A stretch of DNA of 64,000 bases, taken from a virus. The position numbers and the translations under genes are program-made. The stretch covers positions 62,001 to 126,000 of IMG/VR virus record IMGVR_UViG_3300025132_007963; one strand, given 5' to 3'. The notes below the pieces were generated by a model. It did no database searches and was not told where the DNA came from. It saw only the letters and a program-made list of their open reading frames with translations. Each line of letters starts with the position of its first letter. The stretch's first letter is position 1. Positions 1-64,000 of the stretch are shown here, piece after piece.

Positions 1-138
1 TTGATGGAAGATCCACGATTTCAGTGGGCATTGAGAAGTTTAGAAGAGAAGACTGTCCTGGCCCCTGAGTGGGGCCTGGGACGGGATTTTGCTCGGGAAT
101 GGCAGAAACGTTTTTTCGACGCGTATCGTTTCTATTAG
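1..138 (+). CDS. 3' end of a plus-strand open frame entering from the left edge (partial)
   Basis: The frame is open from base 1 to a TAG at 136-138, giving 45 visible residues if it began upstream. The visible part is rich in Trp, Arg and Phe and ends in AYRFY. It is the only apparent plus-strand gene here and converges on the tail tube gene. The first 120 bases are about 51 percent G+C, clearly above the AT-rich spacer that follows, and the codons (CTG, GCC, CGG) differ from the A/T-ending codons of the phage genes. An ATG at codon 2 has no visible ribosome site because the window starts there. I do not recognise the product. It could be a phage gene on the other strand, an acquired gene, or an open frame by chance. 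Coding is moderately likely, function unknown. Confidence 0.45.
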   Translation: MMEDPRFQWALRSLEEKTVLAPEWGLGRDFAREWQKRFFDAYRFY

Positions 139-226
139 CCAATTTTTAAACCTCACTTTCTTAAAATAAACTTAAACAAAACAACAATAACACGTTTCCG
201 CATTAAATTAAAATTAACTTCTACCC

Positions 227-826
227 TTATTCGTTCCGATTGCCGCGAAGGTCAAAGGTTCTATCAGCAGTTATATCAACTCGACCAGGTGCACCGCCGA
301 CTCCAGTCAAAGCTGCCCAATCATACCTAAAGGTTACTTCTAGGTTATTAATCTCTTCACTCTCATAATCCAACTCATCAAAGCTAATACTTTTTATCCA
401 TGGATTATAAAGCTTCCATTCCTCTAGGGGTTTACCATCAGCATCAATTTGCTGAATATAAATTGCGCCGCCCACTGCTTCAACTGCACGTTGTTTCGAG
501 ATGGTTAACACGTTGCCAAGCGAGCGCTCATCGGTCAAAAAATTATGAGGAGAGACATATCCAGAATCTTTTAAAAGCTTCATCATGGTGGCTGAAGCGT
601 CAGGATTTACAGGATCGGCCAAGGTCATGGTGATTTCATTCCACTCAACTCTACCTGGGTAGTAAAACTTATAATTAACAAAGGTGTGTTCTGCTTCCGT
701 AATAGAAATCGCAGGCTTAGTAACCTTCTTCAATATCCACTGTGGAATGCCTCTAAAACTTAAAAGCCACCTAAACTTTCTCTTTGGTTCTACACTAAAG
801 TCTGACCAAAATCCTTCTAAAGCCAT
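227..826 (-). CDS. gp19: Tail tube protein, T4 gp19-like
   Basis: This 199-residue protein should form the stacked hexameric rings of the inner tail tube through which DNA passes. It has the T4 gp19 layout: an N-terminal FRWLLSFRGIP-type segment, then the conserved stretch TFVNYKFYYPGRVEWNEITM (about residues 48-67) followed by LADPVNPDASATMMKLL, and a C-terminal YNPWIKSISFDELDYESEEINNLEVTFRYDWA block typical of tube proteins. T4 gp19 has 163 residues, so this one is slightly longer. I chose the ATG at 826 because an AGGAGG lies 9 bases upstream; an in-frame TTG at 832 sits too close to that site. It follows the sheath gene, as in T4. It was not checked by alignment search, but the family assignment is firm. 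Confidence 0.92.
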   Translation of the reverse strand: MALEGFWSDFSVEPKRKFRWLLSFRGIPQWILKKVTKPAISITEAEHTFVNYKFYYPGRVEWNEITMTLADPVNPDASATMMKLLKDSGYVSPHNFLTDERSLGNVLTISKQRAVEAVGGAIYIQQIDADGKPLEEWKLYNPWIKSISFDELDYESEEINNLEVTFRYDWAALTGVGGAPGRVDITADRTFDLRGNRNE

Positions 827-845
827 TATCAAGATCCTCCTAAAT

Positions 846-882
846 AAGCTACGTACAATATTAAATAGTTAATACGTAGCTT
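846..882. repeat. Perfect 10-bp inverted repeat between sheath and tube genes
   Basis: AAGCTACGTA at 846-855 is exactly matched by TACGTAGCTT at 873-882, with a 17-base AT-rich loop. It fills most of the 66-base gap between the sheath stop (893) and the tube start (826). In the transcribed (minus) direction it is not followed by a clean T-run, so it is a poor intrinsic terminator. In the plus direction a T-rich stretch follows. It may be an RNA hairpin that stabilises or separates the sheath and tube messages. The repeat is seen directly; the role is inferred. Confidence 0.6.
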
Positions 883-892
883 TTATTATATT

Positions 893-3800
893 TTAATCCT
901 CAAAAGATGCGCCAGTATTCGTGATTACAAAATCAATTGCAATAAATTCAATTGCTCTTGCTGGTTTCAGGAATATCTTTGCATACATAATATTTCTATC
1001 AACTAAATCAGGCGTTGTGGTGGTTTCATCCAATTTTACTTTAAAATCAGTTAAACCAAGTCTTGCCTTAACGCTATCTAGGAACGGCTCGACCTGTCCA
1101 CGGAACCTATTCCAAGTCGCCTGAACATTCTGATCAAACAACAATCTAGAAGCAATTCTAGATATTTCTTTCTTAACGAAAATCATAAGTCTTCTAACAT
1201 TGATACGATCAAGTGCTGAGCGTGTCTGTTGTAGTGTCTTCTGACCAAAGATCACGATACCCTCTGCAGGGAAAGTCGCGATTGGGTTGATGTTTTGCTC
1301 ATACAAATCATCTCTCTCTTTTGACGTTAGTCTTTGAGAAACACCAACAACTGGTAGGCCGGCAGAACCCTCACTCAAGCCACCTCTGGTAAAACCAGCT
1401 GGTGCGAACCAAAGCTCGGAGTTTCTTTCGACTGATCCAAAAGTTCCGATTGCGACAACAGATGGCGGCACCCAAACTTGGGCATCGTTAACTGAGTCGT
1501 AAATCTTAACCCATGGAAAATAAGCACAACCATAACTGTTATTAAGATTTCTAGCCTTTATAGCAGTGACCGCTTCGGCAACAGAGTTGTTAGCAATTCT
1601 AGTCTTAAAATTACTAGTTGTTTCTGATGACGGTTGATAGCCGCCCTTTTCAATATCAATAACACCTAGAGCATCTGCTCTGCTTTCACAAACTTCAAGC
1701 ACTCTGTTGGTGACAAGCGGCTGACGAACACCAGGAACAGAAAGCATATTTATTTCCACTGCCTCTGGATCTGATAGCGAATCTATACCTCTCTTGATTG
1801 AGTGAGCTGCATAGTTTGACTTAAATTTTGGTGAAGTGCCAAATACTTGATCGCCAAACGGGTCTTTTTGCTTAATGTTAATACCATCAAACCCACCAAA
1901 AAGTGGTGCGGTAAAACTAGCAAATCCAGTTTCTAAAAGATCCGAGAAAGAGTTTCTTTCTGCTGTGTAAGACCTACCAACTCTTCTTGATCCCGATGCG
2001 TAAAAAGCAAAGTTTGCATTTGCAGGAGCAAGTGCTGCATGAGATGAAGTGTTGTTGATCATTAGGTCATCCAAACTAAAGATAAAAGAGTGCTCAGACT
2101 GAGCTGTCTTATCATAATAGCCCATGGATGCTGGACCTGGTATAACAAGATCCAAATATGATTCTTCAAACCTGGTGCTAGACGGGGTTCTGTAAGTACT
2201 AATACCAAAACAAGCCTGTCTTTGATCTGATAAGCCCTCGTCAGAACTTGAAACTCTGAGAGGAATTCTTGGGTGCTGTATTGATGCAGTCACCGCTTTT
2301 GGTAAGCTAGAAATTGGTGAAGTATTGAAACTTTGTGACAAAAGAATGTCGCTAGTATCAATAATTGTATTATTTGTTAGCACAACCTCTGGGCCAACTC
2401 GTTCGCTAAGACCCATACCCTTTATACCTTGAGTGACTAAGGTAACTGTCTTTGGCACAGGAGGACCAAAGAAACCTGCAGGCAGGCAAGCTGGATCTGA
2501 GGCGCCATTCTCTACATCGCCATCCAATTCAACTCTTACAAAGCTAGACTGATTGAGATAATTTCCATACATCCTGTATCTGTTCTGGGTTGTATCCCAT
2601 TCCTGATACATGTCACCAATCTTTTTTGCAACAAAGTTATTAGAATTGGGATTTAGGTCACATTGTGAAAATCTCTCTATAACTTGAGGTGCGCCGTCAT
2701 GATCTCGCACACGACGGAGTACAACAGTAAAAGTACCGTATGGATTAGCATCAGAACCCTTTCTTATATCAGTTATAGTAACTTTTAAGTTCTTAGCTCC
2801 CCATTCACCGTCATCAAGAGAAACAAGCTTAAATAGCTTTTGCATATTAGTCGGATTATAATTACTAGAATCATTAGTTAAGTCTTGGCTTATAAACCAA
2901 CCCGTCTTTGAGGGCTGGGTGTCAATGTTTCTGATACCCCAGTCACCAACACCACCATTAAGACCAACAACAACACCGTACAAAGAACCGTCAGCTGCTA
3001 ACGAGCCCTGACCGATGGTTGTCGTAGCTCCGTGTGTATCTTTCGCGTGTCTATCGAAACTTTCACCAAGCCAGAAATGTCTTCTCTTGGAGTTCACTGC
3101 GCTACATAGAGCTGGGTTTGTGTTAAAAACTTTTCTTATGTATCTATCACTATCGCGATCAAAGTTAAACACAATCTTTGTTGGTGTTGTCGAAGTCGCT
3201 TGGTTTTCGTAAACCAAAGCTGTAAATTCCATAAGATTTGAGTTATTTGCTTTTATAGCTATAGCTGAACCAGTTGTGGCTCCAATTCCCCCGCGCTTAG
3301 CAGAGCCGGTGCTAGGTATAGCGTTACCACTTAAGATCAAGCCACCATTATCAAAATACCAAACTGCTGCCAAAGAGCCGGTTGTTCTTGTTGAAGCACG
3401 CACCGCTCTTGGTCTTGCATCAAAAGTATCCCGAAGGTCTCTTTGGGTAGAACCTGATGTGAATAGATAAAGTCCATATGCACCGCCGCTGGTGGTGCCA
3501 CTAGTTCCGAGTGTATTGTCCGTCTTCCACCCAGCTGCAGCGCCGGCAACTGTACCGTCATCAGTGGTGCTATCGGCGTTTGGATCAGCAACGCCCAATA
3601 ATCGAACAACAGTCACTGGGCTACTATTTCTTAAATAGGCTTGAGCAGCGTAAGCAGCATATGTTGGAGCCATGTAGTTGCCTTCTCTCCAGACGTCTCC
3701 GCCTTGGCCGCCAGCGATTGGATTTCCAAATATTTCAACAAACTCACTAAAGGACCCTACAGTAACAGGACGTAAGCCAGGCCCTCGGGTCAATCGACCA

Positions 3801-3904
3801 ACTACGGCTGGACCTACTGCCTCTGCTTCTCTGGGTATTTGTGAATTATCAATCTCATTGATAAAAACACCAGGCGACACAAATTTGAATCTTCTTACGG
3901 ACAT
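893..3904 (-). CDS. gp18: Contractile tail sheath protein, T4 gp18-like
   Basis: The 1003-residue product is the subunit of the contractile sheath that surrounds the tube and shortens on infection. The N-terminus (FVSPGVFINEID, about residues 8-19) and the next 80 residues match the sheath entry domain. The last 250 residues hold the conserved C-terminal sheath domain, including FPAEGIVIFGQKTL, NVRRLMIFVKKEIS and the terminal KPARAIEFIAIDFVITNTG. T4 gp18 has 659 residues; the extra length lies mainly in a central region (about residues 110-560) rich in Gly, Ser, Thr and Asn, likely a set of outward-facing domains. The start at 3904 is backed by AAGGAG 8 bases upstream. It is downstream of the fibre gene and its terminator, and upstream of the tube gene. 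Confidence 0.94.
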   Translation of the reverse strand: MSVRRFKFVSPGVFINEIDNSQIPREAEAVGPAVVGRLTRGPGLRPVTVGSFSEFVEIFGNPIAGGQGGDVWREGNYMAPTYAAYAAQAYLRNSSPVTVVRLLGVADPNADSTTDDGTVAGAAAGWKTDNTLGTSGTTSGGAYGLYLFTSGSTQRDLRDTFDARPRAVRASTRTTGSLAAVWYFDNGGLILSGNAIPSTGSAKRGGIGATTGSAIAIKANNSNLMEFTALVYENQATSTTPTKIVFNFDRDSDRYIRKVFNTNPALCSAVNSKRRHFWLGESFDRHAKDTHGATTTIGQGSLAADGSLYGVVVGLNGGVGDWGIRNIDTQPSKTGWFISQDLTNDSSNYNPTNMQKLFKLVSLDDGEWGAKNLKVTITDIRKGSDANPYGTFTVVLRRVRDHDGAPQVIERFSQCDLNPNSNNFVAKKIGDMYQEWDTTQNRYRMYGNYLNQSSFVRVELDGDVENGASDPACLPAGFFGPPVPKTVTLVTQGIKGMGLSERVGPEVVLTNNTIIDTSDILLSQSFNTSPISSLPKAVTASIQHPRIPLRVSSSDEGLSDQRQACFGISTYRTPSSTRFEESYLDLVIPGPASMGYYDKTAQSEHSFIFSLDDLMINNTSSHAALAPANANFAFYASGSRRVGRSYTAERNSFSDLLETGFASFTAPLFGGFDGINIKQKDPFGDQVFGTSPKFKSNYAAHSIKRGIDSLSDPEAVEINMLSVPGVRQPLVTNRVLEVCESRADALGVIDIEKGGYQPSSETTSNFKTRIANNSVAEAVTAIKARNLNNSYGCAYFPWVKIYDSVNDAQVWVPPSVVAIGTFGSVERNSELWFAPAGFTRGGLSEGSAGLPVVGVSQRLTSKERDDLYEQNINPIATFPAEGIVIFGQKTLQQTRSALDRINVRRLMIFVKKEISRIASRLLFDQNVQATWNRFRGQVEPFLDSVKARLGLTDFKVKLDETTTTPDLVDRNIMYAKIFLKPARAIEFIAIDFVITNTGASFED

Positions 3905-4028
3905 ATCAATTTCTCCTTAAACCAAAAGCTCTTATAAATCACAAACAGAACATTGCGGTTATAAATGGTATTTCTTTAACTAAATAGTATTCAATATTTC
4001 AAAAAGTAATTAAAACATTATAATAAAA

Positions 4029-4054
4029 AAAGGGCCTGGATAACCAGGCCCTTT
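4029..4054 (-). terminator. Intrinsic terminator after the tail fibre gene
   Basis: On the minus strand an 11-base stem AAAGGGCCTGG / CCAGGCCCTTT with a 4-base loop is followed by TTTTATTA. This is a textbook Rho-independent terminator, 26 bases downstream of the fibre stop codon. It isolates the fibre gene from sheath and tube, which must then have their own promoter in the remaining spacer (3905-4028). I see no clear T4-type late promoter there. Confidence 0.9.
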
Positions 4055-4079
4055 AGGAAACAATTACAGTTTATTCTTA

Positions 4080-7000
4080 TCAGCTTACGCCAGAACCAGA
4101 CAAGAAAGTAATTGTAAGTATATCATCGCTATCTAATGCTAGCGCTTCAGCCAAAAGGACCTTGTGAGCATTAGCACTACCGGTATTAATACGATAATCC
4201 GCACTTGTTGGACCATGCGCATTTGAACCAGGATGATCAGGATGTAACAACACACCATTCAAGTATACCATTAAGGAACCTGATGCTGGTTGTGAACTCA
4301 ACGATGCTGTTGTATATGGCGTTGGAACAGCATGTGATGCAAACATACCCTTAGTAGGTGCAGAGCCACTGATATTAGAACCATCAGCTCTAACGTGTGC
4401 TTGTCTTACGAAGCCAACACTCAATCTACCAGAAGCATACACCAAACCACCATGAGCATCAGCGTTGTTTTGAATAATATCCTTAGCCAACTTAGCCTTG
4501 GTGACCGAAGTTGCTGCTAGTTTACCAGTTGTAATTGCACTATCGACAATAGCCGCTGTGACAATAGAACCAGTTTGAACGTTATCCTGAGTTACAATAC
4601 CTGTACCATGTAGCTTATCAGTAGTAACCTGGAAGAAAGTACCGGCTGCGCCAGATACTGTCGTTGTACCAGTGATTGTAGCAGAGGTTACAGCCTCTAC
4701 TGCAGTCAAAGTACCACCGACACCCACGTTATCACCAAACGAAGCAGATACACCGTAAATAACAGCGAATTGCTTAGTTGCTGAGCCTAAGTTAACCTTT
4801 TCATCATTCTGAGGCACAAGGTTCGATATAAGGCCGGCTTGTATATTAAGGTCATCACTGTTTGCAGTACCAATCATCACTCCATTTGATGCAGTAATAC
4901 TATTAGCAGTTATACCGCCTAGGGTCGCATCATCAGCAAGGAGATCATGTGCTCTAACAGTTGAACCAGACAAGCTAGTCGAGGTCAAGGCACCGCGAAG
5001 AGCAAGGTGGCCTGCTTCTAGTCTCTTAGCTTGGATCAAAGACCCAGAGATAGAGCCAGTAACACCAAAGCGCATACCTGCAGTACCTAGAGCTGCGATT
5101 GTTGCACTACCTGATTCAAAACTAGCACCAGCTTGGCCATCAACATTGACAATAAGAGCATCACCAGTGACAGTTCTAGATCCCAAAGTCAAAGACATGA
5201 GAGGACTAGAGCCCGTACCTTGAACACCCACGGTGCCGCCAATTTGAAAACCTGCGCCGACATGATCGCCTGCCTTAGAACCAGAAACACCTGCGATGAT
5301 CAAATTATCTTTAATCTCTAAGGAGTCTTTAGTTACAGTTCTCGATACAATAGTGTCAACATCTAAAGAAGTAATCTTTGCAAAAGACGCAGTAATTGCA
5401 GTTGCAACAACTGTATCAATGTTACCAGTATCAATGTGAGCTGCAGCAAATTGCTTTGTAGAACTACCCAAGCTAACTTGACTATCATTTTGTGGAACAA
5501 AGTTTGATACAAGACCAGCTTGAATATTCAAGTCATCACTAGCTGCATTACCAATCATCATGCCACCTGAACCTGTGAATGATACCGCAGTAATTTGTGA
5601 TATCACACCCTTATCGGCTGTGACAGTCTCTGTGGTGATAGCAGAACCAGAAATAGTTCCTGCTGAAGTTACACCCTCTATCGCAGTTAGTGTTCCACCG
5701 ACGCCAACATTGTCACCAAACGAAGCAGATACGCCATAAATAACAGCGAATTGCTTGGTTGCTGAACCAAGGTTGACTTTTTCATCATTTTGCGGAACAA
5801 GATTTGATACAAGACCAGCTTGGATGTTCAAGTCATCACTGTTTGCAGTACCAATCATAACACCATTTGAAGCTGTCAAGCTGTTAACAGTTGTACCACC
5901 AAGCGTTACATCATCAGCTGTAAGATCATGGAACGTTGCAGCAGAACCTGAAACACCCTCTATCGCAGTTAGTGTTCCACCGACGCCAACATTGTCGCCA
6001 AAAGAAGCAGATACGCCATAAACAACAGCGAATTGCTTGGTTGCCGAACCAAGGTTGACTTTTTCATCATTTTGAGGAACGAGGTTTGATATAAGGCCAG
6101 CTTGGATATTCAAATCATCACTGTTTGCAGTACCGATCATTACTCCGTTTGAAGCAGTCAAACTGTTAACAGTTGTACCACCAAGTGTTACATCATCTGC
6201 AGAGAGATCATGGAACGTTGCAGCAGAACCAGATACAGTTGCAATAGCGGTTATAGAACCATCAGCAAAAGTAACCTGAGTTGTGCCAAGTTTTTGAAAT
6301 TCAAAAGATCCAGAGCCTGCATCAAGTTGCAAGAAAGAGCCTGAAATTCTAATCGAACTTTCTTCTTTTTCTGCAAATCTCTTAAAACCTTGAATGAAGC
6401 CCATAAATCTAGATCCAGTAGGTGCATTACGTGCTTGGAAATAAATCTTAGCGTTATTGCTAGCTGTGATATGCGCACCATCAGTTTGGAATTGTAAGAT
6501 ACCACCGAGACCACCTGCAGAGTTAAACTGCAAAGACCCAGAAGTACCACCGACAGCAGAACCACTATTAACGTAGTTCTTAAGATCACCTAGCTTTAAG
6601 GCATGCATATTGGAGCTGTCGGAATTATCACCGACTGCTAAAATATCAGCGTCCTGAAGATCTACAAGGTAATCACCAGTACCAATGTTACCGGCAAAGT
6701 TTAGGTGCTCAATCTCAACAGAGCCTGACGCTATCTTATCTCTAGTTATTGAACTAACTCCTAACTGTTTTGTCTGCACGGAGCCCGTTGCCAATTGATC
6801 CATTCCAATCTGGCCGGTACCGATTAGTTTTTTACCTATAAATGTTCTCGCCATTATTTCTTCTCCTGATCCTCCGCCGCCGCCGCCACCGCCGCCGCCA
6901 GCTGGAAAGTTAAAACTAAAAACACGTGTCATGCCACCGTTGTTTGCGCCTGCATTATAATCTGCGCCTGCAACAGCCATAGCTGAACCATCATACTTAA

Positions 7001-8153
7001 CCGACTGGTGTGAGTAATAACTATAATACGTCCTTTGAAAAAGTTCATTATTTGCATTATTAAGTGTACCGGTAATTACAGTTCTTTTCCAGTCGGCTGA
7101 AGTATGATACTCCCAAGCTGTTAGTTGCACTGGAAAAGCGTTATTTTCAAAGCCATGGCCGCACTTCTCTAAGATATAAAACCTATTACCGTCATTTGGG
7201 TCTGGCTCAATTGCTCTAAGATTCCATGGAAAAATATTTTCTTCTACACTAACAAAATCACCCGTAGCATCTGGTAATAGCGCGGCACCGCCAGACCCAG
7301 ACACAAATTTAAATAAATCTATCGTAGTTGGGGTTGGCAGTTGGGATATGCCACTACTATGAATATAAGGATTTTGTCCATCAGGTGATTTAATTGCTAA
7401 AAGGGTATTACTACCTGTATGGTAATACATACCAGCACCAAGGTATTCATTGGTATCACCCTGAATCGCTTCTTGGAAAGCCCAGTGGCTAGAGTTTGTT
7501 CCATCCGTGCCGTCAACTTGGCGATAATACCAAATACGGCCCCTATTACTACCACCACCGTAATCCTCGCCAATCACTATTTCAGTATCACTTATCCACT
7601 GTGATCCCTGAACGTCGGCATTACTAATATTAATTAAATCGTCTGGATCCGACCAGGAGTCACCGGAAGCATCATAGATAGAAATATTAATGTCATCTTC
7701 ACCAACTGCTGTGATGAGCAATTTATTTTTACTTGGATTTAACTTTAATGAATATTGTGATCCATAACTTTTATCATCGAGATCACCGACATCTGTAACC
7801 GTCCAGCCATCACTAGCCGTAACAAAACGAAACAAAGCATCGGTGCCTGTAGTGTTGGTTGTTGCTAAAAATTCATTATCACTAACAAAAACCATCGAAT
7901 CTATTCTTGCTGACGTGGAGCCATTGAGGGTTGGTACCAAAGATGGGCCTAAAAATGTGTACCCACTTGCACCTGATTGATAAATATCAATACCTTTTTT
8001 GTTTTCATTATTTGCTTTTTGAGTTGGTATAAATAATTTATCACCGCTAGGATTAAAATACCCACCCATATATGATGATCCCGCATGGGGACCATGAATG
8101 TTGACAAAGCTTATTGTACCCTGCTCCACAGAAGAACTTACTGAGTAAGCCAT
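4080..8153 (-). CDS. Tail fibre / adhesin with N-terminal propeller-like region, polyglycine linker and 94-residue repeats
   Basis: The product (1357 residues) is a probable receptor-binding fibre. Residues 1 to about 415 are aromatic and Asp/Gly rich with repeated short beta units (for example DNEFLATT, KLLITAVG, NTLLAIKSP), suggesting a beta-propeller-like head. A run of eleven glycines and SGEE (about 419-433) follows. From Met434 the protein looks like a separate fibre: an N-terminal attachment segment, then repeats with the fibre motif NLVPQNDEKVNLGSATKQF, three near-identical copies and one diverged. The last 90 residues contain a LMVYLNGVLL...DY domain seen in other phage fibres. There is no S74 chaperone peptidase. 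GAGGAGGAGATGGA precedes the ATG at 8153. A second ribosome site and ATG exist at 6854. Fibre identity is firm; the fold of the N-terminal part is inferred. Confidence 0.85.
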   Translation of the reverse strand: MAYSVSSSVEQGTISFVNIHGPHAGSSYMGGYFNPSGDKLFIPTQKANNENKKGIDIYQSGASGYTFLGPSLVPTLNGSTSARIDSMVFVSDNEFLATTNTTGTDALFRFVTASDGWTVTDVGDLDDKSYGSQYSLKLNPSKNKLLITAVGEDDINISIYDASGDSWSDPDDLINISNADVQGSQWISDTEIVIGEDYGGGSNRGRIWYYRQVDGTDGTNSSHWAFQEAIQGDTNEYLGAGMYYHTGSNTLLAIKSPDGQNPYIHSSGISQLPTPTTIDLFKFVSGSGGAALLPDATGDFVSVEENIFPWNLRAIEPDPNDGNRFYILEKCGHGFENNAFPVQLTAWEYHTSADWKRTVITGTLNNANNELFQRTYYSYYSHQSVKYDGSAMAVAGADYNAGANNGGMTRVFSFNFPAGGGGGGGGGGSGEEIMARTFIGKKLIGTGQIGMDQLATGSVQTKQLGVSSITRDKIASGSVEIEHLNFAGNIGTGDYLVDLQDADILAVGDNSDSSNMHALKLGDLKNYVNSGSAVGGTSGSLQFNSAGGLGGILQFQTDGAHITASNNAKIYFQARNAPTGSRFMGFIQGFKRFAEKEESSIRISGSFLQLDAGSGSFEFQKLGTTQVTFADGSITAIATVSGSAATFHDLSADDVTLGGTTVNSLTASNGVMIGTANSDDLNIQAGLISNLVPQNDEKVNLGSATKQFAVVYGVSASFGDNVGVGGTLTAIEGVSGSAATFHDLTADDVTLGGTTVNSLTASNGVMIGTANSDDLNIQAGLVSNLVPQNDEKVNLGSATKQFAVIYGVSASFGDNVGVGGTLTAIEGVTSAGTISGSAITTETVTADKGVISQITAVSFTGSGGMMIGNAASDDLNIQAGLVSNFVPQNDSQVSLGSSTKQFAAAHIDTGNIDTVVATAITASFAKITSLDVDTIVSRTVTKDSLEIKDNLIIAGVSGSKAGDHVGAGFQIGGTVGVQGTGSSPLMSLTLGSRTVTGDALIVNVDGQAGASFESGSATIAALGTAGMRFGVTGSISGSLIQAKRLEAGHLALRGALTSTSLSGSTVRAHDLLADDATLGGITANSITASNGVMIGTANSDDLNIQAGLISNLVPQNDEKVNLGSATKQFAVIYGVSASFGDNVGVGGTLTAVEAVTSATITGTTTVSGAAGTFFQVTTDKLHGTGIVTQDNVQTGSIVTAAIVDSAITTGKLAATSVTKAKLAKDIIQNNADAHGGLVYASGRLSVGFVRQAHVRADGSNISGSAPTKGMFASHAVPTPYTTASLSSQPASGSLMVYLNGVLLHPDHPGSNAHGPTSADYRINTGSANAHKVLLAEALALDSDDILTITFLSGSGVS
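4690..6232 (-). repeat. Internal coding repeats of the tail fibre, 282-bp unit
   Basis: A unit encoding about 94 residues recurs within the fibre gene. Two copies are adjacent and in register: the same GTTGAC word begins at 5772 and 6054, exactly 282 bases apart. A third close copy lies at about 4690-4940, and a diverged copy at about 5440-5570. Each encodes the core SDDLNIQAGL-SNLVPQND---LGS-TKQFA. The match extends to the nucleotide level, which indicates recent duplication or recombination between copies. Such repeats build trimeric fibre shafts in known phages. Confidence 0.88.
6429..6455. repeat. Fibre-gene copy of a 27-base near-identical repeat
   Basis: This segment within the fibre gene (encoding NAKIYFQAR) matches 8259-8285 in the spacer upstream of the gene at 26 of 27 bases. 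See the partner entry. Confidence 0.85.
6852..6867 (-). promoter_or_regulatory. Internal ribosome binding site and start codon inside the fibre gene
   Basis: Directly after the polyglycine codons the minus strand reads AGGAG (6867-6863), an 8-base spacer, then ATG at 6854-6852, in frame with the fibre. It is as good as the sites that start other genes here. Translation from it would give a 924-residue fibre (MARTFIGKKLIGTGQIGM...) without the propeller-like head. The Gly-Ser-Gly-Glu-Glu that encodes the site resembles a former intergenic leader that became coding. Confidence 0.6.
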
Positions 8154-8258
8154 TCCATCTCCTCCTCTTTCAAATTAAGAACGCCTCTAAAAGAAGGTTA
8201 ACTTTAAATTTAATTTAATTAACGGACGAACAGGATATGTGTAAAATAACTGGGCGAG

Positions 8259-8285
8259 ACGCGCTTGGAAATAAATCTTAGCGTT
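8259..8285. repeat. Spacer copy of a 27-base fibre fragment
   Basis: The block matches 6429-6455 inside the fibre at 26 of 27 bases. It lies in the 131-base spacer between the DUF5659-like gene and the fibre gene, and its edge overlaps the stop codon of the former. The reading frame that would continue NAKIYFQAR stays open for about two dozen further codons in the spacer, but it has no start of its own. It looks like the scar of a lost or exchanged fibre gene copy. Confidence 0.8.
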
Positions 8286-8518
8286 TACGAAAATAATACT
8301 TTTTTAAGATTTCTGACAATATTGTCAAATTTGCAAAAATCTGAACTTAAAAATTCAAAAGATAGATCTTTGCATTGATCATCGACTTCTTCAAATTCAA
8401 AATGAAATCTACCATTTTGCCTTCTTTCACATCGCAATAGTTTAAAGCCCTTCAACTGGAGATAAGCTGCGATACCTATGTCAGATGTAATGAACGTTTC
8501 TGTTGTGTTTTCTTTCAT
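8285..8518 (-). CDS. Small DUF5659-like protein
   Basis: The protein has 77 residues. The N-terminal half contains TSDIGIAAYLQLKGFKLL, matching the pattern T-S-D-x-x-x-A-x-Y-L-x-x-x-G-F known for the DUF5659 family of small phage proteins. It is followed by a short beta strand pair (GRFHFEFE) and an amphipathic C-terminal helix. The role of this family is unknown to me. The ATG at 8518 has AAGGAAAAAAGC upstream. It sits alone between the acidic protein gene and the fibre gene, with AT-rich spacers on both sides. The family call is by recalled motif, not search. Confidence 0.6.
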   Translation of the reverse strand: MKENTTETFITSDIGIAAYLQLKGFKLLRCERRQNGRFHFEFEEVDDQCKDLSFEFLSSDFCKFDNIVRNLKKVLFS

Positions 8519-8579
8519 GCTTTTTTCCTTATCTCCTAAAATAAACTACTTTTAATAATTAGCACAACAATACTCAAAA

Positions 8580-9002
8580 TTACAATTTTTTAAAAGCGGC
8601 TTTTTGTGTTTCATCCTCCGGCAACACTAATTCATAGTCTGAATTTGGGTCACAGCCAATATTTTCCTTTAAATCGTTTATAAAACTGAGTAAATCATCT
8701 TGATTTTTCTCAATTTCATTAAGCAAGCTACTTTTATCAAGTTCAAAATTTTGTACTAACAAACCTATTTTAAGAACTAAATTTGTTGTTCTGTCTCTTC
8801 TTTTAGCGATTTTGTAAAAGTCTCCATGCTCTAATTCGATGTAAGAATCGTCAAATTCTTCCTCTGGTTCTGGTTCTTCGATTTCCTCATCAGCATCTTC
8901 CTCTATTAATGCATCGAGGGCTTTTCCCGCTTTATCGTGAAATTCAGGGTTTTCTTGCTTTAGTGTCTCTAGCAAGTTTATTAGTTTATCCATTGCAGAC
9001 AT
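8580..9002 (-). CDS. Acidic helical protein of unknown function
   Basis: The 140-residue product begins with a helix, then a very acidic segment (about residues 33-52, nearly all Asp/Glu with prolines), then a mixed region and a predicted coiled helical C-terminal half (LLNEIEKNQDDLLSFINDL). No catalytic motif or membrane segment is visible. The start at 9002 follows AAGGAGAAAATT; a second Met three codons on is possible. It is 14 bases downstream of the gp15-like gene, so it may be co-transcribed with the neck genes. I do not recognise a family. Confidence 0.7.
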   Translation of the reverse strand: MSAMDKLINLLETLKQENPEFHDKAGKALDALIEEDADEEIEEPEPEEEFDDSYIELEHGDFYKIAKRRDRTTNLVLKIGLLVQNFELDKSSLLNEIEKNQDDLLSFINDLKENIGCDPNSDYELVLPEDETQKAAFKKL

Positions 9003-9016
9003 AATTTTCTCCTTTA

Positions 9017-10276
9017 TTATTTTGATGATATAATGTAGCTAATTAGCATATTTTCATCGACGTCTGGTGCTTCAGCAAATTGTATCATTGAATCGTTTAC
9101 TATTATATAGTCATCGGCTTGGCCGGGTTTCATTAAAATTCCATCTCTAAATACCATTTCTGAACCGCTAACAAATGTATGAAAAGTAACAAATCTTGTT
9201 GTTGAATTGTCCCCAACTCCACCTGCTGGAATTTTAAATTCAGTTCTTGCAATATAATTATCTGTTGTGATCGGATTACCACTGGTAAACGAAGTGCCGG
9301 TGTCTACTTTCTTGTTTACCAAGGGTGGGCCTGGTCTTGTATCTGACGACAATATGAATTGCTGCTCGTCCACTAGTTTTAAACTAGCTAACCCAGCGAG
9401 GCCATAATACCTACCCTCTTCGAATTCAGGCTCGTCTCCAAAAACTATTCTCTCTCTTGGTATTTTTACCGAAACTGCGTTTTCTCTTATCGCATACCTT
9501 GGCTGCTCTTGGTTGCCTTTTTCTCCAATAAGATATGCTAAGACTTTGATCTCTATCGTTGTCTCTACTTTTCTTTCCTCGTTTGTAAAAGAGTTATAGT
9601 TATTGTTTTGATTAAAATCCTGTTGTATAAACCCCTCATACCTATGGTTTTCTTTCTCTATTAAAATATAATTAACGCCGCCTGGTTTTGTGATAAACGG
9701 TGTCACAACATCATTCATTTGTTCTTGATATTCTGTTCTAATATTAATTTTATATGTTACTTCGACATAAACTGGCAATGGGATAGATACAGTTTCATAA
9801 ACTATTTTATTTGGTCGATAACCAGGAAAGTTCACTTGGCCTTTTCTTCTTTGACTTTCTGCATTTATAAAGTTTGAAGTTTTGTCATGCTTTATTCGTC
9901 TAGCTACTCTAATCGAGCCACCTTTTTCATCTGCTACCGGGACGACATTGCCCCATATTGAACCTTTTTTTGACAAATCTTTTGCAACATTAGTTCTTTC
10001 TATAGAAATAATCGGCAATATTAAAGCGCCTGTTGAATCTCTAAATAATCTGTCTTTTTTCGCAGAAAAGCCTCTTTCTGGCGATACCCATACCACAGGA
10101 ACTCTTTCAAAACCTTTGTGTGTTGTTGTAAAAATATTTAATTTATTTTCAACATAATCTAACATAGCGGCATCTACGTTATCAATAGTTGACGGAGCAA
10201 ATGGGATTGATTTTGTATAAGTTGATGGAACTTGGCTTGGTAAAAGACCCTTCCTTTCATCTAGTTTTCTCTTCAT
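9017..10276 (-). CDS. gp15-like tail completion protein, paralog B with extra C-terminal domain
   Basis: Residues 1 to about 290 align throughout with the neighbouring gp15-like gene (FERVPVVWVSPERGF, LILPIISIERT, YKINIRTEYQEQMNDVVTPF, RYEGFIQ). That pattern corresponds to T4 gp15 (IRVPITYAS, ILPRI, YELSIFTRYEDDMFQIVEQI), the hexamer that caps the tail and stabilises the sheath. Residues from about 295 to 419 form an added domain absent from the paralog, ending GSEMVFRDGILMKP...DDYIIV...LISYI. It resembles the VYLNG-type C-terminal domain of the fibre in this window. The ATG overlaps the paralog's stop (ATGA), so translation is probably coupled. Which copy is the working tail cap cannot be told. 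Confidence 0.75.
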   Translation of the reverse strand: MKRKLDERKGLLPSQVPSTYTKSIPFAPSTIDNVDAAMLDYVENKLNIFTTTHKGFERVPVVWVSPERGFSAKKDRLFRDSTGALILPIISIERTNVAKDLSKKGSIWGNVVPVADEKGGSIRVARRIKHDKTSNFINAESQRRKGQVNFPGYRPNKIVYETVSIPLPVYVEVTYKINIRTEYQEQMNDVVTPFITKPGGVNYILIEKENHRYEGFIQQDFNQNNNYNSFTNEERKVETTIEIKVLAYLIGEKGNQEQPRYAIRENAVSVKIPRERIVFGDEPEFEEGRYYGLAGLASLKLVDEQQFILSSDTRPGPPLVNKKVDTGTSFTSGNPITTDNYIARTEFKIPAGGVGDNSTTRFVTFHTFVSGSEMVFRDGILMKPGQADDYIIVNDSMIQFAEAPDVDENMLISYIISSK

Positions 10277-11148
10277 TCGTTTGAATCCTCTGGTATTCCA
10301 GACAAGCCATAAAATGATCCACCATCATTCTCTAATTCATCATTAAATACTATCCTTTCTCTTGGAATTTTAACTTCCACTGAGCTTTCTCTAAAAACAA
10401 AATTTGGATTTGTTCTGTTTTTATCTTCTCCTAGTAGATATCCCAAAACTTCTATATTTATTTTTGTCTCAATTTTTCTTTCATCATCTGTAAAGGAGGT
10501 ATAGTTATTGTTTTGTGCAAAAACCTCTCTTATGAAGCCTTCGTATCTATGGTTTTGATTTTTTAAAAGAATATAATTTATACCACCTGGCACAGTTGCA
10601 AAAGGTGTGATTATTTCATTCATTTGTTGTTGATATTCTGTTCGAATGGTAATCTCATAATTTGCAACAATATAAACTGGGATTGGTATCGTTACTGTTT
10701 CATAGACAACCTTTTTATAATTCGAATTTGGGAAATTTATCCTACCTTTTGATTTTTTTGTTTTTGCATTTACAAAATTTGATGTCTTTTGATGGTTGAT
10801 TCTTCTAGCAACCGGTATTGTACCGCCCTTCTCATCGTCAACAGGCAATACATTCCCCCAAACAGTACCCTTCTTTGAAAGAGACTTTGTTACGCTTGTT
10901 CTTTCAATAGTTATTAGTGGTAAAATTAAAGTTCCGGTGTTATCTCTTACTTGCGAATCTTTCTTGCTCTGAAATGGTCGCTCAGCTCCGGACCAAACCA
11001 CTGGGACTTTTGTCCATCCTTTATTTGTTGTCGCAAAAAGGTTTAACTCTTCGTCAATGTATCTAATCATTGACTTGTCTATGTTTTCAATTGTTGATAT
11101 TGGAAACGGTATATCTTTTAATCTTTCCAAGTTATTATTAAGTGGCAT
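10273..11148 (-). CDS. gp15: gp15-like tail completion and sheath stabiliser protein, paralog A
   Basis: The protein (292 residues from the chosen start) has the T4 gp15 layout: WTKVPVVWSGAERPF, LILPLITIERTSV, YEITIRTEYQQQMNEIITPF and a C-terminal VLGYLLGE segment. T4 gp15 has 272 residues, so the size fits. I set the start at 11148 (MPLNNNLERLKD) because it has GAGGGG upstream and matches the N-terminus of the paralog. The longer frame to 11232 lies inside the gp14 gene and its first 28 residues have no counterpart. It overlaps gp14 by 11 bases and the next gene by ATGA. The order gp13-gp14-gp15 is as in T4. Confidence 0.85.
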   Translation of the reverse strand: MPLNNNLERLKDIPFPISTIENIDKSMIRYIDEELNLFATTNKGWTKVPVVWSGAERPFQSKKDSQVRDNTGTLILPLITIERTSVTKSLSKKGTVWGNVLPVDDEKGGTIPVARRINHQKTSNFVNAKTKKSKGRINFPNSNYKKVVYETVTIPIPVYIVANYEITIRTEYQQQMNEIITPFATVPGGINYILLKNQNHRYEGFIREVFAQNNNYTSFTDDERKIETKINIEVLGYLLGEDKNRTNPNFVFRESSVEVKIPRERIVFNDELENDGGSFYGLSGIPEDSNE

Positions 11149-11626
11149 CAAATAACCCCTCGCGAGCCTTGACGCACTCAGCGCTAATTTCCATTTGATG
11201 GTTAATTTGACCAAATATTTGCTTTGGCTCATTTAAAGTAGTTATTTCGTAATAGCTATCTCCGTAAGCCACAAAATCACCTTCCCTGACAAACAAATCT
11301 TGATCTTCTGTAAGTCTTCTTTTGTGAAAATGAACAGTGATTTTTGATTTTCTATCCACACCCAAATTTGTAGTCTCGGTTTCGTACCCTTGCCACTCAA
11401 CAAGAGCATAGACCCTGATCGGATTAAAAAATGTCTTTTTTATGGCCTCTCCATAAATAGGATGATAGTCAGTATGCTCTAGACTTATCGGATAGTACAA
11501 GAGTTGTTGGCCAATGACGTTTTCAATAAGTTCATCATTAACTTGCTTAACATAATCCCTCTCCTTTTTGCCCAAAAAGAGCGGAGGAGGTGGTTTTTTA
11601 GGTTGTGACCATTTGTTATCAGCCAT
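11138..11626 (-). CDS. gp14: Head completion / neck protein, T4 gp14-like
   Basis: The product (162 residues) matches the first two thirds of T4 gp14: an N-terminal segment leading to QQLLYYPIS, then HPIYGEAIKKTFFNPIRVYALVEWQGYE (compare gp14 around its FGEDLKNKFTKAWKFAAYL), then EGDFVAYGDSYYEITTLNEPKQIFGQINHQMEISAE. T4 gp14 is 256 residues, so this is a short form without the C-terminal tail. It should form, with gp13, the ring joining the filled head to the tail. Four bases separate it from the gp13 gene. The N-terminal KKPPPPLFLGKKE looks like a flexible arm. Confidence 0.83.
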   Translation of the reverse strand: MADNKWSQPKKPPPPLFLGKKERDYVKQVNDELIENVIGQQLLYYPISLEHTDYHPIYGEAIKKTFFNPIRVYALVEWQGYETETTNLGVDRKSKITVHFHKRRLTEDQDLFVREGDFVAYGDSYYEITTLNEPKQIFGQINHQMEISAECVKAREGLFDAT

Positions 11627-11630
11627 TTAG

Positions 11631-12920
11631 TTACCCCACATATACCGTCAAAGGAACTTTCTCATGTACTTTAACCGATGCATCCATTAAATCCGCATCA
11701 TTTTGTGCCAGTCTAGAGTAAGTCATCTCTGATAGTGTTGTCTTAAGCTCTTCTCTTAGTGTCTGCTGTTCTGATTGAGCTTGAGCAATTAGATCTGAAC
11801 CGTTTAGGGTCACTGATTCTCCTGGTATTGGTATTGTTGCAAACTTACTTCTTATTTGGCCTAGCATTTCTTTGCATAAAGCCAGTGCAAATCTTCTGAT
11901 CCACTGTTTACCAATGCTATTAATGCTATTAAAAGGCAAATTAGCGAAAGGCAAAGTGTTCATATTGTTAATTCCATTTACCTCTTGTCCATTATCATCA
12001 AATGGGTCAGTAGGAATAGAAAATTGTACCCACATCTTAGTTGGTGAATGAAGATTTGGAATTGGAAAAATTCTTAATTTATTGTTTTTTATCTCATAAG
12101 ACCAGTGAGACATTCTAGTATATATTGCATCCTCGAAAGCCAAAGCTTGAGCCTTATTTTGCCAGGCCGGGATTAATTCAAAAGTAGATTGATCTGAGAA
12201 TTGTCCATAATTATGAAAATTACCTACAACGTTTAGACCGCCATAATAGCCAAAAAATCTCCACATCGCGTGTGGTGTCTTATAGAAAACTTTTTTAACA
12301 ATTATTTTTTTGTTTTTAACTTTTTGGAAATAATCCAAAGCGCTATTAGACGCTGCAGAAGATGAAACAATATACTGTAGATCATAATCTTGAACACTAG
12401 CCGTTAGTTCAAAAGATGCTGAATATTCTGTGTTTGCTCTGCCTAGGCCAATCTCTGCTGCTGCAGCTTCGGCTGAAGTCCTAGCATAACCAAAATCAAA
12501 TTTTGGAAATTTTAAGCTAGCATGACTACCATCCAGAGATGATGACAGGCTTGTATCTCCTGTAGACTTCAAGTTACCTAAATGATCGAAAGCTCCTGTC
12601 GAATGGCCAAGATAAGAAGATAGCGAATTGTTTGCTTGGTGAACATTTATAATATATGAATATTCTAAAACAGCCTCTTCGTATGCAGAATATACGTTTG
12701 CTGTTGTTAGTTCAATGTCTAGAACATCGCCGCCAAGCTTACGAAAGACATGCGTTACTTGGTCTGCAGCGCCCGATAAGAAATTTGAATCAAATAAAGG
12801 TGAAGTCGTATTAGAGTAAACCTTATATGGCAATGCTGAATTAACATCACCAACATTTCCGGTTACCGGCAAAACTGTGCTACTAGTGCTACTAGCAGGA
12901 CTTAAATTAGTCGTAGACAT
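11631..12920 (-). CDS. gp13: Neck protein, T4 gp13-like
   Basis: The protein has 429 residues against 309 in T4. After a Ser/Thr-rich N-terminal arm come the gp13 hallmarks: FRKLGGDVLDIELTTANVYSAYEEAVLEYS (about residues 58-87), a central beta region, and the conserved C-terminal block QWIRRFALALCKEMLGQIR...GSDLIAQAQSEQQTLREEL (about 335-390). The last residues, VPLTVYVG, resemble the gp13 C-terminus ending in LVG. The extra length lies in a Ser/Gly-rich insertion after residue 90. The ATG at 12920 has CCGGAGGATCC upstream. It works with gp14 at the portal vertex after packaging. Confidence 0.87.
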   Translation of the reverse strand: MSTTNLSPASSTSSTVLPVTGNVGDVNSALPYKVYSNTTSPLFDSNFLSGAADQVTHVFRKLGGDVLDIELTTANVYSAYEEAVLEYSYIINVHQANNSLSSYLGHSTGAFDHLGNLKSTGDTSLSSSLDGSHASLKFPKFDFGYARTSAEAAAAEIGLGRANTEYSASFELTASVQDYDLQYIVSSSAASNSALDYFQKVKNKKIIVKKVFYKTPHAMWRFFGYYGGLNVVGNFHNYGQFSDQSTFELIPAWQNKAQALAFEDAIYTRMSHWSYEIKNNKLRIFPIPNLHSPTKMWVQFSIPTDPFDDNGQEVNGINNMNTLPFANLPFNSINSIGKQWIRRFALALCKEMLGQIRSKFATIPIPGESVTLNGSDLIAQAQSEQQTLREELKTTLSEMTYSRLAQNDADLMDASVKVHEKVPLTVYVG

Positions 12921-12986
12921 TCATGGATCCTCCGGTTATTTATCTCTAAATAGTCAAAACAAACAGGAAAAAACCACAATGTTATT

Positions 12987-13319
12987 TTAAACCTCTGAGG
13001 GATCGTCCGATAAAATGTCTTTTAAATTCCGAAAAGTACTAGTCTCTGTTTTCTTTACTGTCTCTTTAACTTTAGGCTTACTAGGCCTTCTTCTTTTTGT
13101 TGTTTTTGGTTTAGGTAGCGGTGGAGCAGTCTCCACAACTGGCTCTACTGGTTTTGGTGGTTCTGAAACCTTTACCTCAACCGGCTTCTCCTTCACCACG
13201 GGCGCCACGGTAGGCGCTGACAAAACAACCTCTTCAGTGTCTTTGCGCAAATTTGCACGTAGTGCGTGAGCCTTAAGTGCAAACTTGGGACTTCTCATTT
13301 TTCTAGCTTTTTTTCCCAT
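12987..13319 (-). CDS. Basic, proline-rich small protein of unknown function
   Basis: This 110-residue protein has a strongly basic N-terminus (MGKKARKMRSPKF), a central Val/Pro/Lys/Glu repeat-like stretch (about residues 38-75) and a second basic patch with KTTKRRRPSKPK. It ends in an acidic helix. It looks largely unstructured, and the basic ends could bind DNA or RNA. AAGGAGG precedes the ATG at 13319. It lies between the terminator at 13361-13387 and the gp13 gene, so it would be the first gene of the neck operon. No family recognised. Confidence 0.7.
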   Translation of the reverse strand: MGKKARKMRSPKFALKAHALRANLRKDTEEVVLSAPTVAPVVKEKPVEVKVSEPPKPVEPVVETAPPLPKPKTTKRRRPSKPKVKETVKKTETSTFRNLKDILSDDPSEV

Positions 13320-13360
13320 TGAACTAACCTCCTTACATAACTAGTAATTAAACAAAGAAA

Positions 13361-13387
13361 AGCCCCCGTCCCGAAGGACAGGGAGCT
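13361..13387 (-). terminator. Intrinsic terminator with UUCG loop after the second beta-rich gene
   Basis: On the minus strand AGCTCCCTGTCC and GGACGGGGGCT pair (one bulged base, two G-U pairs) around a TTCG tetraloop. The tract TTTTCTTTG follows. It starts 21 bases after the stop of the upstream gene and separates the paired beta-rich genes from the neck genes. Confidence 0.85.
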
Positions 13388-13408
13388 AAGTTAACTAATC
13401 TACAACAT

Positions 13409-13942
13409 TCAAGCAGGAGTGAAGCCATCAGCAGCATTGGTAATATTAATCGCACTGGCAGTTAAAACACTACCATTGATATACCAATCAGTGCCGTCGC
13501 ATTCAACCTCTAAAAAGTCACCTACTGTTGCTGCACCGTCATTTGAATCAATCGCAACAGCTGAAGTAGCACTGGTAACTTCAACATGTGCACCATTCAC
13601 AATAATGGATCCGTTGATATCAACGCTATCACTGTTTGTATTAAGCAAAAAGTCCTTCGTAGCTTCGTTATCACTAGCAACACTCATAACAAATTTGTAA
13701 TGTAACCCAGCTGCAGGAGCTGGTAGTGTGCAAACAACACTTACAGTGCTGATATCGCAAAAAAATGTTTTACCAGAATCTGCAGCTGTAAGGGTCTTTG
13801 TTGGCGAAGCCACTGAACCTACCGTGCTTAGTGTTTCTACAGAAGTGCTAACACCCGAAAGTGTTGCATTTCCCAACGCTAAGTCTCTTTTCAAATTTTC
13901 AATTAATGCCTCTACTCTCGCAAGGCCAATTCTTCTACTCAT
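13409..13942 (-). CDS. Beta-rich probable virion protein, tandem paralog 2
   Basis: The 177-residue product starts with a helical RIGLARVEALIENLKRDLALGNATLSGV segment, followed by a Thr/Ser/Asp-rich beta domain containing LTAADSGKTFFCDIST, GLHYKFVMSVASDNE and FLEVECDGTDWYINGS. Such GTDWYVNG domains occur in phage decoration and fibre proteins, so an outer-capsid or fibre role is likely but unproven. The start at 13942 (MSRRIGLARV) has AAGGAGAATATAATT upstream and matches the paralog; a TTG 36 bases earlier is not needed. It lies just after the capsid gene and its paralog, the place where head decoration genes often sit. Confidence 0.75.
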   Translation of the reverse strand: MSRRIGLARVEALIENLKRDLALGNATLSGVSTSVETLSTVGSVASPTKTLTAADSGKTFFCDISTVSVVCTLPAPAAGLHYKFVMSVASDNEATKDFLLNTNSDSVDINGSIIVNGAHVEVTSATSAVAIDSNDGAATVGDFLEVECDGTDWYINGSVLTASAINITNAADGFTPA

Positions 13943-13962
13943 AATTATATTCTCCTTCCTAT

Positions 13963-13974
13963 TGAGTTTTATAC
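13963..13974 (-). promoter_or_regulatory. Shared leader element, copy 2
   Basis: GTATAAAACTCA lies 20 bases before the start of paralog 2 and is repeated exactly before paralog 1. It resembles a -10 or T4 late-type TATAAA box, but it may only be a relic of the gene duplication. Confidence 0.3.
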
Positions 13975-13997
13975 GCAATGTCTAAAACACAAACTTA

Positions 13998-14534
13998 TTA
14001 TGCAGGCGTAATTCCGCCAGTTGCATTATTGATAGCCAGTATGGATGCGGTTAAGGCACTACCTTTAATATACCAATCAGTGCCATCACAACTAACCTCT
14101 AGAAAATCGCCCACAGTGGCGGCACCTTCGGAGGTATCAAAGGCCACTGCTGAAGTAGCATTGGTAACTTCAACGTGCGCACCATTTACTATAACAGAGC
14201 CATTGATATCTACAGCATTGTCACCAGTATTTAACAAAAAATCCTTCGCAGTTTCATTGTCACTAGCTACACTTAGGATGAACTTATAAGTCAATCCGGC
14301 TGCAGGTGTTGGTAATGTACAAACAACACTCACGGTGCTAATATCTATGAAGAAAACTTTTCCCGAATCTGCAGCTGATAGTCTTTTTGTAGGTGCTGCT
14401 AATGTGCCAACCGTGCTTAGTGTTTCTGTTGCCTTGCTAACGCCTGAGAGCGTAGCGTTTCCAAGAGCTAAGTCTCTCTTTAAACTCTCAATTAACGCCT
14501 CGGTTCTTGCGAGGCCAATTCTTTTCTTACCCAT
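13998..14534 (-). CDS. Beta-rich probable virion protein, tandem paralog 1
   Basis: This 178-residue protein is a close paralog of the next gene along its whole length: RIGLARTEALIESLKRDLALGNATLSGV, LSAADSGKVFFIDIST, GLTYKFILSVASDNE, FLEVSCDGTDWYIKGS. The same helical start and beta body suggest a trimeric or capsid-bound structural protein. The start at 14534 has AGGAGAATATAAAC upstream. It is separated from the capsid gene by a strong terminator, so it needs read-through or its own promoter. The pair probably arose by tandem duplication including the leader. Confidence 0.75.
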   Translation of the reverse strand: MGKKRIGLARTEALIESLKRDLALGNATLSGVSKATETLSTVGTLAAPTKRLSAADSGKVFFIDISTVSVVCTLPTPAAGLTYKFILSVASDNETAKDFLLNTGDNAVDINGSVIVNGAHVEVTNATSAVAFDTSEGAATVGDFLEVSCDGTDWYIKGSALTASILAINNATGGITPA

Positions 14535-14555
14535 GTTTATATTCTCCTATCTTTA

Positions 14556-14567
14556 TGAGTTTTATAC
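14556..14567 (-). promoter_or_regulatory. Shared leader element, copy 1
   Basis: GTATAAAACTCA lies 21 bases before the start of paralog 1, between the capsid terminator and the gene, where a promoter would be expected. It is identical to 13963-13974. The short distance to the ribosome site argues for caution. Confidence 0.3.
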
Positions 14568-14627
14568 AACTTAATTGCTGTTCTTTTCATAAAACACGAA
14601 AAAAATATCGATTATAACGAAAAAAAA

Positions 14628-14667
14628 GGGGGGCTCTAACTACCGAAATAGTTTAAAAGAGCCCCCC
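14628..14667 (-). terminator. Strong intrinsic terminator after the major capsid gene
   Basis: On the minus strand a perfect 10-bp stem GGGGGGCTCT / AGAGCCCCCC with a 20-base loop is followed by seven T residues. It begins 36 bases after the capsid stop codon. It probably limits expression of downstream genes relative to the abundant capsid message. Confidence 0.93.
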
Positions 14668-14703
14668 AATTTGAACATAACTGTGTTATTCAGTCAGTAA
14701 CTA

Positions 14704-16620
14704 TTAGCTAGTAGCGCCTGCGCCACCAACAAGATCACGTACAATCACGATACCGTACATATCAGGACGTACCATCTTCTTGCCGTAACGGGTCATGACA
14801 CCCTTACGTGGCACAAAGTCTTCCTGACCAAATATGGTAGGAGTAACTTGTAGTGGCACATATGGAGCGTACACGTAGCCGCTTTCCAAGAAGGATCCAC
14901 CCTTGCGACCAACGAGGATCACATTTCTAGGGAAGTAAGGATCAACATAGATGTCCCATTTCTTGCTAAGTGCACCAGTCTTCACAGCACCAACGGTGCC
15001 ACGATCCTGATCTGCAGTTACGTTTGCACGGAAACCAGCAGTGAATTCGAGAACGTTTGCAACTTCAGGTCCGCAGACAAGGAAGTTAGCACCGCCACGA
15101 AGTGTCTTTCTGTGGATCTGTGCAGAAACATCATTAATAGTTTCAACAAGCGTCTCATACCATTCGCTTACAGTACCGGTGAAGTCAGGAGCAGCCGAAG
15201 ATGCACCAATTTCAGCACCTGTAGTTCTGTGAACAAATAGGCCCGGAGAACGCGACCAGTAGTAAGTACCAGCCTTTGCACCCTTAACAAGGTCTTGCAA
15301 AATTTCCTGATCAATCTCTAGAGCAATCTGCTCAGAAAGAATACCAGTCAACTCAACCTCTGCGTCAAGGTTATGATATGCGTTAAGGTCCTGACCAAGC
15401 TCTGGGGTCCATTTGGCCTTGAGTTTCTTGGTCTGTGCTGTAATCGCAATACTGTCAACCTTAATGTCAATTTCTGGAATAAGACCAGATCGCAACTGAG
15501 TAGAATCAGCACCTGCGCCATTAGCGCCTGCACCTTCAAGCCCAAACTCACTACCGACAATTGAACCAAGTGCAGTCGAAGCTGCCAAGGAATCACGGAT
15601 TGGGAAAGTGATTACAAGTGAGCCATCAGCAGACCCGCCGCCGACACCGCCAACAGGGACACCGCCAGTGACAGCAAACTGAGTACCGCCGCCAAGAGGT
15701 CCACCTAGATTAGCGCCTGCAAATGCAAGAAGAATTCTACTACTATCATTAGGATCAACGCGGGTCAATCGTCTAATCTGAGTAGAACCCGTACCAAAAA
15801 CTTCTACGTTGTGTGCAATAAGGTTAGTCATGTTAACCTCAACTGCATGCAAATTATCAGTATCCAAATTGGTAGAAAGCTGTGCCTTTGGCACTGCAAG
15901 AACAACTGCACCGTGAGTTGCACTACCAGAAGCAAGAGAGCTTGCACCAAGCCCCAAAACATCCGGATCGTATCGAAGCAACTTCTTTTGAGCCTCAGTT
16001 ACACGCTTATCGAGATAAACAACTGCGTTACCACTACCATTTTTAGCAGTCTTGCTGGCGCTAGGTCCAACAAAAACTACGTCATTTCTACCGGTAAGAG
16101 TAGCAGAGCCAGTTGCAGAGCTGTAAGCGCTGCCTCCCAAGTTGTAAAAACCTCCTGGATCTTGACCTTCGTCACCAGCAAGACGTACACCACCAGTCAA
16201 CTGACTAGCGATAAGTGGGTTGTCACTGTCCTGGCGTAGGCCACCATATAGGGATTCACCTGATGAACCACCAGCGCTGTCACTAGCCTTGGTGAAGTCC
16301 AAGAAGAAAATGAGACCACTAGGCAAGCTCATTGGCTGCACGGAAACAAGATCGTTTGCGATCAATCCGCCGAATACACGACGAACAATAGGAAAAGCCA
16401 CTGCTGCGAAGCCTTCGACATCGCCAGCGGACATTGTGGTAGCTTCACGAAGAAGCTCCTTAGCTTGATTTTCAAGAAGGCAAGCCATGTTAGACTTGTG
16501 ACGATCATCACCTAGACCCTCAAGAAGACCGGTCTGCTCCCACTTGTTAAGTAGAGCAGCGCCTTCTTTGGCTACATCGCGATGAACGACGCCTTCAGTT
16601 AATTTCTGTAAAATAGACAT
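14704..16620 (-). CDS. gp23: Major capsid protein, T4 gp23-like
   Basis: The 638-residue product is the HK97-fold hexamer subunit of the head. The N-terminal region has GLLEGLGDDRHKSNMACLLE and NQAKELLRE (residues 31-59), the segment before the prohead protease cut in gp23. FPIVRRVFGGLIANDLVSVQPMSLPSG (77-103) matches gp23 (MVRRAIPNLIAFDICGVQPM). The C-terminus has QEDFVPRKGVMTRYGKKMVRPDMYGIVIV. T4 gp23 is 521 residues; the extra length is in Gly/Ser/Ala-rich insertions (about 115-380), possibly surface domains that replace decoration proteins. AGGAGG lies 13 bases before the ATG. It follows the scaffold gene directly and ends in a strong terminator. Confidence 0.95.
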   Translation of the reverse strand: MSILQKLTEGVVHRDVAKEGAALLNKWEQTGLLEGLGDDRHKSNMACLLENQAKELLREATTMSAGDVEGFAAVAFPIVRRVFGGLIANDLVSVQPMSLPSGLIFFLDFTKASDSAGGSSGESLYGGLRQDSDNPLIASQLTGGVRLAGDEGQDPGGFYNLGGSAYSSATGSATLTGRNDVVFVGPSASKTAKNGSGNAVVYLDKRVTEAQKKLLRYDPDVLGLGASSLASGSATHGAVVLAVPKAQLSTNLDTDNLHAVEVNMTNLIAHNVEVFGTGSTQIRRLTRVDPNDSSRILLAFAGANLGGPLGGGTQFAVTGGVPVGGVGGGSADGSLVITFPIRDSLAASTALGSIVGSEFGLEGAGANGAGADSTQLRSGLIPEIDIKVDSIAITAQTKKLKAKWTPELGQDLNAYHNLDAEVELTGILSEQIALEIDQEILQDLVKGAKAGTYYWSRSPGLFVHRTTGAEIGASSAAPDFTGTVSEWYETLVETINDVSAQIHRKTLRGGANFLVCGPEVANVLEFTAGFRANVTADQDRGTVGAVKTGALSKKWDIYVDPYFPRNVILVGRKGGSFLESGYVYAPYVPLQVTPTIFGQEDFVPRKGVMTRYGKKMVRPDMYGIVIVRDLVGGAGATS

Positions 16621-16640
16621 CTTAAATATTACCTCCTAAA

Positions 16641-17714
16641 TTAGTCTTTATTTACGTTTATACCTGCTAAACGTCTCATTCGATCAGAAAAAATATCAAT
16701 TTTATCATCTTCTTTTCTCTTTCTCGAATTTACAATTAGTGAAGGGCTTCTATTTACAGCTTCGCTCAATGATTTTGGTAGCGGTTTCTTTTCTGTGCTA
16801 CCCACTGCGCTTTGAAGGGTTTCATAGATAACCTTCGTCTCTTCAACAGACCTAGACTTGGAAATTGCTTCAACAATTTTCTTTTTCTGTCGCTCATTCA
16901 GGGAGGAATTTTCAAGGGTCTTGTTAATAAAAAGTAATTTTGCGTTACTTGTGTTCACGCTTTCAACTTTTTCTTTCAATACAACAAATGCTTCTTTAAA
17001 CTTATTATTCTCTTCAATAAGTTTTTTATTCGAAACAGTAAGAATTTCTTTAGCCTCTTCGAGTTCCTTAACTCGGGCTCTAATTATTTCGTTTTCTTCC
17101 GCAACTTCATCATCAAGTTCACGGGCGAGGGCCATCTTTTCATTTTCTCTCATTTGAGATTCAGGAGTTCCCGCCCAACCTCTTTTAACTGGGTTGACGT
17201 CAACTTTTAATCTTTCAAATAGTTCATCAATGATGGCCTCATCAATATCAATTTCTTCATCTAGCTCTTCTTCACCTTCTTCTAAGGCTAAAGGCTCTGA
17301 AGCTGCTTCCGGAGAAGCCTCAACTGCAGCGGACAAATCGTGCCCTAACTCCTCATGGCTTTCCTCTGCCTCTGGAGACGGCTGAGTAGGATCTAAGTTA
17401 TCTAAAGCTTGTACGATCTCTGGCATATCAAAAGTTAAAACTTCGCCATCGCCACCTGGAACAGAAGGTATATCATCTTGTGTTGCTAGCGGGACTTGCT
17501 CCAAAGAAGGATCAGCTTCAGGCTCTGCGTCGAGCGCTCCACCTAAATCCTCGTCATCGGCAAATGGATCTAGCTCTGGTTGTTCGAGCAAGGAACCGAC
17601 AGCTTCTTTAATTTGCTCTGAATATTTCTCAATAACCATAGCTTCAGCATTTTTAACTGCTGCCTCTTTTAACGCCTTGGCGTCAATAATTGCTTGTTCT
17701 AGTAATGAAGACAT
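16641..17714 (-). CDS. gp22: Prohead scaffold / core protein, T4 gp22-like
   Basis: This 357-residue protein begins LLEQAIIDAKALKEAAVKNAEAMVIEKYS, a start seen in scaffold proteins of T4-like phages. Residues 45-160 are very acidic and Pro/Ala rich (intrinsically disordered), and 195-300 form a coiled coil (REL..EVAEENEIIRARVKELEEAKEIL). The C-terminus is basic with RMRRLAGI, likely the capsid-contacting tail. Its place immediately before the capsid gene and after head assembly genes is that of gp22. In T4 the core is degraded by gp21 before packaging. T4 gp22 is 269 residues, so this is longer. The start at 17714 has AAGGGTGG upstream. Confidence 0.78.
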   Translation of the reverse strand: MSSLLEQAIIDAKALKEAAVKNAEAMVIEKYSEQIKEAVGSLLEQPELDPFADDEDLGGALDAEPEADPSLEQVPLATQDDIPSVPGGDGEVLTFDMPEIVQALDNLDPTQPSPEAEESHEELGHDLSAAVEASPEAASEPLALEEGEEELDEEIDIDEAIIDELFERLKVDVNPVKRGWAGTPESQMRENEKMALARELDDEVAEENEIIRARVKELEEAKEILTVSNKKLIEENNKFKEAFVVLKEKVESVNTSNAKLLFINKTLENSSLNERQKKKIVEAISKSRSVEETKVIYETLQSAVGSTEKKPLPKSLSEAVNRSPSLIVNSRKRKEDDKIDIFSDRMRRLAGINVNKD

Positions 17715-17733
17715 AGTACCACCCTTATGGAAT

Positions 17734-17739
17734 ATTATA
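17734..17739 (-). promoter_or_regulatory. Candidate sigma70-like -10 box before the scaffold-capsid genes
   Basis: The minus strand has TATAAT at 17739-17734 in an AT-rich spacer, 20 bases before the scaffold ATG. A recognisable -35 is lacking (TTTCAC, 18 bases upstream, is a poor match). It lies ahead of the most highly expressed virion genes, where a promoter is expected. Confidence 0.28.
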
Positions 17740-17784
17740 ATACATATTTAACTAGTAGTGAAATCTCTAAAAAGTAAAAATTTA

Positions 17785-18939
17785 TTAAGATAGTTTAGTT
17801 TCTTCTATTTCGCTAAAAGTACCATCGTCTCTTATATACCATGAAGACCTTTGGGTATAGCCCCAAGGACGCCCATATATAGCCCCATTTAAAGATGCGG
17901 TTGTCATGTTAGAGCTAGTGACCACAGTAGCACCTGCCTGGCCAGCAAACATAGGCGGAATATAACCTATTAAAACGTGCTGAAAGTGTAAGTGGCTTGT
18001 TGCTAGATCACCGCCACCGTCGTAAACCCCACACTTGTGATAATGATAAGCTTTGGTCGCACCATCGTCAGAAGCTGAGAATGCGGCATGCTTACCTTTA
18101 TATCTTGTTGCCAAATCCGGGGTCTTTAATCCAGAATAAATTGGATTTGGCCTTATTTGGCAAAGCCCCCAAGAACCTTTGCCGTTTGCTTCGTAACAAC
18201 CATTCGAATGATATTGATCTCCTACATCAATTGCTGTTTCTGCATAGCTTCCTGCAAAGCACGCATATCCACTAGCGTCAGTACCAGTAACACCTTCCAT
18301 TTTTCCTGCAAAAAAGAAATACTGGTAATATGCGCTTGAGTGCCCAGAGGCAGCTTCGATGTTTCTGACAAATACATAGTCTTCTGTTTCTACAATTTTT
18401 AAAGTGTGCCCGTACCCTACAAAGCGTATCCAACCATGGTTTGCATGTTCTCCAACATAACCCGAAAACCTTGTATTGCTAGGATAATGTGGTCCTCCCA
18501 AGGAAAATATATTGGCTGGAATGTTTCCTCCAGGAGCTATACCTACGAGAAACGGGGCAGTGGCACCAGTGCTTGAGCCAGACTTAACCAAGGCGCCATT
18601 ACAGTATCTTGCCCCTGAATCAACTAGACCACTAGCAGTAACATATCCATTGACAAATAGTATCTCTGTTGTATTGACCTCGCAAGGATCTGTCGAAGCT
18701 CCTTTTGATTTGATTACAAATGCGGTATCTCCAGGAAACCTTCTACTAACTGTACATTCTGGTTTAATTTCCCAGTAACTTGAAGTTTGTCCGTGATCTG
18801 CAAATTGACTGTTTTGTCGAGCGCCAGCTTCAAAACTGCTCGATCCTGCAAAATAACTATAAAGTTGCGAGTGAACTTCTTGATATCTTGTGTCCTGCGA
18901 AGAGCCTGTTCCTGGTATTTTTGAAAATTTAATACTCAT
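17785..18939 (-). CDS. Probable virion structural protein, paralog 2 of a pair
   Basis: The product (384 residues) is beta-rich with many Gly, Ser and aromatic residues and no catalytic motif. It shares a layout with the preceding gene: an N-terminal QLYSYF...YWEI, then FVIKSKG, HTLKIVETEDYVFVRN, FFFAGKMEG, YKGKHAAFSAS and a C-terminal SSWYIRDDGTFSEI. The final strand pair differs from the partner only in detail. Its start overlaps the partner's stop as TAATG, so both are probably made together. The place between head genes suggests a head fibre or decoration role; this is inference only. Confidence 0.72.
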   Translation of the reverse strand: MSIKFSKIPGTGSSQDTRYQEVHSQLYSYFAGSSSFEAGARQNSQFADHGQTSSYWEIKPECTVSRRFPGDTAFVIKSKGASTDPCEVNTTEILFVNGYVTASGLVDSGARYCNGALVKSGSSTGATAPFLVGIAPGGNIPANIFSLGGPHYPSNTRFSGYVGEHANHGWIRFVGYGHTLKIVETEDYVFVRNIEAASGHSSAYYQYFFFAGKMEGVTGTDASGYACFAGSYAETAIDVGDQYHSNGCYEANGKGSWGLCQIRPNPIYSGLKTPDLATRYKGKHAAFSASDDGATKAYHYHKCGVYDGGGDLATSHLHFQHVLIGYIPPMFAGQAGATVVTSSNMTTASLNGAIYGRPWGYTQRSSWYIRDDGTFSEIEETKLS

Positions 18940-20204
18940 TAGTCAGTTGGTATCCCCTCAGAAACTTGACCGTCAGATAAACACCAGTAAGAACCGGTTA
19001 AATTAACAGCCCAAGTGTAATTATTAGAATTTTTCATGTATGCGCCTGGTACAATGGCACCCGCTTTTCCGATTATAGGCGCTTTAAGACCAGCATAAAC
19101 ACACGGCACTGTGCCAATAGTTGGTCCAGCAGATGTAACTGAGCCGTCTCCAATGTCATTAGTATCAAAAGAATCAACAATTGAAACCTTGTGTAAATAA
19201 TACTCTAATGGAGCACTACCAGGCGCTGAAGAAGAGTAGGCAACATTGTGTCGACCTTTATTCATATGATATTTACCTATGTGATCAACACTTGCAGATA
19301 AACCACCAAAGCCAGTATCTGGTATTGCCCAACAAGGGGCTTGGTGGCCGGCATGAGTTTCATACATACCACTGCCTCCGTAATGATAAGTTCCAAAGCC
19401 CATAATTGTGCTGTCTCTTGATGTTCTGCTAGCTACATTTCCCCATTGGCCACCAAGCAGACACCACCCTGTTGCATTGTTGCTGAAAGTTTCCATCTTT
19501 CCGGCAAAAACTCCAGCCCTATACGCCTTAGATGCTTTATCATCATCTGTGGATGCGGCGCGTCCCATATCATGCAAAACCCTAATAAAAAACCAATCTG
19601 GGTGTTCTATGATTTTCACTCTTCTTGAATGATTGCTAACAGGCTTATCACCGGCGCCGAACATTCCGTACATTATTCCGGAAAAGCCGGCTCTCAACTT
19701 TCCGCATGCGGAGGAAGACATAACTCCTGTCGCGGTGGCCGAACTATCCATAGCCATGGCGACGGCTTGCTGGCCAGCATTAAAACTATTTCCGTAATCA
19801 TAGTCTACCGCATCTCGAAAATGTCTAGTATCAAAGTCATCGGCCCAGTCAATATCACTGTGAAGTCTATTTTGAAAAATAAATCTTGGATAGCCATCAT
19901 TATAGGTCGCGCCGTCTTTAGTTTTTGATTTCACAACAAAACCAAGTTCACCGGTGCCCTGAGAAAAGCCATCATCTTTCACTGGGGCGCTGCCAGAACC
20001 ACCTGTAACAACCTCCCAGTATTTTGATGTAGTTGAAAAATAGCTGTAAAGATTTACCATCAATTGTCTAGTTGCTATTTTGTGACTATCATTGTTGGAA
20101 TTAGTTCCAGTGACAAAAAGATCAGAAGTTGCAAAATAGACATTGCCTACCCATGGCATTGCTAATGCAAAATTGTCTGATCTAAGTTGAACTGTCCAGG
20201 CCAT
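18939..20204 (-). CDS. Probable virion structural protein, paralog 1 of a pair
   Basis: The 421-residue protein is a diverged paralog of the following gene: LMVNLYSYFSTTSKYWEVV, GELGFVVKSK, RVKIIEHPDWFFIRVL, GVFAGKMETF, YHMNKGRHNVAYSSS and a final GSYWCLSDGQVSEG. It has a short hydrophobic N-terminus but no convincing signal peptide. The ATG at 20204 is two bases after the stop of a 25-codon gene, so translation is likely coupled. Function is unknown; a surface-exposed virion protein is the likeliest reading. Confidence 0.72.
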   Translation of the reverse strand: MAWTVQLRSDNFALAMPWVGNVYFATSDLFVTGTNSNNDSHKIATRQLMVNLYSYFSTTSKYWEVVTGGSGSAPVKDDGFSQGTGELGFVVKSKTKDGATYNDGYPRFIFQNRLHSDIDWADDFDTRHFRDAVDYDYGNSFNAGQQAVAMAMDSSATATGVMSSSACGKLRAGFSGIMYGMFGAGDKPVSNHSRRVKIIEHPDWFFIRVLHDMGRAASTDDDKASKAYRAGVFAGKMETFSNNATGWCLLGGQWGNVASRTSRDSTIMGFGTYHYGGSGMYETHAGHQAPCWAIPDTGFGGLSASVDHIGKYHMNKGRHNVAYSSSAPGSAPLEYYLHKVSIVDSFDTNDIGDGSVTSAGPTIGTVPCVYAGLKAPIIGKAGAIVPGAYMKNSNNYTWAVNLTGSYWCLSDGQVSEGIPTD

Positions 20205-20206
20205 AA

Positions 20207-20284
20207 TTAATTAGTTCTTGTTATTCCAGTCGGTATTTTACCGCATGGTTGTGTAGGATCTATTGTTCTTGACTTTGCAGACAT
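20207..20284 (-). CDS. Tiny 25-residue gene
   Basis: ATG at 20284 to TAA at 20207 encodes MSAKSRTIDPTQPCGKIP followed by seven more residues. AAGGAGG sits 8 bases upstream, among the strongest ribosome sites in the window. The frame fills the gap between the Cys-rich gene and the paralog pair almost exactly, ending two bases before the next ATG. It has one Cys and one PCG motif. It may be a real peptide or a leader that couples translation to the 421-residue gene. No family known. Confidence 0.5.
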   Translation of the reverse strand: MSAKSRTIDPTQPCGKIPTGITRTN

Positions 20285-20304
20285 CTAGTTTTTCCTCCTT
20301 AGTA

Positions 20305-20526
20305 TCAACTTACTAAAGTACATCCACTTGGTAAAATAAAATTATTATCACACACATCGGTGCAATAATCACACGGTGCTTGATCGCCTGTGCGTAGCGT
20401 GCCTACACCACCTTTCCCATATGGTGCGCGGGCATCTGGTGGGCAAGTTGTATACTGCCCACCTAATTCGTTTTGAGTTTCAATTATATAGCCATTCTTA
20501 GTTGGCGTACTATGTCGTCTAGACAT
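20305..20526 (-). CDS. Small cysteine-rich protein
   Basis: The 73-residue product begins MSRRHSTPTKNGY and has five cysteines, at about residues 28, 52, 55, 59 and 69, the middle three as PCDYCTDVC. This could bind a metal or form disulphides on the virion surface. It is Gly/Thr rich with no membrane segment. TAGGAG precedes the ATG. It lies in the run of small structural-type genes between bS21 and the scaffold. I do not recognise it. Confidence 0.65.
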   Translation of the reverse strand: MSRRHSTPTKNGYIIETQNELGGQYTTCPPDARAPYGKGGVGTLRTGDQAPCDYCTDVCDNNFILPSGCTLVS

Positions 20527-20535
20527 ATTAAACTC

Positions 20536-21111
20536 CTATACAGTTGAAACTGAAGCTCTAACGTCAAAACGTCCTATAGTTGAAGAGCCAGTTAAAACAA
20601 AACCCACTCGATCAATTCCGTTAATCTTTATAGTTCTCATCACCGCAGATCCACCAGGACCTATACGAACAGCTGCAGGAGTATATCCATCAGATTGAAG
20701 ATTTAAATTTTTTGATCGACCGTCGTTGGTTCCAGGCGATGCATGCCCGGTTTGTATTTCTAGTTTGGCCCATTTTCCAATATCGTAATTGTATCCATGA
20801 ATAACTACCCCAGAGTTTGGCTCAGCGGCGGCTGCGGCTCCTGATATATAAACATGTAAAAGTTTTGCATTGCCTGTCCAATATCCGTTAGCCCCAGCCT
20901 CATTACCGTTTGGATACTGATTTAATCCATCTGATAACTGTCCAGAACCACTAAGTATGGCAACTGAACCGACACTGGAGCTTAAAGCTGCTGGGTTTTG
21001 GCCTGCATCTAGATGGGCATTACCCGAATCAAACGCAGTTAATAACAGACTATCATGAAGACCAAGCGGTCTTCTTGTGTTTCCCATTTTACCTCTAGGT
21101 ATTGTTGCCAT
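20536..21111 (-). CDS. Small beta-rich probable virion protein
   Basis: The 191-residue protein has a basic start (MATIPRGKMGNTRRPLG), a Gly/Ser/Asn-rich middle and a regular beta-strand C-terminal half (AKLLHVYISG, GVVIHGYNYDIGKWAKLEIQ, RTIKINGIDRVGFVLTG). The pattern suggests a jelly-roll-like structural domain, as in decoration or fibre-base proteins. AAAGGAG precedes the ATG at 21111. It is nine bases upstream of the Cys-rich gene. No named family can be given. Confidence 0.68.
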   Translation of the reverse strand: MATIPRGKMGNTRRPLGLHDSLLLTAFDSGNAHLDAGQNPAALSSSVGSVAILSGSGQLSDGLNQYPNGNEAGANGYWTGNAKLLHVYISGAAAAAEPNSGVVIHGYNYDIGKWAKLEIQTGHASPGTNDGRSKNLNLQSDGYTPAAVRIGPGGSAVMRTIKINGIDRVGFVLTGSSTIGRFDVRASVSTV

Positions 21112-21141
21112 TTTAAGCTCCTTTAATCAATTTAACTAGTT

Positions 21142-21360
21142 CTAGTTATTGTTCTTTTTTCCAGTTTCTCTAGAATTAGAATTTTTTCTTCTTTTTTTTG
21201 CGTTTCTCTTTTCTGATTTCTTAATAAAATATCTTTTTTCTCTAGCTTTCTCTAGTATGCCGCTTTTCTTTGTCTCTTTAATAAACTTTTTTATCAACCT
21301 TTCATTTTCATAAAGATCTCTAGTTCTAGCTTGGACGGATACGTATACTGCTTTTCCCAT
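21142..21360 (-). CDS. rpsU: Phage-encoded ribosomal protein bS21 homolog
   Basis: The 72-residue, very basic protein aligns with bacterial bS21: the segment ENERLIKKFIKETKKSGILE (about residues 18-37) corresponds to [20 protein letters not shown] of the E. coli protein. It is followed by AREKRYFIKKSEKRNAKKRR against VRRREFYEKPTTERKRAKA. Size (71 residues in E. coli) and charge also fit. bS21 helps the small ribosomal subunit pair with the message leader during initiation, and copies in aquatic phages are known. The ATG follows AAGGAAATTACA. It is encoded among virion genes, 14 bases before the next gene. A chance similarity of a Lys/Arg-rich protein is possible but unlikely, since the hydrophobic positions also match. 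Confidence 0.8.
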   Translation of the reverse strand: MGKAVYVSVQARTRDLYENERLIKKFIKETKKSGILEKAREKRYFIKKSEKRNAKKRRKNSNSRETGKKNNN

Positions 21361-21373
21361 TGTAATTTCCTTT

Positions 21374-21781
21374 CTAAACTAATTTTTTCCAATTTTTACC
21401 TGCAATAGATAAAAGACCATCAATACTTACACCTTTATCACCGGGGTCATAATTTGATAGAGCGCTAGCTGGGGATGGCGACGACGAGTTGGCGCTGCCT
21501 CCTTTTGATAAGGGTTCTGTATCTTCAAAAATATTGACACCGTTATATGAATCTTTGCCTATAGCATCTAAAAGCATTTTTCTACTGTCTTTTGTTCGAT
21601 CAGATTTTGTGCTCTCTTGTAATTTAAATGCCGGTATTGGTGTTTCCGCTATCACTGGAGTGTTTAACCCTTTTGCAACTTCAGTTATTATACTAGATAA
21701 AACACCATCTTCAAAAACAACTTCTTTTATACATTGTTTTATTAGCGGCTTCAACGCACTTTTAAGTTCATTCTTTGTCAT
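21374..21781 (-). CDS. Small head-region protein of unknown function
   Basis: This 135-residue protein starts with an amphipathic helix (ELKSALKPLIKQCIKEVVFEDGVLSSIITEVAKGL), then a low-complexity Ser/Pro/Asn linker, and ends in DGLLSIAGKNWKKLV. Its start overlaps the protease stop (ATGA), so it is made together with gp21. T4 has small core proteins (gp67, gp68) near gp21; by position and size it could be their counterpart, but I see no sequence proof. The helical start may be a scaffold or capsid-binding element. Confidence 0.68.
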   Translation of the reverse strand: MTKNELKSALKPLIKQCIKEVVFEDGVLSSIITEVAKGLNTPVIAETPIPAFKLQESTKSDRTKDSRKMLLDAIGKDSYNGVNIFEDTEPLSKGGSANSSSPSPASALSNYDPGDKGVSIDGLLSIAGKNWKKLV

Positions 21782-22386
21782 TCTTGTTCTCCAACAATTT
21801 CATTAAGCAAGTTTTTGATATTATCAGATTTAGTATTGCTAGAGCCTTCGAGAATACTCTTTGCCTCTTTCATCATGTATGCACCAGGAGTAGAGGGATC
21901 TGACACCATGTCAAAGCAGATTAATTGAAAGTCATCTTCCACCATTGTTGTGCCATTTTGTTCCGAAACTGATCCCATTCCCCTAGAAGATATACCGCAA
22001 GGTATTTGATGCTGTATTAAACTTCTTAAAATCTGTCCTGCAGGTGTTTCGAGCACTTCTATTTTGCCCATAACCTTTTTTCCTTCCATCCAAATATCCG
22101 TTACAAGATGTGAACAATTAGCTAGGTTAACAACTGATGAATCAGGATGATCTAATTCTCCTAGTGCTCTACGTTCTTTAACTGCATTTTTGTAGTTTTC
22201 TACCTCTCGCTCTAATATAGCATGGGGATAAACTCTATCATTGCCATTTTTAGTTTCAGACATTTGCATCACACCAGAAAGTATAACTGCACCTTCATCT
22301 CTAACTCGGCGCTTTTCATCTTCTGTTAGTAGATCTTGACATATGCCACCATCACATAATTCAAAGTATTCTCTTAAGAGTTTCAT
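21778..22386 (-). CDS. gp21: Prohead maturation protease, T4 gp21-like (peptidase family S80)
   Basis: The protein (202 residues from the chosen start; T4 gp21 has 212) cuts scaffold and capsid proteins inside the prohead. Diagnostic segments are MSETKNGNDRVYPHAILERE (42-61), ALGELDHPDSS with His80, GKIEVLETPAGQIL, and PCGISSRGMGSV with Ser133 or Ser134 as nucleophile. These fit the His/Ser arrangement of gp21. I placed the start at 22386 (MKLLREYFEL), preceded by GAGGAAACAAGAAC. An upstream in-frame ATG at 22422 directly abuts the stop of a 21-codon frame and may be used by re-initiation. The gene lies between portal and capsid genes, as in T4. Confidence 0.92.
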   Translation of the reverse strand: MKLLREYFELCDGGICQDLLTEDEKRRVRDEGAVILSGVMQMSETKNGNDRVYPHAILEREVENYKNAVKERRALGELDHPDSSVVNLANCSHLVTDIWMEGKKVMGKIEVLETPAGQILRSLIQHQIPCGISSRGMGSVSEQNGTTMVEDDFQLICFDMVSDPSTPGAYMMKEAKSILEGSSNTKSDNIKNLLNEIVGEQE

Positions 22387-22422
22387 GTTCTTGTTTCCTC
22401 TTGCGGGGGCCACCCGCTTCAT

Positions 22423-22488
22423 CTATGATCCTTTACAGCAATTTGCCACAGGGCGCAACATCCACCTAATCTTGGTTACTGGTTTCAT
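22423..22488 (-). CDS. Tiny 21-residue gene before the protease
   Basis: ATG at 22488 to TAG at 22423 encodes MKPVTKIRWMLRPVANCCKG plus one residue. AAAGGAG lies 5 bases upstream. The stop is immediately followed by the alternative protease ATG (TAGATG), a layout typical of translational coupling. The peptide is basic and ends with a Cys pair. It could be a leader peptide or a short structural peptide. Evidence is limited to the ribosome site and spacing. Confidence 0.42.
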   Translation of the reverse strand: MKPVTKIRWMLRPVANCCKGS

Positions 22489-22501
22489 TTTTACTCCTTT
22501 C

Positions 22502-22831
22502 TCACTTTTCTAAAAAGTTGATTGTTCTTTTTCTAACTGGTTTATAAATTTTAAAACCCTCATCACAAAACAACACATCTAAAACATAAGCTGTTGCAGA
22601 ACTAATTGTTCCACATAAAAAAGCTGTTATAGGCGAATTATCAAAAGTAAATAGTTCTGTGTGATCCTTTACGAACCACAAAAATAAACCAACCCAAAAA
22701 CCCATACACATCGTACAACTAAATAATTCGCCTAGTTTTCCGGTTGTTGGTCTTATTGAATTGAAAATTTTTCCGTAAACAATAATCTGGGTTATTCCAA
22801 AAGAGCACAAAACAAAATATAATAAATTCAC
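22502..22831 (-). CDS. Small membrane protein with CxxC-GFWVG motif (DUF1360-like)
   Basis: The 109-residue protein has an N-terminal hydrophobic helix (LLYFVLCSFGITQIIVYGKIF), then LGELFSCTMCMGFWVGLFLWFV (about residues 33-54), and a third hydrophobic stretch (ITAFLCGTISSATAYVLDVLF). The C-x-x-C-x-G-F-W-x-G pattern in a membrane helix is that of the DUF1360 family, common in phages and of unknown role. The ATG overlaps the stop of the upstream gene by ATGA. It is odd to find it among head genes; it may attach assembling heads to the membrane, as T4 heads assemble there, but that is speculation. Confidence 0.72.
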   Translation of the reverse strand: MNLLYFVLCSFGITQIIVYGKIFNSIRPTTGKLGELFSCTMCMGFWVGLFLWFVKDHTELFTFDNSPITAFLCGTISSATAYVLDVLFCDEGFKIYKPVRKRTINFLEK

Positions 22832-23424
22832 TTATCCTCTCTTTCTCTCAACAAGGAATACATATATTGATAACCATATGGGCTTACTCTTGAATCCATA
22901 GAGCCCTTTCTGTCAGATTGAGGAATTTCCCCTAACTCTGTGCTATTTTCTTCATCTGGGCTAAGCAGATGTAAATCAAAGTTTCTCTGCATATCTTGTC
23001 TTGTTAGTATATCAGCTTTTTCATTTTGCATAAACAAGCTAGTAATAAAAAGAGCAGACTGAACTGCATTTATTCCCTCTATTTTTGATTCATATATACT
23101 TGATTCTATGGAAGAATAAACATTACCACTCTGTATGCTGCTGGGGTCGATGATGCCTTTTTTAACTAAAAATTTATGAAAACTCTCCTGTACAGGATAA
23201 GTCTCTCTTTTCATTATATCCTTTGGAAAAGAAGTGATTTTATTTTTTTCTGGTGAAATTACCACATCGATTAAATCATGATCAAAGATCATAATGTCGC
23301 CATTCAATGCTCTCCTGGCGTTAAGTTCTACTTGAACTGGCTCAGGGCTATCAGCAACTATCTTTATTTTTATAGCGCCGGTCTGTTGATTCTCATCTTT
23401 TTCTATTTTTACATTAACTGACAT
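22828..23424 (-). CDS. Head-region protein of unknown function
   Basis: The protein (198 residues) has an N-terminal beta domain (VNVKIEKDENQQTGAIKIKIVADSPEPVQVELNAR), a linker, then a helical part with SSIYESKIEGINAVQSALFITSLFMQNEKAD. No catalytic motif is visible. I chose the ATG at 23424 over a TTG nine bases earlier; neither has a strong ribosome site, and the gene overlaps the end of the previous one, so it is probably translationally coupled. It sits between portal and protease genes. No family recognised. Confidence 0.68.
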   Translation of the reverse strand: MSVNVKIEKDENQQTGAIKIKIVADSPEPVQVELNARRALNGDIMIFDHDLIDVVISPEKNKITSFPKDIMKRETYPVQESFHKFLVKKGIIDPSSIQSGNVYSSIESSIYESKIEGINAVQSALFITSLFMQNEKADILTRQDMQRNFDLHLLSPDEENSTELGEIPQSDRKGSMDSRVSPYGYQYMYSLLREREDK

Positions 23425-24241
23425 CTTTCTCAAACTCTTCTGTTAGGTTTTGTATTTTAAGTATCTCCTCTAGCATATTTTCATCGATCTCTCTGTGCAA
23501 ATAACTGTCAAGTTTGTTTAAAACTTCTTGTGATTTAATAGAAATCTCTTGATCTGAAGAAGACATCTCGCTTGAAACAATCTTACTAACTTTTTCTTTT
23601 AGTTCTCCTACCACTTCGTTTAAGTGTATTTTTAATTCCAAACCATCATCAACAAAAGACGTAACATATTTTGTTAAAAGAACTTTTTGCCCTTCCTTCA
23701 ATGATGAGTATTTATCATTAAACTTGCTTACAAAAGTCTTGTACACTAAATTATCAATAGGATCTTTGAGATTGTTAATTCCCTCTCTATCTATTACCAT
23801 GTTTTCAACAATTTTATTTTCTAGCAAGATCTTTTCTTTTACAGACACTGCATCATTAAAAATAGAATATATACTAGCCAAATTTTTATAACTTGGCACA
23901 AAATTGTTAAAGACATCTGGAGACAATATCTTATTTATCTTTTTTATTAGATGACTTTGTTCTTTAAATAAAACCTTTTTATCAATTTTAGAATATTGTA
24001 TTTTTGATTCTATGATCAATTTTTCAGCTGTATCTTTTTGCAACCCTTTTGTTTCACACAAACTCTTATATAACTCAAGCTCTTTGTGTAGGGTGCTATC
24101 TTTTGAAAAATGTTCTTTCAAAATGGAAGCAACTTTATTCTTTTGGTTTGATTTGTTTTTAATAACAGCCTTTGTTAACTCTCTAACCAACGCCTCATAA
24201 ACAAACGCAGTATTTCTTTTCTTATTGTGCCTTAGTCTCAT
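23414..24241 (-). CDS. Helical head-region protein of unknown function
   Basis: The 275-residue product is Lys-rich and almost wholly helical. It starts MRLRHNKKRNTAFVYEALVRELTKAV. The C-terminal 80 residues are coiled-coil-like (HLNEVVGELKEKVSKIV, EVLNKLDSYLHREI). It overlaps the portal gene by 20 bases and has GAGGAGCAAAA before its ATG. A scaffold or chaperone role in head assembly would suit its position and composition, but this is inference. I do not recognise a named family. Confidence 0.7.
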   Translation of the reverse strand: MRLRHNKKRNTAFVYEALVRELTKAVIKNKSNQKNKVASILKEHFSKDSTLHKELELYKSLCETKGLQKDTAEKLIIESKIQYSKIDKKVLFKEQSHLIKKINKILSPDVFNNFVPSYKNLASIYSIFNDAVSVKEKILLENKIVENMVIDREGINNLKDPIDNLVYKTFVSKFNDKYSSLKEGQKVLLTKYVTSFVDDGLELKIHLNEVVGELKEKVSKIVSSEMSSSDQEISIKSQEVLNKLDSYLHREIDENMLEEILKIQNLTEEFEKDVS

Positions 24242-26183
24242 TTTTGCTCCTCATTTCTAAATTCTCTATAAGTCGCTTAATATCAATACTTATTTCATTT
24301 ATAAGCGTCTCTTCCTTTAAGTAAGTAGTATCTTTCTCTTCAGAAACGACCCCCTTTCCTAGCCTCTTTAAGTCTTGATATCCAGGGTAAGTCGTTCTTT
24401 CAGTTCCTGTTTCCCGGGAACCCAGTCTGGCCAAGTGACGTGATCGAGCCCCCAAATCTCTTTTATCAACTGTTACAGGCTTATATACCTTGCCTTTTGA
24501 TCGATCTCCATCGTTACGCTTTCCTGGTGCTGTTAACAAAACGTCAGCCGGTTGACCAGGTGGCTGATCACCCGTTTCTGGTGGTGTGCCAAAGTCTGGC
24601 TCAGGACCTGCCGTTCCGGAACCAGGAGCTTCTGGGGTTGCTTCCCCGAATTCATCACCAAGGTTTAAGTCGTCTCCACCAGCTACAGCTTCTGTTTCGG
24701 CAGCAATTGCAGCCGAAGCTTGTTCTGCAGTTGCTTCAAGAACCGCATCGTATTTTCTATCATAAAACATCTCTCTTTGATTTCTAAGGAATTCATCTTC
24801 TGATAGGGCAAATATTCTTTCTGCAATCCATCGCTTACTAAAGAAGCCTTCTGTGGCAGAAGAAGCGATATCAAACTTAATTTTCCAATGCTCAAGTTCT
24901 TGAAGTTCAGCGATCTTTGAAGGGTTGCTCAAAAATAATTTAAAAGAAGTTAAGTCTTCACCACGAAAGCCAAGTATATAAAGGTGAACAATCGCTATCT
25001 TTTCTAGCTCTGTGATAATAGATCTTTGTAGTCTCTGTATTGTTCTTGCAAACCTCACATCTTTTTGAGCTAAGGTAGTTTTGTCTTCCTCTGCGCCTTC
25101 AGTACTAGAAAGGTATGATGGTGGAATCTTAAGTGCTGAAAACAATTTATCTCTTAAGTATTTTACATCATCGATGTCACCAGTGTATGTACCTCCAGGC
25201 AAAGTTTCTACTTTTGAAGACGTGCCGCCTCTTACGGGAATAAAATAATCTTCATCAATAGACATTGGGTTGTATCTTAAATCAACGCGACCAGTATTTG
25301 GATCTACAACTTGATTTCGTTTCATTTGTGTCATAACTTTTTGCATGTATTGTTCTACATCTGCTGGAGGAATGTTTCCGACATCAACATAAAAAACTCT
25401 TCTTTCCGGAGATCTGACAATTCTATATGCCATCATGGCATCTTCGAGCAATGTAAGTTGTCGCCATATTCTTCGACCTGGCTCTAGAGCGCTAGTACCA
25501 TATGGAGCGTACTTATCATTACCCAGTATCCTAAAGTGTGCAATTTGCCAATTTTCAAAAGTCATTCCCGCTGAGTTCCATTGATACTGAACATAATTTG
25601 GGTTTGTCTTGTCTTCCCCTTCTAATCTCTCAACCTCTGCAGTTGGAAGCCCGATGACACTTTGAATACCGATAGTCTCATCAATGTCTAGATATAGATA
25701 AAAGTCTCCATACTTACACATCGTTCTACACCACCCAAATAGATTAAATTCTAAATTTAAAACTTTCGAAAATAGTGTCTCTACTATGTTTTTGATTTCA
25801 TCGTTGGCGCATTGAACATTGAGCAAAGGATGTAGGGCACTAGAGGTTGTCATTTCATCTGCATATATATCTAGAGCAGATGCTATTTCTGGCGTGTATT
25901 CCATTTGGTCGAAATCTACATATCTTTCAATTCTGTTTTGATTAGTCATGACAGCTGCCATCAAATTATCAAATGGATTGTATTCTGTCTTTTTAAATTG
26001 TTGACCACTAGCAGACCTAAAACGATTTGCATATTTATCTAAATTTCTTCTTCGAAGGCGGCGTGCCGTTTGTGTTCGATAATTCACCATAGGGCCAGAT
26101 AGTAATCTTGTTAGTTTTTTGAACAAATTACTATCAGGGTTTCTAGGGTTGTTGTTGTTTTTATTTACTTTGCCAGTTGCCAT
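24222..26183 (-). CDS. gp20: Portal vertex protein, T4 gp20-like
   Basis: The 653-residue product forms the dodecameric portal that nucleates the prohead and passes DNA. Typical gp20 segments are RYVDFDQMEYTPEIASALDIYADEMTT (about residues 88-114), MCKYGDFYLYLDIDE, RILGNDKYAPYGTSALEPGRRIWRQLTLLEDAMMAYRIVRSPERRVFYVDVGNIPP, and GAEEDKTTLAQKDVRFARTIQRLQRSI. T4 gp20 has 524 residues; the extra length is a Pro/Gly/Glu-rich C-terminal tail (about 500-653) that is probably flexible. The basic N-terminus (RTQTARRLRRRNL) fits a DNA or scaffold contact. AAGGGATAAAATA precedes the ATG. It follows the terminase gene by four bases. Confidence 0.95.
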   Translation of the reverse strand: MATGKVNKNNNNPRNPDSNLFKKLTRLLSGPMVNYRTQTARRLRRRNLDKYANRFRSASGQQFKKTEYNPFDNLMAAVMTNQNRIERYVDFDQMEYTPEIASALDIYADEMTTSSALHPLLNVQCANDEIKNIVETLFSKVLNLEFNLFGWCRTMCKYGDFYLYLDIDETIGIQSVIGLPTAEVERLEGEDKTNPNYVQYQWNSAGMTFENWQIAHFRILGNDKYAPYGTSALEPGRRIWRQLTLLEDAMMAYRIVRSPERRVFYVDVGNIPPADVEQYMQKVMTQMKRNQVVDPNTGRVDLRYNPMSIDEDYFIPVRGGTSSKVETLPGGTYTGDIDDVKYLRDKLFSALKIPPSYLSSTEGAEEDKTTLAQKDVRFARTIQRLQRSIITELEKIAIVHLYILGFRGEDLTSFKLFLSNPSKIAELQELEHWKIKFDIASSATEGFFSKRWIAERIFALSEDEFLRNQREMFYDRKYDAVLEATAEQASAAIAAETEAVAGGDDLNLGDEFGEATPEAPGSGTAGPEPDFGTPPETGDQPPGQPADVLLTAPGKRNDGDRSKGKVYKPVTVDKRDLGARSRHLARLGSRETGTERTTYPGYQDLKRLGKGVVSEEKDTTYLKEETLINEISIDIKRLIENLEMRSKNETKAQ

Positions 26184-26187
26184 TATT

Positions 26188-27777
26188 TTATCCCTTAATT
26201 AGCCATGAGTATTCTTGTCTATTCTTTACATCTTTTTTCATATTGTCGAAAACACTGTCTTGTTTTTTATATGAATTCATTCCAGGTATAGAAGTGTTTA
26301 GGCTAGTTTTAGAAATCATCATAGAATCAATAAACGTTTTTTTATACTCTAAACTTCTTTGATTTTCAACCAAAGCTGTATCTCTAACCCAGCAGCCTAT
26401 AGCACTAGCCATAATCAAGTCGTCGTTATAACTTCTCATTGCTTCTGGCTTACCATTATTCCAAATAAAAGTTTTCATCTCATTATACAATCTAGCTGAG
26501 TATATTTTAATTAGTTTGTTTCTTACGAATTCCTCAAACTTAGCAATAATTAAAGGTCTTGTCTTTGAAGATGTAGTAAAACCTGCGATTGAGTTAGACA
26601 CACCTTCTGCTTGATATTGGTCAATGTACTCATGAGTTGACTTAATTGAATAATAAATGTTTGGGTATCCTTTATCTCTGAGTTTTTCTAAAACTGCATA
26701 CCCAACTGAGTTGTTTTCAACAACCATCATTGATTTTCCATACTCAGCTCCTAGGCTATATAACACCTCAGAAAATACATCTGGTGCAACCTTACCTTGA
26801 TATTCAGCTACAAGCTCCATTGTATTAATCTTGAACACCTCACAAACAGAATAGTCTCTACCATCGCCTCTTGCAACGTCTGCTGATATGAGATATTCAG
26901 ATCCAGGTTCATACTCTTTCCAAATCCAGAGATTTCTATCAAATCCCGTTCTATATTTTGGATCACACACAAAACTGTATAGCCATTGCATATCATCACC
27001 ATGAAAAACAGTTTCACCAGACATGTTAAAGTTACACTCTAGCTCTTGCGCTATTTCTCTTCTTGACATGTTTTTGGTTTCTTTTGAAAACCATTCCTGA
27101 TCTCTATCTGGGTGTCGATTCCATAATAATTTAGTTGCATAAAAATCATTTGATTTTTGCTCAGCCTCAACATAAGTTTTGTGAAACCAATTGCCGACAC
27201 CGTTTGGAGTAGATAGTGCTATGCAGCGGCCACCAGTTGATAGCGTTGGATACAAACCCATCCACAGCTCGCCCAAGCCCTCAACGTGAGCAGCCTCGTC
27301 AACCACAAGGAGTGATAGGGCTTCAGAACGACCAGCATCCCCAGAGGTTGAAGATGCTTTGATCTGTGATCCATTTGATAGTTCAAACGATGTTCTGTTA
27401 TCAATTGTTACGTGTGCAACCATAATCCATTCAGGTAAATTCTTAAGAATGTTTTTTACTTTTTTTACTAAGTTGGAAGCAGTACTAAATTTTGTTGCAA
27501 TGACGAGGACATTTTTTTCTCTGTGAAAAAGCATTAGCCATACAATATATGCAGCTGATATTGTAGAAATGCCCAACTGTCTAGCTTTCAATATTATGTT
27601 GAAGCGCCTATCTCTAAAATCATTTACCAAATCTTCTTGAAAGTCATAAAGATGAAAAGGTATTAAGCCTTTTTGTGGGTGTGTAATTTTCGCATAATTG
27701 TTAATAAAATAAACGGGGTCCTTTCCGCATTTTAAGACCTCGCGCATTATTTGTTTTTTCGAAAGCTTGTAGGACAT
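26188..27777 (-). CDS. gp17: Terminase large subunit, T4 gp17-like packaging ATPase and nuclease
   Basis: The protein (529 residues; T4 gp17 has 610) drives DNA into the prohead and cuts the concatemer. The ATPase domain has a Walker A-like KARQLGIST (residues 64-72), LLVVDEAAH (Walker B, 157-164) and the coupling segment ALSTPNGVGNWFH (187-199). The nuclease domain has candidate acidic residues Asp300 in LISADVARGDGRDYS, Glu354 in VVENNS and Asp452/453 in NDDLIMA. The adenine-binding Q motif may be in the N-terminal YDFQEDL. Ribosome binding is weak; it starts two bases after the upstream stop, so coupling is likely. Confidence 0.95.
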   Translation of the reverse strand: MSYKLSKKQIMREVLKCGKDPVYFINNYAKITHPQKGLIPFHLYDFQEDLVNDFRDRRFNIILKARQLGISTISAAYIVWLMLFHREKNVLVIATKFSTASNLVKKVKNILKNLPEWIMVAHVTIDNRTSFELSNGSQIKASSTSGDAGRSEALSLLVVDEAAHVEGLGELWMGLYPTLSTGGRCIALSTPNGVGNWFHKTYVEAEQKSNDFYATKLLWNRHPDRDQEWFSKETKNMSRREIAQELECNFNMSGETVFHGDDMQWLYSFVCDPKYRTGFDRNLWIWKEYEPGSEYLISADVARGDGRDYSVCEVFKINTMELVAEYQGKVAPDVFSEVLYSLGAEYGKSMMVVENNSVGYAVLEKLRDKGYPNIYYSIKSTHEYIDQYQAEGVSNSIAGFTTSSKTRPLIIAKFEEFVRNKLIKIYSARLYNEMKTFIWNNGKPEAMRSYNDDLIMASAIGCWVRDTALVENQRSLEYKKTFIDSMMISKTSLNTSIPGMNSYKKQDSVFDNMKKDVKNRQEYSWLIKG

Positions 27778-27779
27778 TC

Positions 27780-28379
27780 TTATTTGAGATTAGGATTTCT
27801 CTGACCGGTAGTGACCTTAAAAGGATTAAATTGCTTATAGTTATCACCGGGAGCGTCAGAGTTTTTTGGTCGCTTTCCAGCGCCACCAAGTTCTAGAAAC
27901 TTCTTGAAGGTTGCATCTAGGCGATCCTTACTGCCATCTTTTGCATCATCCTGACTACGCAGTGGATTACCACCGATCTGGTAGCAGGCACAGGCGACAA
28001 CTGTGGTGCGAACTCTAGATAAATATTCAACGTGTACCTCAAGTTCTCTTGATGCGGTCAGAGAAATTGAATTACCAGTTAATTTACTAAACTCTTTCTT
28101 GATAAAAGAAACTACTTTGTTCAACATACCTTCTATTTCAGATTCAAAATTTGAATTATGAAGCTCCTTAAGTTTGATGTCACGCTGATATGTCAAGAAT
28201 AGTTTGTCACCATTAATTCTTGCTTTAAATCCATCTATCACGCGTGAATCTAATATTGGATCCCCCTCCTCCCTTTTAAGGCCGATCTTTATGTTTTCAT
28301 CGTTTTCATCTTTAGCTCCGTCATAGCTATTTGCCATAACTTGAGAAATTCCATTGATCACATCTAATATAGTTGCCAT
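27780..28379 (-). CDS. Protein of unknown function upstream of the large terminase
   Basis: The 199-residue protein has an N-terminal helix, a beta pair (FKARINGDKLFLTYQRDIKLKEL), a long helix (FESEIEGMLNKVVSFIKKEFSKLTG), a beta strand rich segment (LEVHVEYLSRVRTTVVACACY) and a flexible C-terminus ending in TGQRNPNLK. It has no helix-turn-helix that I can see. By position it could stand in for the small terminase (gp16) or be a virion protein; the sequence supports neither clearly. GAGTGAGG precedes the ATG. Confidence 0.7.
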   Translation of the reverse strand: MATILDVINGISQVMANSYDGAKDENDENIKIGLKREEGDPILDSRVIDGFKARINGDKLFLTYQRDIKLKELHNSNFESEIEGMLNKVVSFIKKEFSKLTGNSISLTASRELEVHVEYLSRVRTTVVACACYQIGGNPLRSQDDAKDGSKDRLDATFKKFLELGGAGKRPKNSDAPGDNYKQFNPFKVTTGQRNPNLK

Positions 28380-28426
28380 TTATAAACCTCACTCTATACT
28401 AAATAAATAGTAATTATAAATTCTAT

Positions 28427-28816
28427 TTACCTTAAAGTTTCAGGCCTCCAGCCTGAAAACCAACGATCCTCTCTATCTTCAACATATTTTACGTAACACT
28501 CAAAGCAACATTCAAACTTATTCATGTAAACATCATCTTTTGTTTTAAAAGAATAATGATTACATACCGGACAGGTTCTTGTTGATTTTTTATTCAGAAA
28601 AGTCTCAGAAACTAAAAAACCTTTATGTTGTTTCTTTTCTGTTGCATCTTCTTTTTTGTTTATTTTTTTATAGAATTTTTTTAAATCTTGAAGATATTGC
28701 TTTTCTTTTTCTTCATCCCAATTAGATTTAGGATTTTGTATAGTTTTGTCACCGTATTTTTGCGCGATAGCTTTCTCTATTTTAACAACAATATTTGGAT
28801 CATCTTTATCACTCAT
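28427..28816 (-). CDS. Zinc-ribbon protein of unknown function
   Basis: The 129-residue product has a charged helical N-terminal half and a C-terminal zinc ribbon: CPVC (about residues 83-86) and, 20 residues later, CCFEC, followed by YVKYVEDREDRWFSGWRPE. The four ribbon cysteines suggest a nucleic-acid or protein-binding role. It is two bases after the HAD gene in map order and its ATG has AGAGG upstream. It lies just before the terminase genes, so a packaging role is possible but unproven. Confidence 0.7.
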   Translation of the reverse strand: MSDKDDPNIVVKIEKAIAQKYGDKTIQNPKSNWDEEKEKQYLQDLKKFYKKINKKEDATEKKQHKGFLVSETFLNKKSTRTCPVCNHYSFKTKDDVYMNKFECCFECYVKYVEDREDRWFSGWRPETLR

Positions 28817-28817
28817 T

Positions 28818-29192
28818 TCATATGACCTCTTCTGTCTCGCCTATTGTTAAAGTTTTCATCCCTTTATCTCTTATAAGGTTATGAGCTATGGCTCTCAAGC
28901 CAGGTTTAGCTGGATCCATATCATTAATTAGGTATCTGGGGCCTCTTTCGATGCCCATTATTAGCCTATCCCATGGCACTTCGTGCAAAGCTAATTCTCT
29001 TATTGTGTGTGTCCTGTACTCCTCTGGTCTAGCTGTTGTTAATATAATCATGCAGTCTTGTTGTTTCCACTGCTTGATTTTTTCTAACGCGCCAGGAGTT
29101 AATTCAGGATTGGTAGTCTTGTATGTTTCAAATTTCCGATACTTGAAAATGGTTCCATCAATATCACAAAAAATAGTTCTATTCTTTTTCAT
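28818..29192 (-). CDS. HAD-superfamily hydrolase, small phosphatase-like
   Basis: The 124-residue protein has motif I CDIDGTIF (Asp9 as nucleophile, Asp11 as acid/base), motif II in IILTTARPEEYR (about 49-60), and a late LINDMDP (about 88-94) that can supply the motif III/IV acids. It lacks a large cap domain, so it may act on an exposed phosphate, such as a nucleic-acid end or a phosphoprotein. T4 has a HAD-type 3' phosphatase in its polynucleotide kinase, but no kinase domain is present here. AAGGATTAAT precedes the ATG. Substrate unknown. Confidence 0.8.
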   Translation of the reverse strand: MKKNRTIFCDIDGTIFKYRKFETYKTTNPELTPGALEKIKQWKQQDCMIILTTARPEEYRTHTIRELALHEVPWDRLIMGIERGPRYLINDMDPAKPGLRAIAHNLIRDKGMKTLTIGETEEVI

Positions 29193-29193
29193 A

Positions 29194-29670
29194 TTAATCC
29201 TTCATTTGCATGTGAGAAATATAAACAACTGCAGATGTCATTAGTGTTCCCACTGCAAAACCCGAAATTACCCACCATATAGAATTATCATTTGGTCTTT
29301 TGAGTGCTGTCTCTTGAAGCTCTTTTATCTCTTTATCTTTTATATTAACTATGCCATTATATTCTTTTTCAATACTCTCTACTCTTAGCTCTAATTTACC
29401 TATCTCAAGTTGATAATCAGCTTTCATCTCTTCAAGAAGCCGACTAGCATAAAGAGCACATTCTTTTTTCTTTAATTGCAGGGCAGTGTTTATCTTTGCA
29501 AAGGCATTATCATCAAAACACCATGCATCAAACGGCACTGTTTTACCTTTTTCTACTTTTGAAAACTTTCCGTTTTCTATATTTTGCCCATAAACATTAA
29601 ATGGGCTGACAAACAGACTAATCGATATAAGTAAAGCCAAAGGCTTCTTCAATTTGTTTTTTAATAACAT
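29194..29670 (-). CDS. Signal-peptide and C-terminal TM protein of a phage lysis-region family
   Basis: This 158-residue protein has an N-terminal signal sequence (KKPLALLISISLFVSPFNVYG, cut probably before Gln) and KVEKGKTVPFDAWCFDDNAF (about 39-58). A periplasmic coiled region with ECALYASRLLEEMKADYQLEIGKLELRVESIEKEY follows, and a C-terminal membrane helix IWWVISGFAVGTLMTSAVVYI. The pattern KG-x-x-x-PFD plus signal plus terminal TM recalls a phage family often found near lysis genes. No lipobox is present, so it is not a standard o-spanin or u-spanin. It overlaps the upstream gene by 53 bases in another frame. Confidence 0.7.
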   Translation of the reverse strand: MLLKNKLKKPLALLISISLFVSPFNVYGQNIENGKFSKVEKGKTVPFDAWCFDDNAFAKINTALQLKKKECALYASRLLEEMKADYQLEIGKLELRVESIEKEYNGIVNIKDKEIKELQETALKRPNDNSIWWVISGFAVGTLMTSAVVYISHMQMKD

Positions 29671-30010
29671 CTGGGTTTCCTTTTGAAATTGCTACAATCT
29701 CTTTAATTTTTTGTTTTTTCTCTTCTTCTAATTGTTGTTCTTCTTTGTCATATTTTTTCTGTATCTGCTCTAGGGCTGATTTGTATTTTTCTGTTAATTC
29801 ATTTCTTTTTATAAGCTCATCATGGTGCTTTTCTTTTAAGATTTTAACCTGAGCGTCGTAAGATTTTTGTTTAGTTTTTATAACCTCTAGCGCAGAAGTG
29901 GTGTTTCTTCTAAAGACAAGCCACATAATAAAGGTATACGCAACAATAGCTAGTATCACCCAATTATGTTTAGCCCACAAAAATGCTTTTTTTGCAAAAA
30001 ATAAATACAT
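29618..30010 (-). CDS. Inner-membrane anchored coiled-coil protein, i-spanin-like
   Basis: From ATG at 30010 the product has 130 residues: a short basic N-terminus, one membrane helix (HNWVILAIVAYTFIMWLVF) and a long, highly charged coiled coil (about residues 38-105) ending in GFTYID. That is the layout of an i-spanin (Rz-like), which spans the periplasm and helps disrupt the outer membrane. The ATG overlaps the holin-like stop as TAATG. A longer frame to 30094 would lie inside the holin-like gene and is not needed. Its 3' end is overlapped by the signal-peptide gene, as Rz/Rz1 pairs overlap. Role inferred from layout. Confidence 0.62.
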   Translation of the reverse strand: MYLFFAKKAFLWAKHNWVILAIVAYTFIMWLVFRRNTTSALEVIKTKQKSYDAQVKILKEKHHDELIKRNELTEKYKSALEQIQKKYDKEEQQLEEEKKQKIKEIVAISKGNPDVIKKQIEEAFGFTYID

Positions 30011-30213
30011 TACTTTTGCTTCCCATGTTTCCATTGCGTAGCCATGTCCACTAAGGCCTGAGTGCCAATGTATGCAAGTGTTACTGCTACCCAATTATCG
30101 CTACTTACAGAACCAACTAAACAGAGCCAAGTTGCTGTTAGCCATGCCAAGAACTTTCTTGAGATAAACCTTTCTACGTATCTATCTGCAAATGCTTTAA
30201 CTGCCTCTACCAT
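30010..30213 (-). CDS. Small holin-like membrane protein
   Basis: The 67-residue protein has a basic amphipathic start (AFADRYVERFISRKF), two hydrophobic segments (LAWLTATWLCLVGSV and WVAVTLAYIGTQALVDMA) with a short SSDN turn, and a basic tail (WKHGKQK). This is the shape of a class II holin. The start follows AGGAGATTTTTTAA. It is the first gene of a three-gene membrane cassette, but no endolysin is visible in the window, so the lysis role is inferred from shape and neighbours only. Confidence 0.55.
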   Translation of the reverse strand: MVEAVKAFADRYVERFISRKFLAWLTATWLCLVGSVSSDNWVAVTLAYIGTQALVDMATQWKHGKQK

Positions 30214-30229
30214 TTAAAAAATCTCCTTA

Positions 30230-33200
30230 TTATATATTAACATGTGCATATCCATCTTTTTTCTCTATTATTATTTGTGAATCAACACAGTCCTTTAAAA
30301 CGTCTAGGTGTGATATAAGTATAACTGTTTTAAAATAAGTTTTAACCATATCTAGTATTCTTGTAAAGCCTTCCATGTTTTCTTCATCCAAAGCTGTACC
30401 GGGCTCGTCAAGAATAAAGATATCAGGTTTAGGTAAACTAGACACTGTTAGCAACGCTAGCCTCATCGCCATCGAGGCAATGGTCTTTTCAGCCCCAGAA
30501 CCAAGCTCTAACGGCCTCGCTTCATGTTTTGGATGCTGGATAAGGATATCTAGTTTCTTGCCGTCATTCTCGATAAATACCTGAAATTCGACTATGTTTG
30601 TTAGTATCTTGGCAATCTCGGAATTAATTAATGGCAACCTCTTTTTAATAATGTCGTATGATATGCCATTACTATGACAGCACGTCATCAACAGATCAAA
30701 GGCTGAGTACTCTGTACTAATCTCTTCCAATGTATGTTTTTGCTCTTGTAATGTTTCTAGTTGCTGCTCTAGAGATCCGCGTTGTTTATATAAGTTTAGT
30801 GTTTCAGTCTGACACTTATTTAGTTCTTTCTCTTTAGATGTCTTATCTTTTTTTATAGTGTTTCTTTTATTTAATAAACCCTCTAAATTTTCTATTGCTT
30901 CTCTGTTAGCTTCATAAATTTCAACTTTACTTTCATTTTCTTTAATGAGAAGATCAAGCTTCATCAATTCGTTATTGTTTTTTTCTAGTGATATCTCATT
31001 TGAGGACAAACGATTAGAAACTTCATTTTTCTTATCGAGCACTTGATTGTATTTGTTGATATGATCTTGCACCTTCGTGGGATCCAGAGCGCCAAGATCT
31101 TTACCCAGTGAGTTGATTGTGACAGACGCATCTTTCATGGTGCTCTCAGAAACTTTAATTAAATCTGTCGCAGCATATGCGTCTTTAATAAATTTACAAT
31201 GAGAGTATTCAGATCCACAGGGTACTTCTTTTAAAAGATCGGTTTTTCTCCTATTGTTTAATAACGAGTTGCCTTCTTGCTTTAGAACATTTAGAAGTTT
31301 TTGAAGCTCTGATTGTTTGTCACTTATAGTCTCCTGCTTCTCAAAGTATTCCTTGATATTAAAAGCAGATACAAAGCTTTCTATTTTTTGATAGCTAGCT
31401 TTATCTTTTTCTATTAATTCAACCAGTGTATTATTAACATTGCTGATCATAGTTTTCTTATCTTCAAACCTTAGTAAGTCATTTTTAATCTGAGTAATAT
31501 CAATAATTTGTTCCGGAACAGAATCAATATCATTTTGAATACTTGCTATAGTTTGCTTCATTTTTTCAAGTTCTTTATTTAAAGCGGCACATTTTACATC
31601 ATTGTTATCAATAATAAGTGCACTTTTATCAAGTTCAAAATTAATATCTTTAATTTCTTGTTCGTAATCTTTACCTTGTAATTTTTTCAAAAGACCTTTT
31701 GTTTCTTGCGAATCTTCTTTTGCCATTTTAAATTTTCTTTCAAAAACTTCAAGATCCAAGAATTTTGCAAGTATTTCTTTTCTCTTTGTTGAGCCTTCAT
31801 TAATAAACGACAAAGACCCAAGTTGACTGGCCATTGAAGTCATTAAAAAATCATCAATAGTTCCAAACATCTTTCTTATTTTTTTATCTGTATCTTGTCT
31901 GGATAAGCCATTGAGACTGGTTTTATTGCCTAACATGTCTTCGCTGTAAAAATCTAAATCTGTTTTAGCCTCTGTGGTTTCTTCTCCGTGAAGTTTCTTT
32001 GTATACTTTTCTGAAACTCTACTAACTGTGTAGTCCTTGTCGTTGATTGATATGACAACTTTTCCCACACCAATATCATTATTTTGATTAATAATGTTCA
32101 AGTTTTTTCTGACAGATTTGGAAGTAGAGTTATACACTGTGTAAAGCACACTGTCAACAATGGATGATTTTCCAGAGAAGTTTTTTCCGAAAATACCAAC
32201 AATACCGTTTAGTTTAGAAAAATCAATCTTGTTGTCTTTTCCGTAATTAAATAAACAATCCCACTCCATAGATTTCAGATTCCAGTTAATATTTCTAGAG
32301 ACCTCTTCACTCTGCTCTATGACAGAATTGTATCTTTGGTTGAGTTGCAATACCTTCTTCATTGTACTATCTTCGACTTGGTAGTCTTTTAGATATTCCT
32401 TGATCAACCTCTCTTGAACCTTGATATCTCTAAGGTCCTCTTGTAAAAGGTTTTTAGTGATGTCTTCTATGGATATATTTCTATTAGCTGCACGATTTAA
32501 AAAAGTAATTGATTCTGGTTTATATCTATGTTTGGCAACGTCGACTGCTTTTCTGATCTTGTCGAGTGAAATATTAGTACTAGATGCCAGACGTAACCTA
32601 GCTCCTTGTGGAACTTCAACCTTCTTAGGTAACCTACCGCTCTTGGTGAGATCAATAGTTATAAAAGGCTTTGGATTATCAAAGTATATGTGTTTGCAGT
32701 TAAATTGTTCTTTACTTTCAATATCCCATAATAAATATCCCTTATCTAGGGTCTCTCCAAAATTTTGCTGAACGGTAGAACCAGCGTATCTAACTCTACC
32801 TTCTTTGTCTAGAATTTGTGTTTTGTGTATGTCCCCAAGAAAAGCATAGTCAAAATCACTAAAGATATCAATATCATGATCTGTAGCTTCCATAACCCAA
32901 CCAATATCAGTAGAACAACTAGAAATTGCTCCATGATAAAGGGCTATGTTTATGTTATCATAATCTGACGGCTTTGCCCAATTATCTTCATCAAAGACAG
33001 ATAAGACATTTAAAGTAAACTTATCCTTTAGTGGTGTCTCCCCTGCTTCCTTTAGCAAGTGAAGCTGCTGCAGGTCTAATGCTTCTACGATAGGCGTTAG
33101 TGCATCTTGACGACTACTGTTTTTTAAGTTGCCGTCATGATTACCCAAAATTATATATGTGGGCGCTATGTTTGCCAAGTTGCGAAAAAAATCAGAACAC

Positions 33201-33376
33201 ATTTCCACAAACTCTGGTGAGATTTGTGTTTTTGTATGTGCAATATCTCCACAATGAATAATGTAATCTACATTTTCATTTCTAAGTGACTCGTATAACT
33301 GTTTAAAAACTTCTCTATATTCAAAATGATACTTTAAATTTCTAATATGTGTATCAGCAATATGCGCAAATCGCAT
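30230..33376 (-). CDS. gp47-gp46: Fused SbcD/SbcC-type (gp47+gp46) recombination nuclease-ATPase
   Basis: This single 1048-residue frame joins two proteins that are separate in T4. The N-terminal Mre11/SbcD-type phosphoesterase has IADTH (Asp8, His10), CGDIAH (Asp44), GNHDG (Asn79, His80) and GDIHKTQ. From about residue 375 an SbcC/Rad50-type ATPase follows: Walker A GIFGKNFSGKSS (about 393-404), a long coiled coil with a hook-like CGSEYSHC (about 717-724), the signature ELGSGAEKTIASMA, Walker B IFILDEPGTALDEEN and the final ISHLD. Gp46/47 resects DNA ends for recombination-dependent replication. GGAGG precedes the ATG. The hook is not a plain CxxC, which is odd. A continuous frame argues against two genes. 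Confidence 0.9.
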   Translation of the reverse strand: MRFAHIADTHIRNLKYHFEYREVFKQLYESLRNENVDYIIHCGDIAHTKTQISPEFVEMCSDFFRNLANIAPTYIILGNHDGNLKNSSRQDALTPIVEALDLQQLHLLKEAGETPLKDKFTLNVLSVFDEDNWAKPSDYDNINIALYHGAISSCSTDIGWVMEATDHDIDIFSDFDYAFLGDIHKTQILDKEGRVRYAGSTVQQNFGETLDKGYLLWDIESKEQFNCKHIYFDNPKPFITIDLTKSGRLPKKVEVPQGARLRLASSTNISLDKIRKAVDVAKHRYKPESITFLNRAANRNISIEDITKNLLQEDLRDIKVQERLIKEYLKDYQVEDSTMKKVLQLNQRYNSVIEQSEEVSRNINWNLKSMEWDCLFNYGKDNKIDFSKLNGIVGIFGKNFSGKSSIVDSVLYTVYNSTSKSVRKNLNIINQNNDIGVGKVVISINDKDYTVSRVSEKYTKKLHGEETTEAKTDLDFYSEDMLGNKTSLNGLSRQDTDKKIRKMFGTIDDFLMTSMASQLGSLSFINEGSTKRKEILAKFLDLEVFERKFKMAKEDSQETKGLLKKLQGKDYEQEIKDINFELDKSALIIDNNDVKCAALNKELEKMKQTIASIQNDIDSVPEQIIDITQIKNDLLRFEDKKTMISNVNNTLVELIEKDKASYQKIESFVSAFNIKEYFEKQETISDKQSELQKLLNVLKQEGNSLLNNRRKTDLLKEVPCGSEYSHCKFIKDAYAATDLIKVSESTMKDASVTINSLGKDLGALDPTKVQDHINKYNQVLDKKNEVSNRLSSNEISLEKNNNELMKLDLLIKENESKVEIYEANREAIENLEGLLNKRNTIKKDKTSKEKELNKCQTETLNLYKQRGSLEQQLETLQEQKHTLEEISTEYSAFDLLMTCCHSNGISYDIIKKRLPLINSEIAKILTNIVEFQVFIENDGKKLDILIQHPKHEARPLELGSGAEKTIASMAMRLALLTVSSLPKPDIFILDEPGTALDEENMEGFTRILDMVKTYFKTVILISHLDVLKDCVDSQIIIEKKDGYAHVNI

Positions 33377-33419
33377 TAGACCTCCAGTAGTATGATTGAT
33401 ATATTATAGGAAATTTTGA

Positions 33420-33989
33420 TCAGGAAGTCAAGAGTTTTTTCCACTTCGGATCGATAAGGTTTGACATTGGGTGTGATTTGCTTTCGTTTACATTGGCTTG
33501 GTCAGCTGCAGCGTCTGCTTTAGCCATAAATTGCTTTACTATATCTTCAATTGAAATCTCATCTCCGTCACCGTCGCCTTCACGGAATGTAGCGATTAGG
33601 TTCGCCGGACTGTGTTCAGATAGTTTTTTTTCTATAAGTTCAAGAAGCTTGGCCATTTCAGCTACGGTTGGAAATGCCTCATCGATGATGGCGTCTTGAG
33701 TTTGATTGGTAGTATATTTAAATTCAGTGAAGGCATCATCTGGTTGATATCTCATCCCTGGCTCATATTGTATTGTAAAGTGGTGAGTTAATTTTCTATC
33801 TTCAACGCCTAGGAGGCTGATAACCAAGTTGTGATCATTTCCTTCTTTGAAGTAACGTGCATTGCCTACTATTGTTCGTTCTGTCTCTGGTTCAAATCCA
33901 GAATAGTCGTCTACATATGCTACCGCTGTAGCGATTAAGTCACCGGATTGGAATTCAGATCCAGCAAACTTTTCATCTATGTTATCCAT
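33420..33989 (-). CDS. Protein of unknown function in the replication block
   Basis: The 189-residue acidic protein has an N-terminal beta-rich part (DLIATAVAYVDDYSGFE, VISLLGVEDRKLTHHFTIQYEPG) and a C-terminal helical and acidic part with EGDGDGDEISIEDIVKQFMAKA. It ends PMSNLIDPKWKKLL. It overlaps the preceding small gene by eight bases, so coupled translation is likely. No catalytic motif is recognised. The neighbours (recombination nuclease, primase) hint at DNA metabolism, but this is only context. Confidence 0.65.
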   Translation of the reverse strand: MDNIDEKFAGSEFQSGDLIATAVAYVDDYSGFEPETERTIVGNARYFKEGNDHNLVISLLGVEDRKLTHHFTIQYEPGMRYQPDDAFTEFKYTTNQTQDAIIDEAFPTVAEMAKLLELIEKKLSEHSPANLIATFREGDGDGDEISIEDIVKQFMAKADAAADQANVNESKSHPMSNLIDPKWKKLLTS

Positions 33990-34176
33990 TATTATCTTCG
34001 TTTAAAAATGTGAGAAATTTTTTAAGAAACACGTGCTTGCTAGCGCTAGAAAGATCTTTGAATTCCTTGATTATGTTTTCCGCCATTTCAGATCCAGGGG
34101 TCTCATCCTGCGTTTCTACCATTCTGCTTAATTCTTCTTGAATTATCTTTTTTAATTTGCCTCTAGTAATCTGCAT
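33982..34176 (-). CDS. Small helical protein with ITRGKLKKIIQEEL start
   Basis: The 64-residue product begins MQITRGKLKKIIQEELSRM, a start pattern (I-T-R-x-x-L-x-x-I-I-x-E-E) that I recognise from many small proteins of marine tailed phages. The rest is helical with an acidic linker. AAGGAGACCTGTTT precedes the ATG. It has been seen near virion genes in other phages, but no function is known to me. Here it overlaps the next gene and lies 12 bases after the primase stop. Confidence 0.65.
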   Translation of the reverse strand: MQITRGKLKKIIQEELSRMVETQDETPGSEMAENIIKEFKDLSSASKHVFLKKFLTFLNEDNNG

Positions 34177-34188
34177 AAACAGGTCTCC

Positions 34189-35124
34189 TTAAAACTTTAA
34201 GTATTGATATAAATAGGTTGCTCTATTGACAATGGCAGCATCTTTCTTAAGAATCTTGAACTGCTCTTTGGTCATTGAGCCAACGTCTTCATGCTTAGAT
34301 GTGTCAATTTTGTAAACTTTAATATCGTATTCTAATAAATTTTGTATTAGTTTATTTTGTTTTTTTACGGCATCTCTATCTAAAGCTACATAGATTATAG
34401 CATTCTTTTTAATAATTTTTTGAAATAATTTTGATTTTTCACTTAATATAGATCCCAATATAGGTATTGAATTATCTGCCACAATTGCATCAAATACACC
34501 CTCGACTAAAGTTATTGGCTCATCCCAATCAACATAAAGGTCATTAAAGACAACATCTCTGCTGACTGGAGGGTTCTTGTATTTTGGAAACTGGCCTGTG
34601 TATGTTCTAGCTATAAAATAACTAAGATCGCCATCCATGTTAAATGATGGAATACAAACTCTATTTGAGAATTCTCCTTCTGTGCAATATCCTATTTTCC
34701 ATTTTAAAATATCACTCTTGTGAATTCCTCTAGATTTCAAATAAGACAGAGCATGACGGCTTGATGAATCTAAAAAAGATGAGCCAGTTAAAGTTTTAAA
34801 GCTATCTGGCAACTCAACAACTTGTGGTTTTTGTTCTTCTGGTTTTGTAAATAAAACTATATCTTCGAATTTATCTAAATCGACAGATCCATTTAATTGT
34901 TTCCATTCTTCTTGGTGCCCAAACTGACCATATCTTTTGATTAATCTGAAAATATCTTGGCCAGAATAATCACATATCCAGCATTTAAAAACATTCTTTT
35001 CTACGTTAACAGATAGTTTCTTTTTGTCATGCCTACACTTAGGGCAGTTAAAAAGATGTTCGTCGTTTGATTTATAACATGATCCTAGAACGCTGGTTAA
35101 GATGTCGAGTTTTTCTGTTTCCAA
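34189..35124 (-). CDS. gp61: DNA primase, T4 gp61 / DnaG-type with zinc finger and Toprim
   Basis: The 311-residue product makes RNA primers for the lagging strand. It has an N-terminal zinc finger CPKC (27-30) and CWIC (48-51) with ...LSVNVEKNVFKC between. Residues 205-255 form a Toprim domain: ITLVEGVFDA with Glu209, and IIYVALDRDAVKK with Asp249 and Asp251. There is no helicase domain. The start is TTG at 35124, with CAGGA eight bases upstream; no ATG is available before the finger. It overlaps the resolvase gene by 28 bases. T4 gp61 has 342 residues, so the size fits. Confidence 0.9.
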   Translation of the reverse strand: METEKLDILTSVLGSCYKSNDEHLFNCPKCRHDKKKLSVNVEKNVFKCWICDYSGQDIFRLIKRYGQFGHQEEWKQLNGSVDLDKFEDIVLFTKPEEQKPQVVELPDSFKTLTGSSFLDSSSRHALSYLKSRGIHKSDILKWKIGYCTEGEFSNRVCIPSFNMDGDLSYFIARTYTGQFPKYKNPPVSRDVVFNDLYVDWDEPITLVEGVFDAIVADNSIPILGSILSEKSKLFQKIIKKNAIIYVALDRDAVKKQNKLIQNLLEYDIKVYKIDTSKHEDVGSMTKEQFKILKKDAAIVNRATYLYQYLKF

Positions 35125-35636
35125 GTTTCTAATCCTGCCTTAGCTATAATCCAACTGTCAGCCCTGTCATAACTTCCGGGTTTTGGATTTCCAGCTTTTG
35201 TATATTCTACTTCAAAGGCAGGGATATTGTCAAGAACATATTGCAAAACTTTTTCTTTCGCTTTCTCGCCGCGCTGTACTTTTATACCACAAATTTTTCT
35301 TGCGGAAGAGGCTGCAATCATTTCTGGCTTTCTATTAAACATCTGAAAGCTTAAGAGTGATATCATACCATTAAACCTAGATAAAGTCGAAAGGGTTTTT
35401 GCTGAAGAAAATCCACTCTTAAAAGATTGAAGGGACTGTTCGATGAAAATGGAATCAACTCTGTGCTTTTCTTCCAAATAAATAAACTGCCTCCTTATGA
35501 AATCAGCTTTTTCATATAAGGTAGGAAATTTATTTTTATTTCTTGTATCCCACATATCACAAAATAAAGTATTCCCACCTTCATCTAAAATGGTTACTCC
35601 TGTAATTGATGTTGAAACGTCTAATCCTAATATCAT
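35097..35636 (-). CDS. RuvC-like Holliday-junction resolvase (RNase H fold)
   Basis: The 179-residue protein begins MILGLDVSTSITGVTILDEGG, the first strand pair of the RuvC fold, with Asp6. Glu66 lies in SIFIEQSLQSF, and Asp157 and Asp160 in SYDRADSWIIAKAG. These four acids fit the RuvC metal site. Between them is FSSAKTLSTLSRFNGM, as in phage and poxvirus-type RuvC relatives. It probably resolves branched DNA before packaging, taking the place of T4 endonuclease VII (gp49), which is unrelated. Its ATG overlaps the J-domain gene's stop (ATGA). Confidence 0.85.
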   Translation of the reverse strand: MILGLDVSTSITGVTILDEGGNTLFCDMWDTRNKNKFPTLYEKADFIRRQFIYLEEKHRVDSIFIEQSLQSFKSGFSSAKTLSTLSRFNGMISLLSFQMFNRKPEMIAASSARKICGIKVQRGEKAKEKVLQYVLDNIPAFEVEYTKAGNPKPGSYDRADSWIIAKAGLETWKQKNSTS

Positions 35637-36286
35637 TTTTTAAGTAGCACGAAATTTTCAGCTATGTACTGTACATAGTGTATCATAATTTTGTTTTTAT
35701 CGAAACCCTCTGTATGATACCACGTCCAAGCCACTGTTTTTTGTAAATCATTAATCTTTTTATTAATATCGTCATTTGCATTTTTTAATGCTTTTATTTC
35801 TTTGGCAGATAAATTTGCAACTTCAACATTAAGCTCATCTGCTATTTCTATTAATTCAGATATATCTTCCTTGTTCATTGCTGCTTGAGTTCTTTCTAAT
35901 AGCTTGGTTTTTTCTTCTTTTTCTTTTCCTTCTAGATTCAACAGTTTATCTGGATGTATTACTTTTGCTATATTTTTATATGTTTCTTTGAAAAAATTAT
36001 CTTTCTTTTTTGCTTCTATTGTTTTTTGTTCTGTGTTGATGTTCTGTTGCGATTGCTGTTCTGGCTTATTTTGCTTTTTGGGTGTTTTACCCATCATATT
36101 ATCATCCCAAGTTTTTTGTATTTTTAACACCAATTCTTTTTCTTCTTTTGGGAGAGTATCTGCAAATTTTTTAAAAGCTTTATGAAATTCAATAGAGCAC
36201 TGTACGTGCTGTTCTTCTAGCATATTGAGTTTTTCTTTTAAAAAACTGTTCTCTAATGCCAATACTTTAAATTTACGACTACTCAT
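35633..36286 (-). CDS. J-domain (DnaJ-like) protein
   Basis: The 217-residue protein has an N-terminal coiled coil (about 8-35), a Gln/Lys/Asn-rich linker, then FFKETYKNIAKVIHPDKLLN (98-117) with the HPD tripeptide at 111-113. A following helix EEKTKLLERTQAAMNKEDISELIEIA matches helix III of J-domains. The C-terminus is a coiled coil followed by VAWTWYHTEGFDKNKIMIHYVQYI. J-domains recruit Hsp70 (DnaK). Glycine/phenylalanine and zinc regions of full DnaJ are absent. It is upstream of the resolvase with an ATGA overlap, and two bases from the virion gene before it. Client unknown. Confidence 0.8.
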   Translation of the reverse strand: MSSRKFKVLALENSFLKEKLNMLEEQHVQCSIEFHKAFKKFADTLPKEEKELVLKIQKTWDDNMMGKTPKKQNKPEQQSQQNINTEQKTIEAKKKDNFFKETYKNIAKVIHPDKLLNLEGKEKEEKTKLLERTQAAMNKEDISELIEIADELNVEVANLSAKEIKALKNANDDINKKINDLQKTVAWTWYHTEGFDKNKIMIHYVQYIAENFVLLKK

Positions 36287-36288
36287 GA

Positions 36289-37572
36289 TTAAAAATCCAT
36301 CTTTAATTTAAAGGTATATTCTCTTTCCTCTGTTTTTCTAATTGGTTTTGCCAAACTCGCAATGCCAATTAAATTTTTATTTTCATCGTATATACCAATT
36401 TTAGATATGTAAGTTTGTTTTACAAATGAGCTTGTTCCGTATTGACTGTAACTTTGGTGTTCTAAGTTTGCAATTTGTGCTCCAACATTTTCTCTAAAAT
36501 GATAGCTTGAAGTTTGAAGTGTCCCTCTGTTGTCTTTCGAAACATAGGTTGGATTAGATGAATGGTTTAATGCTGATTTTGGTGCGTGAGCTAACATTGT
36601 AACAGTTGGAACATAATTAACACCTTCGAACTCTATGGAAAAAAGTGATCCTGTTATGGCACCTGATGCCGAGCCATCATTAGCGCCCTTTCCAAAATGA
36701 AACCATCTGGGATTATCTGCAGTGCCGTTATAACTTTCTTTGTGGCCTTTGTTTAGTGCCCATGCGCCGGTCATCGCTAAGAAGCCCTCATTATACAAAA
36801 CAACACCAGCGACTTGATTATTAAATTGATCGCTACCATTTGATCCAGATACTTGAATTAATTCGCCATTTTTATGGGTGTCTCTAGCTTCAGCAGCCAA
36901 CGTGCCACTAATATAGAGACGCAGAATAACTGAGCCTTTTCTAATTGAAGATCCATAAAATATCGATGGTATTTCAACAAGCCTCATTTCTTGCTGTCCC
37001 TTGTTCCACGATATACTCTTATTAGAATATTGCTCACTAGTTGATCCACTATCATACGCATAGTGGTGACTAATATTTACGTATTTGTTAAATGTGTTTT
37101 TAAGTGACAATATGAATTTTTTATTACTTACATATTTTTTATATTGTCCATTATCCTCATCTATGGTGGTTATATCGCTTGTGCTTGCAGCAAGCCTTGT
37201 TGTTTTAATTGAGGAGCTTAATGGATACCCACCCACTATGATATCACCAAAAGAGTTTTTTCCTGAATTGTTAAAGTCAGCAACACTACCAGTTTTAAAA
37301 GAAATACGCGAGCCTTGTTTTGTAACAAAAGGATATATTGATTTTGCAGTTGAAGGATCGCCTGGCGTTCCAATATCTATGGTCCGGTCGACATTTAATT
37401 CATAAAGACTTATAAAACCTTGCTTGGTAGATAGCTCGTTGTTAAATGTGGCTTTAGAGTTTTTAGAGTTGTCTATATAGATTTTGGAATCATAAACAAC
37501 AAATGTTTTATGAGGAAATGTCTTTAGTCTATTGTAGTAAAGATCTTCTTTTTTAAATTCATAAAATGGCAT
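36289..37572 (-). CDS. Probable baseplate/tail structural protein A
   Basis: The 427-residue protein is beta-rich and Ser/Asn/Lys-rich. It begins with MPFYEFKKEDLYYNRLKTFPHKTFVVYD. Its C-terminal 40 residues (YISKIGIYDENKNLIGIASLAKPIRKTEEREYTFKLKMDF) align with the C-terminus of the following upstream gene's product (YVTSVGLYSPDNELMAVAKLSEPLRKDPTNELTLRVRLDY). The two therefore share a terminal domain and probably an attachment site. It is six bases downstream of that gene. No catalytic motif is seen. A baseplate or tail-end role is inferred from neighbours. Confidence 0.7.
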   Translation of the reverse strand: MPFYEFKKEDLYYNRLKTFPHKTFVVYDSKIYIDNSKNSKATFNNELSTKQGFISLYELNVDRTIDIGTPGDPSTAKSIYPFVTKQGSRISFKTGSVADFNNSGKNSFGDIIVGGYPLSSSIKTTRLAASTSDITTIDEDNGQYKKYVSNKKFILSLKNTFNKYVNISHHYAYDSGSTSEQYSNKSISWNKGQQEMRLVEIPSIFYGSSIRKGSVILRLYISGTLAAEARDTHKNGELIQVSGSNGSDQFNNQVAGVVLYNEGFLAMTGAWALNKGHKESYNGTADNPRWFHFGKGANDGSASGAITGSLFSIEFEGVNYVPTVTMLAHAPKSALNHSSNPTYVSKDNRGTLQTSSYHFRENVGAQIANLEHQSYSQYGTSSFVKQTYISKIGIYDENKNLIGIASLAKPIRKTEEREYTFKLKMDF

Positions 37573-37578
37573 GGCATT

Positions 37579-38874
37579 TTAGTAATCCAGTCTAACCCGT
37601 AACGTAAGCTCGTTAGTCGGATCTTTTCTGAGGGGCTCAGAAAGCTTAGCGACTGCCATGAGTTCGTTATCAGGAGAATATAACCCCACAGACGTCACGT
37701 AACTAATTGGCATGTCAGTTGGGCTATTCTTTACTCTTATTTGACTTTCGGTTGTATAAGTTGGGTTTGCACTATAGTTAAATTCATTATTGTGCGCCCT
37801 ACAAAAGTAAACCGTAGAATTTAATTCAGTTGTATTATTAAATGATACATTCAATATTCTATGCCTTAAAGCATCGCATGCTGTTTGGATGGTCGAGCCC
37901 GTAAACATAGAATAAACATCTGAATGTGCCAGAGCCGTTATGTCTTGAGTTGCAGAATCTGCCACTTGAAAGTGCATCATGCAACTTGAAGAGTTTAACA
38001 TGCCTCCAGTTAAATGATGTACAACTGCAGGTGTCGTAGAAGCAGTAACCTGACGGACGCCGGCACCGCCTCCGCCATCATGAGTTGCCTTCGCAAATAA
38101 TCTAGCATCCAAAACAACAACGCCTGCTTGATAAAATATTAAACCAATTTGTCCCGGCTTAGTTGGATGAGACGATCCAGTAGTCAAACCATGGGCGATG
38201 GGTGCAGTAATGGCATTAGTTGTGTTCCCGCTAGAGGCTGATAAAATACCGTACTCGCCAGCCGGCGAATTAACTCTATAATCTGATGCACCGTTTGTAT
38301 CTTTGATTTGTATGGTTCGCCCAGTGTATTTTCTTAAATCTCCGCTAGTCTCATCTGGTGACTGAGAAGATCCATAATGAGGTGAAACCCCCAAAGTCAT
38401 TGCAAAAGAGCCCTTTTTAATTTCGTCTTTTGATAAAAGTCTAGCAAAGTTTATAAAAAACGCTTCTGTAATTTTATCATTACCTGTCGATAAATCACCG
38501 TCTCGATCAAAAGACCTTATGTCTCCTTGTTCATCGTGCCCCATTAGAACCTGTGCCATTTGATTGTAAATGGCCAACTTCTTTTCTTGTTGTGTTCTAG
38601 CAACTTGTTTAACATTGCCTGACAGTGCAGAGCCAGTAGAATATCCGGCTGTTATATCGAAAATGTGATTAGCTGAAGAACTTAGAAATGGATAATCATA
38701 AACACTTTGAAACATTCCATGAGCATAGTTTTTTATGTTTAACTCTGTGGCTCTAGAACCATCATTATTATAAGTACCTGAAACTAACGCACCAGTAATT
38801 GGTATTGCTTCGTGCAACAGTGTTTTAGTGGTGGTTATATCGTTGTTGAGAAAAGTTTTAAAGACGCTTGCCAT
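37579..38874 (-). CDS. Probable baseplate/tail structural protein B
   Basis: The 431-residue product has an N-terminal part with ATELNIKNYAHGMFQSVYDYPFL and SANHIFDITAGYS, then Ser/Thr/Gly-rich strands, and a C-terminal domain shared with protein A (VGLYSPDNELMAVAKLSEPLRKD). The ITAGYSTGS region and regular strands suggest a structural subunit. AAGGAATAAAAA precedes the ATG. Genes A, B and C (38896-39900) run in one short operon. The exact virion part cannot be assigned by sight. Confidence 0.7.
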   Translation of the reverse strand: MASVFKTFLNNDITTTKTLLHEAIPITGALVSGTYNNDGSRATELNIKNYAHGMFQSVYDYPFLSSSANHIFDITAGYSTGSALSGNVKQVARTQQEKKLAIYNQMAQVLMGHDEQGDIRSFDRDGDLSTGNDKITEAFFINFARLLSKDEIKKGSFAMTLGVSPHYGSSQSPDETSGDLRKYTGRTIQIKDTNGASDYRVNSPAGEYGILSASSGNTTNAITAPIAHGLTTGSSHPTKPGQIGLIFYQAGVVVLDARLFAKATHDGGGGAGVRQVTASTTPAVVHHLTGGMLNSSSCMMHFQVADSATQDITALAHSDVYSMFTGSTIQTACDALRHRILNVSFNNTTELNSTVYFCRAHNNEFNYSANPTYTTESQIRVKNSPTDMPISYVTSVGLYSPDNELMAVAKLSEPLRKDPTNELTLRVRLDY

Positions 38875-38895
38875 TTTTTATTCCTTGCTATTTAA

Positions 38896-39900
38896 TTATC
38901 CTGATTTTTTCACAAATCGAATAGGCACATCAATTGAGTACCCTGTAGTCGCTGCTGTCACTCTGACATGAGTATCAATATGTAAAAGTGTTACACTAGA
39001 TCTAAAGCCATCCATATTAGTAGATGTGGTTGTTAAAGTAGATCCCAATTTTTCAAATAGAAAAGTTGATGTTGCTAATGTTGCACTGGGTACAATTGTA
39101 AACTGTACGATATTACCACGTGGACCTCGGATCCTATGTTGTGTTTTTACATTTGACCCGTCTTGGGTTCCATCACCTCTTCTGTTATCCAAGGGGCCAG
39201 TTACAATATCTCCGCCGGCGCCAGCGTTATTATTGATATAGTATGATGCAACTTGATCATCATCGATAAAAGAAACTGGCAACACTGTTCCATTAATACT
39301 GGCTATTTGCCCTAGTCTATCATCCATTTCCATAATAAATATATTTTCTGAAAGGTCGGATGGTAAGCCAACGGAAGGTGGTATTCTCAGTGTGTCTAGG
39401 CCAGTTTCCAATACAATTCTAGCTGATTCGTTATTAGTTGGACTAGTGCCCTTAATTATACCCTTGCCTCTTATAGTGGTGGCAATAAGGCTGTCGGTTG
39501 TATCTTCTGTGTTTGTATCACAGGTAATTACATACATTCCTGTATTGGAGTGAATAACTGACCTTTGTGAAACTTCAGCAGTTGATGTTCCTTGGTATCC
39601 ACCGTTGTGCAAACGTGTAACTGGTAAATAGAGGATATTGGTTCTCGTTAAAGTCAATAATTTAGATTTCATCATTGAAGTGTTGTTTGTAAACGCCTCT
39701 AGTAAAGGAGTTTTAAATATTTCTAAATCATAATATGCAGAACCACTTGGATGCGCTCTGTTATAAAGAGAATAATCTATCTCATCATCACCCAAAGCAA
39801 ACTTAGATATTCTAAAGTCTCCTCTAGCCATTCTAAATCTACCCGTGTCGGTTAAAACCGCATCTAAAATAATGTCGCCCGAATTGTCAAGAAATGCCAT
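38896..39900 (-). CDS. Probable baseplate/tail structural protein C with shared N-terminal domain
   Basis: The 334-residue protein starts with IILDAVLTDTGRFRMARGDF and then FALGDDEIDYSLYN, a domain (about residues 9-48) that recurs in degenerate form at the start of the 508-residue protein downstream of the giant gene (IEIELTAYGKYLLSKGRW, then FSDDNVTYDPEF). The middle holds regular strands, and the end has LLHIDTHVRVTAATTGYSIDVPIRFVKKSG, an Ig-like strand set. The ATG follows GCGGAG. A T4-like late promoter candidate is 64 bases upstream. A structural role in the baseplate is likely by context. Confidence 0.72.
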   Translation of the reverse strand: MAFLDNSGDIILDAVLTDTGRFRMARGDFRISKFALGDDEIDYSLYNRAHPSGSAYYDLEIFKTPLLEAFTNNTSMMKSKLLTLTRTNILYLPVTRLHNGGYQGTSTAEVSQRSVIHSNTGMYVITCDTNTEDTTDSLIATTIRGKGIIKGTSPTNNESARIVLETGLDTLRIPPSVGLPSDLSENIFIMEMDDRLGQIASINGTVLPVSFIDDDQVASYYINNNAGAGGDIVTGPLDNRRGDGTQDGSNVKTQHRIRGPRGNIVQFTIVPSATLATSTFLFEKLGSTLTTTSTNMDGFRSSVTLLHIDTHVRVTAATTGYSIDVPIRFVKKSG

Positions 39901-39963
39901 AACTAACTATACTCCGCACTTTTTAATATTAATTAGTATTCAAATTCAATAAAATCTCTGATT

Positions 39964-39971
39964 TATTTATG
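39964..39971 (-). promoter_or_regulatory. Candidate T4-type late promoter
   Basis: The minus strand reads CATAAATA (39971-39964), one base away from the T4 late -10 element TATAAATA. It lies in the 83-base spacer between the 1671-codon gene and protein C. Transcription would start about 55 bases before the ATG of protein C, a normal leader. In AT-rich DNA such an octamer occurs by chance, so support is modest. Confidence 0.35.
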
Positions 39972-39983
39972 TAATCTTTTTTA

Positions 39984-42900
39984 TTAATCATACTCTTCTA
40001 TCACACCATCACCATTTATTTTATTATACTTTTTACTAAATGTTAAATTTAAATCTAATTGTTTTCCTGTTGATTTTGATTTAATTCTTATTTTCAATTT
40101 TTTACCCCAGACTTTATTAGTTGCAATACCCGGAGTAAATTCATTTTTGGTCTCCCAATCATCTAAAGTGTTACTCTCATTTAGATCAATTATTTTTTGA
40201 ATAAATGATGGCTTTAATTTTATATATTTTCTTAGTGGTTTTTCTGCTTGTCTAAAATCTTCTTTTGGTTCATACAGTTTAGTATTTAAATATACAGCGC
40301 CATACTCGTTAATAAGTTCTACTTCGTAAATGTGAGATGGATTTGACACATGGCCATGGACATCTTCACATCTAAAAGTGTAATAGTATTTTTTATTTGG
40401 TACAATATCATCTATAAAAGCTGCGGCTGTTGCGTCTTGTTGTTCTATTTTAGCAATTTTTTTACCATAAAAATCACTCCATGATTTAGGAGGTTTCGAA
40501 ACTCTAAAAACTTCAAAAATTTTCGATAAATCATCATTTTTAAATTCTAATAATGTAAAGCCACTATTCGAACTAGTGCCATCTAAATCAAAGTTTATAT
40601 CGTCTGGGTGTATTAATTGATTATATGCTGAAATAGTAAATTGAATTCTATCATCATCTTCCAAAATAATTGGCTTTGCAGTAAACTTACCGGTCATATC
40701 ATTTATATTAAACATGACTTTGTTATCTATCCCTCTGAAAGGAATTACATCTACATCAGGTGGCGTTGGAGGCTTGTCCAGTATTGCAATTGTTCGCACA
40801 GTGGTGGGCACCTCCATTATTTGAACAGATGGCCTAGTCATAACCGCAAAGGGCCAATGGAAGTGTGTATCTTTCTCATCTCCACCAATCTCAGTTGGTT
40901 TAAGTTTTTGAGGTAAAGATTTAAACACTTTCTTTGAAACTTCCACTTCTTGAAGCCCAAGAAAATGATCATAAAATTCTTCCTCTCTAACTTGTACTCT
41001 TTCTTGGCCCAGTAACCCTACTCTACTCGCTTCTTCAACTGTTAAGTTTGGATCTGTAGAGAATGTTCTGGTTTCAAACGTTGTCCTAAAGCCTGCACTT
41101 CTTCTTTCTGTACCTAGATTTTCGAGGGCTGTTTGGGTTTCGGTTGTATAAGTTACCATGTTTATATCATTAAATTGCCTATCTATCTTAGCCCAATCAT
41201 CGAATTGTGCAGCTTCTTCATCCTCCATAAGGTCGATATAAGCGTATTCAGTTCCAATAATTGCACACACTGTTGAGATAACATATTTATAAACTATGCC
41301 GTACTTCACTTGTGAATCGCAATACTTAATTAAATCTATGTTATCATCAAGACTTAGATAGTAAGTTTGTACCGGTTTCGATCTATTTGCTAGATCAAAT
41401 TCTGATAGGCCCGGAATACTTGATGGCGAGTTTTCTAAAGCTTCTCTCTGCTCAGTGCTTAAGTTTGATAGAAACTCAGTATCTACATACTTTTCAATTT
41501 TATATCCAATTGGTTCATTGTGAGCCGTTTTCCCAGCCATGATATCACTATAAGTTCTCTGTGTTGTGTTTATGATCTTTTTGATATTACTAATAAAAGT
41601 TTGTTTAGAAAATATAGAGGTAACTTTTTCAAAGCCATTTTCTGTGATATCACTTTCGGGCATACCAATACCAGAGTCTATATATATAAGCCACTCTTCT
41701 AGAGACATTGTTGGGATCGACGTTTTTATGGCTTCTGTGAATTTCATAAGATCATCGGGTGCACGATACTTTGATTTTGGTTCTCGCTTTTGTGATGTTG
41801 GGGTTTGATCTTTTTTATAAACAGGTAACACAGATTGTTCGCCAAACAAATGTTGGTCAATAACATAAAAATCTTTATCCTCTACAAGACGTCTGGGCAC
41901 TTCTTTGTTTTTTATGGTTTGAAATGCTGTTAAATATTCTGCAGATAATGATTCCAATGGATTTCCGATAATGTTTACTAAATTCTCTAAGTCTTCTAGG
42001 GAATATCCGTTAGGGCCAGGGGGTCCAATATCAGTGCTATTAGATATAGTATTAGAAAAAAACGGCTCATTTGGATTTGATTTCTTAAAGGATATCCCAG
42101 CATAAGCAGCTTCCGCGAGTTTCATATTTCTTTCAAAATATATTTGTGCTTGTTCAGCACTCTCATAACCAATACCAAAATTTTGAACCGCACCTAATCT
42201 ACTAAATTTTCTTGCCATATCCTCTTTTACTGGTCTTGTAAAACTTTCTCTTATAAGAATTCTTCCATTTTTAACACTATCTGGAGAAGTCCTGGTGAAG
42301 GATACTCCATCACTGTATAAATTTTGTTTATAAAAGGGATAAAATATGTTACTTGTATCTATTTTACCAGCAATATTAAACAAACTACCTAGACCGTGAG
42401 TTTGTCTTGAGCCTAATTCAAACTCAACAAACATTGGCAGCAATATTCTTTCTTTATATGCAGATTTAAAATGATCTGAATTTGGATTTGTGAAAAAACA
42501 TACATTGTCAAACGCTTTAAGGCGATCAACAGTTACTACTTTGTTTCCCCGAATTGGGCCTAGGCGGATATGTCTGGGGAATCGCGGCTTGGGCTGTAAA
42601 AAGTCTTCTTGTCTAAACCTACAATTGAAAACATCCATTATTTCGCTATTTATTAATCCATACTCTGTTTTAAATCTCTGCAATTGAAAATCAGAATCGT
42701 AATATTCTTCCATATTTTCGATGTCTTGTTTTGTTATAAGTCGATCAGGTCTAAAAATAAAATGATTAGGTAACTGATGATGTGGATAATTTTGACCCTC
42801 TGTGTTTAATTGAGTTAACGTTTCGTACAATTCATCAAAAAAATTGTAAACGGGCTTGATCACATTATAGTGCATCGGTTTAATATTAAGTGCATCCATT

Positions 42901-44999
42901 TCTTGTTGCGAATATGGTAATTCTATATTTGTAACATGGTCGAAAAAAGTTCTAGCTCCAATGGTTGGTGCACGAAAATTTTTATAGAGCGAATCAGAAT
43001 CTGTACTTCCATTTGAAATATTGCGGTTATAATCAGTGTTAGATGGAAACACTCTCCTACCAGAACTAATAAGCCTTTCTGCCTCATCAGTTCTCAAATT
43101 TGTAAGTAACGCTAATTCAAGTCCTGTATCTAATTCATAAAATGGAAACACAGGTGTCATGTTATAATTGTTAAAACCACCAAAAGATAGGTCTTCCTCA
43201 TCACCGATATCCGTGGGCAAAACAAAAGAAAATCCATATTTTTCACCAGAACTATAACCAGCGTTTGTTCCTCTGTAATATGGCTGACCTCGTTCGGGCT
43301 GAAACCATCGTTTTAAAGGCACTGTAGTCGGACCTAAATTAACTGGAGTTGGGCTTCCGGCTAGATCAGAATCATAATGCTTGCTAATTGGTACTCTTAT
43401 TTCTGAAACGGCCATTTCGTCAATTAGTTGTACAAATTGTTGTAGACCGGATGGTCTAACTACTGGACGTTTACCGGTGGCTAATCGTCCTCGGCTATTT
43501 TCGAATACCTCTGGCTCAGCCAATTCATCATACCTACGAAGAAATTCTTCTGCTTTTGCAACATCTCCGGGTGATATATTTTTAGCAATAACAGCTGTCA
43601 GTAAATCTTTTAATCTTGCTATATTTTTTTGCCAGACATGATCCTTTTCAGATCGTGCGCTGACAAGGTAGCCGTAAAAATAATCAATCCAATTAAATTT
43701 TGATCCCTCCATATCAGCGATTGAGTTCCAGGAAAAAGGTCGATGGATCCTAGGGTGCGGTATTCTTAAGCAGAAAACTTCCTTTCTCCATTCTGTAATT
43801 CCTGGATCTGTATAACTGCTTAGAGCCCTAGGGTTATTTTGTATGTGTGCACGTGCAAATTTTGCCACACTTCCACGCATACGATCTCTCAAGTGGTTAG
43901 TAAATCCCTGTACTTTATTTTTTACAAAATCATCAATTTTAACTTTTGACGCACCGCGAGCAAATGCATTTTGTTCTAAACTTGGATCAATAGTTAATGT
44001 ATCCCCCATGGCAGTTTTAGATATAAATTCTGTCATCTTATCGTGAAGCATTCTATCTAGATTGTTAGACATTTTATCTAATGGTAAAATCATAACATCA
44101 CTCTTTCTATCGCCATCGCCTCTATGTTCACGTGGCCCTGCTATAAAGTTGCTAGGATTGTGAAAACTAAAATATTGTGTTTCTTTTTTATATTGGTCCC
44201 TAGCCCTATATTGACTAGGTAGTTTTGCCTCTGGGTCTAAATAACTCGCATCTGTAAATGAATTGTCATTTGAATTAGGGTTCTTGTTATTGTATATCTT
44301 TGTATTAGTTGTGCCGTTCGGTCCATCGCCGTCTAAAAGCACCCAGTATTTGCCACTAAAATATCGAAACGTATCATGTATTTGTCCATTTTTAGGAATT
44401 GATGTTGGAACTGAAAAATAATTTGGGTGAGGATTAATAAGGTCTGGCGGAACTGGAACCTTATTTATTTGTTGACCAGTTCCGGCTCCTGCAAAAGGCT
44501 CGCCGTCCCATGCACGCGTGCACAACAAAAGGCCATCATCTATAATCCACTTTGACTTATCGGCAGTCTGCGATACAGATGGCCCATATGTGGATGGGCC
44601 TGATAGGTCAAAATCAATATTTCTTTTAAAATCAACGTTTAGTGGCTCTGGCATCGGAGGTATATCTTCATTTACCTGTGATCCGTTGATTATATCTTCT
44701 TCAAAACTTAGCTGTTCATCACTATTGTTAGCATTGGCTGCTGTTTGTGTTTGTCCTATCGGGGACGCGTTAGCCCTTGCTCTTAGAGCAGCTAAGTCGG
44801 CTTGAAAAAGAGCATCTCCAGTATTATTGATCGTGCCGGATTCATTGTTTATAATTTCCAAATCGTTTTGAGTTAGATTAGGAAAATCATTTCTATTTTT
44901 AACACCCGCAATAATCTGAGCTACGGCATCAGGATTGTCCGCGCCTGGATACTGTGAAGCATTCGGACTAAATGGGGTTATATCGCATGGGCCAGCCAT
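39984..44999 (-). CDS. Large virion protein with C-terminal fibronectin-III-like region
   Basis: The product has 1671 residues and starts MAGPCDITPFSPNASQYPG. No enzyme motif is visible. Long segments are Asn, Phe and Tyr rich and mixed alpha/beta. Near the C-terminus (about 1405-1565) a block beginning PPTPPDVDVIPF and containing DIVPNKKYYYTFRCEDVHGHVSNPS resembles a fibronectin type III or Ig-like domain; it is followed by a charged end. Such domains occur in tail and baseplate proteins. GAGAGGAG precedes the ATG. The gene is second to last of the giant genes in transcription order, after the 1722-residue one. I could not assign it to a T4 protein. Confidence 0.72.
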   Translation of the reverse strand: MAGPCDITPFSPNASQYPGADNPDAVAQIIAGVKNRNDFPNLTQNDLEIINNESGTINNTGDALFQADLAALRARANASPIGQTQTAANANNSDEQLSFEEDIINGSQVNEDIPPMPEPLNVDFKRNIDFDLSGPSTYGPSVSQTADKSKWIIDDGLLLCTRAWDGEPFAGAGTGQQINKVPVPPDLINPHPNYFSVPTSIPKNGQIHDTFRYFSGKYWVLLDGDGPNGTTNTKIYNNKNPNSNDNSFTDASYLDPEAKLPSQYRARDQYKKETQYFSFHNPSNFIAGPREHRGDGDRKSDVMILPLDKMSNNLDRMLHDKMTEFISKTAMGDTLTIDPSLEQNAFARGASKVKIDDFVKNKVQGFTNHLRDRMRGSVAKFARAHIQNNPRALSSYTDPGITEWRKEVFCLRIPHPRIHRPFSWNSIADMEGSKFNWIDYFYGYLVSARSEKDHVWQKNIARLKDLLTAVIAKNISPGDVAKAEEFLRRYDELAEPEVFENSRGRLATGKRPVVRPSGLQQFVQLIDEMAVSEIRVPISKHYDSDLAGSPTPVNLGPTTVPLKRWFQPERGQPYYRGTNAGYSSGEKYGFSFVLPTDIGDEEDLSFGGFNNYNMTPVFPFYELDTGLELALLTNLRTDEAERLISSGRRVFPSNTDYNRNISNGSTDSDSLYKNFRAPTIGARTFFDHVTNIELPYSQQEMDALNIKPMHYNVIKPVYNFFDELYETLTQLNTEGQNYPHHQLPNHFIFRPDRLITKQDIENMEEYYDSDFQLQRFKTEYGLINSEIMDVFNCRFRQEDFLQPKPRFPRHIRLGPIRGNKVVTVDRLKAFDNVCFFTNPNSDHFKSAYKERILLPMFVEFELGSRQTHGLGSLFNIAGKIDTSNIFYPFYKQNLYSDGVSFTRTSPDSVKNGRILIRESFTRPVKEDMARKFSRLGAVQNFGIGYESAEQAQIYFERNMKLAEAAYAGISFKKSNPNEPFFSNTISNSTDIGPPGPNGYSLEDLENLVNIIGNPLESLSAEYLTAFQTIKNKEVPRRLVEDKDFYVIDQHLFGEQSVLPVYKKDQTPTSQKREPKSKYRAPDDLMKFTEAIKTSIPTMSLEEWLIYIDSGIGMPESDITENGFEKVTSIFSKQTFISNIKKIINTTQRTYSDIMAGKTAHNEPIGYKIEKYVDTEFLSNLSTEQREALENSPSSIPGLSEFDLANRSKPVQTYYLSLDDNIDLIKYCDSQVKYGIVYKYVISTVCAIIGTEYAYIDLMEDEEAAQFDDWAKIDRQFNDINMVTYTTETQTALENLGTERRSAGFRTTFETRTFSTDPNLTVEEASRVGLLGQERVQVREEEFYDHFLGLQEVEVSKKVFKSLPQKLKPTEIGGDEKDTHFHWPFAVMTRPSVQIMEVPTTVRTIAILDKPPTPPDVDVIPFRGIDNKVMFNINDMTGKFTAKPIILEDDDRIQFTISAYNQLIHPDDINFDLDGTSSNSGFTLLEFKNDDLSKIFEVFRVSKPPKSWSDFYGKKIAKIEQQDATAAAFIDDIVPNKKYYYTFRCEDVHGHVSNPSHIYEVELINEYGAVYLNTKLYEPKEDFRQAEKPLRKYIKLKPSFIQKIIDLNESNTLDDWETKNEFTPGIATNKVWGKKLKIRIKSKSTGKQLDLNLTFSKKYNKINGDGVIEEYD

Positions 45000-45020
45000 A
45001 TTATATATAGACTCCTCTCA

Positions 45021-48000
45021 TTAATTTCCTGCTGGTCCTAGCACAGAAGTTGCTATAGTTTCATTGGTTCGATCAATACCTCCACGTGCGTTGTTGTTGG
45101 GTACCCATGAATTAATAAAAAGCTTAACAACATCTCGATAGCTACTGGTGCTAACGATTTGTCCACTTTCATCTCTTCTATATGATCTATCCTCAATTTG
45201 TGAAGTTGAAGGGATTATTTCATATTGTCGATATTGAAAATTAGGATTCTGATATTGTTGAAAACTATCCATAAGCTTAAGCGAATATGAAGTTAGCGAT
45301 TTCATTTCTTGTTCATAAATTGCTAATTCTGTATTATCTAATTCTCTTATTGATTTACGCCTTGACATGTCTGATGTTTTAAATTTAACTTCTCCTGTGC
45401 TATCTACTGATATACCAAAAGAAGATCCCACTGTTTCCATAATCATGTGAGCTGCCTGGTGGATCCACACATCAAAAACCGCACCGTTTGCAACGTCGTC
45501 AAACCTTCTTTGTAAATTAAGGCTTTGTTCAATACCGGGTAAGGTATCTCGGGATGGATCCCACAATCTCAACCTATACCTATTTACATCCGGACCACGA
45601 AAACCCTCTGCTATTTGTCCAAACCTATCAGCTCTATTGTAATCTCTACCTTCATCAAAACCACCTTCAAAATAACTTATATAAGATTTTACATTTACAA
45701 AACCAAGTTCTGGATGGATAACAAAGGGGCCATAATAAGGTGTTCCGGGTCTTCGAACAGCATCCTCTCTATTGCTAGATGCAGCCGTCGCTCCACCAAA
45801 CAAAGGCCCATCATAAACTAACATTCCTTTACTAACAAGAGGAATAAAATCACGAAATGTTGTATACTGCGATTCATCAAAATTTAAATTACGTGCTGCC
45901 ACGTCAACTGACGTATTTGTTTTTCTTGCTATTTCAAAAATTGTTCTTGATCTGTCGCTTCCCTCAATTATTAAATTTCTCCTTCTAGATAAATCAAGAA
46001 GCGCCTCTAACTGTAAAGGACTTAGTATTCCTTTTCGTGCAGCTTCGATAGAGTATTGCTGAGCCCCCGGTACGTTTGGGAACTGATCAAAGAGATTAAC
46101 TGATGTTCTTGTAGAAAATCGATTTCGAAATCTCAAATATCCCACATCAATCTTGGGGCTGTCTGCAAAATCTGATATATCTGCTTCACCATCAAAGCCT
46201 ACGTCACCCTCATGCAATACTTGCACCCTCACCGGTGTGTCTGCAGACGCGGCCACGCTCATTGCGAGACCTTCGGTTCCAGTGGCTGCTCTAACTACAC
46301 TAAAAGAACGTGCACGATATCTATTCAAATCAGCTACTCTTAGTCTTCTTACTCTTTCTTCAGGTGGTAATGGATTTTCAGTAATTTCAAAAAAATATTC
46401 TCTTGATGGAATGTTGTGATCTGAAACTATACCTATAGTTGGATTTACATATTTTTCTATTTTATAAAGACCTACGCCCAATCCGTCTAATGCTTGCTGC
46501 ATAGTAACTCTTCTGAATATAGGACTAGATGTATGCTTTTTACCTGATGTGCCTGTTTCTTTAAAACCTACAAACTTTTTTATAACTCCTATATTTCCAA
46601 ATATGGCGGGATTTATACATTTGAAATCTAGCCTGTTGCCATGAAATTTTGCTAGAGCATCAATATTTTGCTCAAAATTATTTGTAGTTAAATTGTTTGT
46701 GATATTTCTAGATAAATCGCCTACTTCTAATTGAGAAAAGTCACCATCAGTTTGTTGAATTAATCCCATAAATATTCTTATTTGCATTGGGTAAGCATCA
46801 AGCCTTGTTTTTATAAAACGACGGCCACTAGTATATCGCCCGCCACCAAATGGACCCTTTTCAGCTATACGTTTTTCCATTTGATTTTTTAAATCAGTAG
46901 TTATCGCGCCCAAAAGAGTTAATAAGTCAAAAGTTTTTTCTGTTTTTTCTCGACAAAATATCCTACTGATTGTATCTATGTTGGCCTCTCTTAAGACAAG
47001 TGAAGAATCAGCATCCACAGCTTCTGCTATTTCATCTTGATTTAAAGTAGGTTGATCATAAATTTCTCTAAATGTTGCTTCGCCCTTTTCTTTTCTACTT
47101 TGTATAAATTGCTTAGTGGCATCTTCTACTGATCGTAAAAACTGAGCGGTTGGAGCGGCGCCGACAGCAACTCCCGCATCTAGAGCAACTCTTCTAGAAT
47201 TTTTAATTGATGATGTGTTGACGCCATTGAATTCTAAAAATGCCATAATTTTATCAAAATTTTTACTTCTATCATTTCCAGTAAGCGCGGCTCTAAATAG
47301 CCTTTCTGCGTCAATATTTAGAGTTTGCTCTTCTATGCTTTTTATTTTTCTATTAAACCTATCAGAATCTCTAGAGACACCAGGAAGTGAAATTTTTACT
47401 GTGTCAAAAGTTAATGTGGCTGGAGATTGTTGACTAAGTGGTCCCTCAAATGCATTTGTGTTAGTGACACCAAACTTTTGCAATTCTTCCTGAAGTCTTT
47501 CCGTTAGTTGATCTGAACTGATAGCTGGAAAATTTGTTACCAACCCCCTCCCTTGAGATGAAAAATAACTCCCTATGCTATCTTTTATTTCAGAAGTCGA
47601 TACCTGGTTTTCTTCTGACTTGAACCATTTCTCAACCTCGATTATAGAGTTTCTTTTGCTTTTCATTCCCGCCAGTTCTTGATCTGTTGTTGTTTCGTTT
47701 AAAACTATATTATCGCCAACTATTTCTTCTATACCTCTCTCTAAAGAGAAATATGAATTTAATATTTCACCAATTTGTTCCGGAGTTGTGTTATCTGGAT
47801 TTAACAAGGAAATAAATCTATCAACCGTATTACTAACATGATTTTCTCCTTCAACTCTAAGATTTTGAGCACGCCAATCGTGAGACACAAATTCAGAATT
47901 AAATTCTTGCATTTGTGTTTTGAATTCTTCATTTAAAAAAAGTATGTTTGAAGCAATCGCATAATTTAAAGCTGGAACTATAAAAGAATCGTATTTTCTT

Positions 48001-50189
48001 TTTACATAATTTTTAAAACTATCAGTGAATTTTTCAGTCACGTGATTGTAGCTACCATTTTCTAGCGACGTTACCTTCCTCACTTCAGAATCAATAGCTG
48101 AAGCACGTGGCCCTGCTTCAAAATTTGAACCGCCGCCAGCGGGTATTAACGATTCGTAATAATAGTCCTCTATAACTCTTCGACCAGATTGCACCATGTT
48201 GTATAATACTTGAAAGAACTCTATCATTGGATCTACATACTTTAACTCTATACCATACTGATATACGCCATCTGTTATTCTGCTGATTGTTTCATCTCTA
48301 GCAACCAACACTCTATAGAAAGGAAAGCAAGGAATTCCTAAATTATTTAAAGGTAACGAAGTTTCATCGCCATCTGGTGTAACATACTGTTCACTAGATG
48401 GATCAAGATTACTAACGAAGCTTGTTCCGGAGTATGTCCAAGCTTGAAACATCTGATCTCGCCTTTCTGGGAAGTCTATATCGTTAATTGTGTTTCCTGC
48501 TCTATTTTCTTCAAACTGTTCAACCTGTGGTGGAATAGTCTGAACTAAAGTTCCGTAAACGCCACCGTCACTCATATCTGACCAAGAGGCATCAATTAGG
48601 TTTGATTGCCTAATTTTGCTTTTAAAGTCCATACCTGGAATGGCTTGTTCGCCTCCTTCGCAAACAACTTTAACTTTATCGTCAAAATAAAATCTTGTAG
48701 GCGAACCAAACTCATTTGCTTGGCTTGCCTCATCATAAACGCGACGTCGTAACAATTTAACAGATATAAGCTTTAAATTTCTTTTTGGATACAGTAGGGA
48801 AAAGTGTGCAAAACGAGGTAGTTTATCCCAAAGGTAACCAAGCCTTGAAAAATTTTTTAAAATTTGTTGTTGATCGATTGTAATATGAAGATTTACAACT
48901 CCTGATATTTTATCATGATTTACAATAAGTCCAATATTAGAAGATTTTGATTTTTGTAACTTTTCTCTTTTTAGAACTTCACGGGCAGTATTTATAAAAT
49001 TAGGAAATTTTTTAACAAGACTTTCAAATCTAGGATCAGTAAAGGGCGTTTCATCGCCAAAAGGTTCAGGAGCAGGCACATTGCTGATTTCTCTTTGAGA
49101 AACTGGTACGCCATCAGATAGCTGATCCATTAATACAATAGAACCTGGGTTGTTTACTTTATATTCCGTCCCTATGCCAAAATTCCTTCTGCCTATAAAA
49201 TCTTGTTGCGCTCTGCGATGGAATCTATTGTCTTGTATTTTTGTATTCATTACGGGCTTTACATATAGAGTATCATCTTGTGTATAGTTTTCTTTGCCTT
49301 CGTCATCAAGTGCTCCTAAAAAAGTAGAACCTTTTAAATATTGAGAAGGCAGATATGGAACACTAGCCCTGACAAATGTTCCTAAGTACGGAAGTCCAAG
49401 CCTATCAACAATAATTTCTGAACTTGTATTTAATTTTCCTTCTTTGAATACGGATACATATTCAATTTTACTTTTTATTTGATTTAAAAACTTTAAATCT
49501 TCTGGATCAAAACCTGTAATATCTGCATCACTGTTGAGGCTATAATCTATAAATAAAAACTGATATATTGATAGGTGCTCTTGATTGTTAAGAAATATTT
49601 TTTGTATATCTGATAAAACTGGAAGTCTATAATACTGGCCTTCGCTGTCTCTTTCTATATATTTTGTCCTAAACGTGTTTGCGTAGCGGCTTTGTATTTT
49701 ACCGTAATCAATTTCTATACCAGAATAATTTGTTCTTAGATTGGATAATCCTGTTGATATCGATACATCATCAGAAAAAGAATCGTTGTTTTTAACAAAA
49801 TAGTTCAACACCTGTTCGTCTGCCACGGCGTTTGTACAAATTATCGTCATATAATTTATACTATCCGATACACGCTTAATTACTTCACTATTTGAAGCAA
49901 AAACCCCCATTAGGTTTTCTCTGCTTTCTGCGTTTCCTATCTCTCCCAAGGCTTGCACAGTAGAAAGTTGTGCGTTTTGTCTATCGCCCCTTGTAGTTAA
50001 GCCCTCCTCGTCTACAAAGAAAAAAGAAGCACGATTTCCGGCAGTACTAGTTCTTTCTTTTATAAATGATTTAATTTTAAAAGTAAATCTTTTATCGTCA
50101 ATGCGATCCAATATCACAGAATCAACATAAAGTGGTGGTAATAAATTTTCTACTAACGATGTAGTTGCTTTTTTACCTAGTTTTTTCAT
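45021..50189 (-). CDS. Large virion protein, 1722 residues, unknown role
   Basis: The protein begins MKKLGKKATTSLVENLLPPLYVDSVILDRID. It has an N-terminal beta domain (RFTFKIKSFIKE), then long mixed stretches with regular helices (about 720-1060, including LNYAIASNILFLNEEFKTQMQEFNSEF) and a C-terminal SLKLMDSFQQYQNPNFQYRQYEIIP region. It is hydrophilic and lacks signal or membrane segments. Its ATG overlaps the stop of the 508-residue gene as TAATG. By size and order it is a tail or baseplate component; it lacks the long coiled coil expected of a tape measure. Confidence 0.7.
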   Translation of the reverse strand: MKKLGKKATTSLVENLLPPLYVDSVILDRIDDKRFTFKIKSFIKERTSTAGNRASFFFVDEEGLTTRGDRQNAQLSTVQALGEIGNAESRENLMGVFASNSEVIKRVSDSINYMTIICTNAVADEQVLNYFVKNNDSFSDDVSISTGLSNLRTNYSGIEIDYGKIQSRYANTFRTKYIERDSEGQYYRLPVLSDIQKIFLNNQEHLSIYQFLFIDYSLNSDADITGFDPEDLKFLNQIKSKIEYVSVFKEGKLNTSSEIIVDRLGLPYLGTFVRASVPYLPSQYLKGSTFLGALDDEGKENYTQDDTLYVKPVMNTKIQDNRFHRRAQQDFIGRRNFGIGTEYKVNNPGSIVLMDQLSDGVPVSQREISNVPAPEPFGDETPFTDPRFESLVKKFPNFINTAREVLKREKLQKSKSSNIGLIVNHDKISGVVNLHITIDQQQILKNFSRLGYLWDKLPRFAHFSLLYPKRNLKLISVKLLRRRVYDEASQANEFGSPTRFYFDDKVKVVCEGGEQAIPGMDFKSKIRQSNLIDASWSDMSDGGVYGTLVQTIPPQVEQFEENRAGNTINDIDFPERRDQMFQAWTYSGTSFVSNLDPSSEQYVTPDGDETSLPLNNLGIPCFPFYRVLVARDETISRITDGVYQYGIELKYVDPMIEFFQVLYNMVQSGRRVIEDYYYESLIPAGGGSNFEAGPRASAIDSEVRKVTSLENGSYNHVTEKFTDSFKNYVKRKYDSFIVPALNYAIASNILFLNEEFKTQMQEFNSEFVSHDWRAQNLRVEGENHVSNTVDRFISLLNPDNTTPEQIGEILNSYFSLERGIEEIVGDNIVLNETTTDQELAGMKSKRNSIIEVEKWFKSEENQVSTSEIKDSIGSYFSSQGRGLVTNFPAISSDQLTERLQEELQKFGVTNTNAFEGPLSQQSPATLTFDTVKISLPGVSRDSDRFNRKIKSIEEQTLNIDAERLFRAALTGNDRSKNFDKIMAFLEFNGVNTSSIKNSRRVALDAGVAVGAAPTAQFLRSVEDATKQFIQSRKEKGEATFREIYDQPTLNQDEIAEAVDADSSLVLREANIDTISRIFCREKTEKTFDLLTLLGAITTDLKNQMEKRIAEKGPFGGGRYTSGRRFIKTRLDAYPMQIRIFMGLIQQTDGDFSQLEVGDLSRNITNNLTTNNFEQNIDALAKFHGNRLDFKCINPAIFGNIGVIKKFVGFKETGTSGKKHTSSPIFRRVTMQQALDGLGVGLYKIEKYVNPTIGIVSDHNIPSREYFFEITENPLPPEERVRRLRVADLNRYRARSFSVVRAATGTEGLAMSVAASADTPVRVQVLHEGDVGFDGEADISDFADSPKIDVGYLRFRNRFSTRTSVNLFDQFPNVPGAQQYSIEAARKGILSPLQLEALLDLSRRRNLIIEGSDRSRTIFEIARKTNTSVDVAARNLNFDESQYTTFRDFIPLVSKGMLVYDGPLFGGATAASSNREDAVRRPGTPYYGPFVIHPELGFVNVKSYISYFEGGFDEGRDYNRADRFGQIAEGFRGPDVNRYRLRLWDPSRDTLPGIEQSLNLQRRFDDVANGAVFDVWIHQAAHMIMETVGSSFGISVDSTGEVKFKTSDMSRRKSIRELDNTELAIYEQEMKSLTSYSLKLMDSFQQYQNPNFQYRQYEIIPSTSQIEDRSYRRDESGQIVSTSSYRDVVKLFINSWVPNNNARGGIDRTNETIATSVLGPAGN

Positions 50190-51715
50190 TAATCACAAAC
50201 TCCACCATCTCCAGAATCATCATCAAAAGTACCATCATCAGCATCTGCTTCAGCAGCTTCGCCTAAGAGGGTTGTTGTTGAAGTCCCAAAAGGTTTGATA
50301 TTTATATTACCGATATCTCTAGTTTGGCCTGCGGGTGTGCTATTGTCTAATGTAGCATCAGATCTAGGTATACCTGTCCTAGGTAAGTATAGCCCACCTT
50401 GTTTTTCTGCATTTGAACCATTATCTCTTATCAGTTCTCCAGCAGGAATATCATCATCATAACTAATTTCTAAATATGTATCAATTAAATCTTTTTGATC
50501 AACTGTATCTAAATCATTTTCTGAGCAAAAAAGTTTTATCAACGTTTCTTCTTTTCTTTGTTTATTTGGGCCACCACCTGTAAAGTCTGTTACAGTCATT
50601 CCATCTGCTCCGTCATCATTTAAAGTTACAGTTACATTGCCACCTCTTCCACCTTCTGCTTGATCTACAATCACTACATTATCTTTTACTGAGGCTTTGA
50701 AATTGTCTAGGGCATTAATTGCTATAAACATATTATGTGCTGTATCGTTGATCGAACCTTCAGCAACTGCAAACGAAGGAGATGTTGTATTCGTATTCGT
50801 TGTTACTCCAGTAGCTGGTGCTGGATTGCCGGGTATACCAGTGCAAGTTAAAGTGTAAGATTGTCCTTCGGTATCTGTAAACGATACAGTGGCTCCGGTT
50901 GTTAAGTTAGAAAGATTAGTGATTGTAAAAGTTGCCCGGGCGGCTCCAATTTGTACTTCCCGTTCATCTTCAACTAAATAAAATTCAACATCAAAATTTT
51001 CTTTTTCAAATCTAACATTCTCTTCTTCAACCTTAAGCACTATAGATCGATCCTCTATTTCTAGTTCATACCCATCTGTAAAATATATCCTGTCTTCGAT
51101 ACCAGCTTGCATTTTAAAAAATGTATCTGAGACATTTTGTTCTATTTTTCTAGCATAAACATTTACATCTATATTCATTTCTAATTGAGGTATTCTCAAG
51201 CTGCGATTTGGCCCAGAAGAACTTAGCTCAACATTTGAATTAAATATTTCAGTATTTAAACTAACAACCGACCACGCAGGGGGCTTTTGAGACCCTATCT
51301 CTGACGTTCCAATAAAGTTTCTAATTAGATTTCCACCGTCCGGTGCCATGCTTATATCATTGATAAAATCCTTTCCATAAACATCGTCCAAGGGTACTTC
51401 TCCTATTTTAGTTTTTACTAACGCACGTGCAGACTCATAATCATTATTTTCAATGATATGTCCATTTAATCTCATCACTCTTGTTTCTGCGCTGCTGTGA
51501 TCTAAAACTGATCTAAGGTTAGGAGTTAAGTTTTGAATTCTTTCATTTGTTTCTTTTCTTTTTTCTGAAAGATTTAAAAATTCTGGGTCGTAGGTTACGT
51601 TGTCATCAGAAAAAGTATAAAATTTAGGACGCCATCTTCCCTTGGAAAGCAAATATTTTCCATATGCAGTAAGCTCAATTTCTATTACTTCTTCTTTTTT
51701 GTTAAAAAAAGTCAT
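50189..51715 (-). CDS. Structural protein with shared N-terminal domain and phage beta domain
   Basis: The 508-residue product starts IEIELTAYGKYLLSKGRW and then FSDDNVTYDPEFLNL, sharing the T-x-x-G-(R/K)...DD...Y pattern with protein C. Residues about 255-385 carry a beta domain (LTTGATVSFTDTEGQSYTLTC, NMFIAINALDNFKASVKDNVVIVDQAEGGRGGNVTVTLND) of a kind common in phage virion proteins. The C-terminus is strongly acidic (ADADDGTFDDDSGDGGVCD). It overlaps the giant gene by ATGA and the next gene by TAATG, so three structural proteins are translationally coupled. Likely a baseplate or tail spike component. Confidence 0.75.
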   Translation of the reverse strand: MTFFNKKEEVIEIELTAYGKYLLSKGRWRPKFYTFSDDNVTYDPEFLNLSEKRKETNERIQNLTPNLRSVLDHSSAETRVMRLNGHIIENNDYESARALVKTKIGEVPLDDVYGKDFINDISMAPDGGNLIRNFIGTSEIGSQKPPAWSVVSLNTEIFNSNVELSSSGPNRSLRIPQLEMNIDVNVYARKIEQNVSDTFFKMQAGIEDRIYFTDGYELEIEDRSIVLKVEEENVRFEKENFDVEFYLVEDEREVQIGAARATFTITNLSNLTTGATVSFTDTEGQSYTLTCTGIPGNPAPATGVTTNTNTTSPSFAVAEGSINDTAHNMFIAINALDNFKASVKDNVVIVDQAEGGRGGNVTVTLNDDGADGMTVTDFTGGGPNKQRKEETLIKLFCSENDLDTVDQKDLIDTYLEISYDDDIPAGELIRDNGSNAEKQGGLYLPRTGIPRSDATLDNSTPAGQTRDIGNINIKPFGTSTTTLLGEAAEADADDGTFDDDSGDGGVCD

Positions 51716-54700
51716 TCTTCATCGTCCTTATCAACAGCATAAGCAACTTCCGCGTCAATCTTAACTAGTTCAACCAATGAGAAATAATCATACGGCCAGT
51801 TATAGCCATATTCCATAAATTGCTCGATAGTTGGTAATTTATTGGGATGATCAAATGGCAACTTATCCCTATTAATTTTTTCAAAATAGTTTGTTTCAGC
51901 TCTTTGCTTTACTTTAAAGACCATCCACTTTATTTCGTCTGCCTCTTCTGTATCCAACTCTGGCAATAATGATAAGCCGCTAGATAGATCACCTGAATAA
52001 TCATCCGTATCTAGGGGTACGGTAAAACTAGTTTTTTGAGTTATGCTTTCCCCGTCTTTGTTAAAGGAATCCTGTCCAATTTTTGGCATTAAATTTTGCC
52101 AAATTTTTGACAAGTCTTCTTGATCTAGGGTGGTATCAAACTCCATTACAAAGTATAAGAAAGGGGGCACATACGGCTTCCCTGCTGACGTTGCAACACT
52201 ATCTGAATCACCACTATATTTTAGCCAGTTCATGCTGGGTGGAAAAACATAGTCTATCATGGCGCCGGCCATTTTCTTGTATGGGTGGCCAGTACTGATC
52301 GGGGCACCTCTTTCTTGCTCAAGGCTATCTAAATATTCTTTTTTAAATTCTTTCGCATCTTTAAACTTAAAAGTAAAATTATGCACAGCTTTATAAAGTT
52401 TTTCAGGATTTGGTAATGTAAAAAATTCTTTTCCTTGATTTTTGGTCGATAGAAGTTTTCTACCGTGATCTTTGATTTGTCTAGGTTTACCGGCATATCT
52501 AAAAGGCACTGCAATAACAGCTTCCTTTATTCTTCTTTCTGTCGCTATTTGTCCCAATGGTTTTGACTGACCTTCAACAGCGCGACCGTTTTTTCTAAAG
52601 TGCAAACCAAGCAGTTTAGATAAATCACGGAAGCGGCGGCGACGTGTTCTTGGTCCCCTAAAACTAAAATTTGAAGTTTCGGCAGGTAAACCATATTGAT
52701 GCCACAAGCCTTTTGTTGTTGTTAGACCGAGTGGCAATGGAGCTGTACATGATGCATCTTTAAACGATAAACTTGGACCTTCCCATCTTGGGTGAAAAAC
52801 CGTACTAAACCTCAAGGAAGGTTGTGTTGGATCGTTACCTTGAAAGCTTTGTATAAGAGCATTTTCTGCTAGATCTAGTCCCGCTATAGATGAAGATAAC
52901 TGCATCGCGTGTGTTTTGTTTAGAGACGATAGAGCAGTAGCTGCTCTAAATCCAAGACCATGATTAAAAGCATCTGTTGCTAGTTTTTTCTTAGTTAGCT
53001 TTTGATCTCTACCTTCACCAGTAGCACCAGTCATGGCTGTTAATCTGGCGAATTGTATCTTGGGGCCACTTTCTGCAAAGCCATCTAGGGTCTTAATCTG
53101 TTGCAAGACATTTTGTACTAGCAATTCGCCGGATGGAGTGGCATAACTACCAGTTCCTGGTGTGAAAGTGTATGTGACTAAAGACCGCCCTTCGTAGTGA
53201 GGTGGTGTAAACGGTGAAAAGCCATGAGCGCCTCGTCCGCGACCAGCTTCAGAAAACATCTCGTTGTAAGGAACGTGACCAGCATCAACTGGTGGGCCAA
53301 AAGCAGACGCTCGATTATACATTGGAAAATCTCCATCAAGCGGCCTGTTCAGTTCTAATGTCATAATATATGTATTGCGCTCTCCAGTCGGATCATGATC
53401 TAGCGTGTCTGCAGTTGCTAACATGACAGGTGCGCGGTTTTCTAAAAAGAAATTCATACTTTCTGCATAAAAATTATTTGCTGCTAGTCTATATTGTGTG
53501 CCGATACCAGCACCTTCTCTTCTTCTAAGTTCTGTTAAGTTTATACTAGAAGTAAGCGCAGAAGAAGTCATAGCGTTATCAAATATAGCCAAGTTTGCAG
53601 GAGTTGAAAGCGGACCTCCTGCATAATTACCATAAATTAAATCATATGAGCGCGCTTCAGTTGCTCTCATAGCAGTGGTTGGTTGCAAAGAAGCACTTGG
53701 ATGTGGTTCGTTATCCCATATTGTCAGATAATCAGCAATGACACCATCAACTTCTTTTTCTTCACTAGATGGCAATAGCCTAGGATCTATCACTGCTTCA
53801 AAGGGTATTCTTTCCACTCTTTGTATTCCAGCATCTTGATTAACCCAGAAAGTTCTATTTAAACTATTTGCGTCACCAGTTCCAATTCTGCCACCCAAAG
53901 CACCCCAACTAGCAGAACCAATTCTTGGTATGCCATGGTCAGCCGTTTCATTAAAACTAGAACCAGTTATATAAGATGGATATTTTAATGCACCAGTTAA
54001 GTGAGCTAAGCTACCATTAGCATGTTTCAAATCAATAAATTGTGCATCGCTTAGCGTGCCGTCGAAGGTTCGATATCTTTGTTTTATTGTAGTAACATCA
54101 ACAATACCAAAACCTTTCTGGATTAATGAAGCTGTGTTTGCAGCTGTATGTGCATCATTTCCTTCACCGTGTATGTCATCTTTAAATCCCTCAAACTTTG
54201 GTTTTGTTATACTGAGATTAGCAGCACTTACACTGCCAGATAAAGTGTCACCGCTTCTAATATGATTTTGATTACGAGGGTGTCCCAATTGAGGATTGTG
54301 AAAAACCGCATGATTTAACATCGGAGATGCATCTGTCATGTTAGATTGACTAACCTCAATCCTATTGTATCCAGTATCATCGCCCATTCTATACCAGCCA
54401 ATCAAATGATTGTGAAGGCTACTACTTACAGCTGATATTGGCTGCACTGGGCCTGCACCCTTGGGACCGCCGCCGCCAAGAGCGCTGACTTGCCAGAAGT
54501 CTAAATTAGTGTTCCAAATTGTAACTTCATCTATAATAACATTCGCTGAGGTAAACAACCTACCATTAAGCCCTGTAGCAGAGCCGCTACTGCCGCTGTG
54601 AACTACTTTAGTCGATGAGAAATAGTGATTGCCTATTCTACAATCACCAGGCTTAGAACCTGCAAATATGTTGTTTTCATTAACAGTGCCACCATTATAT

Positions 54701-57700
54701 GAATAATAGCCAACTCCAGTGCCACTATAATAATTTACACTACTTCCATATCCATCTGCAGGCCATTTTGCGTAAAATGCTGGCTTCTTGCTTGATGCAT
54801 CTGTGTTTCCTAGTTTTTTAGTAAAAGCCACAAAATACCAAGTGTTAGTTTGCCAAAATGCGCCGGCATCACCACTGGTGAACTGCACATACTGACTAGC
54901 ATCACTAAGTCCCATATGTAATTCAAACCTACCTCCTCTATACGCAAACTTTAAACCATCATAATGACCATTCTTATCACAAAGTGATAAAATAGAAAAA
55001 TTATCTTCAGTAATATTATCGACAGCTCTATCTTGTGCATCTGGAAAGTATATCCAGGCTCCAACCGTTATACCGGGGTCATGAGGTGTTGGAGACAATG
55101 AGCCTGTTAGCAAGTCACCAAAGTCTGCAGAATCGCCAATTTGCACCCAATTGTTATCATTTGCTGCAAAAAGAGTACCAAATCGGTTAAAAGTTCTATC
55201 CTTTTTTGGAACAAAAATAGGATAATCAACTGATATGCCTGATTTTATGGAATTATAAGTTATACCAGGTGCAAAAAATGGTGCAATATAATTTCTAAAA
55301 CTTCCCAAGTAATTTTGTCTATTACTGGTAATTCTTTTATCAGCTGCATATGAAGAGCTAAAATATTCTGCTAATTGTAAAGTTCTTTGTACTGGATAAA
55401 AGCCCCTGTAAGGTAGTAGTTTTTTAATGGCTTTCGCTGTCAAAGTAATAGATCTTTTACTATAACCATTTTCTTTCATGGCATTATCAACAACATTAAA
55501 ATTTCTTATAAAATCCGAATTACTATACACTTTATAAAAATTTTCTTGATTCGATCTTTGATACGAGTAGTTTGCACCAGATAATTGTAGTTTTTCAGGA
55601 CAACCCTGCCAAGCCATATCACCATACCAAAACGCATCTCCGGTATACAAAGCATCAGAGCCATCACCAGTATAAGTTGTACCTGTTGCGCCGTTTGCTA
55701 ATCTATTTGAATAAGTACCAATAAACTCACTTATTCTAAATTCAGGAACCTGGGAATAGTCGCGACCCATGTGTTTAATTTGCTCGAACCAATCATCATA
55801 ATCCTTATATGGAAAAGGACTGCACCCAGATTGACTTCCAGCTTCCCATTTTGCGGCGCCGCCAAGTCTGGTGCTGCCTGCAGGACCCTGAATAATAAAT
55901 GGATTTATATCATGCTTTGAGCCTGTTGATGAATGATAAGAAATATAATTGTTATTAACAGGATCTCCAACAAAGTATAAGTTTGGCCTATCTGAATTTT
56001 CAGCAACAGGAGCGTTCCTGAACGTGATTGACGCAGTTGCTGTTAAGTTACCAGCATTGTCTTTTAGTTGCTCAACATTTATCACTGTTCTGTTAATCTG
56101 ACGAAGCAAAGCCAGCGAAGAAAAGTCCGAAGCTGAAGTTGATGGATCTTCAACTGGTGTAAAGTGCTGTACAAATTCTTTACAAATATCAGTTGGAGTG
56201 CTTACTGACGACGTTAAATTAATGAAAAACAAACTTCCAGTGTGAGGGCGCCTAACATCGGGTCCTTCTGCTGTTCTTGCAGAGCTTGATTGAAATATTA
56301 ACGTTATAAAACCATCACCGTTGTTAGTTGGGCCGGAAAAATTTGAGCCGCCTGTGCTAGTTTCATTATGCAATGCCTGAGTTGCGGGATCTGGAAAACT
56401 TGCAGATACAGAAAACGGAAACAATACAATTCCCTGTTCATCATAATCTGTTTTATCATTACTGGCAAAAGCTATTCGATAAATTACGGGAGTTTCTGGG
56501 AACTTTCTAGCATAAACTGGTGACGGCTTTGGGTCATATTTGTGCATGCCTTGCGAGGTATATCGATACGAACCCGGGTTTGAGCCAGATCTAAAGAAAT
56601 TTGAATTGTGTACCAATACCCCTTCTGGTCCAAAGTTACCTGGTGTATCTGTACCTAAATTCAATTCACCAGAAAGTCCAAAGCCAGGTTGAGCATCTAG
56701 AGGCCAAGCTGAGTTTTTATATCTGGCTCCGTGATGTTCTGGATGAAAAGGAAACAAAACTCTATGTGATCCAGAATCACGATAATGTTCGCTTGCGCCG
56801 GCTTGCGTTGGGCCAAACCTGTTAGCAACAAGATATAAGTTTCCTGCACGTGCTCCACGTTCCAAAGGCTGATTACTACTGTCCAAAAGATAAAATAATC
56901 CAGAAAAATAATCAGAAGTATTTCGAGACGGTAATCTACCGATAAAGTGTGGATGACCCAAAGTCTTACCAAAAGGCAACGTATTTACATATCCAATACC
57001 TCTAGCCGGATGTTGTGGTGTACCCATAGTATCAAACCATGCATGACTGGAGGTTGGCTCAGGCGCAAGACCATTGTTAAAATATAGATCTCCAATATCT
57101 GCAAAATATGTCTCTCCGTATTTCAATTTTTTTTCAAGAGCTTTTTGCGGATAAGCATTTGGATTACTCGACAAATATATACGGCTGAGCAACGGTAATT
57201 GGGTGGTGCTCTTTGCACCAGCCCTATCGTGTATTACCCAATCGTCAAAACGATGATCTTTTCGTGCATTTGGACTATGCGCTCTATATCTTGAATCTGC
57301 ATCCTCAAACCACCAGTCTATCTTGAACCTTTCTCTTTTTATAGTTCTAGTTTTTAGAGAGTTTTCAAAGGTTGGATAAATTGTTTGTTTTAGCATAACA
57401 AATGCTTGATCTTGAAATTCAGGCACTAGTCGACTAAGTGCTGGACTTACTCTAACCCCCTTAGCTTGAAGATCATTTATTACTGAATCTGCAAATCTAA
57501 AATTGTTTTGTTCAAGGAGGTTTTCAGATAAATTTTTAATTTGTTTTTTTGTTTCGCTTGCTATTGTTTCCTCATTCAATTCAAGCGACATAATTCGATT
57601 AAAGCCTGGGTTTGAAAACATACGATATTTGTTTTCAGGAAAATAGGGAGCTTTTTCTCTTATTACTCTATGATTGCCAATACCTCTAATATTTCTAAAA

Positions 57701-60700
57701 TCATCAACATCATCAAATGTAGTAATTCTGAAAGTCATGCCTTGAAGACGGTTAGTATTTGTTATAGCTGCAGATTCTGTAAACCTATAGTGTTGAACGT
57801 CGACGCGGGTGTCAAACCGCATCTTTCTTGCCTTACGAAGACGTTCAGACCCCTCTTCTAGAGTATGAAGCGGTATTCTTGGTCGCTGGCGCTTAAAACT
57901 ATGAAGTGTATTATTAGGCCAAGAGTACCCTCTGGTATAATTATAAAGCATGCTGTTAAGATCTTCTGGTGACCGAGTACGATCCATTATCTTATTCATT
58001 GCGCTACCAACTGGGAACATAAGCTTATCGTGCCCTAAAGTGCTAACCACTGCTGGAGCATAAATATTATTTTTTCTTAAAAATCTTGCTACCTTATTAT
58101 CTTGGCCAACTCTGATCTGCTTCCAGGATGGCCATCCATAGGGGCCTTGTCTATTTAATATTAGACCGTTTAGCAGTATAACATCTCCTTGATCACCGTA
58201 TCCTGCCCTGGTTGTGACAGCTCTAACTTTTCTAGTAAGGTTCAGGCCTGCAAAGTTTGTATCGTTTAAATAACCAAGAGTAGGGTAAGAGCCGCCTGAT
58301 TTAATATTAGTTATAAAGGCTGAGCCCGACATGTCATTTGCAAAATCACGTCCAGTGCCTTCAGTAATTTCTGACCCTACTCTGAGAGGTCCAATATCCG
58401 GATCGAAGCCCAAAGTATTATTATCGGATCCACTGATTGGATCAACAATAATTGCATTAGATCCCCAAAATCCAACGGGGATAAAATTACCGAAAGAAGC
58501 GTTGCCCACGCTATCTGCATATTTTTCAAAATAAGGTCTACTATTAAAATCAAAAGACTGTTGACCGAAACCGGAGAATTTACCACCACCAACATCGCTA
58601 GCGCTGACAAAAGTAAGTTCAGTCTGTTCTTGGCTTTTTACATGTGAAGATGTTTGATAACCAGAGTTTGCTCCGATTGGAATTGTAAAATCATGAGAGT
58701 ATCCAATAAACGAACTTGTTGTTTCAAGAGCAGACGAAGTTATCCAAAGATAGTTCAAATCAGATTGTGGTATCTGCCTTTGGATAAATGCATTATTGTT
58801 CTGATCTCTTACTCCAGTTTCAAGAAATGTATCTTTGTCTGTGGGTAAATAAGTTGTGTTTCTATAAGTTTTGTGAAAAGATGCAGTGTTAGCGTTTGTT
58901 GTTACATAATTTTTCCTAGCTGCAATCGTTAAAAATGAATCTAAAGGATACCTTACAGAAAGATTTCTATAATTCATAGTATTGAAGACAGAATATTGAG
59001 TTGTTTGAAAATCTAATTCTGGACCACCTTGAGAATCGCCCATTGTTTTAGGATCACCGGGTGCTGAAAATCTAGATATGATTACATTTTTTCTTATAGG
59101 TCTAGATAATTTTGTTCTATCTCTCAATCCTAACACAAGATCAGAAGAACCAGAAACTGATAGGTCGACCACAGATCCAGTTCTTATTAGAAACACCGGA
59201 CTAACATCTACGCTAGTCCCTTGTACTATTTCGTAATCATGTGTGTAGTTGCCAAGGTTTAAACTACTTGTTGTTGTTTTGATGTTTCTTATATTGACAG
59301 GTCGTTTTGCCAAAGGGTCTCTCAGTACATGAGTTCTACCAGCTATAGAGCCTGTTAACGATGGATTATCTTTTTCTTGTTGATCCGGACCCAATACAAA
59401 AAGTTGACTATTTGAAGCAGAAATATAAAAAGCTTCTACTCTGTCTATGTGTGTATCCAAGCCCTTAATGCCTGCTTTCGGCTTTTTAAGAGAAGGACCC
59501 AGACTTTCACTATGATTGATCTCCACGTGCCTATGGAAATGTCCACCGACATGAAACTCAGTAAATGGAGATTGCATTGGTATTTCTCTATCTTCACCAT
59601 AAGCGTCAGAGTGCAAGTTTGTTATATCAACACCTTGCTTAAACCGATCAAACAATTCTGCCTTATAATCTGTTGGTGCATCAACAGAGCTACTGTATAT
59701 ACTAAATGGCGCTATAGTATTAATATCATGATCTTTGTTTGTATTACTTATATCAGCTGGGCCACGTGCTTTCTTCTTTTCAAAAATATTATTATTAACA
59801 ATTAATTTTGGTCTGAGAACATCATCTCGATCAGGCCCAAAGTCTAAATCAGCTGCATTTATTTTTATAAAATCTTTATTATTAGGGTTAGTTGTGCTTA
59901 AATAAAAATCTTTCTTTTTATTTAAATGAAAATTATCACCAGAGTGAATAACTGGATCAAGCTGCACTACAAGTCGATAGGGCTTGCTGAGCGCCCGGGC
60001 AGCAAAAGTGTTGCCTGAAACTTGCGTGTTTATAGCTTTTCTTAATTTTTCCCTATCTGCATCTACGGCTTCATCGCCTGTACTCACTGATACATCTGTA
60101 CGCTCTACTCTGTTTTTCCACCAAAAAGTATTTTTGCTTTGATCTAAGCCTGCACTACCAGTCGGTGCATATATTCCTGTGTGAGTTTCTAATGGAGCAT
60201 GACCAAATTTCCAATTATATAAAAGCTCATTAATACCGGCAGCACCGGGATGGTTTTCTGGATCTTCTTGTTTCTTCTCTAGAAATGGAAGTTTTGACCA
60301 ATACTTATTTCTTTCTAGTGCATGACTTTCTATTACGTTTCTAATATCATCTGACATATTTGCAGTTGCAGGACGTAATTGATCTACTACGTCAGATATT
60401 GATTGATCAACCCATTTATAAAATTCTATATATCTTTCTACATCTGGTGTATTTTCAATATTATTGAAAAACAATTGCCTTAGATGTTCCATGGATTTAT
60501 ATTGTTGACGATATCTGTGAATTGGATCACCGATTAAATTATTAAATTCTCTTACAGTTGCAAACATATCTATCATTTCATCGGAGATGCCTTGATACAT
60601 GCTCTTCTCTAAAGAAAAGTGATGATTTACCGGTCTTGTTTCCCTTGTAAACGTAACATCATCTCTGCTTGGAACTCTTATCATGTCAGAGCTATGTACA

Positions 60701-63600
60701 TTTTCAAAATTTTGCATTTTTGAAGAAAATAAATATTCCACATCAATGCTAGATGTTGAGCTAGGAGCAAAGTCGAAGCCTCTACCAGGATGCTTAACCC
60801 CCGCTATCTCTCCAATTATTCCATAGTTTTGCTTTTCCACCATAGAGCCAGAAGAAAAATCGTTTACTATTAAGTTTCCTCCAGCTGTAGAGCCGGTAAC
60901 ATCTCCAAAATCCCAAGCTAAAGCAAGCGTTTTTATTTTTGGTATACTGTTATTGCCTACAATATTAAAAGCATAAGTATTCTGTTGAGGGTGCAACACA
61001 CCATAGGATGCTGGATCTATAGCGTGTGCTTTAATTTCTTCGTTATCAAGGTGCGTTGCCCAGTGCCTTACTGAACTTATCTTAACGTCACTTAATGCTA
61101 ATACTGATCCAGTGTAGTTTTCTCTGTGTGCACCAATATAAATCTTTTTTGAATATTGTTGAAACCTTTCTCCAACCGCATTTGTTAATGTTCTGCTTAT
61201 AGAAAATTCATTTTGTATTGTACCCGCGTCTGCTTGAACACCATATAGTTCTGCGGTATATACGGATGCTGCTCCTGAAATAGCTGATCCAAAATCCGGA
61301 TTTTTTGGACTAACTCGAACTGCTAAATTCCATTTTTTATTATCATAGACATCTTTTATAATTGCAGTTTCAACAGCATCGATAAGACCTGATGTAGACT
61401 TTAAAACAAACTTTGCGTGTTTAGAATCTTTTGTTTCTTTTACTGCGTATACTTCATAGTTTGCAAAGTCTTTATTAGCTGGCCTAAATTCATCAGTGTC
61501 TCCGCTTCCTAGTGCAGTATGTGCACCGAACAAGGAACTTGATTGTGGGGTAGAAACATAATTTGTTGAAGATTTGTTAAACTTCTTTGGAAATATTATT
61601 TCTGCTTGAGTTGTAAAGGCAAGACCTACGGTTCCCTCTGCATGCGAACCACTTATAAAACCATCTTTTGGGCTAGCGTCTGATGCATAGCTTGAACTAT
61701 ACTGATATATTGTTGCTTTGTAGTGTGATGGAGTAGAAAAATTAGCGTATCTTTTTTTAACTGATGTTTGTCTGTATTTAGTCTCTAGAGGGTATGTGAT
61801 ACGATCAGCATACATATTTATTCTTATAAGATTTTCATCTAGCCCAAAACAGCGGAACATGTTTCGAAAAGACTTTTCTGTGCCTTTTGATTTGTAAATA
61901 TAAACAAGATTATTGTATATGTTTTGATATATAAAGTTCTTAATATCATGAAGGCTTTGCTCATAAACCTTTTTGTCATCTCTCTTTGCAAGAGAGTTAA
62001 TTACATCTGCGTCAATAAACAACTCAGGAACATCTAAACCTCTTGCTCTAAGCATGGCATCCACAAATGGATATGGCTTTTTATTAAAATCCTCGTACCT
62101 TTCGTGCTTTAGGCTCGACAAAGATTGAATTTGTAACCACAAATTATCACAATACGATGCAATTATTTGTGATAATTTTTTTAAATTACCATCAATACCA
62201 TCTTCATCCACCATAAATTCTGGAAAACTGAAAAATAAATTTGACGTATTTGAATAATCGTAAGCTCTACCTAGTTCTTTTTTGTCTTGAATGTAGGCCG
62301 CAACTTTTGGATTTTCAACATGTATAATTGGATCTTTAAATTCTGTTGCGGAAGCCGAAGATTCCACAATCGCAGATTTAACTGATCTGGCCACTGAACT
62401 ATAGCCAACCCAAGCACCATTCGTTGCCCGACCGGCGTAATCTAGAACAACTTGGTCTATACTAGATGACGTTGATATACCTTCATTAAATTTATAATAA
62501 ACACCTAACTTTGTGTTTGAATCATCTGTATTTGTGCCGCCATGTACTTGAGTAAACCAATTAAGAGATATTTCTTTTTCTGTTCTTCTTGTTTTCCAGT
62601 ATCTAAATTCATCAATTGATCCGGATAGTTTACCAAAACCTAAACCTGGGTTTATATTGACAGGTATGGAGAAATCTGTGTTGTCTGACTTTCCGGCTGC
62701 TAGGGCACCTATTGTTCCAATAAGTGGCCTATTGATAGCTCCAATGGTTGAACCAGTTTCAAAATAATGATTAAACTGACCGTCGACATAACAAGTTACT
62801 CCAACTGCGCTACCAGTGTTCCTGAGAGCAAAAGCATAATGATGCCATTCACCATCAGAAGCACTATTGTATAATCCTGCAGCTCCGGAAACATAAGAGT
62901 TTATAAAACCAGAAGAGCCAGATCGATAGGTTATAACCCACGGAGAATCTTCTTGTGGTCGAGTTCTATCTAGCTCAATAGTAAAGCGACCATACTTATG
63001 GTCGCCTGGCTGTGAACCAGATGGCCAAACATCTAAAATAACCTCTTTTTTTGTTAGGCTTTGATATCCAGATTTTTTTAACCAAAACTCTACAGTGTTA
63101 CCCTTAGCACCATTTATCTCTAAGTTTGATGTTCTATTACTAGCAGTTGACCAAACATTATTAATGTTTGGCCCGCCTTTAATTAATATATATTCTTTTG
63201 TAGCTGGGTTGGCGTAATTGCCAGATAAAGATACTCTGGATCCCCAACCTGATGGGGAAAACTTTGCATACCCGGTTGATCTAGGGTAGCCATCTTTGAA
63301 AACGTGTAAGTCTAAACCGTTTGATTCATTAATCCATTTTTGTTTTTCGTGAGCTGAACCGTCGTAAGGATACAGTTCGTAAATTCTTTTTGTTGCTACA
63401 TTATAATATTCTTCAGCAGATCCAAATTTTGCAAAATTAGAAGCTGTGGCATAATCTACATGTGGCTCAAATCTAAACTTATCTTCAATATATGAATCTA
63501 CAAAAAACTCAGATTCTATATCTTGTTTAAGATCTTCAACAGACTTATTAGCTAAGACGTGTTTAGACGCCTTTTTATCAAACAGATCTTTTAAGCTCAT
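51712..63600 (-). CDS. Giant 3962-residue virion protein with two LamG-like domains
   Basis: A single open frame of 11.9 kb. The N-terminal 130 residues (DLFDKKASKHVLANKSVEDLK) lead to a LamG/concanavalin-like domain at about 150-350 (NTVEFWLKKSG, GEWHHYAFALRNTGS, GSIDEFRYWKTRRTEKEI). A second lies at about 2830-3050 (GITVGAWIYFPDA, NTWYFVAFTKKLG, VIIDEVTIWNTNLDFWQ). Between and after them are long Ser/Asn/Tyr/Arg-rich regions, including a His-rich HVGGHFHRHVEIN. The final 170 residues have YVPPFLYFVMEFDTTLDQEDLSKIWQNLMP. LamG domains bind glycans or other host-surface polymers. The ATG at 63600 has only weak GAGTGATTAG upstream and is eight bases after the previous stop. A tail or baseplate adhesion role is inferred. 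Confidence 0.82.
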   Translation of the reverse strand: MSLKDLFDKKASKHVLANKSVEDLKQDIESEFFVDSYIEDKFRFEPHVDYATASNFAKFGSAEEYYNVATKRIYELYPYDGSAHEKQKWINESNGLDLHVFKDGYPRSTGYAKFSPSGWGSRVSLSGNYANPATKEYILIKGGPNINNVWSTASNRTSNLEINGAKGNTVEFWLKKSGYQSLTKKEVILDVWPSGSQPGDHKYGRFTIELDRTRPQEDSPWVITYRSGSSGFINSYVSGAAGLYNSASDGEWHHYAFALRNTGSAVGVTCYVDGQFNHYFETGSTIGAINRPLIGTIGALAAGKSDNTDFSIPVNINPGLGFGKLSGSIDEFRYWKTRRTEKEISLNWFTQVHGGTNTDDSNTKLGVYYKFNEGISTSSSIDQVVLDYAGRATNGAWVGYSSVARSVKSAIVESSASATEFKDPIIHVENPKVAAYIQDKKELGRAYDYSNTSNLFFSFPEFMVDEDGIDGNLKKLSQIIASYCDNLWLQIQSLSSLKHERYEDFNKKPYPFVDAMLRARGLDVPELFIDADVINSLAKRDDKKVYEQSLHDIKNFIYQNIYNNLVYIYKSKGTEKSFRNMFRCFGLDENLIRINMYADRITYPLETKYRQTSVKKRYANFSTPSHYKATIYQYSSSYASDASPKDGFISGSHAEGTVGLAFTTQAEIIFPKKFNKSSTNYVSTPQSSSLFGAHTALGSGDTDEFRPANKDFANYEVYAVKETKDSKHAKFVLKSTSGLIDAVETAIIKDVYDNKKWNLAVRVSPKNPDFGSAISGAASVYTAELYGVQADAGTIQNEFSISRTLTNAVGERFQQYSKKIYIGAHRENYTGSVLALSDVKISSVRHWATHLDNEEIKAHAIDPASYGVLHPQQNTYAFNIVGNNSIPKIKTLALAWDFGDVTGSTAGGNLIVNDFSSGSMVEKQNYGIIGEIAGVKHPGRGFDFAPSSTSSIDVEYLFSSKMQNFENVHSSDMIRVPSRDDVTFTRETRPVNHHFSLEKSMYQGISDEMIDMFATVREFNNLIGDPIHRYRQQYKSMEHLRQLFFNNIENTPDVERYIEFYKWVDQSISDVVDQLRPATANMSDDIRNVIESHALERNKYWSKLPFLEKKQEDPENHPGAAGINELLYNWKFGHAPLETHTGIYAPTGSAGLDQSKNTFWWKNRVERTDVSVSTGDEAVDADREKLRKAINTQVSGNTFAARALSKPYRLVVQLDPVIHSGDNFHLNKKKDFYLSTTNPNNKDFIKINAADLDFGPDRDDVLRPKLIVNNNIFEKKKARGPADISNTNKDHDINTIAPFSIYSSSVDAPTDYKAELFDRFKQGVDITNLHSDAYGEDREIPMQSPFTEFHVGGHFHRHVEINHSESLGPSLKKPKAGIKGLDTHIDRVEAFYISASNSQLFVLGPDQQEKDNPSLTGSIAGRTHVLRDPLAKRPVNIRNIKTTTSSLNLGNYTHDYEIVQGTSVDVSPVFLIRTGSVVDLSVSGSSDLVLGLRDRTKLSRPIRKNVIISRFSAPGDPKTMGDSQGGPELDFQTTQYSVFNTMNYRNLSVRYPLDSFLTIAARKNYVTTNANTASFHKTYRNTTYLPTDKDTFLETGVRDQNNNAFIQRQIPQSDLNYLWITSSALETTSSFIGYSHDFTIPIGANSGYQTSSHVKSQEQTELTFVSASDVGGGKFSGFGQQSFDFNSRPYFEKYADSVGNASFGNFIPVGFWGSNAIIVDPISGSDNNTLGFDPDIGPLRVGSEITEGTGRDFANDMSGSAFITNIKSGGSYPTLGYLNDTNFAGLNLTRKVRAVTTRAGYGDQGDVILLNGLILNRQGPYGWPSWKQIRVGQDNKVARFLRKNNIYAPAVVSTLGHDKLMFPVGSAMNKIMDRTRSPEDLNSMLYNYTRGYSWPNNTLHSFKRQRPRIPLHTLEEGSERLRKARKMRFDTRVDVQHYRFTESAAITNTNRLQGMTFRITTFDDVDDFRNIRGIGNHRVIREKAPYFPENKYRMFSNPGFNRIMSLELNEETIASETKKQIKNLSENLLEQNNFRFADSVINDLQAKGVRVSPALSRLVPEFQDQAFVMLKQTIYPTFENSLKTRTIKRERFKIDWWFEDADSRYRAHSPNARKDHRFDDWVIHDRAGAKSTTQLPLLSRIYLSSNPNAYPQKALEKKLKYGETYFADIGDLYFNNGLAPEPTSSHAWFDTMGTPQHPARGIGYVNTLPFGKTLGHPHFIGRLPSRNTSDYFSGLFYLLDSSNQPLERGARAGNLYLVANRFGPTQAGASEHYRDSGSHRVLFPFHPEHHGARYKNSAWPLDAQPGFGLSGELNLGTDTPGNFGPEGVLVHNSNFFRSGSNPGSYRYTSQGMHKYDPKPSPVYARKFPETPVIYRIAFASNDKTDYDEQGIVLFPFSVSASFPDPATQALHNETSTGGSNFSGPTNNGDGFITLIFQSSSARTAEGPDVRRPHTGSLFFINLTSSVSTPTDICKEFVQHFTPVEDPSTSASDFSSLALLRQINRTVINVEQLKDNAGNLTATASITFRNAPVAENSDRPNLYFVGDPVNNNYISYHSSTGSKHDINPFIIQGPAGSTRLGGAAKWEAGSQSGCSPFPYKDYDDWFEQIKHMGRDYSQVPEFRISEFIGTYSNRLANGATGTTYTGDGSDALYTGDAFWYGDMAWQGCPEKLQLSGANYSYQRSNQENFYKVYSNSDFIRNFNVVDNAMKENGYSKRSITLTAKAIKKLLPYRGFYPVQRTLQLAEYFSSSYAADKRITSNRQNYLGSFRNYIAPFFAPGITYNSIKSGISVDYPIFVPKKDRTFNRFGTLFAANDNNWVQIGDSADFGDLLTGSLSPTPHDPGITVGAWIYFPDAQDRAVDNITEDNFSILSLCDKNGHYDGLKFAYRGGRFELHMGLSDASQYVQFTSGDAGAFWQTNTWYFVAFTKKLGNTDASSKKPAFYAKWPADGYGSSVNYYSGTGVGYYSYNGGTVNENNIFAGSKPGDCRIGNHYFSSTKVVHSGSSGSATGLNGRLFTSANVIIDEVTIWNTNLDFWQVSALGGGGPKGAGPVQPISAVSSSLHNHLIGWYRMGDDTGYNRIEVSQSNMTDASPMLNHAVFHNPQLGHPRNQNHIRSGDTLSGSVSAANLSITKPKFEGFKDDIHGEGNDAHTAANTASLIQKGFGIVDVTTIKQRYRTFDGTLSDAQFIDLKHANGSLAHLTGALKYPSYITGSSFNETADHGIPRIGSASWGALGGRIGTGDANSLNRTFWVNQDAGIQRVERIPFEAVIDPRLLPSSEEKEVDGVIADYLTIWDNEPHPSASLQPTTAMRATEARSYDLIYGNYAGGPLSTPANLAIFDNAMTSSALTSSINLTELRRREGAGIGTQYRLAANNFYAESMNFFLENRAPVMLATADTLDHDPTGERNTYIMTLELNRPLDGDFPMYNRASAFGPPVDAGHVPYNEMFSEAGRGRGAHGFSPFTPPHYEGRSLVTYTFTPGTGSYATPSGELLVQNVLQQIKTLDGFAESGPKIQFARLTAMTGATGEGRDQKLTKKKLATDAFNHGLGFRAATALSSLNKTHAMQLSSSIAGLDLAENALIQSFQGNDPTQPSLRFSTVFHPRWEGPSLSFKDASCTAPLPLGLTTTKGLWHQYGLPAETSNFSFRGPRTRRRRFRDLSKLLGLHFRKNGRAVEGQSKPLGQIATERRIKEAVIAVPFRYAGKPRQIKDHGRKLLSTKNQGKEFFTLPNPEKLYKAVHNFTFKFKDAKEFKKEYLDSLEQERGAPISTGHPYKKMAGAMIDYVFPPSMNWLKYSGDSDSVATSAGKPYVPPFLYFVMEFDTTLDQEDLSKIWQNLMPKIGQDSFNKDGESITQKTSFTVPLDTDDYSGDLSSGLSLLPELDTEEADEIKWMVFKVKQRAETNYFEKINRDKLPFDHPNKLPTIEQFMEYGYNWPYDYFSLVELVKIDAEVAYAVDKDDEE

Positions 63601-63607
63601 TAACTAA

Positions 63608-63991
63608 TCACTCAACTCTAAATTTAAATATCTCTTCTTGCTCTACGTTTCTCCCATCAACTTCGAGAGAAAGCTTAAGGCCGTATGCATAGTTTTCTTC
63701 AAGTAAAGACATATCTAAGTCAAAATAATTACCGTTTATATCATATGAAAGTTTTGTATATGGGTTTCCACTACCTGATCCATATGTTATAACATCAAAA
63801 TCGTCTTTAATTCTAAAAATCCTATAATACGCTTTTTCAACAATGTACGGCTCAATTGTTTGAGTTGCCTTAGTATAAATATTTGGGCTCCAATCTTTTT
63901 CTCTAATAAAAACTCTAAATCTAACCTTGTCTGATTGTGAGTAGGAAGGTTTTAAGTTTTTAATTGAAGTTGCATACCTTGTATTTGGCAT
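63608..63991 (-). CDS. Small beta-rich virion protein
   Basis: The 127-residue product is complete (ATG at 63991, stop at 63608). It begins MPNTRYATSIKNLKPSY. It has regular strands (KVRFRVFIREKDWSP, YIVEKAYYRIFRIKDDFDVI, YAYGLKLSLEVDGRNVEQEEIFKFRVE) that suggest an Ig-like or similar beta sandwich. It is directly upstream of the giant gene and probably a partner in the same virion part. The ribosome site is unclear because only nine bases remain to the window edge. Confidence 0.7.
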   Translation of the reverse strand: MPNTRYATSIKNLKPSYSQSDKVRFRVFIREKDWSPNIYTKATQTIEPYIVEKAYYRIFRIKDDFDVITYGSGSGNPYTKLSYDINGNYFDLDMSLLEENYAYGLKLSLEVDGRNVEQEEIFKFRVE

Positions 63992-64000
63992 ATAATTTAA

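Follow-up and report, generated by a model that had tools for sequence, protein, structure and literature searches.

The tail fibre gene described here quite probably gives rise to two proteins, one with and one without an N-terminal head. A head has been fused in frame to a shaft gene that retained its own Shine-Dalgarno (SD) sequence and start codon, so that one message would yield a fibre with a head as well as one without it. We regard this as probable because the original SD sequence and start codon persist at every joint between head and shaft that was found among the relatives.

The fibre gene and its position in the tail gene cluster

The analyzed stretch (the window) comprises 64 kb of a virus record of 192,821 bases. 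According to the ORF list, the fibre gene lies on the minus strand at 4080..8153, spans 1357 codons, and encodes a fusion of head, linker, and shaft. Its full-length start (ATG at 8153) is preceded by the SD sequence AGGAGGAG (8159..8166, minus strand) and, with a pairing energy (dG) of −12.0, represents the strongest start site of the ORF. The head comprises residues 1–416 (6906..8153, minus strand) and the shaft residues 434–1357 (924 aa; 4080..6854, minus strand). As seen in alignments, the shaft consists of a conserved N-terminus (MART), repeats, and a conserved C-terminal domain.

The next gene downstream (893..3904, minus strand) encodes the tail sheath protein (PHROG 23, tail sheath, E = 1.4e-72). 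The fibre gene is flanked by neck-type genes and by the tail sheath and tube genes, and the order neck-fibre-sheath is conserved in four related loci (L010, L013, L014, and L015). For the full-length fibre protein, no Pfam match above the cut-off and no PHROG match were obtained, nor did the window protein itself have a direct match among isolate phage proteins; members of its family match a 'putative tail fiber' of a Roseobacter phage. At the family level, the gene thus shows the hallmarks of a tail fibre, i.e. a shaft of repeats with relatives among annotated tail fibres and a location within the tail gene cluster.

The shaft as a separate gene and its fused relatives

When virus-contig proteins were searched with the head alone, the matches were two nearly identical gene copies (L005 and L006), which derive from two further metagenome assemblies. 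With the shaft as query, three kinds of relatives were recovered. The first kind comprises stand-alone shaft genes in four lineages (L014, L030, L137, and L062/L065/L066), which begin with the homologous Met-Ala-Arg-Thr as their first codons and have an SD sequence of their own. In the second kind (L009, L010–L012, L013, L021, L025, L031, and L147), the shaft is joined to a different head. The third kind consists of more distant shafts with a fused head: (i) L015, with a head homologous to that of the window followed by further domains; (ii) L166, with a head of the other family followed by a ZU5 domain; and (iii) L162, with a head that also belongs to the other family. Both L166 and L162 were found by searches that made no use of the junction DNA.

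A preliminary description of this DNA had read the residues after Met434 as a complete fibre protein, which agrees with the stand-alone homologues that start there. Its view of the gene as two separate modules joined together was likewise borne out, given that the shaft occurs alone, that the heads are exchangeable and unrelated, and that the linkers vary; the homologues do not all combine head and shaft in a single protein with a conserved linker. Of the two parts, the shaft was found as its own gene in relatives, but in 14 records neither head family occurred outside fusions; the sole additional match (G005) proved to be a fusion as well, and isolate phages contained none. The isolate phage collection held no match to the head or shaft of the window or to the other heads, and no relative was detected in bacterial and archaeal genome contigs. 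Among solved structures, a search by sequence returned nothing for the shaft and a mere chance match for the head. Extending the search past the close group with the sheath as anchor led to distant relatives that do not carry this fibre gene beside the sheath.

Several of the related phages carry additional fibre or sheath genes. In phages with a stand-alone MART shaft (L029/L060 and L137/L032), the cluster includes a second fibre gene, located directly upstream of the sheath gene in the L029/L060 record. One record (G005, the record of L026; L157 and L156) combines a short stand-alone fibre (starting with MARTKRKVH) and a fused fibre with an L025-type head. In L058, tandem tail sheath genes (612–3884 and from 3983) were observed on one contig.

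The joint between head and shaft in the window

The sequence across the joint is CCA GCT GGC GGC GGC GGT GGC GGC GGC GGC GGA GGA TCA GGA GAA GAA ATA ATG GCG AGA ACA. It includes a run of ten glycine codons (residues 419–428; 6870..6899, minus strand), identical in L005 and L006, and the residues after this run are SGEEI followed by Met434. Eleven glycines had been counted in the preliminary description, a number that is reached if Gly430 is included; the consecutive run is ten, followed by Ser-Gly. The internal signal had been given correctly: AGGAG (6863..6867, minus strand), a spacer of 8 nt, and an ATG (6852..6854, minus strand) are all present in the DNA and in frame. This ATG, the codon of Met434, is homologous to the first codon of the stand-alone shaft genes.

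The internal SD sequence of the window has a dG of −7.4, the same value as at the real start of the stand-alone gene in L014. It is the weakest among the 11 joints and is partly paired in the predicted fold. Approximately 5.4% of synonymous re-codings of the last seven codons matched its strength (p = 0.054). By itself, the window therefore places an internal start at the borderline of what exceeds chance, and the internal start of this gene taken singly is suggestive.

Conservation of the internal start across fusion joints

An in-frame SD sequence and start codon were present at all 11 distinct fusion joints (10 ATG and one GTG). We computed the pairing energy with the 16S tail for each in-frame start and used −7.4 kcal/mol as the threshold. 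Every joint reached it, i.e. those of the window, L147, L009, L010–012, L013, L021, L025, L031, L015, L162, and L166. SD sequence and spacer (in nt) were AGGAG-8 in the window, AGGAG-9 in L147, AGGAGGT-9 in L009 and L031, GGAGGT-9 in L010, GGAGGT-8 in L013, AGGAGG-10 in L021 and L025, AGGAGGT-6 in L015 and L166, and AAGGAGGTGA-4 before the GTG of L162. Among the other in-frame starts in the fused ORFs, the threshold was reached by 5 of 225 ATGs and 1 of 185 GTGs. When all long ORFs of the loci were considered, the same held for 12 of 787 other internal in-frame ATGs (1.5%), compared with 57% of the first ATGs of ORFs.

As a null model, the last seven codons of each joint were re-coded synonymously by the gene's own codon use. 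The resulting p-values ranged from 0.0008 to 0.12 per joint. Combined by Fisher's method, they gave p = 6e-8 for the 11 joints and p = 4e-5 for six groups represented by the worst p of each; these values are approximate and serve as guides, since the joints share ancestry and are not fully independent. Glycine codons provided a further measure. Of the 22 that lie no more than 18 nt before the joint start, 15 (68%) were GGA; the share was 14 of 50 in the more distant part of the linker (p = 0.002) and 17% in the remainder of these genes (p = 2e-7). Gly-Gly linkers of themselves favour GGAGG to some extent.

Two joints distinguish between the peptide and the signal. In L147, the SD sequence is translated as Glu-Glu, whereas it is mostly Gly-Gly in the other fusions. 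In L162, the start is GTG, so that the fused protein contains a valine and initiation would stay possible. What persists thus seems to be the initiation signal and not the peptide. As judged from the DNA, the occurrence of an SD sequence with a start codon at the joints is far above chance across the relatives, and the internal start looks to be maintained by selection in the family. Two sequence properties expected of a functional internal translational start site (iTSS) were found, namely an in-frame SD sequence and start at a domain boundary and conservation beyond synonymous expectation.

Head families and their exchange

The 11 distinct fusions carry two unrelated head families. Residues 1–416 of the window are homologous to residues 1–401 of the L015 head (BLASTP E = 1.9e-5, 21% over 435 columns). 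All remaining fused heads belong to a second family, whose members have diverged from one another and end in a 'GMS' motif. L147 has a shaft start like that of the window, a linker of 14 glycines, and a head of the other family; the shaft start of L166 resembles that of L015, but its head belongs to the other family. Since similar shaft starts are paired with unrelated heads in both cases, the heads have been exchanged.

With the tail sheath protein as phylogenetic marker, phages with fused and stand-alone shafts interleaved in the tree. L031 (fused) is sister to L062/L065/L066 (stand-alone), and the window is placed on a separate branch. In L056, its nearest relative by sheath, the front part of the fibre gene is missing. 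The fused heads of L009, L010, L021, and L147 are 53–70% identical, and 0.51–0.64 of their shared 4-fold sites differ, which is near saturation. Given this divergence, the fused state is old and the SD sequence has outlived most synonymous change, so that its retention does not simply reflect youth. A recent fusion, as had been considered in the preliminary description, is therefore at odds with the heads at the family level.

The head of the window had also been described as propeller-like. This is plausible, and the head is a candidate beta-propeller, as its predicted structure (AlphaFold) is all-beta and the Foldseek matches are beta-propellers (e.g. the DPP4 and eIF3b propellers); at TM scores of about 0.3, these matches give no more than a hint of the fold. 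The predicted models of this head (pLDDT 39.8) and of the other head family (pLDDT 46.2) were too poor to use. No repeats were detected in the heads above the Pfam cut-off (PD40, E = 0.6 for L015).

Proposed origin and products of the fused gene

We propose that a shaft gene repeatedly received N-terminal heads, which were added or swapped in frame, and that its own ribosome-binding site and start codon now lie within the translated linker. Initiation at 8153 would produce the headed fibre of 1357 aa. Initiation at 6854 on the same message would produce the headless shaft of 924 aa, as in the shaft-only relatives. The internal start would have been kept because both products are needed. Since tail fibres are usually trimers, headed and headless chains might co-assemble through the shaft, in which case use of the internal start would set the number of heads per fibre. 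Alternatively, the two products might form two separate fibres, a long and a short one. The linker glycines beside the joint may be viewed as a translated SD sequence. Taken together, these steps would make the shaft start a platform for head exchange, where unrelated domains are repeatedly added, the retained start supplies a headless partner, mixed trimers carry a controlled number of heads, and the glycines at the joint are the translated SD sequence. We put forward this combined reading tentatively and consider it rather less probable than the production of two proteins as such.

Among other explanations, a relic of module exchange deserves most attention, even if we consider it unlikely. 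Heads would recombine at the conserved stretch of SD sequence, ATG, and MART codons, and the signal would be carried along unused. Heads do get swapped, and the conserved MART DNA offers a natural crossover site; however, the heads of L009, L010, L021, and L147 seem to have been inherited in the fused state from one ancestor, and the SD sequence was retained while third positions approached saturation and linkers changed. A passively carried signal also does not account for the restriction of GGA enrichment to the SD position or for the persistence of the SD sequence of L147 in a different reading frame. A role in elongation appears improbable. Here, the SD-like sequence would cause the ribosome to pause between head and shaft and aid co-translational folding, with no second protein being made. 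According to one proposal, which is contested, SD-like sequences within genes slow elongation (PMC5100845). Such a pause needs no start codon 4–10 nt downstream, and it leaves unexplained both the change from ATG to GTG that keeps initiation and the stand-alone homologues that start at the joint codon.

Slightly less probable still is an accident, in which a glycine-rich linker before a conserved methionine happens to spell an SD sequence. For the window singly this is hard to dismiss (p about 0.05), as Gly-Gly codons can spell GGAGG, but it would have to apply to 11 of 11 joints (combined p of 4e-5 or smaller) and to a GGA share of 68% at the SD position against 17% of the glycine codons in these genes. 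Hardly credible, finally, is the suggestion of the preliminary description that slippage in the glycine codons toggles the head by frameshift. The GGN run is indeed repetitive, yet its unit is a triplet, so that slippage by units alters length and not frame. All three assemblies (window, L005, and L006) have ten glycines, L010, L011, and L012 share one length, and a slip by one base would terminate translation 14 or 21 residues later. We also rejected the classification as a phase-variable (frameshift-switched) gene, as the repeat unit is a multiple of three and no length variants were present across the three assemblies.

Comparison with known systems

The mechanism of an internal in-frame start is already known from phage endolysins, where such starts are established to give full-length and short forms that co-assemble (PMC12203907). 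Endolysins with internal translational start sites (Ply2638A, CTP1L, and LysIME-EF1; PMC12203907) likewise represent modular phage genes with an in-frame start at a domain boundary. In contrast, the present case concerns a tail fibre, the short product would be the shaft without its head, the heads are interchangeable and unrelated, and the products are predicted from sequence. A conserved scaffold start is nested in frame in the Mu-type protease/scaffold gene (PMC4378225), which resembles the fibre gene as a structural phage gene with an internal start, an SD sequence about 8–9 nt away, and conservation across diverged relatives. There, the nested arrangement serves head assembly, whereas in the fibre it would arise repeatedly by fusion with different N-terminal domains. 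The Rpn 'gene within a gene' toxin-antitoxin proteins differ in being a defence toxin with its inhibitor and not a part of the virion (PMC10327210).

Repeat tail fibres of marine phages are related to the shaft, with shaft repeats of the family matching Roseobacter CRP phages and Pelagibacter phage structural proteins (tblastn, 34–62% over parts); by contrast, the head and shaft of the window and the other heads are without an isolate match. SD-like sequences are depleted within highly expressed bacterial genes (PMC5100845), which makes a persistent intragenic one stand out. We found no report of an internal start in a tail fibre in the open-access literature searched, which does not prove that none exists.

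If the proposed two products are made, phages could alter the outer parts of a fibre and yet keep a working one, since the original protein would still come from the old start after a new head has been joined in frame. This would make clear why a fibre can tolerate a large N-terminal addition and how unequal subunits come to share one fibre. Annotators would also have to be aware that such genes encode two proteins.

Further observations at the locus

A stretch of 23 bases in the shaft DNA, AACGCTAAGATTTATTTCCAAGC (minus strand; window 6433–6455), is repeated exactly at 8263–8285, in the gap that precedes the fibre gene. This repeat is possibly a scar of the recombination that built the fusion. 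A small ORF of 77 aa with a match to DUF5659 (Pfam E = 6.7e-8) is located directly upstream of the fibre gene (8286–8518, minus strand), and its stop abuts the 23-base repeat. Two further pairs of adjacent genes were noted on the minus strand. The genes at 9017–10276 and 10273–11232 are similar to each other, the first being extended by a C-terminal domain that, on visual inspection, looks like the C-terminus of the fibre. Those at 13409–13978 and 13998–14534 are near-duplicates (IGLAR.EALIE.LKRDLALGNATLSGVS...).
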